Virus record (IMG/VR): IMGVR_UViG_3300047554_000623
Coordinates: 1 to 49,784 of that record
Length of the DNA stretch: 49,784 nt
Source of the DNA: a virus
Strand: one strand, 5' to 3'
The notes below the pieces were generated by a model. That model had not been told where the DNA came from. It worked only from the letters and a program-made list of their open reading frames with translations, and searched no databases. Position 1 is the stretch's first letter; each line of letters opens with the position of its first letter. Shown piece by piece: positions 1-49,784 of the stretch. Position numbers and translations under genes: made by a program.

Positions 1-107
1 GACAAAGGAGGTCTGAACCATGTTGGCAGCAATCGTAACAGTGTTGTCCGTACTCGCGCAGTTGGCCGGCGGTCTGGCCCTACTATGTTTTGCGGCGTGG
101 CTAATCG
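1..107. repeat. terminal direct repeat, left copy
   Basis: Bases 1-107 are identical to 49678-49784. The repeat covers the SD and the first 88 bases of the small membrane protein gene. A partly identical internal copy starts at 2158, and that identity runs past base 107, so the end match could come from circularity or from this gene duplication. Circularity is favoured because joining the ends puts csrA copy 2 (49505-49693) directly before this gene, the same order seen internally. Confidence 0.9.
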
Positions 108-370
108 CGTGCCTATTCGATTGGTGGCCGGAGCAGCTTCCGCCTAACGTTGTGATCCCAATTGCAGACAAGTTTGACGACGACGGCACGGCTTACCTTC
201 GCCTGGAGCTGGACAGCATCGACTTCCGCGACGTGCAAAGGGCGGTCACTCGGAGGCAACTGCGGCGGGATTGGCCAGCCTACACCGGAGATGGAATGTC
301 CAATGTGGCGGGGACGGCTATCGCGGAAATTTGCCGAGAGTGGATGGCACGAGAGGTGGTGAGGAAGTAG
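20..370 (+). CDS. small membrane-anchored protein, copy A
   Basis: A 116-residue protein of unknown function. Residues 1-32 form a long hydrophobic segment (one long or two tight membrane helices) ending in FDWW. The rest is a soluble, charged cytoplasmic or periplasmic part of about 80 residues ending MAREVVRK. The start is set by a strong SD (AAGGAGGT) 9 bases before ATG. A nearly identical paralogue lies at 2175-2528; differences cluster at the C-terminus (MAREVVRK against MAKEGVRLK). In the circular genome csrA copy 2 lies immediately upstream, and its stop is 3 bases before this ATG, so the two genes are probably co-translated. The family is not recognised. Confidence 0.85.
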   Translation: MLAAIVTVLSVLAQLAGGLALLCFAAWLIACLFDWWPEQLPPNVVIPIADKFDDDGTAYLRLELDSIDFRDVQRAVTRRQLRRDWPAYTGDGMSNVAGTAIAEICREWMAREVVRK

Positions 371-394
371 CGGCATCGCACGGCCGCAAGGTTT

Positions 395-581
395 CTGCTG
401 GAGCCTAACGAGCAAATGATGGACCAGCAGATCGGCCGAGCTACCTGAAGGCTCGGCAACGTCGTGGCGGCGTGGACGAGTTCCACGTGAGGCACAGGGG
501 GAGCGGCTCGTTCGATCCGAGCGGCCAATAGTCTGGTGACTGCACTGCCAGACCGAAGCCGGTGCAAGTCCGGCCCACGAC
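395..581 (+). ncRNA. structured RNA leader with tRNA-like outline
   Basis: The gap 371-596 has no plausible protein but holds a run of strong helices: 395-401/424-430 (7 bp), 435-441/451-457 (7 bp), 471-476/482-487 (6 bp), 506-510/518-522 (5 bp, 7-nt loop), 531-536/548-553 (6 bp), and 558-562/570-574 (5 bp, loop TGCAAGT). A 7-bp helix, GTCGTGG 461-467 with CCACGAC 575-581, closes the last four hairpins into one multi-branch domain, and its 3' strand abuts the 558-574 arm as in a tRNA. It is too long (121 nt) and its D-arm and T-loop are too unusual for a normal tRNA. It ends 3 bases before an SD, so a cis-regulatory leader or riboswitch-like element is the best guess. The element is not recognised. 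Confidence 0.6.
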
Positions 582-593
582 ATTGGAGGGACT
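575..593. repeat. 19-bp direct repeat, copy 1
   Basis: CCACGACATTGGAGGGACT occurs here and at 839-857. It contains the 3' strand of the closing helix of the RNA element (CCACGAC) and an SD (GGAGGG). The two copies bracket the gene at 623-835. Confidence 0.9.
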
Positions 594-596
594 TGG

Positions 597-626
597 ATGG
601 CACGGGAGAAGGTGAGGGTGAAATGA
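597..626 (+). CDS. 9-residue leader peptide MAREKVRVK
   Basis: A 10-codon ORF with a good SD (GGAGGG, 585-590) and spacing, directly after the structured RNA. Its stop TGA overlaps the ATG of the next gene (ATGA at 623-626), so translation of the leader probably feeds ribosomes into the membrane protein gene. The peptide resembles the C-terminal tail of the duplicated membrane protein (MAREVVRK at the end of 20-370, MAKEGVRLK at the end of 2175-2528), so it may be a leftover 3' end of a third copy rather than a peptide with its own job. Confidence 0.5.
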   Translation: MAREKVRVK

Positions 627-835
627 GTACAACGATATGGCTTGTTGCAGTTGTGGCCGCTTTCCTGTCTGGATTATTCGCACAGCGCGTGAGGGGCTTT
701 GCGAGGCGTATCTACTGGCACACGAAACTCGGTATTTGCTGGCGGTACAGTCCGAGCGGATACCGTGAGACGCGACACGGAACCACAAGCGATTTTTGCC
801 GGCGCTGCGGTCACCCTGCTGGCTACCATGATTGA
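623..835 (+). CDS. small single-pass membrane protein with C-terminal Cys/His motif
   Basis: A 70-residue protein. After MSTT comes a hydrophobic helix (about residues 5-20), then a basic stretch (QRVRGFARRIYW) that should stay in the cytoplasm, then a short tail with CRRCGHPAGYH that could bind zinc. The start at 623 is supported by the ATGA overlap with the leader peptide and by GGTGAGGGTG just upstream. The gene lies between two 19-bp direct repeats and has no counterpart in the second copy of the duplicated block, so it looks like an insertion. Function unknown. Confidence 0.65.
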   Translation: MSTTIWLVAVVAAFLSGLFAQRVRGFARRIYWHTKLGICWRYSPSGYRETRHGTTSDFCRRCGHPAGYHD

Positions 836-838
836 TGG

Positions 839-857
839 CCACGACATTGGAGGGACT
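839..857. repeat. 19-bp direct repeat, copy 2
   Basis: Exact copy of 575-593. Here it supplies the SD (GGAGGG) for the HNH-type gene at 862. The CCACGAC at 839-845 could also pair with 461-467 in the structured RNA. Confidence 0.9.
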
Positions 858-861
858 GACG

Positions 862-1362
862 ATGCGAGAACGATACGACGCCTACGGTTATCCCTGCTGG
901 CCCGGTGAGCGGGACTATGCGACAGCCGACGACATGCCATACGTCACGAGATTAGGTGAGACGATGCCGAAAGTAAAAATTCTGCTATTCTCGCATCCGT
1001 CGCAATGGTGCTGGGCCTGCGGGGCTGGTCGATTCAATCCGCCATCGTGGTGGTTGCTGCCGTGGTATATCGAGCGAGCGCACCTATCGGCAGGATCGGG
1101 AGGGATGCAACGCATCGAGGACGAACGGGCCGTTGTGCTGCTGTGCTCGTTGTGCCATCGGCTGCACCAGCATCATGACGAAGCGGTGAAAATTTACGGC
1201 CGCGAGTTCCCGGCGTTGACAGATGCAAATGTTCTGTGGCTCAAGCGGGAACGAGATCCCGATAATTGGGACTGGGAAGCTATTAGGTCGTGGTGGATTG
1301 GAGAACCACCGGAGCCGGTTAAGAGTGAGTGGTATGAGATCAAGTATTCTGAAAGGCATTGA
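862..1362 (+). CDS. HNH-type nuclease-like protein
   Basis: A 166-residue protein. Residues 50-53 (CWAC) and 95-99 (CSLCH) look like the zinc knuckles of an HNH nuclease; ERAHL (71-75) would supply the first catalytic His, and CHRLHQHH (98-105) the later ones. A clear central Asn is not obvious, so activity is uncertain. Start chosen at 862 because GGAGGGACTGACG precedes it; an ATG at 832 in the same frame lacks an SD. Residues 1-15 (MRERYDAYGYPCWPG) are shared exactly with the gene at 2525, showing that the two proteins derive from one ancestor or share a swapped N-terminal module. Phage HNH proteins serve as homing nucleases or assist packaging; this one is far from the terminase. Confidence 0.7.
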   Translation: MRERYDAYGYPCWPGERDYATADDMPYVTRLGETMPKVKILLFSHPSQWCWACGAGRFNPPSWWLLPWYIERAHLSAGSGGMQRIEDERAVVLLCSLCHRLHQHHDEAVKIYGREFPALTDANVLWLKRERDPDNWDWEAIRSWWIGEPPEPVKSEWYEIKYSERH

Positions 1363-1374
1363 AAGGGGAGCGAC

Positions 1375-1677
1375 ATGGCCAAAGGCGATAGACGTTTTAC
1401 GTTCCATGTTATTCGCAGCGGTCAAGCGGGACCTCACAAGGACTCCGTAACTGAGTGCGAGGTATTGGTGGAGCACGTGCCGTATAAAGGCGACGGCAAA
1501 GAGTTCGTACCTAACCACGAGTTGAACGAAATGATCGTCAAGGCGGTCTGCAAGGGATTCGTTCCTTTCAAAGAACCAAATGACAATCCCGACTGGGCCG
1601 ATCCGCAGTTGTCGTCATGGAGTAACGTTGGAGGCGGTCGGTGGCGATTTGCTGTTACAAGGGCATTTACTGATTGA
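1375..1677 (+). CDS. hypothetical protein
   Basis: A 100-residue soluble protein with a basic N-terminus (MAKGDRRF) and an even mix of strands and helices predicted by eye; no motif recognised. The SD GAAAGGGGAG lies 5 bases before ATG, one of several AAGGGGA(G/C)C-type initiation sites used in this genome. It lies 12 bases after the HNH-type gene and 40 bases before csrA copy 1, so it is probably in the same transcript. Confidence 0.7.
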   Translation: MAKGDRRFTFHVIRSGQAGPHKDSVTECEVLVEHVPYKGDGKEFVPNHELNEMIVKAVCKGFVPFKEPNDNPDWADPQLSSWSNVGGGRWRFAVTRAFTD

Positions 1678-1717
1678 AAGAAGAACGGGAAGACGAACCA
1701 ATTTGAAAGGAATCACG

Positions 1718-1909
1718 ATGCTAGTTTTAACGCGTAAATACGGAGAGAAAACCCACATCGGTGACGTTGTGGTTACCGTGGTTGAAATCGAGAACAATCA
1801 GGTGCGGCTCGGCATCGAGGCACCGCCGGACGTGCTGATTCTACGTGGAGAGCTGTTGGACCGAGATCCGGGCAACACACGCAATTTGAAAGGGCGAACC
1901 AATGACTGA
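1718..1909 (+). CDS. csrA: CsrA/RsmA-family RNA-binding regulator, copy 1
   Basis: A 63-residue protein beginning MLVLTRKYGEK with an IGDVVVTVVEI strand, LGIEAPPDVLILRGEL and a short tail, which is the CsrA signature over the family's normal length. CsrA dimers bind GGA motifs, often in hairpin loops over an SD, and block or alter translation. The conserved residues for RNA binding (R6 region and the I/V-x-R-x-E-like end, here LILRGEL) are recognisable. The leader GAAGACGAACCAATTTGAAAGGA is shared with copy 2 with few changes and puts GGA inside the SD (AAAGGA), so autoregulation is plausible. Its final codons contain AATTTGAAAGGG, the SD of the next gene. Copy 2 is at 49505. Confidence 0.95.
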   Translation: MLVLTRKYGEKTHIGDVVVTVVEIENNQVRLGIEAPPDVLILRGELLDRDPGNTRNLKGRTND

Positions 1910-2171
1910 AGCAGAAAAACGACAAATGTGTCGAGGGTGTCGCGACGACTACTACAACCAGCCTGGCAACAGCACCGACGGCAAATGCTGGTGCTTGGAA
2001 TCGGCGAAGGTCGTGCAGCGGATCAAGGTTGGCATCTGGCAAAACCCGCCGTACGAAAAGCGTTTGCAAACGACGCTATCGTGCCATAATCCCAAGGGTA
2101 TGGCATGGATCAAAGAGGACGACTGTCGAGTCGTCGGCAACCAAACTCGCAATCGGACAAAGGAGGTCTGA
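1902..2171 (+). CDS. Cys-rich hypothetical protein
   Basis: An 89-residue protein with CRGCRDDYY and CWCLE in the N-terminal half and a later CHNP, so it may bind a metal. It overlaps the end of csrA copy 1 by 8 bases and takes its SD from inside csrA. Its last 11 residues (GNQTRNRTKEV) are the same as the end of csrA copy 2, because the DNA carrying the SD for the following membrane protein gene has been duplicated as a unit. The gene has no counterpart beside copy 2. Function unknown. Confidence 0.75.
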   Translation: MTEAEKRQMCRGCRDDYYNQPGNSTDGKCWCLESAKVVQRIKVGIWQNPPYEKRLQTTLSCHNPKGMAWIKEDDCRVVGNQTRNRTKEV

Positions 2172-2174
2172 ACC

Positions 2175-2528
2175 ATGTTGGCAGCAATCGTAACAGTGTT
2201 GTCCGTACTCGCGCAGTTGGCCGGCGGTCTGGCCCTACTATGTTTTGCGGCGTGGCTAATCGCGTGCCTATTCGACTGGTGGCCGGAGCAGCTTCCGCCT
2301 AACGTTGTGATCCCAATCGCAGACAAGTTTGACGACGACGGCACGGCGTACCTCAAGCTAGAGCTGGACAGCATTGACTTTCGAGACGTGCAAAGGGCGA
2401 TCACGCGGCGGCAACTGCGGCGGGATTGGCCAGCCTACACCGGAGATGGTATGTCGAACGTGGCGGGGACGGCTATCGCGGAGATTTGCCGGGAGTGGAT
2501 GGCGAAAGAGGGAGTGAGGTTGAAATGA
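2175..2528 (+). CDS. small membrane-anchored protein, copy B
   Basis: A 117-residue paralogue of 20-370: the DNA is identical from 2158 to about 2275, then diverges mostly at third codon positions. It has the same N-terminal hydrophobic segment (residues 1-32) and soluble domain, and ends MAKEGVRLK. The silent nature of most differences suggests both copies are kept by selection. SD AAGGAGGT precedes the ATG. The stop overlaps the next start as ATGA at 2525-2528. Function unknown. Confidence 0.85.
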   Translation: MLAAIVTVLSVLAQLAGGLALLCFAAWLIACLFDWWPEQLPPNVVIPIADKFDDDGTAYLKLELDSIDFRDVQRAITRRQLRRDWPAYTGDGMSNVAGTAIAEICREWMAKEGVRLK

Positions 2529-2743
2529 GAGAACGATACGACGCCTACGGTTATCCCTGCTGGCCTGGCAGCCAGGACTATTCCACGGCCGACGAGTACA
2601 AGCCGCTTGCACGCGAATGGATGCCACGGCAATTAGGAGGCGGCGACGCACTGCCCGACACGGAGAACCGGACGGAACCCGGGCAGTGCGATTTTCTGGC
2701 TGAGGAATTGCCCGCTGTTGATATTTCCCGGATCACGGGCTAG
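2525..2743 (+). CDS. short paralogue of the HNH-type protein N-terminus
   Basis: A 72-residue protein starting MRERYDAYGYPCWPG, the same 15 residues as the gene at 862, followed by an unrelated tail with no HNH motifs (GDALPDTENRTEPGQ and an acidic end). The ATGA overlap with the preceding gene decides the start. It completes the duplicated block csrA / membrane protein / MRERY protein. It may be a decayed or domain-swapped copy, or a stand-alone interaction module. Confidence 0.7.
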   Translation: MRERYDAYGYPCWPGSQDYSTADEYKPLAREWMPRQLGGGDALPDTENRTEPGQCDFLAEELPAVDISRITG

Positions 2744-2751
2744 ATTGTTGG

Positions 2752-2772
2752 CGCGGTGCTGGACACACCGCG
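2752..2772 (+). promoter_or_regulatory. hairpin with GGA loop, candidate CsrA site
   Basis: CGCGGTG (2752-2758) pairs with CACCGCG (2766-2772) around the 7-nt loop CTGGACA. A GGA in a small hairpin loop is the preferred CsrA binding form. It lies 9 bases before the first GAGGATGCAA. Confidence 0.5.
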
Positions 2773-2780
2773 AAATTTCA

Positions 2781-2912
2781 GAGGATGCAAAAACCATGAT
2801 CGATCAAATCTGCTATCTACGCTCGCGTGGCCTTGCATCCTCGCGTTCAGCCCCGCCCCCTGTCCACACTTCCGGGGGCGGGGTCTGTTTTCACTTTTCC
2901 AAGAGGATGCAA
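2781..2912 (+). promoter_or_regulatory. candidate translational switch, leader of replication operon
   Basis: GAGGATGCAA occurs at 2781-2790 and 2903-2912, each acting as SD for an ATG (2796 and 2917). Between them TTGCATCCTC (2833-2842) is perfectly complementary to both over 10 bases, so only one SD can be masked at a time. The AGGATG core also matches the centre of the CsrA consensus. A related GGATGCAACC precedes the prim-pol start at 5947. Confidence 0.5.
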
Positions 2913-2936
2913 CACCATGAAAATCACGACGGGTAA
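2796..2936 (+). CDS. possible leader ORF over the replication-operon attenuator
   Basis: A 46-codon ORF beginning MIDQICYLRSRG with the SD AGAGGATGC, same as the next gene. It runs through the GC-rich hairpin at 2851-2883 and ends 20 bases inside the Sak4-like gene. Because most of its length is dictated by the hairpin, it is more likely a regulatory leader than a functional protein, and it may not be translated at all. Confidence 0.3.
   Translation: MIDQICYLRSRGLASSRSAPPPVHTSGGGVCFHFSKRMQHHENHDG
2851..2898 (+). terminator. intrinsic terminator or attenuator
   Basis: CCCCGCCCCC (2851-2860) and GGGGGCGGGG (2874-2883) form a perfect 10-bp hairpin with a 13-nt loop, followed by TCTGTTTTCACTTTT. 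It sits inside the leader before the replication operon, so read-through would decide expression of the operon. Confidence 0.7.
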
Positions 2937-3714
2937 GCAAGCCTTACCGCGCCGAATCCTGCTGTATGGCCAGCATGGCATCGGCAAATCAACTTGGGCT
3001 GCGAGTGCTCCGTCCCCTATCTTTCTCAACGTCGAAGACGGGATCAACGATCTGGACGTGGCCCGGTCCGAGCACTTGAAGGAACTGGGCCAAGTCATTG
3101 ATGCGATATCGTGGCTCGTGCAAAACCCGCATGAGTTCCAGACGGTAGTAGTCGATACCATCGACTGGCTGGAGCACTTGATTTTCCACTGCGTGGCGAA
3201 GGAAGCCAGCAAGGGCAATATTTCGGACATCGGCTACGGCAAGGGCTATGAAGCAGCGAAAGACAAGTGGGACTTCCTGCTGCGCGGCATGGACGTGCTG
3301 AGAACGCAACGCGGTATGATGGTTATTTTGTTGGCTCATGCCAAGGTAACGCGTTTTGAGAATCCCGAGACCGACGCCTACGACCGCTACGACTTGGACC
3401 TACATAAGTCGTCAGCCGGCATGATTCAGGAGTGGTGCGACGAAGTGCTGTTCGCTTCGTCGCGGGTGTTCACCCGGACGGAAGAACTCGGCTTCGGCAA
3501 GGAACGCAAGATCGCCGTGGGATCTGGTGAGCGATTTATCAGGACGACGGAGACGGCGGCAGCCGTGGCAAAAAACCGCTTACGTCTTCCACCGGAATTG
3601 CCGCTCGACTGGAATGAGTTCGCCAAGTTTTTGCCGGCTAAGCCGGCTGGCATGGCGACCAACAATATCAATGGTGTAGTAGTGAACGGAACTTCTAAAA
3701 GCGAGGGTAAGTAA
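2917..3714 (+). CDS. Sak4-like RecA-fold recombination ATPase
   Basis: A 265-residue ATPase of the AAA_24/Sak4 type found in phage replication-recombination modules, where it works with an SSB-like protein in strand annealing or exchange. Walker A is GQHGIGKST (residues 18-26); VVVDTIDW near residues 76-83 is the Walker B strand. A short C-terminal tail after residue 245 is Asn/Gly-rich. Start at 2917 is chosen for the AGAGGATGC SD; an ATG at 2827 in frame lies upstream of the attenuator and has no SD. It is followed after 2 bases by the DUF669 gene, the usual partner order. Confidence 0.85.
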   Translation: MKITTGKQALPRRILLYGQHGIGKSTWAASAPSPIFLNVEDGINDLDVARSEHLKELGQVIDAISWLVQNPHEFQTVVVDTIDWLEHLIFHCVAKEASKGNISDIGYGKGYEAAKDKWDFLLRGMDVLRTQRGMMVILLAHAKVTRFENPETDAYDRYDLDLHKSSAGMIQEWCDEVLFASSRVFTRTEELGFGKERKIAVGSGERFIRTTETAAAVAKNRLRLPPELPLDWNEFAKFLPAKPAGMATNNINGVVVNGTSKSEGK

Positions 3715-3716
3715 TC

Positions 3717-4205
3717 ATGGCTGACATTAGTGGACTAGGCTTTGACGCGAACAAAGTACAACCGAACGACGCGTTTGACCCGCTGCCGGCTGGCGAATAT
3801 GACGCGGTAATCGTCGCCAGCGAGCGGAAGAAAACCAACGCCGGAACTGGCGAGTATATCAAACTGCAACTGCAAATTCTGAGCGGCCAGTTCCAAAACC
3901 GCCGGCTGTTCGACAACCTGAACCTGTGGAACCCAAACGACAAGACGGTGCAGATTGCCCGCGGTACGTTGTCGAGCATTTGCCGGGCGGTGAACGTCTT
4001 GACACCCAACGATACGAGCGAACTGCACAACAAGCCCCTGCGAATTAAGGTCACGGTCAAGGACGATCCTGAGTACGGACCAGGCAACGAAATTAAAGCC
4101 TACAAGCCACGACAAGCGGCGCCGCAACATGTGACTCCGGCCAGTGCTCCGGTCAGTGTTCCAGCGACGCAACAAGAGCAGCGAGCAGAGCCGTGGCCGT
4201 GGTAA
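3717..4205 (+). CDS. DUF669 single-strand DNA-binding-like protein
   Basis: A 162-residue protein with the DUF669 pattern: FDPLPAGEYDAVIVASERKK, then GTGEYIKLQLQILSG and NRRLFDNLNLWN. DUF669 proteins sit next to Sak4 or other annealases and are thought to be SSB-like. The C-terminus is a disordered Pro/Ala/Gln-rich tail ending EPWPW; acidic/aromatic tips are typical of SSB interaction tails. The gene starts 2 bases after the Sak4-like gene and its stop shares one base with the helicase start (TAATG). Confidence 0.85.
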   Translation: MADISGLGFDANKVQPNDAFDPLPAGEYDAVIVASERKKTNAGTGEYIKLQLQILSGQFQNRRLFDNLNLWNPNDKTVQIARGTLSSICRAVNVLTPNDTSELHNKPLRIKVTVKDDPEYGPGNEIKAYKPRQAAPQHVTPASAPVSVPATQQEQRAEPWPW

Positions 4206-5932
4206 TGCACGAAACGCCGGTGCTTCGGTGGTATCAAGACGAGGCTTGCAAAGCGGCATGGACGTCGCTTTGCACGTCTTCGGGTAACCCGGTCATTGTG
4301 CTACCTACCGGTGCCGGCAAGTCACTCGTGATCGCCGAGCTATGCCGCGCGGCGGTACAGGATTACCGGGGCCGCGTGATTGTGCTGGCCCACCGCAAGG
4401 AACTACTGGAGCAAAACGCCGACAAGATCAATCGCTTGCTGCCGTGGGGTATCTCGCTTGGAATGTACTCAGCCGGCCTCAAGAGCCGCAAGACCGACAC
4501 CGATATCGTGGTGGCTGGCATCCAGTCAGTGTTTAAGCGGGCGGCGGAATTCGGGGAACGCCATATGATTCTCTGCGACGAATGCCATTTGGTCCCGCGC
4601 GACGGCGAAGGGATGTATCGGACTTTTCTGGACGATCTGCGAGCAATCAATCCGAAGCTCCGCATGGTCGGCCTGACGGCGACACCGTTCCGCACGGGCG
4701 AGGGGGCGTTGTGTCGGCAGGATGGATTGTTCCAGCGAATCTGCTATTCAGCCGGGATCCAAAAACTAATTGCCGACGGCTACCTGTGTCCAGTTACCAA
4801 CCGAGTCGGTGAATCGTCGGTCGATACATCGGGCCTGCATATTCGCGGCGGCGAGTTTGTGCCGGGCGAAGTCGAGCGGCTGTTCGACTTCGGGCCGCAA
4901 GTGGAAAACGCGGCCCGTGAAATCGTGGCCAAGTCGGCAGGACGACATAGCGTGCTGGTGTTCTGCTCGGGCGTGTCGCACGCGGGACACGTCGCGGCGG
5001 CGATTGCGGCGCTAAGCGGCGAGCGGTGTGGAGTGGTAACAGGTGACACACTGCCGATGGAACGGGCCAACTTGCTGGAGCAATTCAAGCGGCAGCAATT
5101 GCGATTCCTGTGCAACGTGGACGTTCTGACAACGGGCTTCGATGCTCCCAATATTGACTGCATCGCGATCTTGCGGGCCACCATGTCGCCCGGGCTGTTC
5201 GCTCAAATGTGCGGCCGTGGTTTGCGGATCGACGCGTCAAAACAAGATTGTCTGATTTTGGATTTCGGAGAGAACATTCAACGGCATGGCCCGATTGACG
5301 CCTTAGACTACGGCAAGGACCGACAGAAAAGCGGACTGGGAGACGCACCGACAAAGACATGCCCGAATTGCGGCGAGACGGTGGAACTGTCAGCCAAGTC
5401 GTGCGAGTGCGGCTGGATCTTCCCGCCACCCGAGAGGACACCGAAACACGGCGAACAGGCCGATACCCAAAGCGATGTACTGGCCAAGCCCGAGTCCTGG
5501 GAAGTCGTCGGCGTGGATTGGATGCGGCATCGCAAGCGAAAAGCGGAACCCGGCACGCCGGACACGCTGCGGATTGATTACCTGTGCCAACCTATGGGCA
5601 GATACCGTGGCGCTGACGGAGGCGGGAACATCTCGGAGCAAGTGATTAGTGAGTGGGTATGTCTAGAGCATCCCGGCGGATACGCGTACAGCAAGGCCGT
5701 CAAGTGGTGGCGGCAGCATAGCGTGGCACCGGTACCGAGCGGGATTGACGATGCCATTCGTTTGTGGCGGTGCGGCGCGGTGGCAATGCCAGCCACGATT
5801 GAGACGATCCGCGACGGCAAGTGGTATCGGATCACGGGCCGGCGGCTGGACGAACTGCCGACTGAGTGGAGCGAGGAACCGTCGGAAGGTGAGACGTGGG
5901 AAACGGTCGACGATGAGGAACTGGCTTTCTGA
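4205..5932 (+). CDS. DEAD/DEAH-type superfamily 2 helicase
   Basis: A 575-residue helicase of the phage Ssl2/RadD-like group. Walker A LPTGAGKS is at about residues 33-40, motif II DECH at 125-128, LTATPF at about 158, and the C-terminal RecA lobe has GFDAPNID and the arginine motif QMCGRGLR. Cys386, Cys389, Cys400 and Cys402 form a zinc ribbon after the helicase core, followed by a 160-residue accessory domain. Start at 4205 is taken from the TAATG overlap; a GTG at 4193 is possible. It would unwind DNA during phage replication or recombination. Confidence 0.9.
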   Translation: MHETPVLRWYQDEACKAAWTSLCTSSGNPVIVLPTGAGKSLVIAELCRAAVQDYRGRVIVLAHRKELLEQNADKINRLLPWGISLGMYSAGLKSRKTDTDIVVAGIQSVFKRAAEFGERHMILCDECHLVPRDGEGMYRTFLDDLRAINPKLRMVGLTATPFRTGEGALCRQDGLFQRICYSAGIQKLIADGYLCPVTNRVGESSVDTSGLHIRGGEFVPGEVERLFDFGPQVENAAREIVAKSAGRHSVLVFCSGVSHAGHVAAAIAALSGERCGVVTGDTLPMERANLLEQFKRQQLRFLCNVDVLTTGFDAPNIDCIAILRATMSPGLFAQMCGRGLRIDASKQDCLILDFGENIQRHGPIDALDYGKDRQKSGLGDAPTKTCPNCGETVELSAKSCECGWIFPPPERTPKHGEQADTQSDVLAKPESWEVVGVDWMRHRKRKAEPGTPDTLRIDYLCQPMGRYRGADGGGNISEQVISEWVCLEHPGGYAYSKAVKWWRQHSVAPVPSGIDDAIRLWRCGAVAMPATIETIRDGKWYRITGRRLDELPTEWSEEPSEGETWETVDDEELAF

Positions 5933-5946
5933 GAACGGATGCAACC

Positions 5947-8175
5947 ATGCTGCTCGAAACTACCCGCCGATACATCGCCCGGGGCTTTTCCGTCGTCCCG
6001 ATCCCGGCGCGGCAAAAAGGGCCGACGTACAAGGGCTGGCCGGAACTGAGAATCACGGACCCGATAGGCTGGTTCGACGAGTCGAGCAACGTCGGAATTA
6101 TCCTAGGGCCCGCCAGTGGCATGGTGTGCGTCGATCTGGACCACCCGCTGGCGGTCGACCTGGCGGAAAGTTTCCTACCACCGACTGGCATGGTGGCCGG
6201 ACGTGGGGAGCGGCCGCGCTGCCATTGGTTTTACCGGGTCACGGGACCCATCGAGAACAAAAAGCACAAGCACAAGCGGCAGACGATCTGCGAGATCCTG
6301 GGGGAAGGCAACCAGGTAGTTGCCGGGCCGTCGATCCATCCGAGCGGCGACCGCTACGACATTGTGGACGGCGAGCCCGCGACTGTGGACGGGCACGAAC
6401 TAGAGGCAGCAGTGTACGCGTTGTTTTGCGCGGTGCTGGCCGAATTGGGTGAGTCGATGCCGACGATGACAGGTAATGGCAAGCCAACCGGCACGGCCAG
6501 CACGCCCACCGACGGAGCACCGGGCACCGATTACGATCAGCGGGGAGACGTGCGGAGTCTGCTGGTCAAGCACGGCTGGACGCCGCTCTTTATGAGCGGC
6601 GACAACGAGCACTGGCGGCGACCCGGCAAGGCCTGGGGCAGCTCGGCGACGTTGCGGGACTGCAAGCTGTTTTACTGCTTCACGTCGTCCACGGAACTGG
6701 AAGCCTACCGCTGCTACGGTCCGTTCGGGCTGTATGCGAAGCTCGAGCATGGCGGCGATTACCGGGCCGCCGCGGATGAACTGCGGCGGCAGGGGTACGG
6801 TAGCGAATTGCCTGACGTGAACTTGTCGGCGATCACGAGCCAGGACATCGCGAGCCAGACGATCACGAGCCAACCCAAGCCAGACGACGACGACGAGGAT
6901 CCGGAACCGCTGGACGACTTCGGCGGGCTGGTCGGGGAGTTCCCGCCAGAGTGCCTGCGACCGCCGGGGCTGCTTGGTGATCTAGTCGACCACTGCTTGG
7001 CAACGTCCCGCTATCCGCAACCAGAGTTGGCTTTGGCTGCCGCGCTGGCGATGGTCGGAACCATCACGGGCCGCAAGGTGACGGACGAATTTGGAACCAG
7101 GACGAATGTCTACGTTTTGGGTCTAGACGAGACGGGGACCGGCAAGGAACACGCCCGACAGGTGAACAAAGAGCTGCTGGTGCGGGCCGGCGTCGAGAAA
7201 ATGCATGGCTCGGAACGGGTGGGGTCACATGCCGGGATCGTCAACGCCGTTCACGAGTCGCCAGCCATCCTGATGCAGTTGGACGAGATTGGCCGCTTAC
7301 TTGCGACCATGAAAGACCCGCGCAAGGCCCCGCATCTCTACAACTGCATCACAGTCCTGATGCAGCTTTACTCCTCGTCGGCAACCATCTGGAAAGCTGA
7401 CGCCTACGCGGACAGCAAGAAGGTCAAAGTCATCGACCAACCCCATTTGTGCGTTTACGGGACAGCCACGCCGGATTCATTTTGGCACAACCTGAGTACC
7501 GAGAACATCGCCGAGGGATTGGTAGGGCGGCTGATGGTGTTCGAGGGCCGGGGCTATTCGGTGGACATGCAAAAGCCGGCTCGAGCTGAGCTGCCCAAGG
7601 ATCTGATCGATGCCGCCCGCTGGTGGCTGGAGTACAGGCCGGCCGGCGGGAACCTGGGCGGCGACGAGCACCCCAAGCCGTCGGTAGTCCCGCACGATCC
7701 GGCCGCCGAGCGGCGATTCATGGGGCACATTGCGGCGATAAACGCCAAGCGGAAGACGGAAAGCAAGCTCCGGGCGGCGCTGTGGAGCCGCAGTGGGGAG
7801 AAGACTGCCAAGCTGGCCTTGATTCATGCCTGCTCACGCTCCAGGACGCTGCCCATTGCGATTGAGCTGGCTGACGTGGAATTCGGCATCCAACTGGCCA
7901 ACTGGGTCACCCGTCGCATCCTAGCGAGTTGTGGCGACCATGTGAGCGAGAACGAGCACGAGGCCAAGGTCAAGCGGTTGCTGTCGATCGTCGGAAATGG
8001 ACGGATCACGATGAATCAACTGACCCGCAAAACTCAGTGGCTCAAGGGCCGGGAGCGGCTGGAAATCGTCCGGGATTTGATCGGCTGCGGACTACTGAAC
8101 AGCGAGATAATTGCGACCAAAGGGCGGCAAAAAACGGTATTGTTCCGTCAAAAAACAGCCTTGAGAAAAGGATGA
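5947..8175 (+). CDS. prim-pol and helicase fusion, replication protein
   Basis: A 742-residue protein. Residues 1-160 are an archaeo-eukaryotic-type primase-polymerase domain: VDLDH (62-66) has the metal-binding Asp pair, followed by RCHWFYR (91-97) and the VVAGPSIHPSG motif (124-134). After a linker (about 200-320, Asp-rich around DDDDEDPEPLDDF) comes a DUF3987/VirE-like helicase domain with a Walker A-like loop DETGTGKE (about 394-401) and QLDEIG (about 444-449). A winged-helix-like end (about 670-742) may bind the origin. The initiation site GGATGCAACC resembles those at 2781 and 2903. This is probably the phage's main priming and unwinding enzyme; no DNA polymerase gene is seen, so host polymerase is likely used. 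Confidence 0.88.
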   Translation: MLLETTRRYIARGFSVVPIPARQKGPTYKGWPELRITDPIGWFDESSNVGIILGPASGMVCVDLDHPLAVDLAESFLPPTGMVAGRGERPRCHWFYRVTGPIENKKHKHKRQTICEILGEGNQVVAGPSIHPSGDRYDIVDGEPATVDGHELEAAVYALFCAVLAELGESMPTMTGNGKPTGTASTPTDGAPGTDYDQRGDVRSLLVKHGWTPLFMSGDNEHWRRPGKAWGSSATLRDCKLFYCFTSSTELEAYRCYGPFGLYAKLEHGGDYRAAADELRRQGYGSELPDVNLSAITSQDIASQTITSQPKPDDDDEDPEPLDDFGGLVGEFPPECLRPPGLLGDLVDHCLATSRYPQPELALAAALAMVGTITGRKVTDEFGTRTNVYVLGLDETGTGKEHARQVNKELLVRAGVEKMHGSERVGSHAGIVNAVHESPAILMQLDEIGRLLATMKDPRKAPHLYNCITVLMQLYSSSATIWKADAYADSKKVKVIDQPHLCVYGTATPDSFWHNLSTENIAEGLVGRLMVFEGRGYSVDMQKPARAELPKDLIDAARWWLEYRPAGGNLGGDEHPKPSVVPHDPAAERRFMGHIAAINAKRKTESKLRAALWSRSGEKTAKLALIHACSRSRTLPIAIELADVEFGIQLANWVTRRILASCGDHVSENEHEAKVKRLLSIVGNGRITMNQLTRKTQWLKGRERLEIVRDLIGCGLLNSEIIATKGRQKTVLFRQKTALRKG

Positions 8176-8365
8176 CGTTTGAAAAGCCAGTGTGATGATA
8201 GGCTTTTACTCCGTCAATGATGTTTGATGAATCGTTGACGAATCATTTTATTGTCTGGCAAGGACTTAGATGCTTATATCTTAACATACATCATCATTAT
8301 TATTATTATTATTTAAGGGTGTTTCTTGGCTCTCTCCCCCCTCTCTTATAAGGCGCATTTGACAA
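8176..8365. other. AT-rich intergenic region, possible origin or promoter
   Basis: 190 bases without a convincing gene, much richer in A+T than the rest. It holds the related units TGATGAATCGT and TGACGAATCAT (8224-8245), a run of six ATT triplets around 8289-8311, and a pyrimidine tract (CTCTCTCCCCCCTCTCTTA). A weak promoter-like pair (TTGTCT, 18 bases, TATATC) falls near 8250-8279. The position directly behind the primase gene suits a replication origin, but no clear iteron array is present. Confidence 0.4.
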
Positions 8366-8932
8366 ATGGACGAAAGTGCAAACAGAACAGGCGTACACAA
8401 TAAACAAAAGAACACGTGTACAAGCCACAACGAATTGGAAGCCCCAATCAAGTGCGAACGCTGCCACCGCATGGTGGCACTGGCCGACGCGGTGAACGTG
8501 CCGGGTCCCGACCCTGGCGGTCGCTGGCTGTGCGACGACTGCGATGAAAAGAAGGAGGCGAAACCGATTTGGGAGGAGTTCGCCGAAGCCGTGGCGAAGG
8601 TGCCGGAAAGCGAGTTGGACAAACTGCCGATCCAATCGAGCGGCGAGAAAATAACCATCGACCTGTTTGACATGGTCGAGCGAGTCCAGCACGGCTACCA
8701 CTTGACGAACGAGGAATGCCGCTGGCTGCTGGCGCAAATCGGTTACCTAGTGCCACGAGTCAAGCGGTGCGACGCGTGCCACGGGCACGGGACGACCGTG
8801 GAGGCCACCCGTCGCGATTGCGGCCGCTCAGGAACTACAGGCACGGAGTGGGTGAGGAAAACGACATGCCAGACTTGCGGCGGCAAGGGCTACATTCCGC
8901 AGCCAGAGCCCGAATACGAGGTGCGAACATGA
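8366..8932 (+). CDS. zinc-finger protein with DnaJ-type CxxCxGxG repeats
   Basis: A 188-residue protein with two zinc-binding regions: CERCHRM...CDDCDE near residues 30-60, and near the C-terminus CDACHGHGT and CQTCGGKGY, which are DnaJ-like cysteine repeats. It may act in nucleic-acid binding or as a protein-binding adaptor. The central part is acidic and helical. No good SD precedes the ATG. It ends EVRT, and its stop overlaps the next start in the repeated junction GAGGTGCGAACATGAGCGAC. Confidence 0.7.
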   Translation: MDESANRTGVHNKQKNTCTSHNELEAPIKCERCHRMVALADAVNVPGPDPGGRWLCDDCDEKKEAKPIWEEFAEAVAKVPESELDKLPIQSSGEKITIDLFDMVERVQHGYHLTNEECRWLLAQIGYLVPRVKRCDACHGHGTTVEATRRDCGRSGTTGTEWVRKTTCQTCGGKGYIPQPEPEYEVRT

Positions 8933-9195
8933 GCGACCTAGAACGAGCCTACGAAAAAGCTGGTGTGATTCTGTTGTACCTGGCACGCGAAGTTAGCTTC
9001 GGCGATGTATCGATGCGACCAACTGAGCGAGCGGTATCGTTCAGCTGGAAATGCACGATCGACGGAAAGAAATACCACTCGGAACGGCGGTGGGACTTGA
9101 CTGACTTGTCTCGGAAAATTGCCACGCCGCAAACGATTGCTAAGTGGACGGTCAGTGAATGGAAGCAATTATTACCTGCCGAGGTGCGAACATGA
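8929..9195 (+). CDS. hypothetical protein, MSD-EVRT cassette 1
   Basis: An 88-residue soluble protein, MSDLERAYEK to PAEVRT; no domain recognised. It starts in the ATGA overlap with the preceding gene, and its SD (GAGGTG) is inside that gene's last codons. It ends in the same junction sequence, so the SD for the next gene is again carried in its tail. The middle (RPTERAVSFSWKCTIDGKKYH) is basic and might bind nucleic acid. Confidence 0.75.
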   Translation: MSDLERAYEKAGVILLYLAREVSFGDVSMRPTERAVSFSWKCTIDGKKYHSERRWDLTDLSRKIATPQTIAKWTVSEWKQLLPAEVRT

Positions 9196-9581
9196 GCGAC
9201 GAATTGCAAGAGCGAACAGAACACGCATTGCGCCGTATGCGTTCCGTCGACCTAAGCTACATGCCCGTCTATCCAGGTGGTCAAAAAGCGTTCGATAAAG
9301 ACTGCCAGATTCTGGCGGCGGCTTATCTGTCTGAACACAAGGAGGACGACGATGCTCCGATAACGAGTGAGTTTCTGATGGAGTGCGGTTTTTGCCGATC
9401 ACGAAACATGGCAGACGACGCGTTTACCCATCCCGACTCCGCTTTGCTTGTGGAGGAAAACCTAGACGGAAAGTCATGTTGCGTTTTTGTTAAGGTCGAT
9501 CACATCGGTCGTGTAGTTACTCGCGGAGACGTGCGGCGACTGTGTCAGTCACTCGGGATCAAATTAGAGGTGCGAACATGA
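9192..9581 (+). CDS. hypothetical protein, MSD-EVRT cassette 2
   Basis: A 129-residue soluble, acidic protein beginning MSDELQERTEHALRRM and ending KLEVRT. CGFCRSRN near the middle could be half of a zinc site. Start and end are both set by the repeated ATGA junction. Function unknown. Confidence 0.75.
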   Translation: MSDELQERTEHALRRMRSVDLSYMPVYPGGQKAFDKDCQILAAAYLSEHKEDDDAPITSEFLMECGFCRSRNMADDAFTHPDSALLVEENLDGKSCCVFVKVDHIGRVVTRGDVRRLCQSLGIKLEVRT

Positions 9582-9754
9582 GCGACGACAAATGGTGCTC
9601 AATCGGCGACACCATCGAATGTCGCGTTCAGAATCCATTTCCGCAAACCTTGCGTGTTACTGTGACGACTCCCGAGTCTTGTGCATATGCGAACAGCCTG
9701 ATTGCATCTGGACGCTGGAGAAAGATTAAAGAGCAGAAGGAACACAAGCCATGA
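9578..9754 (+). CDS. short hypothetical protein, MSD cassette 3
   Basis: A 58-residue protein beginning MSDDKWCSIGD and ending KEQKEHKP. It starts in the third copy of the GAGGTGCGAACATGAGCGAC junction; its own end (ACAAGCCATGAGCGAC) keeps only the ATGAGCGAC half. Function unknown. Confidence 0.7.
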   Translation: MSDDKWCSIGDTIECRVQNPFPQTLRVTVTTPESCAYANSLIASGRWRKIKEQKEHKP

Positions 9755-10092
9755 GCGACGCCGCCAACACATTCGCCGCACTGTGGAAACGATTCGGCTA
9801 CCAGCTGCGTCCGCCAGTCCGCGAGTACCGCTTCTCGCCGCCGAGACGTTGGCGGTTCGACTTCGCTTGGCCAACACAAATGGTCGCGGTGGAAATCGAG
9901 GGCCTCGTCTTCCGCGGCAAGTCGCGGCACACGACGCAGAACGGCTATATCAAAGACTGTGAGAAATACAACGCCGCGGTGGAGAAAGGCTGGCACGTGT
10001 TGCGATACACGCAGGTCGATCTGCGTAAGAGGCCTGTGCAAGTGCTGGAGCAAGTCAAGCGAGTGCTTGGGCTGACCGGCGAGAAACCTTGA
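9751..10092 (+). CDS. PD-(D/E)XK-like nuclease, possible junction resolvase
   Basis: A 113-residue protein. RFDFAW (36-40) supplies Asp37, and VAVEIEG (45-51) supplies Glu48/Glu50, the active-site outline of a small PD-(D/E)XK nuclease of the DUF559/Vsr/VRR-NUC kind. GWHVLRYT (80-87) is the usual strand after the helix in these folds. Such proteins in phages often resolve Holliday junctions or branched replication products, which suits its place at the end of the replication region. The start is in an ATGA overlap and it begins MSD like its three upstream neighbours. Confidence 0.75.
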   Translation: MSDAANTFAALWKRFGYQLRPPVREYRFSPPRRWRFDFAWPTQMVAVEIEGLVFRGKSRHTTQNGYIKDCEKYNAAVEKGWHVLRYTQVDLRKRPVQVLEQVKRVLGLTGEKP

Positions 10093-10105
10093 CGCGGAAG
10101 GCAGT

Positions 10106-10516
10106 ATGATCGCGACCACTGGCACCTACTCGCAATCGTCAACGTGTGCGACGTTCAACACGTCTACCGTGACGGCGACATGGGAGCCAACTAGCGGCGA
10201 TGGCACGACGGTAACGACGATCGTAGTACATCACAGCGAGCCGATTGATTTCATCCCGATCGATCCTCCAGACGACAACGATCAGGAACTACCTGTTGAG
10301 AGCGCCAGCATATTCGCCGCCGCGAAAACGCCGGAGCCAGGCCGCAATCCAGAGCGGAGCACGATCCCGCATCAGTCGCGGCCGTCACATAGGATTCGCG
10401 GGCCGCCTGCAAACCGTCGCGGCGGACGACAGTTTTTCATGCTGCCGTCCGCCGCTTTATGCGTTGTGGCGATAAACCTTGACGCGTGTCCGAAACGTCT
10501 GGTATCGTGTACCTAA
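10106..10516 (+). CDS. doubtful hypothetical ORF
   Basis: A 136-codon ORF, Thr/Ser-rich at first (residues 1-45) and then Pro/Arg-rich. Its 3' third overlaps a strong hairpin (10419-10455) and the promoter at 10479, and the last 60 residues look non-natural. The first part may be a real short protein or a decayed gene whose frame changes near 10300. I give it mainly to account for this 440-base gap. Confidence 0.3.
   Translation: MIATTGTYSQSSTCATFNTSTVTATWEPTSGDGTTVTTIVVHHSEPIDFIPIDPPDDNDQELPVESASIFAAAKTPEPGRNPERSTIPHQSRPSHRIRGPPANRRGGRQFFMLPSAALCVVAINLDACPKRLVSCT
10419..10462 (+). terminator. probable terminator hairpin
   Basis: GCGGCGGACG (10419-10428) pairs perfectly with CGTCCGCCGC (10446-10455); the loop contains a T5 run and the hairpin is followed by TTTAT. 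It separates the replication side from the lysis side. Confidence 0.5.
10479..10508 (+). promoter_or_regulatory. candidate promoter for late genes
   Basis: TTGACG (10479-10484), 18-base spacer, TATCGT (10503-10508). Transcription would start about 10515, shortly before the gene at 10533. The run AAACCTTGACGCG also occurs at 10084 just after the nuclease gene. The match to a sigma70 promoter is moderate. Confidence 0.4.
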
Positions 10517-10532
10517 CCACAAGGGGGAGCAC

Positions 10533-11192
10533 ATGCAAAAGCGGGCAATCTTCGGCGTTCTCATTCTCGGCCTAATCTCGGCCGCCATCTTCGGGCAACA
10601 GGGATTTACGGTCACGGACCATCCGACCACGTTCGTGTTCGGCGTGTTCGAGGGTCGAACCTATCAAGCCATCCTGGAGCCCGGCAAGCCGCCGCAGTGG
10701 TCGCACGCGGTAACGCTGCGGTTCATCCAGTTGGACGCGTCGCCGATCCCCGATCTTGACCCGCCAGTACCACCCGACACGCTGAGCGAACGAGCAACGG
10801 CCATCTATCGCGAGGCCGCGAAAGTTAACGACCAGGCCACAGCCGCTAAGCTCGGTAGCCTCTACTCCGAGATCGCAAAGAAGGTCACGGCGGGTGAGAT
10901 CAAGACACAGGCCACCATCGCGGCCGTCGTGAAGGGCGCGACGGACATGCTGCTCGGGGACAAGGCCGCAGCGTGGAAACCGACCCGCGACGTCTTTGGT
11001 GCGCAGTGGGTAAAGCTCGCACAGGAGGGCGGCAAGGATGCTGACTTCGCCGAGCTGCTGAATGAGGCGAGCGACGGATTCAGGGCTGCTGGCCCGAATG
11101 CTGGGGCCATCGACCTGAATAAGATCCTGGAAATCATCCGCCTAATTATGGAGCTGCTCAAGCTCATTCCGCAGGAAGGCGGTGCCAAGTGA
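10533..11192 (+). CDS. secreted protein of the lysis region
   Basis: A 219-residue protein with a signal peptide (MQKRAIFGVLILGLISAAIFG, cleavage near residue 21-23). The mature part starts with a beta-rich segment (FTVTDHPTTFVFGV) that recalls host-attachment or matrix-binding modules, then has a helical Ala/Lys-rich region and a C-terminal amphipathic helix rich in Ile/Leu (IIRLIMELLKLI). The SD AAGGGGGAGCAC is shared with the gene at 12516. It overlaps the peptidase gene by 4 bases (GTGA). It may help envelope disruption, but the family is not recognised. Confidence 0.7.
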   Translation: MQKRAIFGVLILGLISAAIFGQQGFTVTDHPTTFVFGVFEGRTYQAILEPGKPPQWSHAVTLRFIQLDASPIPDLDPPVPPDTLSERATAIYREAAKVNDQATAAKLGSLYSEIAKKVTAGEIKTQATIAAVVKGATDMLLGDKAAAWKPTRDVFGAQWVKLAQEGGKDADFAELLNEASDGFRAAGPNAGAIDLNKILEIIRLIMELLKLIPQEGGAK

Positions 11193-12487
11193 GCGACTAC
11201 CTCCGCAATTTGATCCCCGGGACGAACCGCATCGAAGCCAATCAGGCCCGGGGGACCGGCCGTAAGTCGTCGTTTCTCGCGACCTGTTACAGCGATGGCG
11301 GGTTCGTGGGTTCATTCATGCCGCGAGGACGTGCCGACGTGCCCGGTTCTTCCGATGGTGGTTGGGCGCAGGATGCCGGAGACTACCTCCGCGACGAGTG
11401 GACGGCCGAGGCGGAAGGCCCGAAGTTTCTGAGCGATGTGTTGAGCAGCCTGCCGAATGCCGCTGACGGCGGTTGCCACATGAGCCATGTAGCAGCTTAC
11501 GAGGCCTGGGCTGCTGCCGGAAAAGTCGGGGTCGAACCGTTCACCTGCGAGCAGGACTACGGGTCGTGTGTCGACGCGTCCTTATCCGAGCTGCTGACGG
11601 CTATGCTCGGATTGCGAATCGAGGCCGGCAAGCCCGAAAAGTGGGTCACGTCAGCAGCCTGGTACGCCTACGCTTTGCGAGGCTACTGCTCGGACGGCTG
11701 GAATGCTTGGGGTGCCGCAACGGCTCTACAAAAGCTCGGCGCCGGGTTCCGCGGGCGGTACGACTTCGACGGTCAAGACTCGATCGACATGACCGACGAC
11801 GACCGCAACGAGCAGTTGTGTGCTCGGACGTGGTGCCGCAACGGTCCGCCGTCGTACCTACGGCAGCACACGACCGCGAACCACCCAGTGAACCAAGCGG
11901 CCATCGTGGAGTTTGACGGCGGCCTGCACGAACTGATGACGGCGTTCGCGAATCGCGGGGTGCTGCACTTCAGCGGCACGCGAGTCAGTGGCGGGCCGAA
12001 GCCATTCACACCGGGCTCAGTCGGTCCGCATCAGATGCCGGCCTACGGCTGCGACAGCAGTGAGGAAGGCCGCAAGTGGTTTCGTGATCGCTGCGGAGTC
12101 GCGATTGCCGACAACGATTGTGCAGTCCATTGCGGCAACACCTGGGGCACGCGGACCGGCCAATGGTCGGGTGAATGTTCCGATCAATACTGGCCTCCAC
12201 ACTGGGGACCAAAGACGCCCGGCTCGTGGATCTGCTTGGGCTCGTGGTTTATGCGAAATCTGTCGCAGGATATGGTTTACTTCCCCGACGTGATTCCTGG
12301 ATTTCCGGGGACCCCAGTTCCGCCACCGACGCCAGTTCAGCCGAAGTTAGAAGGCACACTGTACGCGGAACAGGTCGGATCGATTATCGCGATTCGCGGC
12401 GAGCTGAAGCTCGAAGACAAGCACGCGTATATCGTGGTGCCGGACGGAACGGGGACGTTCAAGCCGATCCCGAAGCCGATCGTGTGA
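11189..12487 (+). CDS. papain-like cysteine peptidase
   Basis: A 432-residue protein with a C1-type (papain) outline. EQDYGSCVDAS (around Cys127) matches the papain oxyanion-Gln/active-Cys motif; GPHQM gives His281; GNTWGTRTGQWSG (Asn317, Trp319) matches the NSWG motif after the His. Fifteen or so further cysteines suggest an extracellular, disulphide-bonded enzyme, although no signal peptide is visible. After a Pro-rich hinge (PVPPPTPVQP) a small beta domain ends the protein. The start is GTG in a GTGA overlap with the secreted protein. Placed among membrane and secreted genes, it may act in lysis or penetration of a protein-rich envelope. A role in degrading host protein is the alternative. 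Confidence 0.7.
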   Translation: MSDYLRNLIPGTNRIEANQARGTGRKSSFLATCYSDGGFVGSFMPRGRADVPGSSDGGWAQDAGDYLRDEWTAEAEGPKFLSDVLSSLPNAADGGCHMSHVAAYEAWAAAGKVGVEPFTCEQDYGSCVDASLSELLTAMLGLRIEAGKPEKWVTSAAWYAYALRGYCSDGWNAWGAATALQKLGAGFRGRYDFDGQDSIDMTDDDRNEQLCARTWCRNGPPSYLRQHTTANHPVNQAAIVEFDGGLHELMTAFANRGVLHFSGTRVSGGPKPFTPGSVGPHQMPAYGCDSSEEGRKWFRDRCGVAIADNDCAVHCGNTWGTRTGQWSGECSDQYWPPHWGPKTPGSWICLGSWFMRNLSQDMVYFPDVIPGFPGTPVPPPTPVQPKLEGTLYAEQVGSIIAIRGELKLEDKHAYIVVPDGTGTFKPIPKPIV

Positions 12488-12515
12488 GTGTCGTTTTTTT
12501 CACAAAGGGGAGCAC

Positions 12516-12740
12516 ATGGCCAAATTCACAAGCAAGCAAGAGTCCGAAGCAATCAATCTGCTGAGGGACAACAAACTTCGCAAGGCGCGGCGACGGATTC
12601 GGGAGATGGCGTTGGAAGGGAAAACCTCCAGCCAAATTAAGAAAACGTTGCTATGGGAGTTTGCGGGTGAGGCGTGGCTCGAAAAACTGCTCGAATTGCT
12701 GCCGCTGATTTTGGAACTGTTTAAGAAGCTGTTAGGCTAA
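12516..12740 (+). CDS. small protein with C-terminal amphipathic helix
   Basis: A 74-residue protein with a basic N-terminal part (KLRKARRRIREM) and a hydrophobic C-terminal helix (LEKLLELLPLILELFKKLLG) that resembles membrane-active peptides and the end of the protein at 10533-11192. SD AAAGGGGAGCAC. A holin-accessory or membrane-binding role is possible but unproven. Confidence 0.65.
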   Translation: MAKFTSKQESEAINLLRDNKLRKARRRIREMALEGKTSSQIKKTLLWEFAGEAWLEKLLELLPLILELFKKLLG

Positions 12741-12741
12741 C

Positions 12742-13077
12742 ATGGCGAAGCGAAAACCACCGGGCGGCCGATCGAAGAAGCTGCGATTGCGAAAAAAGTG
12801 GTTGCGGTGGTTTTTCGATATGGCGAATTCGAGAGGCTCGTGCCGCTGTTGGTGGAAGGACAAGGAACTGAAACCACGAACCAAAAAAGGGGGTGATCGT
12901 GATCTATGCGAGAGTAATCCTAATCTTGCTATTGTGTTCCTTCGCCGATCTGTCGGCCGCGGAATGTGGCGCCGCTCGGCTGTCCGAAGCACGTGCGCGG
13001 CTGGCGGGCAGTGTGGCATTACGACCCCGCCCGTTGGCCAATCTACTCGCTCGCCTACCCGGTCGCCTGCCGGGTAG
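12742..13077 (+). CDS. very basic hypothetical ORF
   Basis: A 111-codon ORF starting MAKRKPPGGRSKKLRLRKKW. The first 50 residues are strongly basic and start 1 base after the previous stop; the later part overlaps the signal-peptide ORF at 12893 by 185 bases in another frame. Only one of the two is likely to be translated in the overlap, so the true 3' end is uncertain. Confidence 0.4.
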   Translation: MAKRKPPGGRSKKLRLRKKWLRWFFDMANSRGSCRCWWKDKELKPRTKKGGDRDLCESNPNLAIVFLRRSVGRGMWRRSAVRSTCAAGGQCGITTPPVGQSTRSPTRSPAG

Positions 13078-13081
13078 GTAG
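12893..13081 (+). CDS. signal-peptide ORF in lysis region
   Basis: A 62-codon ORF with a GTG start after AAAAAAGGG. The N-terminus MIVIYARVILILLLCSFADLSA is a clear signal peptide, with an early Cys that would allow lipoprotein processing (Rz1-like). The part after AAEC is Arg/Ala/Leu-rich and looks like out-of-frame sequence; the +1 frame there reads VRGWRAVWHYDPARWPIYSL, which looks more like real protein. A frameshift near 12965 is possible. Confidence 0.4.
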   Translation: MIVIYARVILILLLCSFADLSAAECGAARLSEARARLAGSVALRPRPLANLLARLPGRLPGR

Positions 13082-13087
13082 CTCCCG

Positions 13088-13131
13088 CCGCCGGCCGTCT
13101 AACGCACCACACCGGGCGGCCGGCGGTTTTT
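13088..13131 (+). terminator. intrinsic terminator
   Basis: CCGCCGGCCG (13088-13097) and CGGCCGGCGG (13117-13126) form a perfect 10-bp hairpin followed by TTTTT. The gap 13132-13242 after it holds only very short ORFs. Confidence 0.8.
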
Positions 13132-13242
13132 CACATGATGACCTTGATTCAAATCTGGAGACGGATTCGACTGCTGATAGGTGAGTGGCTTTGAAACACG
13201 ACCGGACGCGGGCAGGCGGCTGGATCGGAACATTGAGGCCGC

Positions 13243-13389
13243 ATGGAAGTGGCCACTTTTGTACGAGTTGGGCAGGACTGGAACAGTTGGTATATGTTAT
13301 TCCGCGTAAGTGCGTTTCTGATTCCTGTTGTGATTTTGGCGTGCGTGTCAGCGATTGTCGCTGCCGCATTCGCCTGGGCAATGATTTGA
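13243..13389 (+). CDS. small membrane protein, holin candidate
   Basis: A 48-residue protein, MEVATFVRVGQDWNSWYMLF followed by one hydrophobic helix (residues 22-47, with VVILACVSAIVAAAFAW). A single-helix protein of this size in the lysis region, directly before a coiled-coil membrane protein, is a reasonable holin or pinholin candidate. The SD is weak (TTGAGG). The ORF is below common length cut-offs and easily missed. Confidence 0.5.
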   Translation: MEVATFVRVGQDWNSWYMLFRVSAFLIPVVILACVSAIVAAAFAWAMI

Positions 13390-13402
13390 TTCTGGAGGTG
13401 AG

Positions 13403-13684
13403 ATGGCCGGCGAATCCGATACGATTGTGGGGGCCGGCGTTATCGCCTCGATTTTGACGCTGACACTCGGCGCGCTGACAAAGTATCTGTTGGACCGGAG
13501 AAAGATGGGCGACGAGCACGAATCGTCCGTCGTTCAACGGCTTCACGAGCGAATCGAGGAACTGGAGGCCGCCAATCAAGAGTGCATGCGCCGCGACGCC
13601 GAACAATCGAAACGAATCGGCTATTTGGAAGCAAAATGCGAAGCAATGGAACAGCAATTAAACGACATGAGGGGGCAGAAATGA
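13403..13684 (+). CDS. membrane protein with coiled coil, spanin/holin candidate
   Basis: A 93-residue protein: a hydrophobic helix at residues 8-30 (TIVGAGVIASILTLTLGALTKYLL), a basic stop, then a long coiled coil (about 40-88; QRLHERIEELEAANQE and later heptads). This is the shape of Rz-like i-spanins and of some holins. SD TGGAGGTGAG is strong. Its stop overlaps the next start by ATGA. Confidence 0.7.
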   Translation: MAGESDTIVGAGVIASILTLTLGALTKYLLDRRKMGDEHESSVVQRLHERIEELEAANQECMRRDAEQSKRIGYLEAKCEAMEQQLNDMRGQK

Positions 13685-14124
13685 AACGAGCAGCACTTGC
13701 AATCGGTGGCGTGGTTCTGGCATGCGTGCTGTCCGCGGCGACGTGGGCGGCCGTCGACGTCGATCGCATTGTAGTCGTCTCCCAGGTAAGCACGGAGGTC
13801 AGCGTTCCGCAGGAACACGCCTGGATCGTCGTGCAAGGGTACTTCGAGACACACGGCGAAAACTCCTACGTGACTTTGGACGTGACGAACGCGGAATTTG
13901 CTGGCGATCCGTTCGCTCCGTGGTTTGGATGCCGCACGAACGACGGGGATCTGATGTGCGCCATCGAGCAAGACCCGCTGTACGAGATGGAGCAGATGGC
14001 TTCGTTTGACTTTCCGACCCCGCCCCACCAGGAGGCATGGTACTTCCGACTCACTCTGTGGGTGGATGGGGTGCCCGTGGACAGCGAGTACTTCTTCAGC
14101 GGCGTGGAGGCGTACCGACCATGA
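13681..14124 (+). CDS. secreted beta-rich protein
   Basis: A 147-residue protein with a signal peptide (MKRAALAIGGVVLACVLSAA, cleavage near TWA-A). The mature part is acidic and beta-rich, with two Cys (FGCRTNDGDLMC). It could be an exported protein that modifies the host surface, or a lysis accessory factor. Start is in an ATGA overlap with the coiled-coil protein. Confidence 0.7.
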   Translation: MKRAALAIGGVVLACVLSAATWAAVDVDRIVVVSQVSTEVSVPQEHAWIVVQGYFETHGENSYVTLDVTNAEFAGDPFAPWFGCRTNDGDLMCAIEQDPLYEMEQMASFDFPTPPHQEAWYFRLTLWVDGVPVDSEYFFSGVEAYRP

Positions 14125-14435
14125 AGCCCGCAACGCACCTCGAGTTGTCACACGAAAGGTGCTGCCAGTCGTGCCGACACTGCTACACGATCTGGCCAAC
14201 TGGCGATGCGTTTTGTTTGCACGGTGAAGACAATGTCACGTTGCATCCGGAAGACGCGATGGCGGCACCGCATTATCCAGACCTGCCGATCGTGTCGTTG
14301 TTAGTACCGTGTGAGCGGTCGAAGTACGGCCAATCTGTTGGATTGGAGCGAGACGATCTGTATTTGGAGTGGTGGGATAAGTGTGAGGTCGTACCACATT
14401 CCGAGGTGTGCGATAACTGGGAGAAGCGACCATGA
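14121..14435 (+). CDS. Cys-rich small protein
   Basis: A 104-residue protein with CCQSCRHCYTIW near residues 15-26 and later Cys (CLHGED, VPCERSKYG, KCEVV, VCDNW). The pattern resembles small phage metal-binding proteins of the CxxCxxW type, like the gene at 20847. Start in ATGA overlap. Function unknown. Confidence 0.7.
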   Translation: MKPATHLELSHERCCQSCRHCYTIWPTGDAFCLHGEDNVTLHPEDAMAAPHYPDLPIVSLLVPCERSKYGQSVGLERDDLYLEWWDKCEVVPHSEVCDNWEKRP

Positions 14436-14587
14436 CATTGTTGCTTGCAATGTCCATCGGACTCGCCGAAATCCAGCACGGAGCCGGGCCGTACACCGTG
14501 TTCCCGCCGTGCGTGCGTGCGCAGTACGTTGCCTGGGCCATGTCGTTGGTCGGACTAGATAACCGCGTGCGGGACATCTACCGATGA
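14432..14587 (+). CDS. short hypothetical protein
   Basis: A 51-residue ORF, MTLLLAMSIGLAEIQHGAGP to VRDIYR, with a mildly hydrophobic N-terminus that may be a weak signal peptide (cleavage after GLA). It is linked by ATGA overlaps at both ends (14432-14435 and 14584-14587), which strongly supports that it is real despite its length. Confidence 0.65.
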   Translation: MTLLLAMSIGLAEIQHGAGPYTVFPPCVRAQYVAWAMSLVGLDNRVRDIYR

Positions 14588-15354
14588 GCATTTCCATCAT
14601 CCGCGCTGGCACGCAACGGCTATTTTTGCCGGACATGGGAATCCGTGCGTATCCGGCGGGTGCGATCGGCGGCGCGGGAGTCACGAGCACGCGCAGCGTG
14701 AATTTTGACGGTTCTAATGACTACATCGACTGTGGAACGAGCGCGGCAGTAAACCCATCGTCAGCGATGTCAATCTCGCTGTGGGCTAAGGCTATATCGT
14801 TGTCTGATCCGTTCCTGACGAAGTGTTTGATAGCCCGATGGACACATCCCGATCCGGCAAAGCAAGCCTACGCCGTGTTGGTTGGCTCGTCAGGCGACAT
14901 TGCTCTGTACTGGACATCGAGCGGCACCGGAGGCAGTAATGTTACCTCTGCTACAGGAGTATTCGGCGCGGGTGCGTGGCATCATGTCGTGGTCACATTC
15001 GATGCTGGCAATGTGGTGATTTACTACGACGGCAATAGCGTCAAAACTGGCAGTGGCGTAACCTCGATTTACCAGAGCGATAACCCGCTAAATATTGGAG
15101 TCAGAAGGCAAAACGGTGGTGATTATTTTCATTGGAATGGCCTAATTGACGACGTCCGCATATACAACACCCCCCTCGACTCCGCAGCCGTTTCCTCACT
15201 CTACGCCGGCGACGACGTGACTGCGGGACTGGTCGGATATTGGCCGCTCGAAGAAGGCACGGGCACGACCACAGCGGATACAATCGGGGGCAACACGGGC
15301 ACACTGACATCATGTCCAACATGGTCAACGGACGTTCCGGCGTCACTGGCATGA
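14584..15354 (+). CDS. LamG/concanavalin-like carbohydrate-binding protein
   Basis: A 256-residue protein. Residues 35-230 carry the LamG jelly-roll pattern: VNFDGSNDYIDCG, SAMSISLWAKA, AWHHVVVTFDAGNVVIYYDG, FHWNGLIDDVRIYNTPLDSA and GLVGYWPLEEGTG. Such domains bind glycans, so it may be a fibre or capsid-surface receptor-binding protein. It sits before the terminase rather than with the tail-tip genes. Start in ATGA overlap. Confidence 0.85.
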   Translation: MSISIIRAGTQRLFLPDMGIRAYPAGAIGGAGVTSTRSVNFDGSNDYIDCGTSAAVNPSSAMSISLWAKAISLSDPFLTKCLIARWTHPDPAKQAYAVLVGSSGDIALYWTSSGTGGSNVTSATGVFGAGAWHHVVVTFDAGNVVIYYDGNSVKTGSGVTSIYQSDNPLNIGVRRQNGGDYFHWNGLIDDVRIYNTPLDSAAVSSLYAGDDVTAGLVGYWPLEEGTGTTTADTIGGNTGTLTSCPTWSTDVPASLA

Positions 15355-15575
15355 ACTACCACACCCTATCCGAGCAGACACCACGCGTGGGACAGTATTG
15401 CCTTGTTCCTGACGCGCGTAACTCCTGGGGCTGCGCGGTGGCCATGTGGGGACGCGATTCAGTTGCACAACAAGGGCGTTGGGTGCAACAATGGCCTTAT
15501 GACGGTGTTCCCCTGTCGGCAGACCGGTGGATCGGATTAGATGAAATCTCAGCGGGCAACCAATCGGGGCAATAG
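15351..15575 (+). CDS. hypothetical protein
   Basis: A 74-residue protein with many Trp/Gly residues (SWGCAVAMWGRD, GRWVQQWPYDG). Start at 15351 rests on the ATGA overlap with the LamG gene. Not recognised; possibly a small virion or chaperone protein for the LamG fibre. Confidence 0.65.
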   Translation: MNYHTLSEQTPRVGQYCLVPDARNSWGCAVAMWGRDSVAQQGRWVQQWPYDGVPLSADRWIGLDEISAGNQSGQ

Positions 15576-15585
15576 GATCTGACAC

Positions 15586-15891
15586 ATGACGAACGAAGAC
15601 TTACTCACCGCCATTCACGGTGCCGCGCACGCAAATGGGCTGGAGACAGCCCAACAGGTGCAGGCCGTGCTTACGGGCTCTTTCGCCACTTCGATTGCGA
15701 TTGGCAAAGCCGGGCTGACGACCGATCAACTGTCCGAGCTGCTCACGAAAGGACAGGTGCCCGCAAAAGTCTCGGCGCTCGAGCGTGAAGCGTCGAAAAT
15801 CCAACAGGAAGCCAACGCGGCAGCGGCATCTTTTCGCGATCAGATTCAGGCGATTAACGAGCAAATCGCGGCCCTGAAAAGCGGCGTGTAG
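15586..15891 (+). CDS. small coiled-coil protein
   Basis: A 101-residue protein: an N-terminal helical part with Gly/Ala (AAHANGLETAQQVQAVLTG) and a C-terminal coiled coil (about residues 62-98, ALEREASKIQQEANAAAASF). It lies in the fibre region, so a trimerisation or scaffold role is possible. SD is weak (AGGATCTGACAC). Confidence 0.65.
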   Translation: MTNEDLLTAIHGAAHANGLETAQQVQAVLTGSFATSIAIGKAGLTTDQLSELLTKGQVPAKVSALEREASKIQQEANAAAASFRDQIQAINEQIAALKSGV

Positions 15892-15922
15892 TCTGCCCTG
15901 AAACTGAAAGGAGGGCAGCTAG

Positions 15923-16516
15923 ATGACGGCAACACAACTGATTTGCGTACCAGGGCAATCGTTCTATTTTGAAGTTGATCTAACCGACCAGGCGGACACA
16001 AAGCTGTACAAGGCCAACCCCACATTGGCGAGCGGCGATGTGGTCGTGTTTCGGGACGGCGTGCTGCTTGGAAATATCACCACGCTACCAAGCGTCATCG
16101 ACGCCAGTTATTCGACGCTGGCTTGCGTGCTGTCGGCTGCCGAAACTACGGGAGCGCAACGGCTGGTCGTGCTGTTCCATGACGTGGCTGGCTCGCAGTG
16201 GTGTGATTTGTCGGTCCATATTCGATGCTCATCACAAAACCCTGATGACCTGGCGACACCCGCGCAAGTGAACGCTCAAGTGGTGGACGCACTGGCCACC
16301 GATACGTATGCTGAGCCCGGACAGGGGACGCCATCGGCAACAACGAGCCTCGCCGCAAAAATCGGTTACTTGTTCAAAGCGTGGCGAAATAAGAGCACGC
16401 AGAACACGAGTCAATACAGCCTGTACAATGATGACGCGGCGACGGTCGACCACAAAGCCACTGTGAGCGATTTGGGAGGAACAACCACGATCGGGGAGGT
16501 CACCAGTGGCCCTTGA
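15923..16516 (+). CDS. phage fibre-adaptor-like protein
   Basis: A 197-residue protein. The N-terminal 100 residues are beta-rich (an immunoglobulin-like or BppU-like look). Residues 113-197 (VVDALATDTYAEPGQGTPSA, KIGYLFKAWRNKSTQ, then DDAATVDHKATVSD) form a module seen in many phage proteins encoded near fibres. SD AAAGGAGGGCAGCTAG is strong. It overlaps the next start by 11 bases. Confidence 0.7.
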   Translation: MTATQLICVPGQSFYFEVDLTDQADTKLYKANPTLASGDVVVFRDGVLLGNITTLPSVIDASYSTLACVLSAAETTGAQRLVVLFHDVAGSQWCDLSVHIRCSSQNPDDLATPAQVNAQVVDALATDTYAEPGQGTPSATTSLAAKIGYLFKAWRNKSTQNTSQYSLYNDDAATVDHKATVSDLGGTTTIGEVTSGP

Positions 16517-16760
16517 TACGGCGCAAAAACGCGGTTCGGCCATGTGCCTCAAAAGCCCGTGGCGACGGTGGCTATCGGAGCCGCACGGCACGGACCTGGA
16601 CTACGGCGATCGGTTGTCGGTGCTGCACATGTGCTCGGCCATCGGTGACACGACAGGAGAGCCGACGGACGCGGGGCTAGAGTTTACGGTTCACGACAGC
16701 CGCCAGCACTTTACGGTTCAAGATTCGCGGCATCACTTCACCATCGCGGAGCATACCTAA
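16506..16760 (+). CDS. small virion-associated protein
   Basis: An 84-residue protein with GTG start inside the end of the preceding gene. It begins MALDTAQKRGSAMCLKSPWR, a pattern common in small phage proteins near fibre genes. Its C-terminus has three imperfect repeats (FTVHDSRQH, FTVQDSRHH, FTIAEH). Overlaps the next gene by TAATG. Confidence 0.65.
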   Translation: MALDTAQKRGSAMCLKSPWRRWLSEPHGTDLDYGDRLSVLHMCSAIGDTTGEPTDAGLEFTVHDSRQHFTVQDSRHHFTIAEHT

Positions 16761-17098
16761 TGCCGATCGAATTACGGGACGTGCGACGTATCAGCGCGGG
16801 AGCAACGCGAACCGTTAAGGTGGACTGCTCGCTATGGCTGGACGGTGACGCGTTACTGACTGGCACGCCGTCCGTCGATGAAGTAACAACCACGGCGTTG
16901 ACCATCAGCAACAAGAGCATTAACACGTCAGTGGTCACGATTAACAAGCAGCGGGTCGCCATTGGCAAGGCGGTGCTGTTCGTGGTGACGATGCCGGCCA
17001 ACGGAGCTGGCACGACCTATCGCGTGCGGGTCACGCCAACGAGCGATGACAGCCCGGCGAATAGTGAACCCATCGACCTATTTTTGCGGTGCGTGTGA
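16760..17098 (+). CDS. beta-rich hypothetical protein, fibre adaptor-like
   Basis: A 112-residue protein predicted to be one beta-sandwich domain (VKVDCSLWLDGDALLTGTPSV, later TYRVRVTPTSDD). Similar small proteins precede terminase genes in phages that carry the MALDTA-type gene. The TAATG overlap decides the start. The role is probably structural. Confidence 0.65.
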   Translation: MPIELRDVRRISAGATRTVKVDCSLWLDGDALLTGTPSVDEVTTTALTISNKSINTSVVTINKQRVAIGKAVLFVVTMPANGAGTTYRVRVTPTSDDSPANSEPIDLFLRCV

Positions 17099-17102
17099 CG
17101 AC

Positions 17103-17465
17103 ATGACGAAGGGAACGACCACACGAACTACACAGATTAAAAAAAGGGAGTTTATCGAGATTTTACGTACCAGTCCGTCCATTACTGGTGCGGCTTACGC
17201 AGTTGGAGTCGGACGTAAGACGGTTTACGAATGGCGCGAGAAAGACCCAGAGTTTGCGGAGGCGTGGCAAGAAGCCTGCGAGCATCGCACGGACGAACTA
17301 GAAAAGAACCTCCTGCGAATCGCGATGGAAGGCGACGTAACCGCGAGTATCTTCCTGTTGAAAGGCTACAAGCCGGAAGTATTCCGCGAACGTCAAGACG
17401 TGAACATGCGGTCGGAAATGACGGGCCGCATTACGGTGGTCAAACTGCCGGAAAAGGAACCATGA
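17103..17465 (+). CDS. terminase small subunit
   Basis: A 120-residue protein with a helix-turn-helix at residues 14-45 (FIEILRTSPSITGAAYAVG, KTVYEWREKD), followed by a helical oligomerisation region. Position and ATGA overlap with the large subunit fit a TerS that recognises packaging-site DNA. Start 17103 follows a short gap after the preceding gene. Confidence 0.85.
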   Translation: MTKGTTTRTTQIKKREFIEILRTSPSITGAAYAVGVGRKTVYEWREKDPEFAEAWQEACEHRTDELEKNLLRIAMEGDVTASIFLLKGYKPEVFRERQDVNMRSEMTGRITVVKLPEKEP

Positions 17466-18925
17466 CGCGAGCCGTCGAAGAGGATGTGGTCGAGCCACAA
17501 GCCGGCCCACAACGCAAGTTCGCGGCCAGCAAAGCGGATATAGCAATTTACGGCGGAGCGGCTGGCGGTGGTAAGACATTCGCCTTGCTCCTGGAACCGC
17601 TGTACCACGTCGCGGTTAGTGGTTTTCAGGCGGTAATATTCCGGCGAACAAGCGAACAAGTACGCACAGCCGGCGGACTGTGGGACGAATCCAGCCAGAT
17701 ATATCCACTGGTGGGCGGCAAGGGCCGGCAGCATACGCTGGATTGGTCTTGGCCGAGCGGTGCCACGGTACGGTTTGAGCAACTGCAACACGAGCAAACA
17801 AAGATCGAATACCAAGGGGCACAGATTTGCCTGCTGTGCTTCGACGAACTGACGCACTTCACGGAGACGCAGTTTTTCTACATGCTGTCGCGAAATCGCT
17901 CGGTGTGCGGAGTGAAGCCATACGTCCGTGCGACGACGAACCCGGACGCGCGGAGTTGGGTGGCAAAGCTGATTGAGTGGTGGATTGATACCGATAGCGG
18001 CATGCCGATCCAAGAGCGGTCCGGCGTGCTGCGGTGGTTCGTGCGGCACGAGGAGCGAATCGAGTGGGCGCACAGTCGCGAGGAATTGGAGGCCAAGTTT
18101 CCGGACGTACAACCGAAGTCGCTGACGTTCGTGCCGGCTACGCTCAAGGACAATCAGAAGCTACTTGCGAGAGATCCAGCCTACGAAGCCAACTTGAAGG
18201 CACTGCCACGGGTGGAGCGGGAAAGGCTCCTCGGGGGGAACTGGAAGGCGTCTGAAGACGCGGTGATCCTGGAGACGGACCTAGTTCGCTACGGACGAAG
18301 CGGGGACCATTACACGGGGAGCATAGCTGGCAAGCCATTCCTGATTCATCCGGCGCAATGTCGGCGGTTTGCGGTCATCGACACCGCGGGAACATCGCGG
18401 GAGAAAGCGGAGGAACAAAAGGGCAAGCCGGCGAGCTGGTCCGTGTGCTCCATATGGGACTACCATCACGCCGAGAATCTGTTGTTTTTGGTTCACGTCT
18501 GGCGGGATCGGGCCGGCTGGCAGGAGTTGAAACGCGGCATTCAGGATACGCTGCTGGACTACCGCACGAACAAAGCCTACATCGAGAACGCACACCACGG
18601 ACCGGCCTTGCGGGAGGAATTGACGGGCGTACAAGTGGAAATGATTGGTCCAGTGATCGAGGGGATGACGGAAGGGCATCGAGGCGCGAAACTGGAACGG
18701 GCCATTGCGTGCGGGCTGCTATCGCGGATCGAGGAACATCGGCTCCTGATGCCAGCGGACGATCGGAGATGGATCGGAACCTACCGGGCGGAACTAACGG
18801 CCTGGGGTGGATTGCCGGAGGAAACGGCCGATCAGATCGACGTGTCAAGTTATGCGTGTCACATTACCCGGAGATTGGTATCATCTTGGGGAGGCTTCGT
18901 CAAACCCGGAGTCAAGCGACGATGA
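17462..18925 (+). CDS. terminase large subunit
   Basis: A 487-residue packaging motor. Walker A GGAAGGGKT is at residues 31-39, Walker B ICLLCFDEL at 122-130 (Asp128, Glu129), and ATTNP (156-160) is the coupling motif. The RNase H-type nuclease domain has FAVIDTAG (Asp306) and a later conserved NAHHGP. The start at 17462 is fixed by the ATGA overlap with TerS; the reading frame stays open upstream to 17231, but that part is a shadow of TerS. It cuts concatemers and pumps DNA into the prohead through the portal. Confidence 0.95.
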   Translation: MTRAVEEDVVEPQAGPQRKFAASKADIAIYGGAAGGGKTFALLLEPLYHVAVSGFQAVIFRRTSEQVRTAGGLWDESSQIYPLVGGKGRQHTLDWSWPSGATVRFEQLQHEQTKIEYQGAQICLLCFDELTHFTETQFFYMLSRNRSVCGVKPYVRATTNPDARSWVAKLIEWWIDTDSGMPIQERSGVLRWFVRHEERIEWAHSREELEAKFPDVQPKSLTFVPATLKDNQKLLARDPAYEANLKALPRVERERLLGGNWKASEDAVILETDLVRYGRSGDHYTGSIAGKPFLIHPAQCRRFAVIDTAGTSREKAEEQKGKPASWSVCSIWDYHHAENLLFLVHVWRDRAGWQELKRGIQDTLLDYRTNKAYIENAHHGPALREELTGVQVEMIGPVIEGMTEGHRGAKLERAIACGLLSRIEEHRLLMPADDRRWIGTYRAELTAWGGLPEETADQIDVSSYACHITRRLVSSWGGFVKPGVKRR

Positions 18926-19143
18926 GTAAGAGCAACGGACGAGCGACAATCGAAGTGACGGATCCACTATTGACCCCGCAAGAGGTCGCGGACTTGTGCC
19001 GCAAGCACGTGGACACAATCCGCAGATGGGCAAACGATGGGCTGCTTAAAGCCGTGAGAATGCCAACCGGCTTGTACATGTTCCGAAAGTCGGAGGTCGT
19101 CAAATTGCTGGGGGCCTCGGCGTTTAACATCACAGTGGAATAA
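18922..19143 (+). CDS. MerR/excisionase-type HTH protein
   Basis: A 73-residue DNA-binding protein: LLTPQEVADLCRKHVDTIRRW, then GLLKAVRMPTGLYMFRKSEV is the HTH_17 (excisionase/MerR-like) pattern. With no integrase in sight it is more likely a transcription regulator, perhaps of late genes. Start in ATGA overlap with TerL, an odd place for a regulator. Confidence 0.8.
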   Translation: MSKSNGRATIEVTDPLLTPQEVADLCRKHVDTIRRWANDGLLKAVRMPTGLYMFRKSEVVKLLGASAFNITVE

Positions 19144-19153
19144 GGGTGGACTC

Positions 19154-20323
19154 ATGGCAATTGAATGGCTCGGACGGGCGAAAGCCGTCGCACAAGTGAC
19201 AACGCATACGGTGGGCGGGACTCCGGCAGCCGCGCAAGTGTATTCGCTGGTCACCAACGGCAAGACGATCAGCTACACGGCCGGCGTCTCGGACACGAAC
19301 ACGACGATTGCCACGGCGTTGGCGGTGTTGCTGAACGCGTCGACGATCCCGGAGTTTTCGGCGGTCACATGGACGGATGCAACGGGCGTTATCACGGGCA
19401 CACACGATACGGCCGGCACGCCGCGGACGTTCACCAGCTCGGCCACGGGGACCGGTACATTTGTCACGGCCACCAGCACGGCGGCCACGGGCCCGAACCA
19501 CTGGGACAACACGGCCAATTGGAGCGGCGGCGCGGTCCCCATCAGCACTGATGACGTGGTGATCGGCGTGCCGGTTGATATTCTCTACGGACTCGATCAG
19601 AACGCAGTGACGCTGACATCGCTCACTATCCTGGCGAGCTTCACAGCAAAGATCGGACTGCCACGGGTGAACGCGTTGGGCTACACCGAAGACCTTGACA
19701 CCTACCTGAAGATTTCGGCGACGACGGTTAAAATCGGCGTGGGTGACGGCAACGGCTCGGGTCGGATCAAGATCAATTTCGGCTCGAACGCCACCACGGT
19801 GGAGGTCAGAAAGACTGGCACGGCCCTAGAAACGGGAGTGCCGTCTGTTGTGCTGCTCGGTACGCACGCCAACAATGCGATCGACTGCCAATCGGGATCG
19901 ACGAGTACGAGCATCTTCGCATTGGACGCCTCAACCTGGCTTACGGCGCGAGTGGCCACGAATGCTACGTTCGTCTTCGGGGAGGGGGTGACGCTTGGCA
20001 CGCTGACCGGCGAGGGCACGGTGCGAGGTTCGTCGGCGGTTACCACGATGACGCAGAACGGCGGCTCCTGGACGCTGTCGGGGGCCTCGGCGGTGACGAC
20101 ATTGACGCAACGCGAGGGTGCGACGCTGTACTACAACTCCTCGGGCACGATCACGACGGCGAATATCTGGGGGACGGTGGATTGCTCGGGAGATGCCTCG
20201 GCCCGCACGTTCACCACGACGACGCTGGGCCTGAACGGAGTGATTTACGACCCGTTCCAGACGATCACGCACACGAACAAGATCGCCATTGCGGCCGGCG
20301 TGCGACGTGTCACGGCCAGTTAG
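19154..20323 (+). CDS. repetitive beta-helix/adhesin-like protein
   Basis: A 389-residue Thr/Ala/Gly/Val-rich protein. The region 250-389 repeats short strand-turn units (SAVTTMTQNGGSWTLSGASA, VTTLTQREG, TITTANIWGTVDCSG), as in parallel beta-helices. HWDNTANWSGGAVPISTDDV (about 115-135) resembles the start of autotransporter/planctomycete beta-helix domains. It probably decorates the virion and binds the host surface. It lies between terminase and capsid genes. Confidence 0.65.
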   Translation: MAIEWLGRAKAVAQVTTHTVGGTPAAAQVYSLVTNGKTISYTAGVSDTNTTIATALAVLLNASTIPEFSAVTWTDATGVITGTHDTAGTPRTFTSSATGTGTFVTATSTAATGPNHWDNTANWSGGAVPISTDDVVIGVPVDILYGLDQNAVTLTSLTILASFTAKIGLPRVNALGYTEDLDTYLKISATTVKIGVGDGNGSGRIKINFGSNATTVEVRKTGTALETGVPSVVLLGTHANNAIDCQSGSTSTSIFALDASTWLTARVATNATFVFGEGVTLGTLTGEGTVRGSSAVTTMTQNGGSWTLSGASAVTTLTQREGATLYYNSSGTITTANIWGTVDCSGDASARTFTTTTLGLNGVIYDPFQTITHTNKIAIAAGVRRVTAS

Positions 20324-20324
20324 G

Positions 20325-20351
20325 ATCGGGAGGTCAATTTGACCTCCCGAT
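20325..20351. terminator. perfect hairpin after adhesin gene
   Basis: ATCGGGAGGTCA (20325-20336) and TGACCTCCCGAT (20340-20351) pair over 12 bp with a 3-nt loop. There is no T-run, so it may be a factor-dependent terminator or an RNA-stability hairpin. A second hairpin, GTTTTCCC/GGGAAAAC (20384-20404), follows. Confidence 0.6.
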
Positions 20352-20427
20352 ATTCGCAACGCGTTACTAGACAACAACTTTCAGTTTTCCCGCAGTGGGA
20401 AAACCATCACGCTACAAGGGGACCGAC

Positions 20428-20850
20428 ATGGCCGCAAACGACTTGACAATCACGACGACGGCGGTAATTCCGGCAGCCGGATTCGAGGCGGCCTACTCGC
20501 ACTTAGCGGGTGCGGCGATCACGATTGGGGAGGTGGTGTACCTGGACGCTTCCAGCCAATGGCAGAAAGCCGACACGAATGTCAGCGACATCGTCGCGGG
20601 GTCTAGCGACTTCGGGATTGCTCTCAATAGCACAGCGGCGGCGGGCCAACCGCTGGCGGTGATGAAAACTGGCAACCTGGCTATGGGTGCGATTCTGACG
20701 AAGGGGACCGTCTATTGTGTGTCGGTGAATGTCGGCAAGATCTGCCCACAATCGGACCTGACGACAGGCGACCGTATTACGCAACTCGGTCGCGCAACGA
20801 GTGCTTCGGTATTGCAGTTGGAACGCAAATTTACGGGGATCACGTTATGA
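20428..20850 (+). CDS. capsid decoration-like protein
   Basis: A 140-residue beta-rich protein (GAAITIGEVVYLDASSQ, TKGTVYCVSVNVGKI) that resembles small head-decoration proteins of the DUF2190 sort. Start at 20428 is chosen for AAGGGGACC; an in-frame ATG at 20395 falls inside a hairpin. Located just before the protease/scaffold gene, which supports a head role. Confidence 0.6.
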   Translation: MAANDLTITTTAVIPAAGFEAAYSHLAGAAITIGEVVYLDASSQWQKADTNVSDIVAGSSDFGIALNSTAAAGQPLAVMKTGNLAMGAILTKGTVYCVSVNVGKICPQSDLTTGDRITQLGRATSASVLQLERKFTGITL

Positions 20851-21053
20851 CGCAACGCTGCAACAACTGTCGCCACTGGCTGCCGGAGCCGGCTTCGGGC
20901 CAGTCGGGTGAATGCCGCGCGAATCCGCCAGCCTGCTTGGCCATTGGCGGGCAATTAGTGACCCGCTGGCCACGGACGGATTCGCTGGATTTCTGCGGCT
21001 GCCACCAGCCGGAACGGGCCGTATTAGTCGATATTTCGCGTAATACGGCATAA
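20847..21053 (+). CDS. CxxCxxW zinc-binding small protein
   Basis: A 68-residue protein with CNNCRHWLPEPASGQSGECR, ANPP and DFCGCHQP, the layout of a widespread family of small phage zinc-binding proteins whose job is unknown. ATGA overlap with the decoration-like gene. Confidence 0.75.
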   Translation: MTQRCNNCRHWLPEPASGQSGECRANPPACLAIGGQLVTRWPRTDSLDFCGCHQPERAVLVDISRNTA

Positions 21054-21114
21054 CGGCGGCACATTCGTCGCGGCATGTTTTGACAGTCCGTTTTGTTTCT
21101 GCTTTGCTCATGGA

Positions 21115-22311
21115 ATGAAGTTCCGCAAAGCAGTTCTGAAGACCGGCACCTACCATAGTCCAGACGGACGGGTAGACGTCACGCCGGAACGGCTCACGCA
21201 CTGGGCGAAGCAATTCGCACGGATGCGAGACGCGAAGCAAGTCATCCCTATCGATTGGGACCACGCTTCGTCCGAAGCGGAGCTACAACCGCTCACAATG
21301 GACCAGTACGCCAAGCGAAGGTCCGCCAAAAATACCGTTGGCCATCTGTACGACTTCCAAGTCGCATCCGACGGACAGCGAGCGGAATTGACGCTCGAAG
21401 TTCTGGACGATCGGGCCAAGGCCAAGGCCAAGGACAATCTTGTCTACGTCTCCCCGGTCATCTTCCCGGCGTGGAAAGACGGAGCCGGCAACCGATACGA
21501 AGACGTGATTACGCACGTCGACTTCGTCAATCACCCCGTGGATCACTCGCAGGGTGCGTTCGAGCCGATTGCGGACGGCGTGATTAACTGCGCGATTCGC
21601 ATGGGACTAGCCAAACCGATGAGGATGGGCGACATGGACAAAGAGCCGGAAGAAGACGAGGACAAGGCCGCCCCGGAAGAATCTGACGACGACGCCGACA
21701 TTGTGGAGGAAGAAGCGGAGCCGGCGGCTGGCGTGCAAGATGACGACGGACGGCTACGAGACGTTGTGTCGGCCCTGGCTGGCATGAACATCATCCTCAG
21801 CCCGGACACGAATACCGGCAACTTGCTAGCGCACTTGCACAACGCCCTATTAACGGCGGCGGCGCATCGCGGGGAAGGACCGACCGGCGATAACCCGGCT
21901 GGACCCGGTGCCGCGCCGATGGAAGTGGCGGACCAAGGTGCCGTAGCGCTCAGTCTCGCGCAGCAAAAACAACTCGACTGGGCAAACAACCAGTACCGGC
22001 AGCACGTCGCGGGACGGATGCGGGCTTTGCTCGACACCGGACGCTGCACCCCTGCCGAGCACAACCAGCGACGGCCGGCTACGGAAGCCGTCAAGCTATC
22101 CCTCGCCGACGACGGCAAGCCCGTGCCGTCGGCCATTGAGCAGTGGATTGAATCGCGGGAAGCCTGCCCGGAAGGCACGTTTTGGGAGCCGGGCAGCCGG
22201 CTAAAGAAACTGTCCGCGGCCGTAGCGCACCCGAAGATCAATACGGGCGAGCTGGCGCCGGAAGAAGTCGAACAAGTGGCATCGTGGGCAATGGGCCGAC
22301 GCACCAAGTAA
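21115..22311 (+). CDS. Mu I-like capsid protease/scaffold protein
   Basis: A 398-residue protein. Residues 1-160 match the Mu-like protein I protease: VIPIDWDHAS (about 43-52), TVGHLYDFQVASDGQR, YVSPVIFPAW, then DFVNHPVDHSQGAFEPI. Residues 170-210 are strongly acidic (EEDEDKAAPEESDDDAD), and the C-terminal half is helical, as in protease-scaffold fusions; a second scaffold product could arise internally. It processes the prohead before DNA entry. The start has no clear SD; a TTGACA lies 30 bases upstream but with a poor -10. Confidence 0.85.
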   Translation: MKFRKAVLKTGTYHSPDGRVDVTPERLTHWAKQFARMRDAKQVIPIDWDHASSEAELQPLTMDQYAKRRSAKNTVGHLYDFQVASDGQRAELTLEVLDDRAKAKAKDNLVYVSPVIFPAWKDGAGNRYEDVITHVDFVNHPVDHSQGAFEPIADGVINCAIRMGLAKPMRMGDMDKEPEEDEDKAAPEESDDDADIVEEEAEPAAGVQDDDGRLRDVVSALAGMNIILSPDTNTGNLLAHLHNALLTAAAHRGEGPTGDNPAGPGAAPMEVADQGAVALSLAQQKQLDWANNQYRQHVAGRMRALLDTGRCTPAEHNQRRPATEAVKLSLADDGKPVPSAIEQWIESREACPEGTFWEPGSRLKKLSAAVAHPKINTGELAPEEVEQVASWAMGRRTK

Positions 22312-22342
22312 ACGAACCGATCATCACAACGATAGGTGACAT

Positions 22343-23197
22343 ATGAGCGGTGGCATGGGTGGATGGGGAGTGCCGGGGATCGGTTCCGAACGAACGGTCA
22401 CCGAAAGCGAATTGCTGTGGGGTTCCGACCAAGCCCGCAACGCGGCGCTGTGGCAATCGGCCATCGTCAGTGGCGCGGCCCGCGATGCTGGCAACACGCC
22501 GACGACTGTGCTGCGGCCCGGTTTGCTGATGGGCAAGGTTACGTCGACCGGCGAATACGAAGAGTGGGACGCCGATACGAACGACGGGACCGAAGTGCTG
22601 GGCGGCGTGCTCGACACCGAGCTGCGAGCGCAGGACTTCGACGCCACCAACGCGGACCGTATGTTCCGCCTACTGATGGCACGGGCACCGCTCAAGAGCC
22701 GGAAACTGCTGATTCAGGGATCAGCGTTCATCGGTCACGCGGATGAATATCTGGCCCGACGGGCGTTATACGAGGCGGGTTTCGTGCTCGATGACGACCC
22801 ATTCGGAGTCAAGGCCGGGCGTGGCGATCGCGTGTCACAAGTAACCGGAACGACCGATACGCTGACTCCGGCCGAAAACGGCACGACGTTGTTTTACAAC
22901 AACGCAGCTTCGGTGACGGTCACGCTGCCGGCGATTCAACCGGGCCTGGAGTACACGTTAATCCGCAACGGAGACGAAGAGTTCATTGTCACCAGCAGTG
23001 AAGGCGACAACATCATCGGCGTCAATGATCTGTCGGTGGACTCCATCACATTTACGACGGCGACCGAACACATTGGTGCAGCCGTCAGGGTCCGCAGCCT
23101 GTACATGGGCACGACCCTCAAATGGTTCCTGGAGATCCTGTACACCGCACACGATGCGGGTGGAACGGTTCCGGCGACGTATTCGGTGGCGACATAA
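22343..23197 (+). CDS. head decoration-like protein with beta domain
   Basis: A 284-residue protein. The first 120 residues (DAGNTPTTVLRPGLLMGKV, later EVLGGVLDTELRAQDF) resemble the phage D-like head decoration fold. Residues 165-284 (TPAENGTTLFYNNAASVTVT, PGLEYTLIRN) are a beta domain like those used as capsid surface spikes. It lies between protease and major capsid genes, the classic place for a decoration protein. Confidence 0.7.
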   Translation: MSGGMGGWGVPGIGSERTVTESELLWGSDQARNAALWQSAIVSGAARDAGNTPTTVLRPGLLMGKVTSTGEYEEWDADTNDGTEVLGGVLDTELRAQDFDATNADRMFRLLMARAPLKSRKLLIQGSAFIGHADEYLARRALYEAGFVLDDDPFGVKAGRGDRVSQVTGTTDTLTPAENGTTLFYNNAASVTVTLPAIQPGLEYTLIRNGDEEFIVTSSEGDNIIGVNDLSVDSITFTTATEHIGAAVRVRSLYMGTTLKWFLEILYTAHDAGGTVPATYSVAT

Positions 23198-23244
23198 CCA
23201 ACGACTCGGGAACGAGACAACTTTAAACGCTTGGGGAATCCACA

Positions 23245-24411
23245 ATGGCTGCTTATTTAGATATCCTTCGGCCGCAGGTGCTGACCAAGGTGGTCAAGCA
23301 AGTTGTCGCGTCCGCCGACCCGATCCTGAATTTCATGGGCTTCCAGCCGGGCGGCTCCAACGAAGTGAACATGGGCCACGGCCGCGAGGGCGTCTACCAC
23401 ATTTACGACGACTCGCGGAAGGTAGCGAAGGGCCGAGCTCCTGGCACGCCGGCGGCGCGGTCCAGCAAACAGCCGATGAAGGCGGTTCCGTTCGTGTATC
23501 CCCGTATGCACGATTCGGTGAGCCTGCTGGCCGAGTTCTTCCACAACCTTGGGCGGATTGACGACCCGGTGACGCGGGACGAAGCCGGCCGCGGGATGAT
23601 TATGCGGCAGACGCAAAGCCTGATGCTCAAGGCGGCCAACTGGCGTATCGCGCAAACCGTCGGTATGTTGCGGGATTCGCTATACGGCCACCAGGAGGGG
23701 GACGACTGGTTTTGGAACTACACGTCCACCAGTGCGTTGTACCAAATCAACTTCCGCTGTCCGGCTGGCAACAAAAGCCAACTGAACATGACGGATCGGG
23801 CTGGCGCGTCGGTCCATGGCGCGAACATCATCGACGTGTCATGGGCGAGCAGCGGTGCCAATATCCCATTGCACTTCGCCAAGATCAACCAAGCCCGTTC
23901 CGCGCAAGGCGTGGGGCCAGTCAAGCACGTGTTGCTTAACTCCATCGTCTGGCAGGACATCATCAAAAATGACTACCTTGCCGCGCAGGCGGGTATCTCC
24001 AATCCGCCTTTCACCATGTACATGCGGGAAGCCGGGACACGTCCCGACGGATCGCCGCTGCACGAGTACACGGGTGCCTTCAATGCCCTGCCCGGTGTGA
24101 CGTTCCATATCACGGACGAAGGCTTGGAGTTGTGGGACGCGGCGAACGACACCTACACGTTCACCAAGCATTTCCCAGACACGATGGCGGTGTTCATGGG
24201 CGAGCCAACCGCTACCGACAAATACAGTCTGTACCAGGGCTCGGAGCCGATCGCGGAATACGACGGCGGACCGGAGACGGTACGGGTGGGACTGTCGAGC
24301 TGGAGCAAAAAGGCTTCCAACCCGACCGCCACGGAAATTTACGTGCTGGACAATGCCCTGGCGGTCCCGCACGACCCCTACGATTACGCGCCGGCGACGG
24401 TGATTTTCTAA
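23245..24411 (+). CDS. major capsid protein
   Basis: A 388-residue protein placed after protease and decoration genes. The order of features fits an HK97-fold capsid protein: an N-terminal helix (MAAYLDILRPQVLTKVVKQV), an extended E-loop-like stretch (GRAPGTPAARSSKQPMKAVP), a long spine helix (RGMIMRQTQSLMLKAANWRI) and A-domain strands towards the end. It may belong to the major capsid protein E or gpT-like families; the exact family is not certain. No obvious N-terminal scaffold domain. Confidence 0.85.
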   Translation: MAAYLDILRPQVLTKVVKQVVASADPILNFMGFQPGGSNEVNMGHGREGVYHIYDDSRKVAKGRAPGTPAARSSKQPMKAVPFVYPRMHDSVSLLAEFFHNLGRIDDPVTRDEAGRGMIMRQTQSLMLKAANWRIAQTVGMLRDSLYGHQEGDDWFWNYTSTSALYQINFRCPAGNKSQLNMTDRAGASVHGANIIDVSWASSGANIPLHFAKINQARSAQGVGPVKHVLLNSIVWQDIIKNDYLAAQAGISNPPFTMYMREAGTRPDGSPLHEYTGAFNALPGVTFHITDEGLELWDAANDTYTFTKHFPDTMAVFMGEPTATDKYSLYQGSEPIAEYDGGPETVRVGLSSWSKKASNPTATEIYVLDNALAVPHDPYDYAPATVIF

Positions 24412-24440
24412 GCCACTGACCAACTAAGCGAGACATACAC

Positions 24441-24899
24441 ATGGTCGCTCCTTGGACACGACGCACGCCGCTGATTTGCGAGCGTGCCACCGATACGCTG
24501 CCGGCTTCCACCGATGAGGCGCTGTTTCGCATCACGGGCGGCAAGATCAAGGTGCATGGCATCTACGGCGAAGTTACGACCGTCATCCAGACGCAGGCAT
24601 GTGCCACGAAGCTGAAGTTCAACCCATCGGGCACTGGCTCGGACGTCGACCTGTGCGCGACGCTCGACATTACCGCCGACGCCGTAGGGACGATTTACAG
24701 CATCACGGGAGTAGTCGCCACGGCGATGAAATCCACCACGCTGTGGGTAGTGCTACCGGCCGACGACATCGGAGCCAGTGGCCTGACGCTCTCGCCGGGA
24801 GATATTGAATTGGACTGTGCGGCCACGAATACCGGTTCGGTCAAGTGGACGCTGGTGTACTCGATCATTGATTCCGCGGCCGAAGTCAACGCGGTTTAG
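24441..24899 (+). CDS. small head protein
   Basis: A 152-residue beta-rich protein (ICERATDTLPASTDEALFRI, IKVHGIYGEVTTVIQ). It follows the major capsid gene directly and ends in an intrinsic terminator, so it is probably a capsid or head-surface protein made in large amount. Family not recognised. Confidence 0.65.
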   Translation: MVAPWTRRTPLICERATDTLPASTDEALFRITGGKIKVHGIYGEVTTVIQTQACATKLKFNPSGTGSDVDLCATLDITADAVGTIYSITGVVATAMKSTTLWVVLPADDIGASGLTLSPGDIELDCAATNTGSVKWTLVYSIIDSAAEVNAV

Positions 24900-24921
24900 T
24901 CTCACGTCCTGTCCGTCGCTT

Positions 24922-24955
24922 ACGCCGTCCGGTCCACTGGCCGGCGGCGTTTTTT
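24922..24955 (+). terminator. intrinsic terminator after capsid module
   Basis: ACGCCG-T-CCGG (24922-24932) pairs with CCGGCGGCGT (24941-24950), 10 bp with one bulged T, followed by a T6 run. Confidence 0.8.
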
Positions 24956-24967
24956 GTTGGGTGACAC

Positions 24968-25456
24968 ATGACCGTTTATTGCACGCAAGCGGACATCGAA
25001 AAACTGTTTAGCCAACGAGGGCTCGAAGACTATTCCGATCACGAAGAAACGGCCGGAGCCGTGGCCACGGATTGCATCGAACATGCGTCCGGGGAAATTG
25101 AGCTGTACACACGCGGGCGGTATTCAGAAGCGGGCCTATCGTCATCCACGCTTATCAAGCACTGGACGACTGTGTTGGCTACGGTGTTTCTCTGCGAGCG
25201 GCGTGGCAATCCGGTGCCGGAATCGCTGGCGAAGGAAGCCGAGCGGATTTACGGGCTACTCCAGAACATCCTCGATGGGACGATGAATTTGCCGGGCGTG
25301 GCGTTTGGCAACGACCTACGGCCGGCGTTCAGCAATTTGACCATTGACCGGCGTTACCGTCGGGCCCAGCAGCGCGTCGTGACGGAGACGAGCAGCAACC
25401 AGACGCCGGAAATCGAGCGGCACGAGGCCAAGCAAGTCGTATGGGATAATCAATAA
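24968..25456 (+). CDS. DUF1320 head-completion protein (Mu gp36-like)
   Basis: A 162-residue protein starting MTVYCTQADIEKLFSQRGLE, with a helical core (DCIEHASGEIELYTRGRY, then TVLATVFLCERRGNPVPESL) that is typical of DUF1320/gp36 head-tail connector proteins. Such proteins dock under the portal. Its stop shares a base with the next start (TAATG). Confidence 0.85.
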   Translation: MTVYCTQADIEKLFSQRGLEDYSDHEETAGAVATDCIEHASGEIELYTRGRYSEAGLSSSTLIKHWTTVLATVFLCERRGNPVPESLAKEAERIYGLLQNILDGTMNLPGVAFGNDLRPAFSNLTIDRRYRRAQQRVVTETSSNQTPEIERHEAKQVVWDNQ

Positions 25457-26286
25457 TGGCTAAGGTCTACTTTCGCGGCTCGAGGCTCCAGGCCAAGCAA
25501 TTAGCCAATCGCGTCGCGTTGGCGTTGGTGGGCCGGGCGCCGGATGACTTCCGCATTGCCCGCGGCGTGTTTCTGTCCATCGGCTTCGCGGCGTTGAGCA
25601 CGATCAAGCAAGATTTTATCGTGAAGTCTCGCGGCGGCACGGGCGAGGACGGCGTGAAGTGGCCACCACTAAGCAAAGAATACCTAGCTTACGGGCGTGG
25701 TCCTGGCGAGAAACGCGGATCGGGCCGGAGATTCGGCAAGGGTGAAAAAGCGGCATTGAAGAAAGCGGCGGGCATTGGTGGCGCGGCCTATCGGCACGGC
25801 ATCGGCGGCAATCGCGGCTTGTTGACGGCGGAACAGAAAAAGCAATGGCAGCAGATTTTCTACCATCGCTTACAGCGGTATTTGCTGTCAGAGCCGGCGG
25901 ACAGTGCCAAAGGTCACGCGGCAGCCGTGGCGTGGATCGCGATGAAGGAACGCGGCGCCAAGACGATGCTCGAAGTATTCGGAAACCGCAAGGTGGACAT
26001 CTTGCGAGATACGGGAGTGCTGTTTAACTCGCTGTCGCCGGGCGTGCTGAGCAGTCCGGGGCCGAACGCGACCTATGCACCCGTAGCGAATCAAGTCTTT
26101 GACATCCAAAGTAACGGCGTGATTGTCGGGACTTCAGTGCCGTACGCGATCTTTCACCAGGAAGGAAAGAACAAGCCACGGCCGTTTCTGCCGAAGGATA
26201 AAGTGCCGGAGAAGTGGGAGGAGCGTTGGCTAGACGCGGGGCTGGAGGCATTGACGGTGGGCGTGCGGCAACTGTTCGGAGCGTAG
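25456..26286 (+). CDS. virion morphogenesis protein (Mu gpG-like)
   Basis: A 276-residue protein with the gpG/virion-morphogenesis outline: an N-terminal region with FRIARGVFLSIGFAALSTIK, GVKWPPLSKEYLA (the conserved W.pLs), then RDTGVLFNSLSPG and the C-terminal VGTSVPYAIFHQEGKN, FLPKDKVPEKW. It acts in head-tail joining or tail completion. A basic insert at residues 80-120 lengthens it compared with the usual 150-180 residues. Confidence 0.85.
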   Translation: MAKVYFRGSRLQAKQLANRVALALVGRAPDDFRIARGVFLSIGFAALSTIKQDFIVKSRGGTGEDGVKWPPLSKEYLAYGRGPGEKRGSGRRFGKGEKAALKKAAGIGGAAYRHGIGGNRGLLTAEQKKQWQQIFYHRLQRYLLSEPADSAKGHAAAVAWIAMKERGAKTMLEVFGNRKVDILRDTGVLFNSLSPGVLSSPGPNATYAPVANQVFDIQSNGVIVGTSVPYAIFHQEGKNKPRPFLPKDKVPEKWEERWLDAGLEALTVGVRQLFGA

Positions 26287-26287
26287 C

Positions 26288-26848
26288 ATGTTGGCAGCCG
26301 AGAAAAGCCTATTGATTGCGGTGCGGGATCGACTGCGTGAGCAATGCGGCTATTCTGATCGGCAATGCGAGGTCGAGTACGATGAAATAGTGCCGGCGGT
26401 CGGCGGTGATATGTACATCGTGGTAGCTGGTGGCGGCTGGCGTCCTGGCCCCCGTCACAATACGAGTGGGCAAGTCAACGACCTAATTTACGCCGTCGAC
26501 GTGTGCGTGGTGAAACGAATTACGAGCGTACCACGGGACCGACGGACGGCGGTTTACCTGAGAAATCTGTCGGCATTGACGGAAGAAGTTGATAAGATTT
26601 ACCTGGCATTGGACTGGGATTACACGACGATCATGGAACGCGCCAATCGCATCATCCTGGAAGAAACCGGCAGCGTGGAAGGGTTTATCAACCCGCTGCG
26701 ATTCATGGGGATCAGTCGGAGGCCGGAGATTGTGGGCGGTGACATGTTCGGCAGCACACAAGAGCCGAACGCGGGACTGATGCGGGTTATCAATTTCGGC
26801 GGTGCCCGACGCGTGAGCAGCAAAACCATCCTGAGCGTGATTGACTAA
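26288..26848 (+). CDS. tail-completion/terminator-like protein (Mu gp37-like)
   Basis: A 186-residue protein in the place of a tail terminator. Helices at both ends flank strands (DMYIVVAGGGWRPGPRHNTS, NDLIYAVDVCVVKRIT). It follows gpG by 1 base and overlaps the next gene by TAATG. Assignment rests mainly on gene order. Confidence 0.55.
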   Translation: MLAAEKSLLIAVRDRLREQCGYSDRQCEVEYDEIVPAVGGDMYIVVAGGGWRPGPRHNTSGQVNDLIYAVDVCVVKRITSVPRDRRTAVYLRNLSALTEEVDKIYLALDWDYTTIMERANRIILEETGSVEGFINPLRFMGISRRPEIVGGDMFGSTQEPNAGLMRVINFGGARRVSSKTILSVID

Positions 26849-27246
26849 TGGCCGGACAATCCATTCCGTTTGATCGCACGACGAAGCAACCCGTCCGGGC
26901 CTATTGCCTGAACCCGGAATGTCGGGAGAGCAGCGACGATCAGCGGTATGAATTCGACGCGCCCCATGACAAGTTTTGCTGTCCGAAGTGCGGCGCGGAC
27001 GGGCCGCTGATGGTGGGACTGCTGACGCTGATTCACTTGCTCGTATCGGACCGGAAAGGGCCGGTTGTCGGCAGCGAGGGACGTCGGTATCGGCTGGCAT
27101 GTTCCGCGACACGGGCCCACTTAGCAACCACCACGAACAACGAAGCGGCCACGGGCTACGTGCCGGCGGTGAACTGTCCGGCCTGCCTGCGGGCGGCCCA
27201 CGACGCGAAACTGGCGAATCAAGGAATTGCGATCCACCCGCGATAA
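26848..27246 (+). CDS. zinc-finger hypothetical protein in tail module
   Basis: A 132-residue protein with CLNPECRES (about 20-28), KFCCPKCGADGP (about 42-53) and a late CPACL, so it probably binds one or two zinc ions. Similar Cys-rich proteins turn up between head-tail joining genes in some phages, but the function is unknown. Confidence 0.7.
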   Translation: MAGQSIPFDRTTKQPVRAYCLNPECRESSDDQRYEFDAPHDKFCCPKCGADGPLMVGLLTLIHLLVSDRKGPVVGSEGRRYRLACSATRAHLATTTNNEAATGYVPAVNCPACLRAAHDAKLANQGIAIHPR

Positions 27247-27258
27247 GGGGAAACCAAC

Positions 27259-27729
27259 ATGGCGTTCATTTCTGGCGGATATACCTGCACGTGGAATAGC
27301 TTGGCGTGCGGCCAGTCGGCGGACGGCTACCGTTTGACGCATCAGATTTTCAAGCGCATCATCACTGGCGACAGCTACGCGGAGGCACCACAAGACGCGG
27401 TGTATCGTGGTGCGGAAGTGTCGGTGCAATGGACGATGATTGACTACACGTCGGCGGCGATCCAAACCATCAAGTGGCCCTACAACGGCACCAAGTGGCA
27501 GCTAGGGACCGTCGGCACGCTGGACGTGGGTAGCAGCCTGGCCAAGTCGCTGATTCTCACGGCGGTAGCAGGGACACCAGCAGCAGCCACACCCGCCACA
27601 GCCACGTTTGCGTTGTCCATCATCCACGAGTCATTCCCGGTCGAGGTATTATTCGCTCCTGACTTGCGGGAAATCCCGATGAGAATGCGAGTCTACCCCA
27701 ACAATGGACTGCTAGGCGTCGAAACCTAA
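27259..27729 (+). CDS. probable major tail protein
   Basis: A 156-residue beta-rich protein (EVSVQWTMIDYTSAAIQTIK, FALSIIHESFPVEVLFAPDL). Size, composition and place between tail-completion and tape-measure-like genes fit a tail-tube protein. SD AAGGGGAAACCAAC is good. Family is not certain. Confidence 0.6.
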   Translation: MAFISGGYTCTWNSLACGQSADGYRLTHQIFKRIITGDSYAEAPQDAVYRGAEVSVQWTMIDYTSAAIQTIKWPYNGTKWQLGTVGTLDVGSSLAKSLILTAVAGTPAAATPATATFALSIIHESFPVEVLFAPDLREIPMRMRVYPNNGLLGVET

Positions 27730-27741
27730 CATGGGGGCGCC

Positions 27742-29013
27742 GTGGCAAAATCAACGCTTGAAATCGTCCTGCAAGACGAAGGGCAGATAGCGCCGGTTCA
27801 AGGTCCGACGACGGCCACCGCCACGGCTGCGCAGTCGGCTCCCGTCGTGACGGCCTCGCCTACGTCTACCGCTGCACCCGCTGGCCAGACGGCCACCACG
27901 CCACCGACACCCGCACAAGAGACGCGACAACCGGCTGAACGCAGCGACTCCACCAATATCGACTTGGTGGCGAAGATCGCACAAGCCACCGTGCGGGCCG
28001 TGGGACTACAGCAGGTAGTCGGCTCAATTGGCCAGTGGTCTGGTATCTTCCAGGATTTGGTCACGGCGTTAAACCGCTCGACAGCCACCACAGCGACGCC
28101 ACGGCCACCGCAACCGCAAGTCACTTCGGCGCCGGCGGCTACTCCCTCGCCAGTGGTCACGACTGCGGCGCCCGCTACAGCCACCACGGCGGCACCAGCG
28201 GCAGCGGCCCAACCATTATCGGGCGTGGCGGCCTGGACGTCGACTTCGCGTCCCGCGCCAGCGGCAGCAGCCACAACGACGACGGCGGCGGCCGGAACTG
28301 CGGCGGCCACGACGGCGGCAACTACTTCCGCCACGTCAGCTGCGGCACCAGCCGGCGGAGGAGCCGCGGCAGCGGCACCCCTGGCGGGAGCACTGGGACC
28401 GATCGCCGTAGGTGCCCTGGCAGTCACGGCGGCCTTTGCGGCGACGGTGGTTGTCACCAAGGCTCTGTATTCGGCACTATCGGCGGCTGTGGACGGCGTG
28501 GCAGCCTATTCGGAAGCCACCGCGGCGGCTACGGCCGAAAGCGAGATCCGACGCGAACGGGCGGCGATGGCGCGGGCGGAACGGATCGGGCCGGAGATGG
28601 CGGACTTTGAGCGGACTCGCGGACGATTCCAAGAGCGGTTTGCCAATATCGGGACGGAAGTGCTGAGAATCTTGCTGCAACTGTGGGACATCTTCGAGCC
28701 ATTCGCCGATAAGTCGATTAGCGCTCTTGAGGCCGGCGTGGCGTTGGCGGCAGTGCTTCAAAAGGAGGGCGAAGTTATCGCTGACATTTTGCGACTGGAC
28801 GGCGCGGAGGCCCACAAAGACGCCGTAGAGGCTGGCAAGCTAATGGAAAAGGCACTCAAGGAACTAGGCGAAGTATTCGCCGGAGAAACAGAAGACCCGT
28901 TAGAGAACAAATTCCTCGAGGATCTGATGGGCCTCGGCACGGAAATGGCCTTGCGTGGTCCGGGCGGACTCGGCGGCGGTGCTCCCCGACGGGCGCGGCG
29001 AGGAGGGCCGTAG
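27742..29013 (+). CDS. short tape-measure-like protein
   Basis: A 423-residue protein with GTG start. Residues 12-215 are low-complexity, Ala/Thr/Pro-rich, with stretches such as TTTAAAGTAAATTAATTSAT. Then comes a hydrophobic segment (about 222-260; LGPIAVGALAVTAAFAATVV) and long helices (AAATAESEIRRERAAMARAE, then FANIGTEVLRILLQLWDIFE), ending with a Gly/Arg-rich tail. Hydrophobic segment plus long helices fit a tape measure; at this length the tail would be short (roughly 60 nm by the usual scaling). Confidence 0.55.
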   Translation: MAKSTLEIVLQDEGQIAPVQGPTTATATAAQSAPVVTASPTSTAAPAGQTATTPPTPAQETRQPAERSDSTNIDLVAKIAQATVRAVGLQQVVGSIGQWSGIFQDLVTALNRSTATTATPRPPQPQVTSAPAATPSPVVTTAAPATATTAAPAAAAQPLSGVAAWTSTSRPAPAAAATTTTAAAGTAAATTAATTSATSAAAPAGGGAAAAAPLAGALGPIAVGALAVTAAFAATVVVTKALYSALSAAVDGVAAYSEATAAATAESEIRRERAAMARAERIGPEMADFERTRGRFQERFANIGTEVLRILLQLWDIFEPFADKSISALEAGVALAAVLQKEGEVIADILRLDGAEAHKDAVEAGKLMEKALKELGEVFAGETEDPLENKFLEDLMGLGTEMALRGPGGLGGGAPRRARRGGP

Positions 29014-29014
29014 C

Positions 29015-30709
29015 ATGACCATTCTCGCGGCACTGGGGGAACTGACCTACAACGGCTATTCGTTCGACGGGACGGCCAAGCTAACCGTCAATGTGGAATA
29101 TGTGCATGACGACGCCGGTCGTACGATTGTTTACCATCGGCACACAATTCACGTGGCGTGCGTGATTCAGAACGACCTGGGCACCGATGACGACCTAGTG
29201 AATCTCCGCCGACGACTAGGCGAGCAGGGCCGCAAGCTGATGTTTCAGAATCGCGGATTCGGTGACGATCTGGTGGTGAATGATCCGTCGGGCCTCGGGC
29301 TGAGGGATGTGAAATGGGGGCCGATACCGCAAGTGCTCAAGTGGGAGCCGATTGCCCACATTCGCGCCCATGACGTCGAATGGGAGGTCGTGACGTGCGT
29401 TCCGGTCTGCGACAACCAGACGAGCCGCACGAGCGGGATTCTGGCCTTGAATTACGGCGTGAGCTGGGATATCGACGAACGGGGCTACACGACGCGGACG
29501 ATCAGCGGTTACGTCGAAATCGCCATGACGCGGTTAGGCCGATCACTGCCGGACATCGCGGACGCCAACACGTATTTGGACGCGTACAATACGGCGCCCT
29601 TACTGGGTTTTCATCGCACGCAGTCGAGGCAGATTAGCCTGGACAAGAGCCGGCTGGACTTCACGGTAGTCGATCGGCAGATTGATTCCCCGAACGCCTA
29701 CCCGCCGGGCGTGGTGAATATCAGTTGTCGTCATCGCACGGGCTGGCGGCTGGGATCGGGCCTGCCTCGCAATCGCATCACGTGCGAAATTGAAATGGCA
29801 GCGGACTGGCCACAGGAACACGCATTGCTGATTTTCAATGCCATCTACAACCAGCGTTTGGCGGTAGCGTTGGCGGCGACTGGCACCGCCACCAGCACGA
29901 AAGGCGGTTCGACGGAAATCAAGGGCAACGTCATCATTGATGAATTCGACATCGAAGAGGACGTGTTTTCTCACCGCTCTTCGTTTTCGCTGGGGTATCG
30001 AGTTCCGGACACCCTCAAGGAGTTCGTGTTCAAGTCGGGCATTTGGGTTGACCTGCCGACGAACTGGGCCGCGTGGGACGCGACGATGGCCAAAGCGCAT
30101 CGACAACGCGGCTACGCGGAGCTGGGGTTGATTCCGGCCGACGATTCGATTGTGGATCTGTGCCAGGTTGGCGTAGCGCCGTATCAACAGCGGCAAACGT
30201 TCCCACAAAAGCAAAGCAAAAGCCCATTGCAAGCCCTGAAAAACAAGCAGCCGGACCCGAAGCAGTCCTGGCTGTTTTACGGCGTGGGAACGTCGGTCGT
30301 GCGGGAACGGCCCGTGGTGCGGCAACGGATTCTCCAGACGCCGGACAACGACCAGACACCCTACAGCCCGAACGACGCCAACGGACTGCAATACCCGCAG
30401 AAGACCGGCACGGACGATATCATTCAACAGGGCGGTCAGGGATCGTACTACGTGATCCTGCGTGGCAAGGCGACGCGGGCCGGCTGGGAGATCCCGCGAC
30501 CGCGGTACGACACGTTCGGCACGGCGAATTCTCCCGCCACGGAGATTGACGGCGAGTTTCACACCGCCATCGTGGATAATGCGTTTGGGCTGCCGATATA
30601 CCAAGCGATTTGGGTATTGGTGTATGCTATCCCCTACAGCCCCTCGCAGATGTTACCGCGACCCAACCCGATGGAGTACCTGAACGATGACGGCACAGCC
30701 ACCCCTTAG
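29015..30709 (+). CDS. large tail/baseplate protein
   Basis: A 564-residue protein with an N-terminal beta domain (LTYNGYSFDGTAKLTVNVEY) and repeated strand-rich segments (TTRTISGYVEIAMTRLGRSL, NRITCEIEMAADWPQEHALL), then a linker with QQRQTFPQKQSKSPL and a C-terminal domain. It probably forms part of the distal tail or tail spike. SD GAGGAGGGCC. An in-frame ATG at 28955 lies in the tape-measure gene and is rejected. Its last 23 bases overlap the next gene. Confidence 0.65.
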   Translation: MTILAALGELTYNGYSFDGTAKLTVNVEYVHDDAGRTIVYHRHTIHVACVIQNDLGTDDDLVNLRRRLGEQGRKLMFQNRGFGDDLVVNDPSGLGLRDVKWGPIPQVLKWEPIAHIRAHDVEWEVVTCVPVCDNQTSRTSGILALNYGVSWDIDERGYTTRTISGYVEIAMTRLGRSLPDIADANTYLDAYNTAPLLGFHRTQSRQISLDKSRLDFTVVDRQIDSPNAYPPGVVNISCRHRTGWRLGSGLPRNRITCEIEMAADWPQEHALLIFNAIYNQRLAVALAATGTATSTKGGSTEIKGNVIIDEFDIEEDVFSHRSSFSLGYRVPDTLKEFVFKSGIWVDLPTNWAAWDATMAKAHRQRGYAELGLIPADDSIVDLCQVGVAPYQQRQTFPQKQSKSPLQALKNKQPDPKQSWLFYGVGTSVVRERPVVRQRILQTPDNDQTPYSPNDANGLQYPQKTGTDDIIQQGGQGSYYVILRGKATRAGWEIPRPRYDTFGTANSPATEIDGEFHTAIVDNAFGLPIYQAIWVLVYAIPYSPSQMLPRPNPMEYLNDDGTATP

Positions 30710-31085
30710 CGTGTTCTCGGATGGGACGATTGACTTCGTAGTGCGGCATCGCGACGGGACCGAGACGCGGCATAAGCTCGATTTGCTGGTGGTGAAACTG
30801 TGCTGCGAGGGATGCGAGCAACAGCACAAATTGCAAATAGCGGACGGCCGAATTCATCCGACGCCAGAATTTTTGGTGGACCTGGCGGAACGGCTGGGAA
30901 GGTTTGGCCTGAAGGACTGCACGCCGACCATTGCCTGGCAAGTCTGGCTGGCGACGATCGACGCCATGACGGAGCTAAAAAAAAGTATGAGCGAGACGCC
31001 GAAATCGCCTTCTGGTATGGAATCGACCCCCGAAATCTCACTGGAGCCGAGCGAGCCGGCTACCTTTGCAATCTTAGCCGGGTGA
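30687..31085 (+). CDS. short product of frameshift gene (gpG-like)
   Basis: A 132-residue product read without frameshifting. Residues 1-99 contain LVVKLCCEGCEQQHKLQIAD and a helical part ending MTELKK; the last 33 residues (SMSETPKSPSGMESTPEISL and on) look like a low-complexity, non-conserved tail. It corresponds to the short form of a G/GT-type tail-assembly chaperone pair. Confidence 0.65.
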   Translation: MTAQPPLSVFSDGTIDFVVRHRDGTETRHKLDLLVVKLCCEGCEQQHKLQIADGRIHPTPEFLVDLAERLGRFGLKDCTPTIAWQVWLATIDAMTELKKSMSETPKSPSGMESTPEISLEPSEPATFAILAG

Positions 31086-31246
31086 AGTCGCAGGACATCA
31101 TCCACCGGGGAGACTATGATCCCGCCGACTGGAAAAGCGTGTATCAATTGTGGCTAGCGGCGTACAGTGACGAACAATTAGCGGCACGGGCGCGGGCTCG
31201 GGCGCTCGAAGCACACGTGGAAAGACAATGCGGGGTGAAAAGATGA
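30687..31246 (+). CDS. long frameshift product (gpGT-like tail chaperone)
   Basis: Reading shifts -1 at A AAA AAA (30977-30983), giving about 186 residues: the shared first 99, then KYERDAEIAFWYGIDPRNLT, CNLSRVKSQDIIHRGDYDPA and WKSVYQLWLAAYSDEQLAAR. The new part looks much more protein-like than the zero-frame tail and has no start codon of its own near the junction. Its stop overlaps the portal start by ATGA (31243-31246), as in the rest of this genome, which argues that the -1 frame is translated. Phage tail chaperones use this mechanism; an assembly error in the A8 run is the alternative. Confidence 0.65.
30977..30983 (+). promoter_or_regulatory. -1 ribosomal slippery site A AAA AAA
   Basis: In the zero frame the codons are CTA AAA AAA AGT; slipping back one base gives AAA AAA AAG TAT. 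The run is 8 A's (30977-30984). A GGAG lies 2 bases upstream, too close for dnaX-type stimulation, and no strong downstream hairpin stood out. Confidence 0.65.
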
Positions 31247-34200
31247 CTTGGCCGCTGAACATGACGCAACGCACGAACGGCCAAGCCAAGCCGGCGCGGG
31301 ACGTGAAAGACCTGTTGGGACCGGCGAAGACGCGGCGGTATATGTCGCTGTCCGCTCAGTACCAACAGCGGCCACGTGAATTGCCTCCGCTCAATTTCGA
31401 GATGATCCGGGCGATGCTCTTAGACCCGGCCGTCCGTCTCGGACTGGCGATGCGTACGGCTCCCATGCAGGGGATTGAATTCGCCTATCCTGGCAAGGCG
31501 GGAGCCGACGGGAAGCCGCAATGGATACCGGGCGTCGCTGCCAAGCGGCCAGAAGTCGGCGAGTTCGTGACGCGGCAATTCAAGCGGATTTGGCTGCACG
31601 GCCTCGATGACGTGCTGACGGCTCAAGTCTGGGGCTGGTCTGCCGGCGAGGTCATGTATCGCACGACATCCCGCGGCACGGTGGAGATTGATTGCCTGTT
31701 GGGACGGCACGCGGTCGATACGCGGGCGCTGTTGGTCGATGGCGAGAAGTGCGGCGTGAGGGTGCAACGCGTACCGGGCTGCGGCGACGTTGACTTGCTG
31801 TTCCCAAAAAGCTGGTTCCATTGCCATCGTGCGGAAGCCGGCGCCCATTACGGGACGACAATCCTGATGGGAGCGTACTCGCCGTGGGCGGACAAGGCGT
31901 TCCAGGGTGGAGCCACGGACGTGCGGCGGCTGTTCATGCACGCCGACGCGTACGGCGGCAAGGATATGACCTACCCGGATGGGGTGACGATTATCAACGG
32001 GGAGGAAGTCGCCAACCGTGACTTGGCGTTACAAGTGGTGGAGCAACTGCAAGCCGGCGGCGTGACGGTCAGGCCGACGCAAGTACGGGAAGGCGTTGAG
32101 CAGTGGCAACTGACGCGAGCGGCCATTCCCGGCAACCCCGCGCACATTCTCCAGTACCCGAAAGATTTGGACACGGAAATCTTTCACGGGCTGGAAATTC
32201 CTGACGACGTGATTGAAAGCGACTCGGGCGCGTGGGCCGGCAAGCGAATCCCGATGGCGGCGTTTTTCTCGGCGTTGGATACATGGGCCACGGGATTGAT
32301 TGGCGACCTGGACAAGCAAATTGTGCAACCGCTGGTGAAGCTGAATTTCGGGCGGGCGGAAGAATACGCAGTGATGCACAAGCCTCTTGCTCAACAGGCG
32401 ATGGAGCAGCAAAGCCAAGCGGGTGAAGGCCAGCAGGGTCAACCGGGCCAACCGGGATCGCAGGCGGGCATGGGTCAACCGCAACCGCGATTACCGGGGC
32501 CTGGCCAACCGCCACCAGCCGCCCGGCCGATCGGGATGAGCCTCGACCCGGAGCTGGCTGTAGGCGAGGGCGTGCTGTCGGCGGCCGAGCTGGTGCAAGC
32601 GGCGCTGAAGGTAATGCGAATGGGCGCCGTTCATGCGCCTGCGGGTGGCGTGACCATCAACGGCAAGGATTACAAGGGCGGCGAGTTCATCCCATCGGAT
32701 GAAGTGGAGAAGGCGACGCCGGAGGAGCGGGCGAAACTGGGAAAGCCGAAACAGAAGGGCCTGTCGTTCGGTGACGACGATGAAGACTTTGCCTTGCGGA
32801 ACGAGCCGAAGCGAGTCAAGCAAGAGCAATTCGAGACGACGGGCGTCGGGCGACAAAAGAAGCTGTTTTCGGGACTGGATGCACTGCCGGGACAGCAAGA
32901 CCTGTTCGACGATCTGGATAAGCCACGGGAGGATAAAGAGCCGGAAGCAAAGCCAGAACCGCAATCGGAAGCGAAAACGGTAGGCACTGAATCGGAAGCA
33001 CGCGGACAAGGAGCACGCCGGTCGCGGTCATCGGTTCATTTTGACAAGCCGATTACCGGACCAAGCGGTGCTAGTTTGTCGTCCTACGACTGGAAATGGA
33101 TGTGGGAGGAAAGCCCGGAATACGACGATCCACGGCGGGTAAGCAATTGGGACGAAGCGGAGAGAAACGAGCAAACTGGCAAGGACGTAGTGCATCAATT
33201 CCACGTGAGAGATGCCAAGGGACAGCCGCATGTAGTTAGCCTGGAAAGCGCCTTGAAAATGCTGGGATTTACCAAGGGTGATCCAGGAATTGGCAAAGTC
33301 AAAAACTTGGCAATGGCTTCCATGCAGTTGGCCGAGCAGCAGCAAGTTCACGAGCGATTACTTAGCACGCCGGAAGCGGAACGCGGCTATGCACACGAGT
33401 ACACGGTGCAAGGCAGCGACTTGAAACTAAAGTCGCTCGAAGATCGCGTCTCGAAACTGGCGAAAGAAGCCGAAAAAGCTGCGTCCGGGGAGTCACCGGA
33501 AAGGCATTACAAGAGCCTCGCAAAAGACGTCGCGGACATGCGGGACTTGTTCCACACGAACCCCGTCTACAACCGAGACAAATGGAACCCGCACAATGTG
33601 ACGCCTAGCGGTCATCGAATTAACGATATCCTCTTAGCCAATCGAGATAAGCTCGGACTGACAAAAGAAGACATGAGGCAGGCTTACGAAGAAGGGAGCA
33701 AGATATACAAAAAGCTGATTGCTACAGGACGTTATAACGCTCTAGGGGAGTACACCGGAAAGACGCCAATTCACAGCGGCGAACAGCGAAAAGGCGAGTC
33801 GGCGTGGTCAGCGGCTAAACTTCGCAATTGGTATTTCGACAAAGGCGAGAATGCGGAGCAAGCCGTAGAGGAAGCCCGGCAATGGCTAGAAAAGTATCAT
33901 CCGAATTTTGCCATACACCCATCAAACGCGACGGAGGCCAATCCGAGCGCAGCCACTGCTATTCATGGTCGCGGGCTATTTGAAAACTATAAGTCACAAG
34001 GTGCGGTGACGGCATCGGAAGATGAAGTGCAGCAGCTTCGTGAGCGATTCAAAGGTCACAAAGCCGACTGGCGCGCGATGGCTGTGCAGCAACATGCTAA
34101 ATTGGCGAAGATTAAAAACGCCATCGAAGACGCGACCGAGGAACAGGAAACGATCCGCAATCAGTTATTAGCCGAACAAAAAGCCAATAGCAATTCCGAG

Positions 34201-36291
34201 CAAGCGCGAAAACTGGGCGAGAAACTGAACACCGCAACTAGTGTCGTTGATAAACTGCTGCGCCAACACCAAGACGAAGACGCCTACCGGCGATTGGCTG
34301 TCGAGAAGGCCGTTAAGGCCGGCAAGACAATCCCGGACGATATCTTGAACGAGTATGGCGATTTGAAAAAGCCGGCCACGCTCGCCATCCGCATGGAAGC
34401 CGACGGCACGCGCTGGATCACGATTGGCAGACGCAAGGACGGCGAAGACGAGCACGCGGGTGGCTTCCCGGTCCAGATTAGCGCGGACGGCGAGATTCTC
34501 AAGGGCGGGCCGAGTGGCTTGCGTGGGAAGAAACTCAGCGAGGTCGGCGACTACTTCGACGGGCTACGGAAGGAACGCGAACAGTCGGGCGCTGACAAGT
34601 TCGCGGAAGTATCGGGGTACTTTGACCAGCGTGGCGAATCGGCCGCGAGACTGAAGCCGGAGAATGCTCCCGGCAACACCCGCAGTTGGAAGCGGATCGT
34701 CGCGCACCAGGCCGAGCAATGGGGTATGGAACCTACCGACTACGAGCAGGCCGCGAAAGACGCGTGGCAGGAAGAAACCGACCGGCACCACGAACGGGAA
34801 GCGGCGAAGACGTACGCACGCCAACGGCTGGACCTGACGCAAGCCGACGTGAACCGGCTGGAGAATCAGGGGTTTGACGCGGGCAGCAAGCACAAGCGTA
34901 TCAAGGGCCTCGATAAAGTGAGCCGCGAGTTGGCCAACCAGTATCCCGGCCTGGGCTGGGGTGGCGGTTACGACGACGACGACCAGCGGATGGATTACGA
35001 TTCGTTGGTTTGGGAGTTGATCCGGGAGGGCAAACAGGAATTGCCGAGCAAGACAAGCCGGGAGTTCCACGAGCAGGTGGACGCCTTCATAGGTTCGGCG
35101 TGGCGGGCTGGAGGATCGCAGTATATGGCGTTACGTCTATCCACGGACGCCGAGGGTCACGAGCACAAAGGCAAGGGGCCTGGAGGGGGACAGTTTACGA
35201 GCGGGGGAGGTAGTGGCGGAGGCATTTCCAAGGGGCCACACATAAGCGAGGCGCATCGCACCGCAATGGAAGCGATGGGTTACGACAAAAAGCACATTGA
35301 CGCATTTTCCAAAGCGGTGACATCGCAGGACACAAAGCGAATCAAAGAATTTACCGAAGACCTAAAGGAAACAATGGCTTACGGTGACGATGAAGACAAA
35401 GCACATGCAAAGGACATATTGACGTGGGCTAATACAGCTACCAAACCGCGAGTAGGAAAAACGGCCAAGACCAAACAAGATAGTGATGTGCCTCCGTTGA
35501 AACCGGGACACATTCGTTTATTCCGGGCTGCCAACGATGACAACGTCGACGCGGGCTATAGTTTTTCAACCGAGCTAGAAACGGCACAATCCTACACCAA
35601 CAACCCAGGATTTGGCGGTAATACGATCTATCGTGTCGATATAGACCCCGGAAAATTGCTGGACGTATCCGACGCCGACGATTTATTTAGCGCATTGTCG
35701 GAAGCTGCTGGAATGGACCTGATTCCAGAACAATACGCGCACCACGCCCAACGAGTTCTGGCGACTGATCCGAAGGTGCGAGAGGCATTGGCTGAAAAGG
35801 GTTATGAATGGGTAAAGTTTACGGACGATTTCCCGGAAGGTGCGATTACGTACACGCCAGTCAGCGTTGAGGCGGCAGAAAAGGCTGGCGAAGATATACA
35901 GGAGCACGGCAGCGACCCTAAAACGTCCAGTCGTATGTCGTCATCCTTCACGGAGTCCGACCATCCGCGCGACGACGACGGGAAGTTCACAAGCGGCGGA
36001 GGATCGACAAAGCACGGTCCAACCGACATCAAATCGGCTGTTGCCAAAGTGCTTTCCGGCGACAAGGGTAGCAGCATCGGCAGCGGTGACGCGGCCATGA
36101 TTTCTCTAGAAGACGTGCGACGACACTTGCCGCACTATTCCAAGGAAGAGTTGGACGCCGAGATTCTCAAGCTACGCGAATCCGGTGAATGGACGCTGGA
36201 GCCGGCACACGGCCGCACCACCGAGACGATGCGCGGAGCCGGCATCAAACAGGGCAAGGACAACTTTATCTGGCTGGTGAAAGTCACGTAA
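31243..36291 (+). CDS. portal protein fused to a multi-domain effector-like extension
   Basis: A 1682-residue protein. Residues 1-420 are a DUF935-type portal (NFEMIRAMLLDPAVRLGLAM, VWGWSAGEVMYR, IPMAAFFSALDTWATG); ordinary portals end near 450-550. After a Gln/Pro/Gly linker (about 380-430) come modules separated by linkers: GGVTINGKDYKGGEFIP (about 468-484), GPGGGQFTSGGGSGGG (about 1311-1326) and HPRDDDGKFTSGGG (about 1574-1587). Between them are acidic coiled-coil regions, a segment RWITIGRRKDGEDEHAGG (about 1056), an ADP-ribosyltransferase-like segment (about 1420-1540; HIRLFRA, GYSFSTELETAQSYT, YRVDIDPGKLLDV), and a winged-helix-like end (about 1619-1682; MISLEDVRRHL...ELDAEILKLRESGEW). 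This recalls polyvalent proteins injected with phage DNA. Start at 31243 from the ATGA overlap; ATG 31228 is possible. Confidence 0.8.
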   Translation: MTWPLNMTQRTNGQAKPARDVKDLLGPAKTRRYMSLSAQYQQRPRELPPLNFEMIRAMLLDPAVRLGLAMRTAPMQGIEFAYPGKAGADGKPQWIPGVAAKRPEVGEFVTRQFKRIWLHGLDDVLTAQVWGWSAGEVMYRTTSRGTVEIDCLLGRHAVDTRALLVDGEKCGVRVQRVPGCGDVDLLFPKSWFHCHRAEAGAHYGTTILMGAYSPWADKAFQGGATDVRRLFMHADAYGGKDMTYPDGVTIINGEEVANRDLALQVVEQLQAGGVTVRPTQVREGVEQWQLTRAAIPGNPAHILQYPKDLDTEIFHGLEIPDDVIESDSGAWAGKRIPMAAFFSALDTWATGLIGDLDKQIVQPLVKLNFGRAEEYAVMHKPLAQQAMEQQSQAGEGQQGQPGQPGSQAGMGQPQPRLPGPGQPPPAARPIGMSLDPELAVGEGVLSAAELVQAALKVMRMGAVHAPAGGVTINGKDYKGGEFIPSDEVEKATPEERAKLGKPKQKGLSFGDDDEDFALRNEPKRVKQEQFETTGVGRQKKLFSGLDALPGQQDLFDDLDKPREDKEPEAKPEPQSEAKTVGTESEARGQGARRSRSSVHFDKPITGPSGASLSSYDWKWMWEESPEYDDPRRVSNWDEAERNEQTGKDVVHQFHVRDAKGQPHVVSLESALKMLGFTKGDPGIGKVKNLAMASMQLAEQQQVHERLLSTPEAERGYAHEYTVQGSDLKLKSLEDRVSKLAKEAEKAASGESPERHYKSLAKDVADMRDLFHTNPVYNRDKWNPHNVTPSGHRINDILLANRDKLGLTKEDMRQAYEEGSKIYKKLIATGRYNALGEYTGKTPIHSGEQRKGESAWSAAKLRNWYFDKGENAEQAVEEARQWLEKYHPNFAIHPSNATEANPSAATAIHGRGLFENYKSQGAVTASEDEVQQLRERFKGHKADWRAMAVQQHAKLAKIKNAIEDATEEQETIRNQLLAEQKANSNSEQARKLGEKLNTATSVVDKLLRQHQDEDAYRRLAVEKAVKAGKTIPDDILNEYGDLKKPATLAIRMEADGTRWITIGRRKDGEDEHAGGFPVQISADGEILKGGPSGLRGKKLSEVGDYFDGLRKEREQSGADKFAEVSGYFDQRGESAARLKPENAPGNTRSWKRIVAHQAEQWGMEPTDYEQAAKDAWQEETDRHHEREAAKTYARQRLDLTQADVNRLENQGFDAGSKHKRIKGLDKVSRELANQYPGLGWGGGYDDDDQRMDYDSLVWELIREGKQELPSKTSREFHEQVDAFIGSAWRAGGSQYMALRLSTDAEGHEHKGKGPGGGQFTSGGGSGGGISKGPHISEAHRTAMEAMGYDKKHIDAFSKAVTSQDTKRIKEFTEDLKETMAYGDDEDKAHAKDILTWANTATKPRVGKTAKTKQDSDVPPLKPGHIRLFRAANDDNVDAGYSFSTELETAQSYTNNPGFGGNTIYRVDIDPGKLLDVSDADDLFSALSEAAGMDLIPEQYAHHAQRVLATDPKVREALAEKGYEWVKFTDDFPEGAITYTPVSVEAAEKAGEDIQEHGSDPKTSSRMSSSFTESDHPRDDDGKFTSGGGSTKHGPTDIKSAVAKVLSGDKGSSIGSGDAAMISLEDVRRHLPHYSKEELDAEILKLRESGEWTLEPAHGRTTETMRGAGIKQGKDNFIWLVKVT

Positions 36292-37328
36292 TGCCCGACA
36301 ACCGCAACACTCCCGCCGATCGCATTACGGGCCGTGGGCTCATCACGGCCGAAGCCATCTACGCCAACATGCGTAAGCGGCTGCTGGATGTGCTAGACAA
36401 GCGGGCGCGGTTCGCGACGTTCCCCCAATTGGAAAGTATGGCCCGCGACATCATGCGGGAGCAGGAGCCGCTATTCGCTCGCCACTTGGCCGACACGCAA
36501 CTAGCGGCGTGGCTGGCGGGATACAAGCAGCAATCGGACGACCTGCCACCGTGGACCGTGGAGGACTTGGCACCGCCACCCGGTAGCCCGCCACCGTCAG
36601 GCGCGTTGTGGCCGTGGGAAGAGGAAGAGCCCATCGTACGCTTCCCGTTACTCGAAGCGGCGGCCGAGCGGCTTAGTGAACGCGGTGTCCTATCACGTGA
36701 GGACTTCGACGCTGCATCGGCGACGATCAAACAGCAGTCGTTTACCGTGGCTGGTGACCATACCGAATCCACCCTTAACGCCATCCGTGACGTACTGGTG
36801 AGCGATATCAAGGAGGGGACGAGCCTGAAGGGGTTTCGCGCGACGATCGAGGACGTGTTGAACGGCTCGCCGATCGGGCCGGCACACTTGGAAAACGTGT
36901 ACCGAACCAACGTCCAAGGTGCCTTTCGTGACGGGCGGGAAACGCTGCTGGCGGACCCGATCGTCTCGGAAGTATTCCCGTATCAAGAGTACGTACCAAT
37001 TCACGACGCACGGACACGGGAGGAACACCTAGCGTTAGGCTCGCTCGGGCTGAACGGGACGGGGATTTACCGGCGTGACGACCCCATGTGGGACCAGTTT
37101 ACGCCGCCCTGGGATTACCAATGTCGCTGTGGCACAATCCCGATGACGATCCGCGACGCGGCCGAACGGGGCGTCAAAGAGGCTCAGGAATGGCTGGAAA
37201 CCGGCTTCCCGCCGATCCATCCCGAATGGCGGGCACAGTACATTCCGTTCGAGTCTAAGCCGGGATGGGGACAACGTGGCGGACGTACGGGAGCGACAAG
37301 CCGCATGGCACTGGAGCCGATAGCTTGA
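36291..37328 (+). CDS. Mu gpF-like head morphogenesis protein
   Basis: A 345-residue MuF-family protein. NVYRTNVQGAFRDGRETLL, then PYQEYVPIHDARTREEHLAL and FTPPWDYQCRCG form the conserved MuF signature, with the late CRCG pair. It normally follows the portal gene and helps DNA exit or head maturation. Start by TAATG overlap with the giant portal gene. There is no toxin fused to it, unlike many MuF proteins; the extra domains are on the portal instead. Confidence 0.9.
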   Translation: MPDNRNTPADRITGRGLITAEAIYANMRKRLLDVLDKRARFATFPQLESMARDIMREQEPLFARHLADTQLAAWLAGYKQQSDDLPPWTVEDLAPPPGSPPPSGALWPWEEEEPIVRFPLLEAAAERLSERGVLSREDFDAASATIKQQSFTVAGDHTESTLNAIRDVLVSDIKEGTSLKGFRATIEDVLNGSPIGPAHLENVYRTNVQGAFRDGRETLLADPIVSEVFPYQEYVPIHDARTREEHLALGSLGLNGTGIYRRDDPMWDQFTPPWDYQCRCGTIPMTIRDAAERGVKEAQEWLETGFPPIHPEWRAQYIPFESKPGWGQRGGRTGATSRMALEPIA

Positions 37329-40180
37329 CTGCCAACCGCTACCTAACTCTGGACGGCACGGCGCCCAACGTCATTGACCCTGGCCGGTTGTACGACGACA
37401 ACGCACGCGTCGGCGCGATGGATGACTTTTGGGGCAAGGCCAATAGCTTTACGACGGAGATTGGCCAAGAGCCGGGAGTGTTCTGGCTACTCGTCCCGCG
37501 GACGACCTATGCGGTGATTGCCAAAAACGATACCCATGTGGTGACGTGGTTTGACGGGACGACTCCGACACGGTTCACTAATCTGGTCATGGCCTCCGCT
37601 CAATGCGTGGCGATGGATGGCGATGCGCAAGGCGCGTACCTGATCGAACTGCGAGACGTGCGGCAACGGCTGAAGAAGGCCGGCGCTATGGTCCGCCATT
37701 ACAACGTGACGGACGCCATGCCGCGCTGCACCTACTCGGCGCTCTACCGCTACGATACGGACACGCTCAATGGTGGCGTGCCGTGGACGTGGCAAACCAT
37801 GTTTGACGACGTGTGGAGCTTCCTGCCGTCGGGAGCGGCAGGCACGGCCCCTACGCTTCCTTGGACGCCACCGCACGACCCGGAATCATGGCGGTTCGAG
37901 GGACAATCAGCGTGGGATGCAGTGGGCCTGATTCTGGACGCCTGTCAGTCGGCCATTGTCTGCGACCCGTTGACGGGCGTGCTGTCCGTCGTGGCGTTAG
38001 GTGACACGCAGACGGGCCTCGTGGCGCAACTGGCGGCGTTAGATGCCTTGCTCGACTGGAAGCCGGCGACCGACGTAGCGCGAGCGCATCGTCCGGTAGA
38101 CGTGCGGGTGATGTTCCGGGCCCGTCAGCGATCGGCGAATACCGTCGAGATGCTCGACCAGGATGATCGGTCGTGGGGGTACGTGGACGGCGCAACCGGG
38201 TTAAGCGGCGCCGAATCAAGCCGGAAGGTGGCAGTTCATTCGGACCTCTTCGACGAACGCGACGAGAACGGGGCGACGCTGAACCAGGCGGCGCTTAACG
38301 CCACTGCGGCAGCGATCGCGACGCGAGTGGCGTTGCGGTACGACGTCGCGGGCGAGGAGCGACGTAGCGAGCATCCGGGCATCGTGACGACAGTATCGTT
38401 AGGCTCGGAAATCCATCGGATGTGCTGGCGGGACTTCGGGGACGACGACGGCACGCGGACGGAGATTTGGCAGTTACGTCACTGGGGCGAGCCGACGCAC
38501 GCCGTATTAGACCGCAAAAAAGACACATGCCGCATGGCGGTGGTCAAGATCACGACCGACGGCTGGAGCACGTCCAACGGCTGGGCCTACTCGACTGACG
38601 CGGAAGTGATTCGTTATTTCACCGCGTCCAACAACTACGCGTCGAACGTGCAATGCGAAACGTCACTGACCATCTGGCACCCGACGGGCTACCCGGACAA
38701 TCACGGTAATGAAGTGCGGGCCTTGCACGCGGCCACGGGACGATTCCCAGCCAGGTTCGGCAAGGATGATTGGGCGTGGGTGGTATTCAACGCGGTATCA
38801 CAACGCTGGGAGCTGCTGGGCGAGTACGAGGACCATTGGCGGTTTGAGCTGATCCAACGGATAGTCAAGGGCGGGAGCGGCACGGCTTATCTGCGTCTGG
38901 CCAATCCGAATACGGCAGTCTGGGTGACAACGAGTCTGATTTTCACGGTCTATGATTCGTCCGAAATCGGACCGTTCAACATCGGCGATTACGGCGTTGC
39001 CAAGCGTTACGGCGACTCCAACCGCTGGGAGATTCTATTCGCGCAGAAGCCGGGCCTTGTAATGGTCAAGGCGACGCAGTGTCTTTATCCGGGCGAGACG
39101 GCTGGCGGACTTGTGATGGAATACGACATCCTGCTAGGCCGCTGGGTGGACACGGCCGAATCCGTCACGATGACCGATCCAGGGAGTTGGAATTGCCTAT
39201 TGATCGGGGAGCAGGCGTTCTGCCTACCAAACCCGGACGGCAATTACGACGTGGTGGGATCGCACGGACTGCATCGCAAAGGTAAGGCGGCGGAGGATAT
39301 TTCCTGCGGCGCCTCCGGTCGCGTGACGCTGGCGAGCGACATCACGAGCAACAGTTGCACTGGCACGCTGTCTAATTGTGAAATCTCCGCGTGCAACACC
39401 TGGGGCGAGATTCGCAAGGTATTCCAAGATGAAGAGGTCACGGTGTTTTACGCCGGCACGCGGCGAATCGAGACGCAAAACCATCGGTTGTGGGTGCTGA
39501 TTCCACATTATCATCCGCGGTGGATTGAGGGTATTTTAACGTCCGACCTGTGCCCGGATGACGTGTCCGCCTCCGTGCTAACAAATCGCTTCGCGGATGG
39601 GTGTCCGCCGATCAGTATCACAATCGCCGTCAATGAATATCACTTGTCCGGCACGTCGGGAAATCTGGTGTTGATTCTGCGGCGTGAGGATGGGGTGTAC
39701 GTCATTATTCAAGTGCAACACCGAGCGGGATACTTCGCCTACGATGTAGACGTGGACCTAAACGGCAATTGCGTCTTCAGTACCACACTATTGACCGAAC
39801 AAATCAGCTACATGGGCTGCAATAACTTCGACACCGAAAGCGCGGGACTGAATCTCGAACAAGCCGAAGTAATGACCGGCTGGAGCATCAGCCACACGGA
39901 AGGTAACCAGTCTGGCAGCGGTCTGCCGGAAGCCGGCACGTGTCAATTGACGATCACGAAAAAGAACGTCTGTGTTTTCGACGGCCCGGGAGCTGACTCG
40001 CAGACGATTATCGACCTGACGCCGCAAGTTGTGTTGCAAGATGTGGACATTGACGGGCTGTGTTTTGTCGGCACGGTGCGCGTCGTTTATCCGTTGTGCA
40101 GCGACGCGGCAGATACTGTGACGCTGTTCTGCGGGACGAATTGCGGGAGCGGATCGGGGAGCCAGTCAGGCGGACAGTAG
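37325..40180 (+). CDS. large tail-tip/adhesin protein
   Basis: A 951-residue protein with a TTG start in a TTGA overlap with the MuF gene; ATG at 37418 is the next option. Residues 1-330 look like a baseplate hub (VLLDPRTTYAV region and VPWTWQTMFDDVWSF, WDAVGLILDACQSAIVCD). From about 400 on it is Cys/Gly-rich and beta-rich, with segments like CLYPGETAGGLVMEYDILLG and ISCGASGRVTLASDI, and ends with Gly/Ser (NCGSGSGSQSGG). It probably forms the tail tip and first host contact. Confidence 0.7.
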   Translation: MTANRYLTLDGTAPNVIDPGRLYDDNARVGAMDDFWGKANSFTTEIGQEPGVFWLLVPRTTYAVIAKNDTHVVTWFDGTTPTRFTNLVMASAQCVAMDGDAQGAYLIELRDVRQRLKKAGAMVRHYNVTDAMPRCTYSALYRYDTDTLNGGVPWTWQTMFDDVWSFLPSGAAGTAPTLPWTPPHDPESWRFEGQSAWDAVGLILDACQSAIVCDPLTGVLSVVALGDTQTGLVAQLAALDALLDWKPATDVARAHRPVDVRVMFRARQRSANTVEMLDQDDRSWGYVDGATGLSGAESSRKVAVHSDLFDERDENGATLNQAALNATAAAIATRVALRYDVAGEERRSEHPGIVTTVSLGSEIHRMCWRDFGDDDGTRTEIWQLRHWGEPTHAVLDRKKDTCRMAVVKITTDGWSTSNGWAYSTDAEVIRYFTASNNYASNVQCETSLTIWHPTGYPDNHGNEVRALHAATGRFPARFGKDDWAWVVFNAVSQRWELLGEYEDHWRFELIQRIVKGGSGTAYLRLANPNTAVWVTTSLIFTVYDSSEIGPFNIGDYGVAKRYGDSNRWEILFAQKPGLVMVKATQCLYPGETAGGLVMEYDILLGRWVDTAESVTMTDPGSWNCLLIGEQAFCLPNPDGNYDVVGSHGLHRKGKAAEDISCGASGRVTLASDITSNSCTGTLSNCEISACNTWGEIRKVFQDEEVTVFYAGTRRIETQNHRLWVLIPHYHPRWIEGILTSDLCPDDVSASVLTNRFADGCPPISITIAVNEYHLSGTSGNLVLILRREDGVYVIIQVQHRAGYFAYDVDVDLNGNCVFSTTLLTEQISYMGCNNFDTESAGLNLEQAEVMTGWSISHTEGNQSGSGLPEAGTCQLTITKKNVCVFDGPGADSQTIIDLTPQVVLQDVDIDGLCFVGTVRVVYPLCSDAADTVTLFCGTNCGSGSGSQSGGQ

Positions 40181-40186
40181 GCATTT

Positions 40187-40708
40187 ATGAGCGGACCTTA
40201 TTTCTGGGGTGGGGTGCTACTATTCGATGGCGGACAAGTCGCGATGGACCCGGCTTGCTGTTGCGACGGCGGCGAATGCTGTTGCTACCGCTTGCGAGGT
40301 AAGACGCTGACCTGCGAAATGAAATGGGGCTGCCCAATCGACCCGCAGCCGGCGGTGATTACGTTTTCGTTGCCGTGGGTGGAAGCCGATAATTGTTGGC
40401 GGGGCTCGTATACTGGCTGGTGTACTAGCCCGGCGGATTTTGAAGTCGAGGCGGTTTGTTCCGCGGCGACTGGCTCGCCGAGCATTCCGGGACCGGAAAG
40501 CATTGTCTGCAACACGCACACCACACTGAACGTGCGGATCAAGGCAACCAGTAATAGCGGGTGGCGTAGCGTGGCGACGGACACCGAGCAAAGCGGGTGC
40601 CTCGACTACACCTGGGTAGACGTGTTCGACGGCGTGCTGTCGGATTCGTCTTGCTGCACGGGTTCACCAGGGGCATTGACCTATCTAAAACTGACGGGGA
40701 CACCATGA
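40187..40708 (+). CDS. Cys-rich tail-tip-associated protein
   Basis: A 173-residue protein with clustered cysteines (DPACCCDGGECCCYRLRGK, later SDSSCCTGSP). Such clustering suggests disulphide or metal binding outside the cell, as in the end of the preceding adhesin gene. The SD is weak. Probably a virion surface protein. Confidence 0.65.
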   Translation: MSGPYFWGGVLLFDGGQVAMDPACCCDGGECCCYRLRGKTLTCEMKWGCPIDPQPAVITFSLPWVEADNCWRGSYTGWCTSPADFEVEAVCSAATGSPSIPGPESIVCNTHTTLNVRIKATSNSGWRSVATDTEQSGCLDYTWVDVFDGVLSDSSCCTGSPGALTYLKLTGTP

Positions 40709-40914
40709 GCAATATTATGCTAGGAACGCTAGACGAAGACATGTTTCCTTCTTCGGAATATGTGGTGGTGACCACTACCGACACAACACTTAGCGTGAGG
40801 TCAGGAATTCGAGAATTGTGCGGCCGACGTGGCTCAAGGGTTGTGCTGGTGAGACTCCAGGAGCAGGAGCCGTGGCTTATTGTTCAAGTAGCACATGAAA
40901 AGATAACTGCATGA
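40705..40914 (+). CDS. hypothetical protein
   Basis: A 69-residue protein of mixed alpha/beta character (EYVVVTTTDTTLSVRSGI, RVVLVRLQEQEPWLIVQVAH). ATGA overlaps at both ends. Function unknown. Confidence 0.65.
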   Translation: MSNIMLGTLDEDMFPSSEYVVVTTTDTTLSVRSGIRELCGRRGSRVVLVRLQEQEPWLIVQVAHEKITA

Positions 40915-41282
40915 GCGGACCCGGCACGGAACTGGCGAACATGCTCCACTCGTTGTGGATTCGGGCGAAGCCGGAATGCCCGTGTAAACTCGTCGCGGAA
41001 TTGATGGACAGCTGGGGAGTGGACGGGATACGGGATATCGTGACCGAAGCGGATATCGACTTCATGCGGCAATGGATCGCCCGGCAACCCGTCAACGCAA
41101 TCCTGTCCGATTGGCTGGTGAATCGTTGCGACGCGGTGGGAGAAGACACGCGGTTTGACATGGTCCTGGATTGTCTCCACGAGGAAGCCTCACGTCGTCG
41201 CCTGCCGTTCAACCGGACGCTGGCCAGTCTCTTGGTCCGCAAGGCCATCCATCGCGCGAGGCTCACACGTGGCACGCTGTAG
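40911..41282 (+). CDS. hypothetical helical protein
   Basis: A 123-residue protein with CPCKLVAELMDSWGVDGIRD and further helices; it resembles small proteins encoded after phage tail-tip genes. Its 3' end overlaps the GTG start of the glycosyltransferase-like gene by 14 bases. Function unknown. Confidence 0.65.
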   Translation: MSGPGTELANMLHSLWIRAKPECPCKLVAELMDSWGVDGIRDIVTEADIDFMRQWIARQPVNAILSDWLVNRCDAVGEDTRFDMVLDCLHEEASRRRLPFNRTLASLLVRKAIHRARLTRGTL

Positions 41283-42495
41283 GCTGCAAGGCGAGCGGGT
41301 GGGCGACGTGTTCCACATGTGCTGTGGAGGACGTGAGGAGCGGCAACCGCTCTACGCTTGCACGTGCGCGGAGCAACCGACGGAGTTTTGCCAGTCGATC
41401 GACCCAGCTGGTTTACTGCCGATCGACATTGGCGGCAAGCGGGATCTATTGCCAGTCGCGGACTGTCGGCGCTGCACGTACGCGGTCTATGGCGACGGGC
41501 CGCGCACGAGCTCGGCCGTGGCGTGGGAAGCCATGCGACAAGCGAAGCGGATGGACAGGCCACCGGAGACACCACGCGTGAAGCCACCAGCAGAAGTGCG
41601 GACGGTAGTTGAGTCTGGCCGCGGCATTGCTCCCAATCCCGGCCAATCGCTGGCGGCAAAACTCTGGGAGCAAGGACGCACGGAACGCAAGGCTGCTACC
41701 GCCATGACGGCCGAGCAGTTGGCACCGTTTCGCGTGGAAAATGTGTTTGCGATTGAGTACCCGACGCCGCAACCGCTAGACGGGCCGCGACGGAATCTAG
41801 CCTACCATCTGTGTCCATTCCGCAACGGCACTTGGCGGCGATCAGTGGAGCAGATTGTGCGGCGGCTGTGGATGTTCGACGGTCGCAGGGTGGTGGCGAT
41901 CTTGACCGGCACGGACATGGACGATCCGGCGGAAGCGCGGAGCGCGTTCGCGGGTCACGACGTGGAGTTTATCACGCGGCCGAACGATCCCACGTTGCGG
42001 GAAGTGGCGACATGGGAGCCGCTGATAAGCCGCTGTGTGGAGGCGGCCGGCGTGACGTACTACGCGCACAGTAAAGGCGTCTCGCGCAACGTCAACGACG
42101 GCGAAACGGTTCATCGGTGGGCCCGAACAATGCACGAAACGTGCCTCGATTACTGGCCATTCGTGGCACGGTTGCTCGATCACTTTCCGATTGCGGGGTC
42201 ATTCCTGAAGCACGGCCGCGGATTCACCAGCCAATCAGCGTGGCATTATTCCGGCGCGTTTTTCTGGATGCGGAACGACGACCTGCGACGCCGCGAGTGG
42301 AAGCGAATTGATCGGATGTGGTGGGGAGTGGAGGCCTGGCCGGGGCTGCACTACGCGGACGATGAAGCCGGTTGTATTTTCGGCGAAGGCAAGGTGCCGA
42401 CGCTCGATCTGTATTCGATGCGTAATTGGGTGGACAATCTATGGCCGCAGTACGTCGCTTGGCAAAGGTCGCACCAGCCATTCCGGTTGACGTGA
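41269..42495 (+). CDS. glycosyltransferase-like protein
   Basis: A 408-residue protein with GTG start at 41269. N-terminal Cys motifs (FHMCCGG, CTCAEQ, CRRCTY) suggest a zinc module; residues 185-400 carry YAHSKGVSR, GSFLKHGRGFTSQSAWHYSG, AFFWMRNDDL and GVEAWPGLHYADDEAG, a pattern of glycosyltransferase-like proteins related to rhamnan-synthesis or DUF4422 enzymes. A classical DxD is not obvious (DMDD in GTDMDD is a candidate). It begins a cassette with an oxygenase and a methyltransferase, suggesting modification of a glycan, protein or DNA base. Confidence 0.65.
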   Translation: MARCRLQGERVGDVFHMCCGGREERQPLYACTCAEQPTEFCQSIDPAGLLPIDIGGKRDLLPVADCRRCTYAVYGDGPRTSSAVAWEAMRQAKRMDRPPETPRVKPPAEVRTVVESGRGIAPNPGQSLAAKLWEQGRTERKAATAMTAEQLAPFRVENVFAIEYPTPQPLDGPRRNLAYHLCPFRNGTWRRSVEQIVRRLWMFDGRRVVAILTGTDMDDPAEARSAFAGHDVEFITRPNDPTLREVATWEPLISRCVEAAGVTYYAHSKGVSRNVNDGETVHRWARTMHETCLDYWPFVARLLDHFPIAGSFLKHGRGFTSQSAWHYSGAFFWMRNDDLRRREWKRIDRMWWGVEAWPGLHYADDEAGCIFGEGKVPTLDLYSMRNWVDNLWPQYVAWQRSHQPFRLT

Positions 42496-43100
42496 TCCGC
42501 CACGAACCCTATCCGCACTTGGTGCGGCACAATGCGGTCCCGCGATCGCTGCTCAACGCCGCGCGGGTGGAATGGCCGGCGGCGACGTGGCCCGGCTGGG
42601 TGGCGTACGCAGACCAATACGCAATTAAGCGAGCAACACGCGGACGCGACGGACTTCCGCGAGCCTGCGAATTGTTGCTCGACCACATGGCCGCGATCGA
42701 CGTGGCGGAAATAACAGGCGAGCCGTCAGCCTTCCCCGACCTGACGCTGTACGGTGCTGGCTTGCACGAGATCCCGACCGACGGACATTTAGCTTTGCAT
42801 CTTGACGCTCGCCAGCATCCGGTAACCGGCTGGTCTCGCGTGGCGTCGGCGGTTGTGTTCGTGGATGACTTCAGCGATACCTGGGGCGGCGAGCTGGTAT
42901 TGGGCGACCCGAGCGGCGATTGTCGGCGGATCACGCCGACGGCCGGCACGCTGGTTGTGATGGGCACGGCCGGAGACGAGACTTGGCACGCGGTGGGCAA
43001 AGTCACCGGGCCACTACCGCGTCGTACGCTGGCCATGTTTTGGTGGTCGACCAGCCGCGTCGAGAGCGACAGAAAGCGAGCTTCGTTCCGTGAAACTTGA
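42492..43100 (+). CDS. 2-oxoglutarate/Fe(II) dioxygenase
   Basis: A 202-residue enzyme of the prolyl-4-hydroxylase-like fold. HLD (His103, Asp105) and THAVGKV (His166) bind iron; Arg177/178 in LPRRTLAMFWW would bind 2-oxoglutarate; VFVDDFSDTWGGELVL is the typical strand pair between. The start is GTG in a GTGA overlap; an in-frame ATG at 42426 overlaps the upstream gene by 70 bases and is less likely. It hydroxylates a protein or another substrate; a base-modifying role is possible. Confidence 0.85.
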   Translation: MIRHEPYPHLVRHNAVPRSLLNAARVEWPAATWPGWVAYADQYAIKRATRGRDGLPRACELLLDHMAAIDVAEITGEPSAFPDLTLYGAGLHEIPTDGHLALHLDARQHPVTGWSRVASAVVFVDDFSDTWGGELVLGDPSGDCRRITPTAGTLVVMGTAGDETWHAVGKVTGPLPRRTLAMFWWSTSRVESDRKRASFRET

Positions 43101-43608
43101 ACTAGGTGGTGGGCTGTGGCCGCGCGGGGAAGGGTTTGTCAATTGCGACATGATCGAGCAAGCGGACATCCGGCACGACCTGGACGTTACGCCGTGGCCG
43201 TTCGCGGACGACAGCGTTGACGAAGCCTATTCGTGTCATTGCATCGAACACTTACAGCGTGGACCGTGGCCATTCCTGCGAGAACTGGCGCGGGTCTGCA
43301 AAATCGGGGCGCCGGTCGAAATCCGCTGTCCAAGTCCCGGCAGTGATCTGGCCAGTCAGTGGGGACACACGCACGTCTTTTCTCATATCGAGGTCATGAA
43401 CGGGCAAGATTATTTTCGCGAGCGGACATGGCCGGGACCGAAGTGGCTACGCTGCCACACGGTGAGATATGAGCCGTCTGTGCTGATGCCGCGAGCCAAA
43501 GAACAATTGCCATTTCTGAAAGGCTTAGACGATCAAATTATCATGACGTGGTTCCCACGCACGGCACACGAGTGTAGGTATTACTACACGTGCGAACGGC
43601 TGACATGA
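43090..43608 (+). CDS. SAM-dependent class I methyltransferase
   Basis: A 172-residue protein. LELGGG (3-8) is a glycine-rich SAM loop; NCDMIEQADIRHDLD gives the acidic residue after strand 2; WPFADDSVDEAYSCHCIEHL is the usual motif of Methyltransf_11-type enzymes. No DPPY/NPPY motif, so it does not look like a DNA amino-methyltransferase. GTG start 11 bases before the oxygenase stop. The substrate may be a sugar or product of the two upstream enzymes. Confidence 0.8.
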   Translation: MKLELGGGLWPRGEGFVNCDMIEQADIRHDLDVTPWPFADDSVDEAYSCHCIEHLQRGPWPFLRELARVCKIGAPVEIRCPSPGSDLASQWGHTHVFSHIEVMNGQDYFRERTWPGPKWLRCHTVRYEPSVLMPRAKEQLPFLKGLDDQIIMTWFPRTAHECRYYYTCERLT

Positions 43609-43958
43609 TCCTCCTACTCCTACTCTCGCTTCCCATCACGTCTATCCAAGCCGACATCGTCGAGCTGAACCACTACGGCGACTGCACGGGCCGCGAGTTG
43701 TGCGAGCAAATAATCTGGTGGCGGATGCACGGGCCCGACTACCGCGTCATCGCGTGGCGGATGCGAGCCACGGCGGGCGATCCGGTGAGAGTCGGAGACT
43801 GCTGGGAAAACCGCTGGACCGAAACGAAACGGCGGTACGTCGCGACCGCTCGCACGCGACGTGAGACGTGGACGCTCTACGATCCAGAGGTCGCGGACCG
43901 CATGTGGATGAACGAGACCGCCCGCACCGAATGGCGGATCAATCTGGGCCGGCCTTGA
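43605..43958 (+). CDS. secreted small protein
   Basis: A 117-residue protein with a signal peptide (MILLLLLSLPITSIQA). The mature part has two Cys (YGDCTGRELC, GDCWENR) and many Trp/Arg. Start by ATGA overlap. It may alter the host surface, perhaps for superinfection exclusion. Family not recognised. Confidence 0.7.
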   Translation: MILLLLLSLPITSIQADIVELNHYGDCTGRELCEQIIWWRMHGPDYRVIAWRMRATAGDPVRVGDCWENRWTETKRRYVATARTRRETWTLYDPEVADRMWMNETARTEWRINLGRP

Positions 43959-44014
43959 TTCTCGCGCGGCCGCAGTCGATACTATCTGATGTTATCGACA
44001 CAATGGAGCTGCCC

Positions 44015-44239
44015 ATGAAACTCTATTCCACCGCAGAAACTGCCGAGAAACTCGGCTGCCACCCCTCCACTGTCCGCCAGTACGCGGCCGCTTACGGGAC
44101 CGCGATCGGGCACCGCTGGGCGTTCTCGGACCGCGATATTCGGCGGCTTCGGAGGAAAATTCGCCAATCTGTGGGCAACCCTAACTTCGGGCCGGGCTTT
44201 GGTTTAGGGCGAACGAAGAAAAAAACTTCCGAAAATTAG
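44015..44239 (+). CDS. MerR/HTH_17-type DNA-binding protein
   Basis: A 74-residue protein: YSTAETAEKLGCHPSTVRQY, then HRWAFSDRDIRRLRRKI is a helix-turn-helix of the excisionase/MerR sort, with a basic tail ending TKKKTSEN. Start at 44015 follows TGGAG; ATG at 44003 is possible. Different from the HTH gene at 18922. It may control the promoter 11 bases downstream. Confidence 0.75.
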   Translation: MKLYSTAETAEKLGCHPSTVRQYAAAYGTAIGHRWAFSDRDIRRLRRKIRQSVGNPNFGPGFGLGRTKKKTSEN

Positions 44240-44249
44240 GCTAAAGCAC

Positions 44250-44277
44250 ATTGCCTCGCAATCGCGACATAGTACAA
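44250..44277 (+). promoter_or_regulatory. sigma70-type promoter
   Basis: TTGCCT (44250-44255), 16-base spacer, TACAAT (44272-44277). This is the best promoter match I see in the window. A start near 44284 would give a leader of about 175 bases before the gene at 44461. Confidence 0.6.
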
Positions 44278-44283
44278 TGAGAG

Positions 44284-44447
44284 AGTCGAGGGGGGAACGA
44301 CAGAAAAAAAGAACCCTCTAACGCGGCCCGGTGAATCGAGGGCGATGCGAGTCAGACGCAGCTAAATCGCGAGAGTCGGCCCCGGACGCAGGGGCTAGGG
44401 AGACGCGAGGCCCGCCGAAGCGAGGGCCCCGCACTTTTACTTTCTCA
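44284..44447 (+). ncRNA. structured 5' leader with GGA loop hairpin
   Basis: About 165 untranslated bases. GCCCC (44379-44383) pairs with GGGGC (44391-44395) around loop GGACGCA, so GGA is displayed in a 7-nt loop, a CsrA-type target. GCGAT/ATCGC (44342-44370) encloses TGCG/CGCA. GAGGG/CCCTC flank an A-rich loop at about 44288-44317. GGCCC/GGGCC with loop CGAA lies near 44408-44428. No ORF is supported here. Confidence 0.4.
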
Positions 44448-44460
44448 AGGAGCAAGAGCC

Positions 44461-44736
44461 ATGACCCGACTAACGTTCGCCGAGCTACTGGCCATCGCGC
44501 CAGCACGCCTAAGGGACGAGTATCACGCAGCGGCTGCCGCTGCGGCTGAAAAGCCTGAGTCGCGAAAGCGCCAGCGGGCGCTATCACAAGCAGAGTCGTA
44601 TATCTGGCTGTGTCAGCCATCCGAGCCGCTCCCGCTCGGAACGGGTCCCCTCCAGGAAATTGAGGGGTTCGCCGAGATGAACGCGGCAGACCGCGTCCGG
44701 TCGGAGCAGGAGAATTTACCGGACTCGGATTTCTAG
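44461..44736 (+). CDS. hypothetical protein
   Basis: A 91-residue protein, helical and Ala/Glu-rich (LRDEYHAAAAAAAEKPESRK), ending acidic. The initiation site CTCAAGGAGCAAGAGCCATG recurs almost unchanged before 45033 and before the internal start 45327. First gene after the promoter at 44250. Function unknown. Confidence 0.7.
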   Translation: MTRLTFAELLAIAPARLRDEYHAAAAAAAEKPESRKRQRALSQAESYIWLCQPSEPLPLGTGPLQEIEGFAEMNAADRVRSEQENLPDSDF

Positions 44737-44750
44737 ATGAGGAGAAAGAG

Positions 44751-45002
44751 ATGTACAGCCTAAATTCAAAACGCCTGATGCGTCGGCTTGGTGTGCCACC
44801 GCTGGCTATTGTCCGAGCGGCCAAAAGACTAGGCCCGCGAGGGTCTCGGCTGGCAACGCTGGCTGCGAATGGGTGGTCGATCGAGACCACCGCTGACGGC
44901 GGCGTGTTCGCCTCAAGAGGGGCGGACGGCATAGGATTCTCGTCCTCGGGCATCGAGACCACATACAGGCGTCAGCCGCGAGGCTGGCAGCCGTGTAATT
45001 GA
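44751..45002 (+). CDS. hypothetical protein
   Basis: An 83-residue protein; N-terminal half is basic and helical (SKRLMRRLGVPPLAIVRAAK), C-terminal half a short beta region (GWSIETTADGGVFASRG). SD GAGGAGAAAGAG. Perhaps a small nucleic-acid-binding regulator; no family recognised. Confidence 0.65.
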   Translation: MYSLNSKRLMRRLGVPPLAIVRAAKRLGPRGSRLATLAANGWSIETTADGGVFASRGADGIGFSSSGIETTYRRQPRGWQPCN

Positions 45003-45032
45003 CGGTTCCGCACAACTCAAGGAGCAAGAGCC

Positions 45033-45626
45033 ATGTCCACACAACCACGATATGAGCTACTGATTCGCCGCGACGGTCAGGAATTCAACGGCCTCTCCGG
45101 CTGGACCAACGACGGCTACGGCGATGCTGTCAGGTCGGACAGTGTCGGAGACGTCGCGGAGGCGCTGGCGTCACTCACGCGGACACGCGACTTTGCCGCG
45201 TCTGAGTTCGCCGTCTACGATCATGCGGCGCGACGGCTGCTGCATCACGTGGTGGCGTCCGTCGGATTCGATGAGGCGGAAATGTGGTTTGTCCCCCGCG
45301 AACCTATCACTCAAGGAGCTAGAGACATGAACAATCGAGAGCTAACAATCCGTGGGCTGACTGCCTGCGGATTCACGCAGACACGACAGACCGCGAAATA
45401 CCTAGTGTTCACCGCGACGGACGACGCGCGGACTTACTTTCTCGGCCGATCTGGCGGCCTCCGCATGTCGCGAACGGGCACCTTTACTGGTTCGCTTAGT
45501 CTGACGGGATGCGCTGGGCACAAGGCATTTAAGACCGTCGGAGATCCATCGTATCGTTTCGAGTCGGTGACACAGGCCCGCGAGGTCTGGACGACTGCAC
45601 TAAGGACACTTGCCGGTACAACGTAA
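45033..45626 (+). CDS. hypothetical two-part protein with internal start
   Basis: A 197-residue ORF. Residues 1-98 (MSTQPRYELLIRRDGQEF to PREPITQGARD) and 99-197 (MNNRELTIRGL to LRTLAGTT) look like two separate small domains. At 45327 an in-frame ATG carries the same initiation cassette (ACTCAAGGAGCTAGAGACATG) as the starts at 44461 and 45033. So the ORF is either a fusion of two genes after loss of a stop or it yields a second 99-residue product. Function unknown. Confidence 0.7.
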   Translation: MSTQPRYELLIRRDGQEFNGLSGWTNDGYGDAVRSDSVGDVAEALASLTRTRDFAASEFAVYDHAARRLLHHVVASVGFDEAEMWFVPREPITQGARDMNNRELTIRGLTACGFTQTRQTAKYLVFTATDDARTYFLGRSGGLRMSRTGTFTGSLSLTGCAGHKAFKTVGDPSYRFESVTQAREVWTTALRTLAGTT

Positions 45627-45637
45627 GTCAGGGTCCA

Positions 45638-45690
45638 GCACGGCCGGCGGCCGGTTCCAGTAGTCGCCGCAACCGCCGGCGTGCGTTTTT
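45638..45690 (+). terminator. intrinsic terminator
   Basis: GCACGGCCGGCGG (45638-45650) pairs with CCGCCGGCGTGC (45673-45684), 12 bp with one bulged G, followed by a T5 run. It ends the transcript from 44250. Confidence 0.8.
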
Positions 45691-45705
45691 GTGGGGAGGC
45701 GAATC

Positions 45706-45888
45706 ATGAACGAATTGCGAAACGCAGAACATGAGATAGTCAGCTGCATCGGGAGGCTCACTATCGCGATCGGCGAGGCGTCACCGCTGGCGGACATCAT
45801 CCTACAGCAGTTGCTACGCGACGCGGTGCAACTGGGAAACCGGATCACGCAGTTAAGGCTGGCGGTAGAAGCGGAGGCGACCAAGTGA
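45706..45888 (+). CDS. small helical protein
   Basis: A 60-residue helical protein (MNELRNAEHEIVSCIGRLTI to LAVEAEATK), possibly a small coiled coil. SD GGGGAGGCG is strong; GTG 45691 in frame falls in the terminator tail and is rejected. It overlaps the helicase start by GTGA. Confidence 0.65.
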   Translation: MNELRNAEHEIVSCIGRLTIAIGEASPLADIILQQLLRDAVQLGNRITQLRLAVEAEATK

Positions 45889-47303
45889 ACTACCACGACT
45901 TTATTTCGCGGAAGAGTCAGCAGTCATCCGACAGCGGTTTCGCGCCGTTGTGGATGCCCGACTTCCTTTTCGATTTTCAACAGTCGCTCGTCGAGTGGTC
46001 GCTCCTGAAGGGGCGAGCGGCAATCTTCGCCGGGTGTGGGCTAGGTAAGACGCCGATGCAGTTGGTATTTGCCGAGAACGTCAAGCGAAAAACCAACAAG
46101 CCGGCGTTGATCCTGACGCCTCTCGCCGTCGGTTATCAGACCGTCAAAGAAGCGGAAAAATTCGGCATCGAAGCGCATCGCTCCACTGACGGCAAGCCGA
46201 TGCCCAACATTACGGTGACCAACTACGAGCGTCTGGGGAAATTCGACCCGGACGACTTCGGCGGCGTGGTCTGCGATGAGGCCAGCATCATCAAGCACTG
46301 GTCGGGAGCAACACAAAAGGGAGTGACGCGTTTCCTGAGCAAGATGGAATACAGGCTCTTATGCACGGCGACGCCGGCGCCAAACGACTACATCGAGATG
46401 GGCACGCATTCCGAAGCTCTCGGCGGGATCAGTTACACCGAGATGCTGGAGAAGTTTTTCCGGCAGATGACAGACGACGAGAAAAAGCGGAAGGCGACGA
46501 AAGACGACGTGATCCATTCTCGCCGGTTGTCGTGGCGGGTGATCCAATCCATCGGGCAGTACGCCATGAAGCCTCACGCCTTCGAGCCGTTTTGGAAGTG
46601 GGTGTCAGGCTTCGCGCGGGCTTGCCGCAAGCCGTCCGACCTGGGGCCGTTCGGCGATTCGCGTTACGAGCTACCGCCGCTGATTCGTCGTGACCATGTG
46701 ATCGAGCCTCGCACGCCGCCGCCGGGATTCCTCTTTACGATGCCGGCGATCGGCCTGAATCAGGAACGTGGCGAGCGACGGCGGACGGTTGCGGAACGCA
46801 GCGAGCTGGTTACCAAGCTGACAGCCGATTCGGATTGTGCCGTCGTGTGGTGCCAACTCAACGACGAGGCGGATCGAATCGAAAAAGAAGTAGCGGGTGC
46901 CGTCCAAGTGAAAGGCTCGCAGTCGATCGAGGAGAAGGAGGAGCGACTAATCGCGTTCATGGAAGGGCAAGCCCGCGTACTCGTGACGAAACCCAAGATT
47001 GCGGGACTTGGATTGAACCTCCAGAAGTGTGCCCATGTGGTGACGTTCGTCGACCACAGCTACGAGCAATTCTATCAGGCTGTGCGACGCTGCTGGCGAT
47101 TCGGTCAGACGCGACCCGTGACGCTCGACGTCATCGCCACAGTCGGCGAGGTCAACGTCCAGAAAAACATGGACCGCAAAGAGCGGCTGGCTGAACAGAT
47201 GTTCGAGCAAATCGTCCGGTTCATGAACGAGTCGATAACTGTCCACAAAAAGGAAACAACATGTCACGCAAACGTTCCGGAATGGATGTCTTCGATCAGG
47301 TAG
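45885..47303 (+). CDS. SNF2-type superfamily 2 helicase/translocase
   Basis: A 472-residue protein. Walker A GCGLGKT (50-56), motif II DEAS (131-134), CTATPAPND (160-168), GLGLNLQKC and the arginine-finger motif QAVRRCWRFGQTRPV show a SNF2-like helicase core. The adenine-recognising FDFQQSLVEW lies at 29-38. It has a GTG start (GTGA overlap) and its last 43 bases overlap the DNA methyltransferase. This helicase-methyltransferase pair is widespread in phages, where it may support DNA modification during replication. Confidence 0.9.
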   Translation: MNYHDFISRKSQQSSDSGFAPLWMPDFLFDFQQSLVEWSLLKGRAAIFAGCGLGKTPMQLVFAENVKRKTNKPALILTPLAVGYQTVKEAEKFGIEAHRSTDGKPMPNITVTNYERLGKFDPDDFGGVVCDEASIIKHWSGATQKGVTRFLSKMEYRLLCTATPAPNDYIEMGTHSEALGGISYTEMLEKFFRQMTDDEKKRKATKDDVIHSRRLSWRVIQSIGQYAMKPHAFEPFWKWVSGFARACRKPSDLGPFGDSRYELPPLIRRDHVIEPRTPPPGFLFTMPAIGLNQERGERRRTVAERSELVTKLTADSDCAVVWCQLNDEADRIEKEVAGAVQVKGSQSIEEKEERLIAFMEGQARVLVTKPKIAGLGLNLQKCAHVVTFVDHSYEQFYQAVRRCWRFGQTRPVTLDVIATVGEVNVQKNMDRKERLAEQMFEQIVRFMNESITVHKKETTCHANVPEWMSSIR

Positions 47304-48271
47304 TCGCAGAGCATTACGCCGCCTATCACGGCGACTGCATGCAGGTGATGGCGGCGATGCCCGATGAAAGCGTGCATCTATCCATCTACTCGCCGCCGTT
47401 CGCGGGGTTGTATCAGTACTCGAGCGATCCGGTCGATCTGAGTAACTGTGTGAGCTACGAGGAATTCATGGAGCACTATGGCTTCGTGATAAAGGAACTG
47501 GCGAGGCTGACGTTGCCCGGTCGTATGTCGGCCGTCCACTGTCAGGATATCCCGATCCTGCGACCGAACGACCACCACTTAAGCGACTTTCCGGGAGACA
47601 TCATTCGGCTGCACAACAAGCTCGGGTGGAAGTACGTCGCGCGGTACCACGTGTGGAAAGAACCGCTCACGGTCCGCAACCGGACGATGGTTAATTCGCT
47701 CCACCACAAAACGTGTTGCGAGGACTCGACGAAGTGCAGCGTGGCGAACGCCGACTACTTGCTTATTTTCCGTCTGAACGGCGAGAACAAGATTCCGGTC
47801 GAGCATCCGACCGGCCTCATGAGTTACGCGGGCTCGCGTGAGATACCCGAGGAAGTACTGAAATGGCGTGGCTATCGCGGCGACCAAAAGCTCAACGGCT
47901 ACTCGCAATGGATTTGGCGGCAATACGCATCGGCGTTTTGGGACGACGTGCGGATTGATCGGACGCTCGGCACTGGGGCGAGTTTGTATTCAGCGGCGAA
48001 AGCGGATAAAGACGAGGACGATGAAAAGCACATGCACCCCCTGCAACTCGACGTGATTGAGCGGGCAGTGGTTATGTGGAGCAATCCCGGAGAGGTTGTA
48101 TTGACGCCGTTCATGGGTGTGGGCTCGGAAGTCTACGGGGCTGTTATCAACGGTCGCAAAGGAATCGGCTGCGAGCTGAAGCCAGCCTACTATCGGCAGG
48201 CGGTCAAAAACTTACAGTCAATCGAGCTGCCGAAATCGAAGGAGCCGGACTTGCTGCCGGTCGACTCATGA
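47261..48271 (+). CDS. N4/N6 DNA methyltransferase (beta-type order)
   Basis: A 336-residue DNA methyltransferase. Motif IV is SPPF (44-47), and the SAM-binding FMGVGSEVYGA region is near the C-terminus (about 284-294) with GIGCEL; this order is typical of beta-group enzymes, and SPP(F/Y) suggests N4-cytosine or N6-adenine modification. SD AAAAAGGAAACAAC. With no restriction enzyme next to it, it probably protects phage DNA or tags replicating DNA. Works alongside the upstream SNF2 helicase. Confidence 0.9.
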   Translation: MSRKRSGMDVFDQVVAEHYAAYHGDCMQVMAAMPDESVHLSIYSPPFAGLYQYSSDPVDLSNCVSYEEFMEHYGFVIKELARLTLPGRMSAVHCQDIPILRPNDHHLSDFPGDIIRLHNKLGWKYVARYHVWKEPLTVRNRTMVNSLHHKTCCEDSTKCSVANADYLLIFRLNGENKIPVEHPTGLMSYAGSREIPEEVLKWRGYRGDQKLNGYSQWIWRQYASAFWDDVRIDRTLGTGASLYSAAKADKDEDDEKHMHPLQLDVIERAVVMWSNPGEVVLTPFMGVGSEVYGAVINGRKGIGCELKPAYYRQAVKNLQSIELPKSKEPDLLPVDS

Positions 48272-48417
48272 CCACCCGCATCTACTGCTACTGCCTGGAA
48301 TCCCGCTACCTCGCCGTGTGGGGCTGCCTCGTGCCGCCTACGCTGGTCCGCGAGATCGAGGAGCGGGACCCGTGGGATTACGACGACGGTGCCGAGTGCC
48401 CGGGAGGTGATGCGTGA
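48268..48417 (+). CDS. short acidic hypothetical protein
   Basis: A 49-residue protein (MTTRIYCYCLESRYLAVWG to ECPGGDA) with CYC and a strongly acidic end. ATGA overlap upstream and GTGA overlap downstream support it. Function unknown. Confidence 0.65.
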   Translation: MTTRIYCYCLESRYLAVWGCLVPPTLVREIEERDPWDYDDGAECPGGDA

Positions 48418-48638
48418 CAATGGTTGTGCGATTCAAGTGCCGTATGTGCGGCGTCATTTTCGACCACTGCGGCGTTATTGTCGATGGCGAATCACCTAAC
48501 GCGTCGTTATTAGTGGACGTGATCCGCGTGATGCGAGGAGAGGACGTTGCAGCGTTTGAATCGTTCGCTTTGCATAACTGCGGACGCGACCGGTACGGCG
48601 TGGCTGAGTTGTGCGGCATTGCTCCTGTACTTAAGTGA
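48414..48638 (+). CDS. small zinc-finger protein
   Basis: A 74-residue protein with GTG start. FKCRMCGVIFDHCG resembles a zinc knuckle, and HNCGRDRYG supplies later ligands. Function unknown, perhaps nucleic-acid binding. Confidence 0.65.
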   Translation: MTMVVRFKCRMCGVIFDHCGVIVDGESPNASLLVDVIRVMRGEDVAAFESFALHNCGRDRYGVAELCGIAPVLK

Positions 48639-48646
48639 GGTGACGC

Positions 48647-48961
48647 ATGATCGACGACATATCAATTCAGAAGCGCATCGATCAGTTAACGTTGTGCATG
48701 ACGAATATTTTGACGGGCTCCAAGCACTCACTAACGAGTACCGATGTAGCCAACGTGGCTGCGGTGATTAGTGAACTGGATCGGGTCCGCGGCGAGAATG
48801 AGTTGTGGCAGCAAAAAGCGTCACGGCTCTACGACCTGCTACACGAGTGTGCCCAGTGGATTCCGCGCGGACAAGTGGACCTTTACGACCGCGTGACGCA
48901 TGAACTTGATAGCGGGCTGCGGTATCTGGACGACGTACCAATCGGGGAGGACGACTTATGA
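48647..48961 (+). CDS. hypothetical helical protein
   Basis: A 104-residue protein with coiled-coil character at residues 40-70 (ELDRVRGENELWQQKASRLY) and an acidic tail (PIGEDDL). SD TGAGGTGACGC. ATGA overlap with the next gene. Function unknown. Confidence 0.7.
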   Translation: MIDDISIQKRIDQLTLCMTNILTGSKHSLTSTDVANVAAVISELDRVRGENELWQQKASRLYDLLHECAQWIPRGQVDLYDRVTHELDSGLRYLDDVPIGEDDL

Positions 48962-49266
48962 TCTGCTCCTATTGCGGCCGGCCAGTCGAGACACTCCACG
49001 GCATCGCAATCGTCCACCAGTTCGGCGGCGCGGAGTGTCCAGGTTCGACGGAACGCCCGCTGCTCGATCCGGGTGACCGCGTGCGGATCGCACGACGCAA
49101 CCAGCCCGCGGCGGTCGCGGGGTGGGTGCGGGCCAAAGCGGTGCGGATGAAGGCTGAAGGCTTCACGCTGTTGCGGATTTCTCGTGAGACGGGACTTTCG
49201 CAGCGGCAGATATTGGATGCAGTCAAGGAGCGGCGCAAATGCGGGCAGGCTGGTTATGCCGAATAA
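48958..49266 (+). CDS. zinc ribbon plus HTH protein
   Basis: A 102-residue protein: CSYCGRP (3-9) and CPGS may form a zinc ribbon, and residues 60-95 (RAKAVRMKAEGFTLLRISRE, TGLSQRQILDAV) form a helix-turn-helix of the resolvase/sigma-like kind. Likely a DNA-binding regulator of early genes. Confidence 0.7.
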   Translation: MICSYCGRPVETLHGIAIVHQFGGAECPGSTERPLLDPGDRVRIARRNQPAAVAGWVRAKAVRMKAEGFTLLRISRETGLSQRQILDAVKERRKCGQAGYAE

Positions 49267-49493
49267 GGGGACGGCTCGACGTCTCGCGGATTATCGAGAT
49301 GTATATCGGCGACGCGGGCGGCTTAGCGTCGCTGCATGTGGTGGTCGAAACCGAGGACGGCAAGGCGACGGTCGTAGCCAGTGACGTGACGGAGTCGTGG
49401 CCGATATCCGACACGGTGATGCCGGGAAAAACTTCGCTACTCGCGGAGCGTACGAGTCAAGCAAGCGTAGAAAGAGAAGACGAACCGATTTGA
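49239..49493 (+). CDS. hypothetical protein
   Basis: An 84-residue protein with a central beta region (ASLHVVVETEDGKATVVASD). AAGGAG lies 7 bases before ATG within the preceding gene. It ends just before csrA copy 2, in the conserved csrA leader. Function unknown. Confidence 0.65.
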   Translation: MRAGWLCRIRGRLDVSRIIEMYIGDAGGLASLHVVVETEDGKATVVASDVTESWPISDTVMPGKTSLLAERTSQASVEREDEPI

Positions 49494-49504
49494 AAGGACT
49501 CACG

Positions 49505-49693
49505 ATGCTCGTTTTGACCAGAAAATACGGCGAGAAAACATACATCGGTGACATCGTTGTCACGGTGGTGGATATCACGGACACGCAAGTGCGGATCGGT
49601 ATCGAGGCACCGCCGGACGTGCTGATTCTACGGGGCGAACTGATCGGCCGAGAGCCTGGCAACCAAACTCGCAATCGGACAAAGGAGGTCTGA
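49505..49693 (+). CDS. csrA: CsrA/RsmA-family RNA-binding regulator, copy 2
   Basis: A 62-residue CsrA: MLVLTRKYGEKTYIGDIVVT, then VRIGIEAPPDVLILRGELIG. It differs from copy 1 at about ten positions (TY/TH, DITDTQ/EIENNQ and the tail). Its leader (GAAGACGAACCGATTTGAAAGGA) is nearly that of copy 1. Its last 11 codons are the same DNA that ends the gene at 1902-2171 and include the SD of the membrane protein. Two csrA copies may allow heterodimers or different targets. Confidence 0.95.
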   Translation: MLVLTRKYGEKTYIGDIVVTVVDITDTQVRIGIEAPPDVLILRGELIGREPGNQTRNRTKEV

Positions 49694-49784
49694 ACCATGT
49701 TGGCAGCAATCGTAACAGTGTTGTCCGTACTCGCGCAGTTGGCCGGCGGTCTGGCCCTACTATGTTTTGCGGCGTGGCTAATCG
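49678..49784. repeat. terminal direct repeat, right copy
   Basis: Identical to 1-107. Merging the two copies closes the genome at 49677 unique bases. Confidence 0.9.
49697..49784 (+). CDS. small membrane protein copy A, 5' part cut by window end
   Basis: The first 29 codons of the gene at 20-370 (MLAAIVTVLSVLAQ and on), after SD AAGGAGGT. It is the same gene as 20-370 if the genome is circular, not an extra copy. Confidence 0.85.
   Translation, partial: MLAAIVTVLSVLAQLAGGLALLCFAAWLI

Follow-up and report, generated by a model that had tools for sequence, protein, structure and literature searches.

A probable RNA attenuator with complementary hairpin loops before the replication operon of a csrA-bearing phage

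The window, meaning the whole 49,784-nucleotide stretch of viral DNA analysed here, contains a four-gene replication operon that opens with a sak4-like gene, preceded by a leader rich in hairpins and repeated SD motifs. The operon had been recognized from its sequence as Sak4/SSB/helicase/prim-pol, and these gene calls hold by Pfam. The features discussed below are as follows.

1718..1909, + strand: csrA copy 1 (Pfam), 1.2 kb upstream of sak4
2718..2746, + strand: sigma70-like promoter TTGATA-17-TAGATT, a promoter-like match at the same position as in related leaders
2752..2772, + strand: hairpin H1, CGCGGTG-CTGGACA-CACCGCG, with a 7-bp stem and a 7-nt loop
2781..2842, + strand: hairpin H2, SD1 (2781-2790) paired with the anti-SD (2833-2842), -20.3 kcal/mol
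2781..2790, + strand: SD1, GAGGATGCAA, at SD distance from the ATG of the leader ORF (2796)
2796..2936, + strand: candidate leader ORF, 46 aa, overlapping the start of sak4
2833..2842, + strand: anti-SD, TTGCATCCTC, the exact reverse complement of GAGGATGCAA
2851..2883, + strand: H3, a terminator-like GC-rich hairpin just 5' of sak4, with arms CCCCGCCCCC/GGGGGCGGGG and loop TGTCCACACTTCC
2884..2899, + strand: U-rich tract after H3, UCUGUUUUCACUUUUC
2903..2912, + strand: SD2, GAGGATGCAA, at SD distance from the ATG of sak4 (2917)
2917..3714, + strand: sak4-like gene (Pfam AAA_24), first gene of the replication operon
3717..4205, + strand: DUF669 SSB-like gene (Pfam), replication operon
4205..5932, + strand: helicase gene (DEAD/ResIII; Pfam), replication operon
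5947..8175, + strand: prim-pol gene (Prim-Pol+DUF3987; Pfam), replication operon
49505..49693, + strand: csrA copy 2

The original prediction was that this operon is wired to the phage's own CsrA, and all the sequence features on which it drew are indeed present: two phage csrA genes (at 1718 and 49505), a GGA hairpin with a 7-nt loop at 2752-2772, the SD repeated at 2781 and 2903, and a related GGATGCAACC at 5937, 5' of the prim-pol ATG at 5947. It missed the inverted TTGCATCCTC copy, the H3 hairpin with its loop complementary to that of H1, and the promoter-like sequence at 2718-2746. The window also has a 107-nt terminal direct repeat (1-107 and 49678-49784), which points to a genome that is circular or terminally redundant; joining the ends across this repeat would put csrA copy 2 about 3.1 kb upstream of sak4. 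A block comprising csrA and MLAAIV (window 1718-2528) is present twice, across the terminal junction. Elsewhere, positions 370-600 are non-coding and stem-rich (z -1.9), without an Rfam match, and adjoin an ORF with HNH-like Cys/His motifs that gave no Pfam hit.

The leader can be read in order from its promoter. The promoter-like site matches at 9 of 12 positions, with one such site found in the leader against 0.1 expected from shuffles, and because its -10 element ends 5 nt 5' of H1, H1 would form the 5' end of the transcript. The H1 loop (CTGGACA, 2759-2765) has the GGA inside it, and six of its bases, TGGACA, are complementary to TGTCCA in the loop of H3, giving six potential kissing pairs. 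H2 occupies the place of the H2 hairpin in related leaders. H3 has a predicted energy of -26.3 kcal/mol in the default fold of the leader, and a scan of the window found a terminator-like site ending at 2883; the space between H3 and sak4 is too short for a promoter, which places H3 within the leader. The window thus has hairpins H1, H2 and H3 in that order, a GC-rich H3 with a U tract, and then the RBS and start codon. In resampled leaders, a hairpin of the H1 type with six loop bases matching the H3 loop arose with P 0.0027, an inverted match over 10 nt to the SD region with P 0.0035, and an 11-nt direct SD repeat with P 0.0001. Neither the window nor any of eight loci (L003, L106 and L108 among them) matched an Rfam covariance model at the gathering threshold, nothing relevant appeared at E<=5 in window 1-3000, and a comparison of the leader DNA with phage records returned nothing of note.

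The same layout recurs in related phages. Among Sak4 relatives gathered from viral and bacterial contigs, those of L003/L004 and L106/L107/L108 have a sak4 leader in which H1 is followed by a small H2 and then by H3, a strong terminator that immediately precedes the RBS; the H1 and H3 loops are complementary over 7-9 nt, with different sequences. The related leaders precede sak4, a primase-like gene (PriCT_1, DUF3987) or a third gene, and in nearly all of those catalogued the -10 element ends 3-6 nt 5' of H1. Terminators with a loop partner occur at nine distinct places in the contigs of the clade and at none in the reversed control, and the few matches outside the clade are weak and differ in kind. 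When promoter, H1, H3, complementary loops and U tract were all required at once, 11 places, one of them in the window, were recovered from 3.4 Mb of clade contigs, against none from 3.4 Mb of reversed clade sequence or from two sets of other contigs of 3.4 Mb each. Since the window was known when the thresholds were set, the evidence lies in the zero background and not in the hit to the window itself. Six-nt kissing alone is unspecific, occurring by chance in a handful of 211 leaders; the promoter and terminator context makes it specific. The window copy is the weakest of the set: it has six kissing pairs where most others have 7-9, its H3 loop is 13 nt long, and its U tract is weaker and less pure than those of its relatives. 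L105 has a terminator 5' of sak4 for which a kissing partner was not found.

Kissing-hairpin leaders are also seen in L356-L377, L413, L350 and L351, before a primase gene or an MRDDEQEPIP gene, with both loops swapped together between relatives.

The pairing between the loops can be followed in the alignment of the primase leaders, which contains three loop types (GTAGCAG/CTGCTAC, GTACGAG/CTCGTAC and ATGCGAC/GTCGCAT). Every cell of this alignment of trimmed equal-length pieces is paired (100%), a figure biased towards the structure by pieces that were cut and aligned with it in mind. Two-sided changes depend much less on the structure-guided alignment, and these affect 11 of the 22 pairs and five of the seven pairs of the kissing helix; no shuffle out of 500 matched this covariation, and slid controls fell far lower. 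Moreover, the fit of H1 loops to the H3 of their own leader averages 7.2 nt, compared with 3.1 for the H3 of other leaders. As an independent check, 18 contigs were picked out by an H1 pattern in which the loop sequence was left unspecified, and in all of them the exact complement of the loop follows downstream, most of the 18 repeating the same few loop types. The covariation was shown only in the primase leaders; a search for near relatives of the window leader found none, and L005, its Sak4 sister, was not seen with the element.

Taken together, these observations make it likely that the region from about 2718 to 2916 is a promoter plus 5' leader that functions as an RNA attenuator for the replication operon, with RNA folding, and not mainly phage CsrA, probably operating the switch. 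Its layout and loop complementarity can be read directly from the sequence, and the proposed kissing pairs are further backed by covariation in relatives. Transcription would start at H1, and H1, H2 and the terminator-like H3 would fold in order; the H1 loop could then kiss the H3 loop, and H3 would either stop transcription about 20 nt 5' of sak4 or permit passage. CsrA would not be required for such an attenuator. How might the kissing relate to termination? We infer that H3 ends transcription and that the strength of this stop depends on kissing, which probably stabilises H3. Against the attenuator reading, no antiterminator structure was identified, and kissing alone does not melt H3. The best reading is that the leader belongs to an attenuator type absent from Rfam, with the window as a divergent member to which an SD toggle has been added.

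The pT181 attenuator precedes a replication gene, and in ColE1 RNAI/RNAII and similar pairs, 7-nt fully complementary loops kiss in trans. Full complementarity over 7 nt is shared with the leaders considered here, in which the kissing is predicted to occur in cis. The pT181-type attenuators (PMC4878617) resemble the present leader in that contact of a hairpin loop with another RNA loop decides transcription; they differ in that their kissing partner is an antisense RNA, while here both loops lie in one leader and one of them belongs to the terminator itself. Transcription attenuation and kissing loops are already known; what found no match in Rfam or in the literature searched is a conserved leader, before several replication genes, whose 5'-end hairpin pairs with the terminator's own loop. 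Since both loops are exchanged jointly between close relatives, the mechanism can be tested by two-base swaps.

The second control layer proposed for the window phage would be H2, which there joins a second copy of the sak4 SD to its complement. The anti-SD is complementary to SD1 at 10 of 10 positions and, extended as 2828-2842, to the SD2 region (2903-2917) at 13 of 15. In the default fold SD1 is paired with the anti-SD and has an access of 0.08, while SD2 has an access of 0.38; constrained folding with SD1 blocked, as by a ribosome, shifts the anti-SD to SD2, whose access drops to 0.008. Folding alone thus predicts a toggle: with SD1 free, SD1 would hold the anti-SD and sak4 would be translatable, and with SD1 occupied, by a ribosome on the leader ORF or by a protein, the anti-SD would move to SD2 and sak4 would be shut. 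Because no relative carries the SD/anti-SD pair, the toggle has no support from covariation. None of the 210 other sak4 leaders has an SD/anti-SD toggle at 10 nt, and among the 211 there are four besides the window with an 8-nt match, near the chance level. A search of all viral contigs for the GAGGATGCAA...TTGCATCCTC pattern gave one match, in an unrelated coding gene of L303, which we attribute to chance.

In the cat/erm attenuators and in IncI/IncB repY-repZ, a short leader ORF lies over an anti-SD that can hide the main SD. The window leader is alike in that its ORF spans an anti-SD able to hide the sak4 SD, and unlike them in that this anti-SD also matches the ORF's own SD and that the leader has no known inducer, stall site or ORF relatives. 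It is nevertheless conceivable that translational attenuation or coupling of this kind acts by itself, with translation of the leader ORF deciding the pairing of the anti-SD with SD2, and with H1 and H3 incidental. The anti-SD falls within codons 13-16 of the ORF, the ORF overlaps the sak4 start, the toggle appears in constrained folds, and a Pro-Pro-Pro encoded in the 5' arm of H3 could slow a ribosome inside that hairpin. However, the ORF has no Pfam match and may not be a gene, the default fold buries SD1, and a transcript ended at H3 would be without the ORF's stop codon; the anatomy and folding fit a cat/erm-type attenuator in part, with no conservation. This explanation also leaves the layout common to the relatives unaccounted for, and we consider it quite improbable. 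An explanation at the level of DNA, in which the GAGGATGCAA copies are protein-binding sites (an operator or iteron) near a replication origin, could point to the three copies of this 10-nt motif, two in direct and one in inverted orientation, that lie within 130 bp beside the replication genes. It is highly improbable, considering that both direct copies stand at SD distance from an ATG, that the spacing is irregular, and that the presence of hairpins, a promoter and a U tract suggests action at the RNA level.

The proposal that dimers of the phage CsrA span the GGA loop and an SD, thereby repressing or retiming translation of the replication operon, bears on the same SD motifs. It is favoured by the two csrA genes of the window phage, by the presence of csrA beside sak4 across one Sak4 clade, and by the retention in both phage CsrAs of L4 and R44 (compared with E. 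coli CsrA). In addition, Pseudomonas RsmA binds an RBS oligonucleotide, PA1300 GGAGGAUGCAC, in vitro (PMC4066749), and this sequence is almost identical to the leader SD, so that CsrA binding at SD1 or SD2 is possible. AGGATG occurs twice in the leader against 0.03 expected, although this is one duplicated motif. The number of GGA motifs, in contrast, is at the chance level (three seen against 3.2 expected, with no strict A-N-GGA), and a GGA lies near 33 of the 46 gene starts in the window; the 11-nt direct repeat of the SD does go beyond chance (P about 1e-4).

The published CSRA_TARGET rules (PMC4066749) give a similar picture. An A(N)GGA overlapping the SD is found, as AGGA at both SD1 and SD2, which likens the leader, with its PA1300-like SD, to the CsrA/RsmA-repressed leaders of cstA, pgaA and glgC (PMC4066749). 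The rules fail on the number and arrangement of sites, which in the window are too few and too widely spaced by comparison with those leaders: there are two primary sites where at least three sites are called for (three primary, or two primary plus two secondary), and they lie 122 nt apart where at least two pairs 10-60 nt apart are called for. The loop GGA is isolated within CUGGA and would be a "secondary" CsrA site at best. Moreover, GGA is absent from every other H1 loop in the related leaders while the loop-loop complementarity is kept in all of them, and kissing with the terminator accounts for the H1 loop better than a CsrA site does. At the sak4 RBS, A(N)GGA is rarer in csrA-bearing relatives (9/18) than in csrA-less ones (91/113; p 0.013, uncorrected for relatedness among sequences that are not independent). 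We therefore regard control by CsrA bridging as unlikely; of the original prediction, the regulatory leader and, as a matter of gene neighbourhood, the link to csrA are supported, and the case for CsrA sites is not.

An extension of the attenuator reading would give both the terminated RNA and CsrA a part. Terminated leaders (about 140 nt in the window and about 100 nt in relatives) would carry two mutually complementary loops and could act in trans on new transcripts, so that expression of the replication genes falls as leader RNA builds up, with the conserved neighbouring CsrA tipping the switch, here by occupying SD1. This too is unlikely; if true, it would amount to phage copy-number control without a separate antisense gene.

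In 18 of 23 informative non-redundant members of the Sak4 clade, csrA shares the strand of sak4 and lies 0.3-2.4 kb upstream of it, and the clade has support of 100/99 in a Sak4 tree of 49 rows, which does not hold all representatives. The 113 informative representatives without a neighbouring csrA include five in the clade, the rest lying outside as far as they were placed, and no csrA-bearing representative was found outside the clade. This fixed neighbourhood across a phage clade is a defined setting in which to study the function of phage CsrA; a 2020 survey found csrA in about 1% of phages (PMC7366521). The clade loci include L105, L107, L113, L117, L118, L122 and L125. One bacterial genome was found with such a csrA-sak4 prophage, a betaproteobacterial MAG of 4.2 Mb (L183, G039), in which the prophage csrA is the only csrA match; this host may be without a csrA of its own.

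Other elements recur near sak4 as well. In L050, L051, L054, L058, L059 and L068, a different GC-rich element, roughly GCGCCCGGGCGGC..GTGGCGGGTCCA..CGACGGCCAC..CCGCCCGGGCGC, lies 5' of the gene, with no Rfam match in the two loci searched (L058 and L068). Finally, tRNA-like sequences (GGCAGGG...GGTTCGACTCC...CCTGCC) are found beside or upstream of sak4 in L025, L043, L048, L058 and L071.
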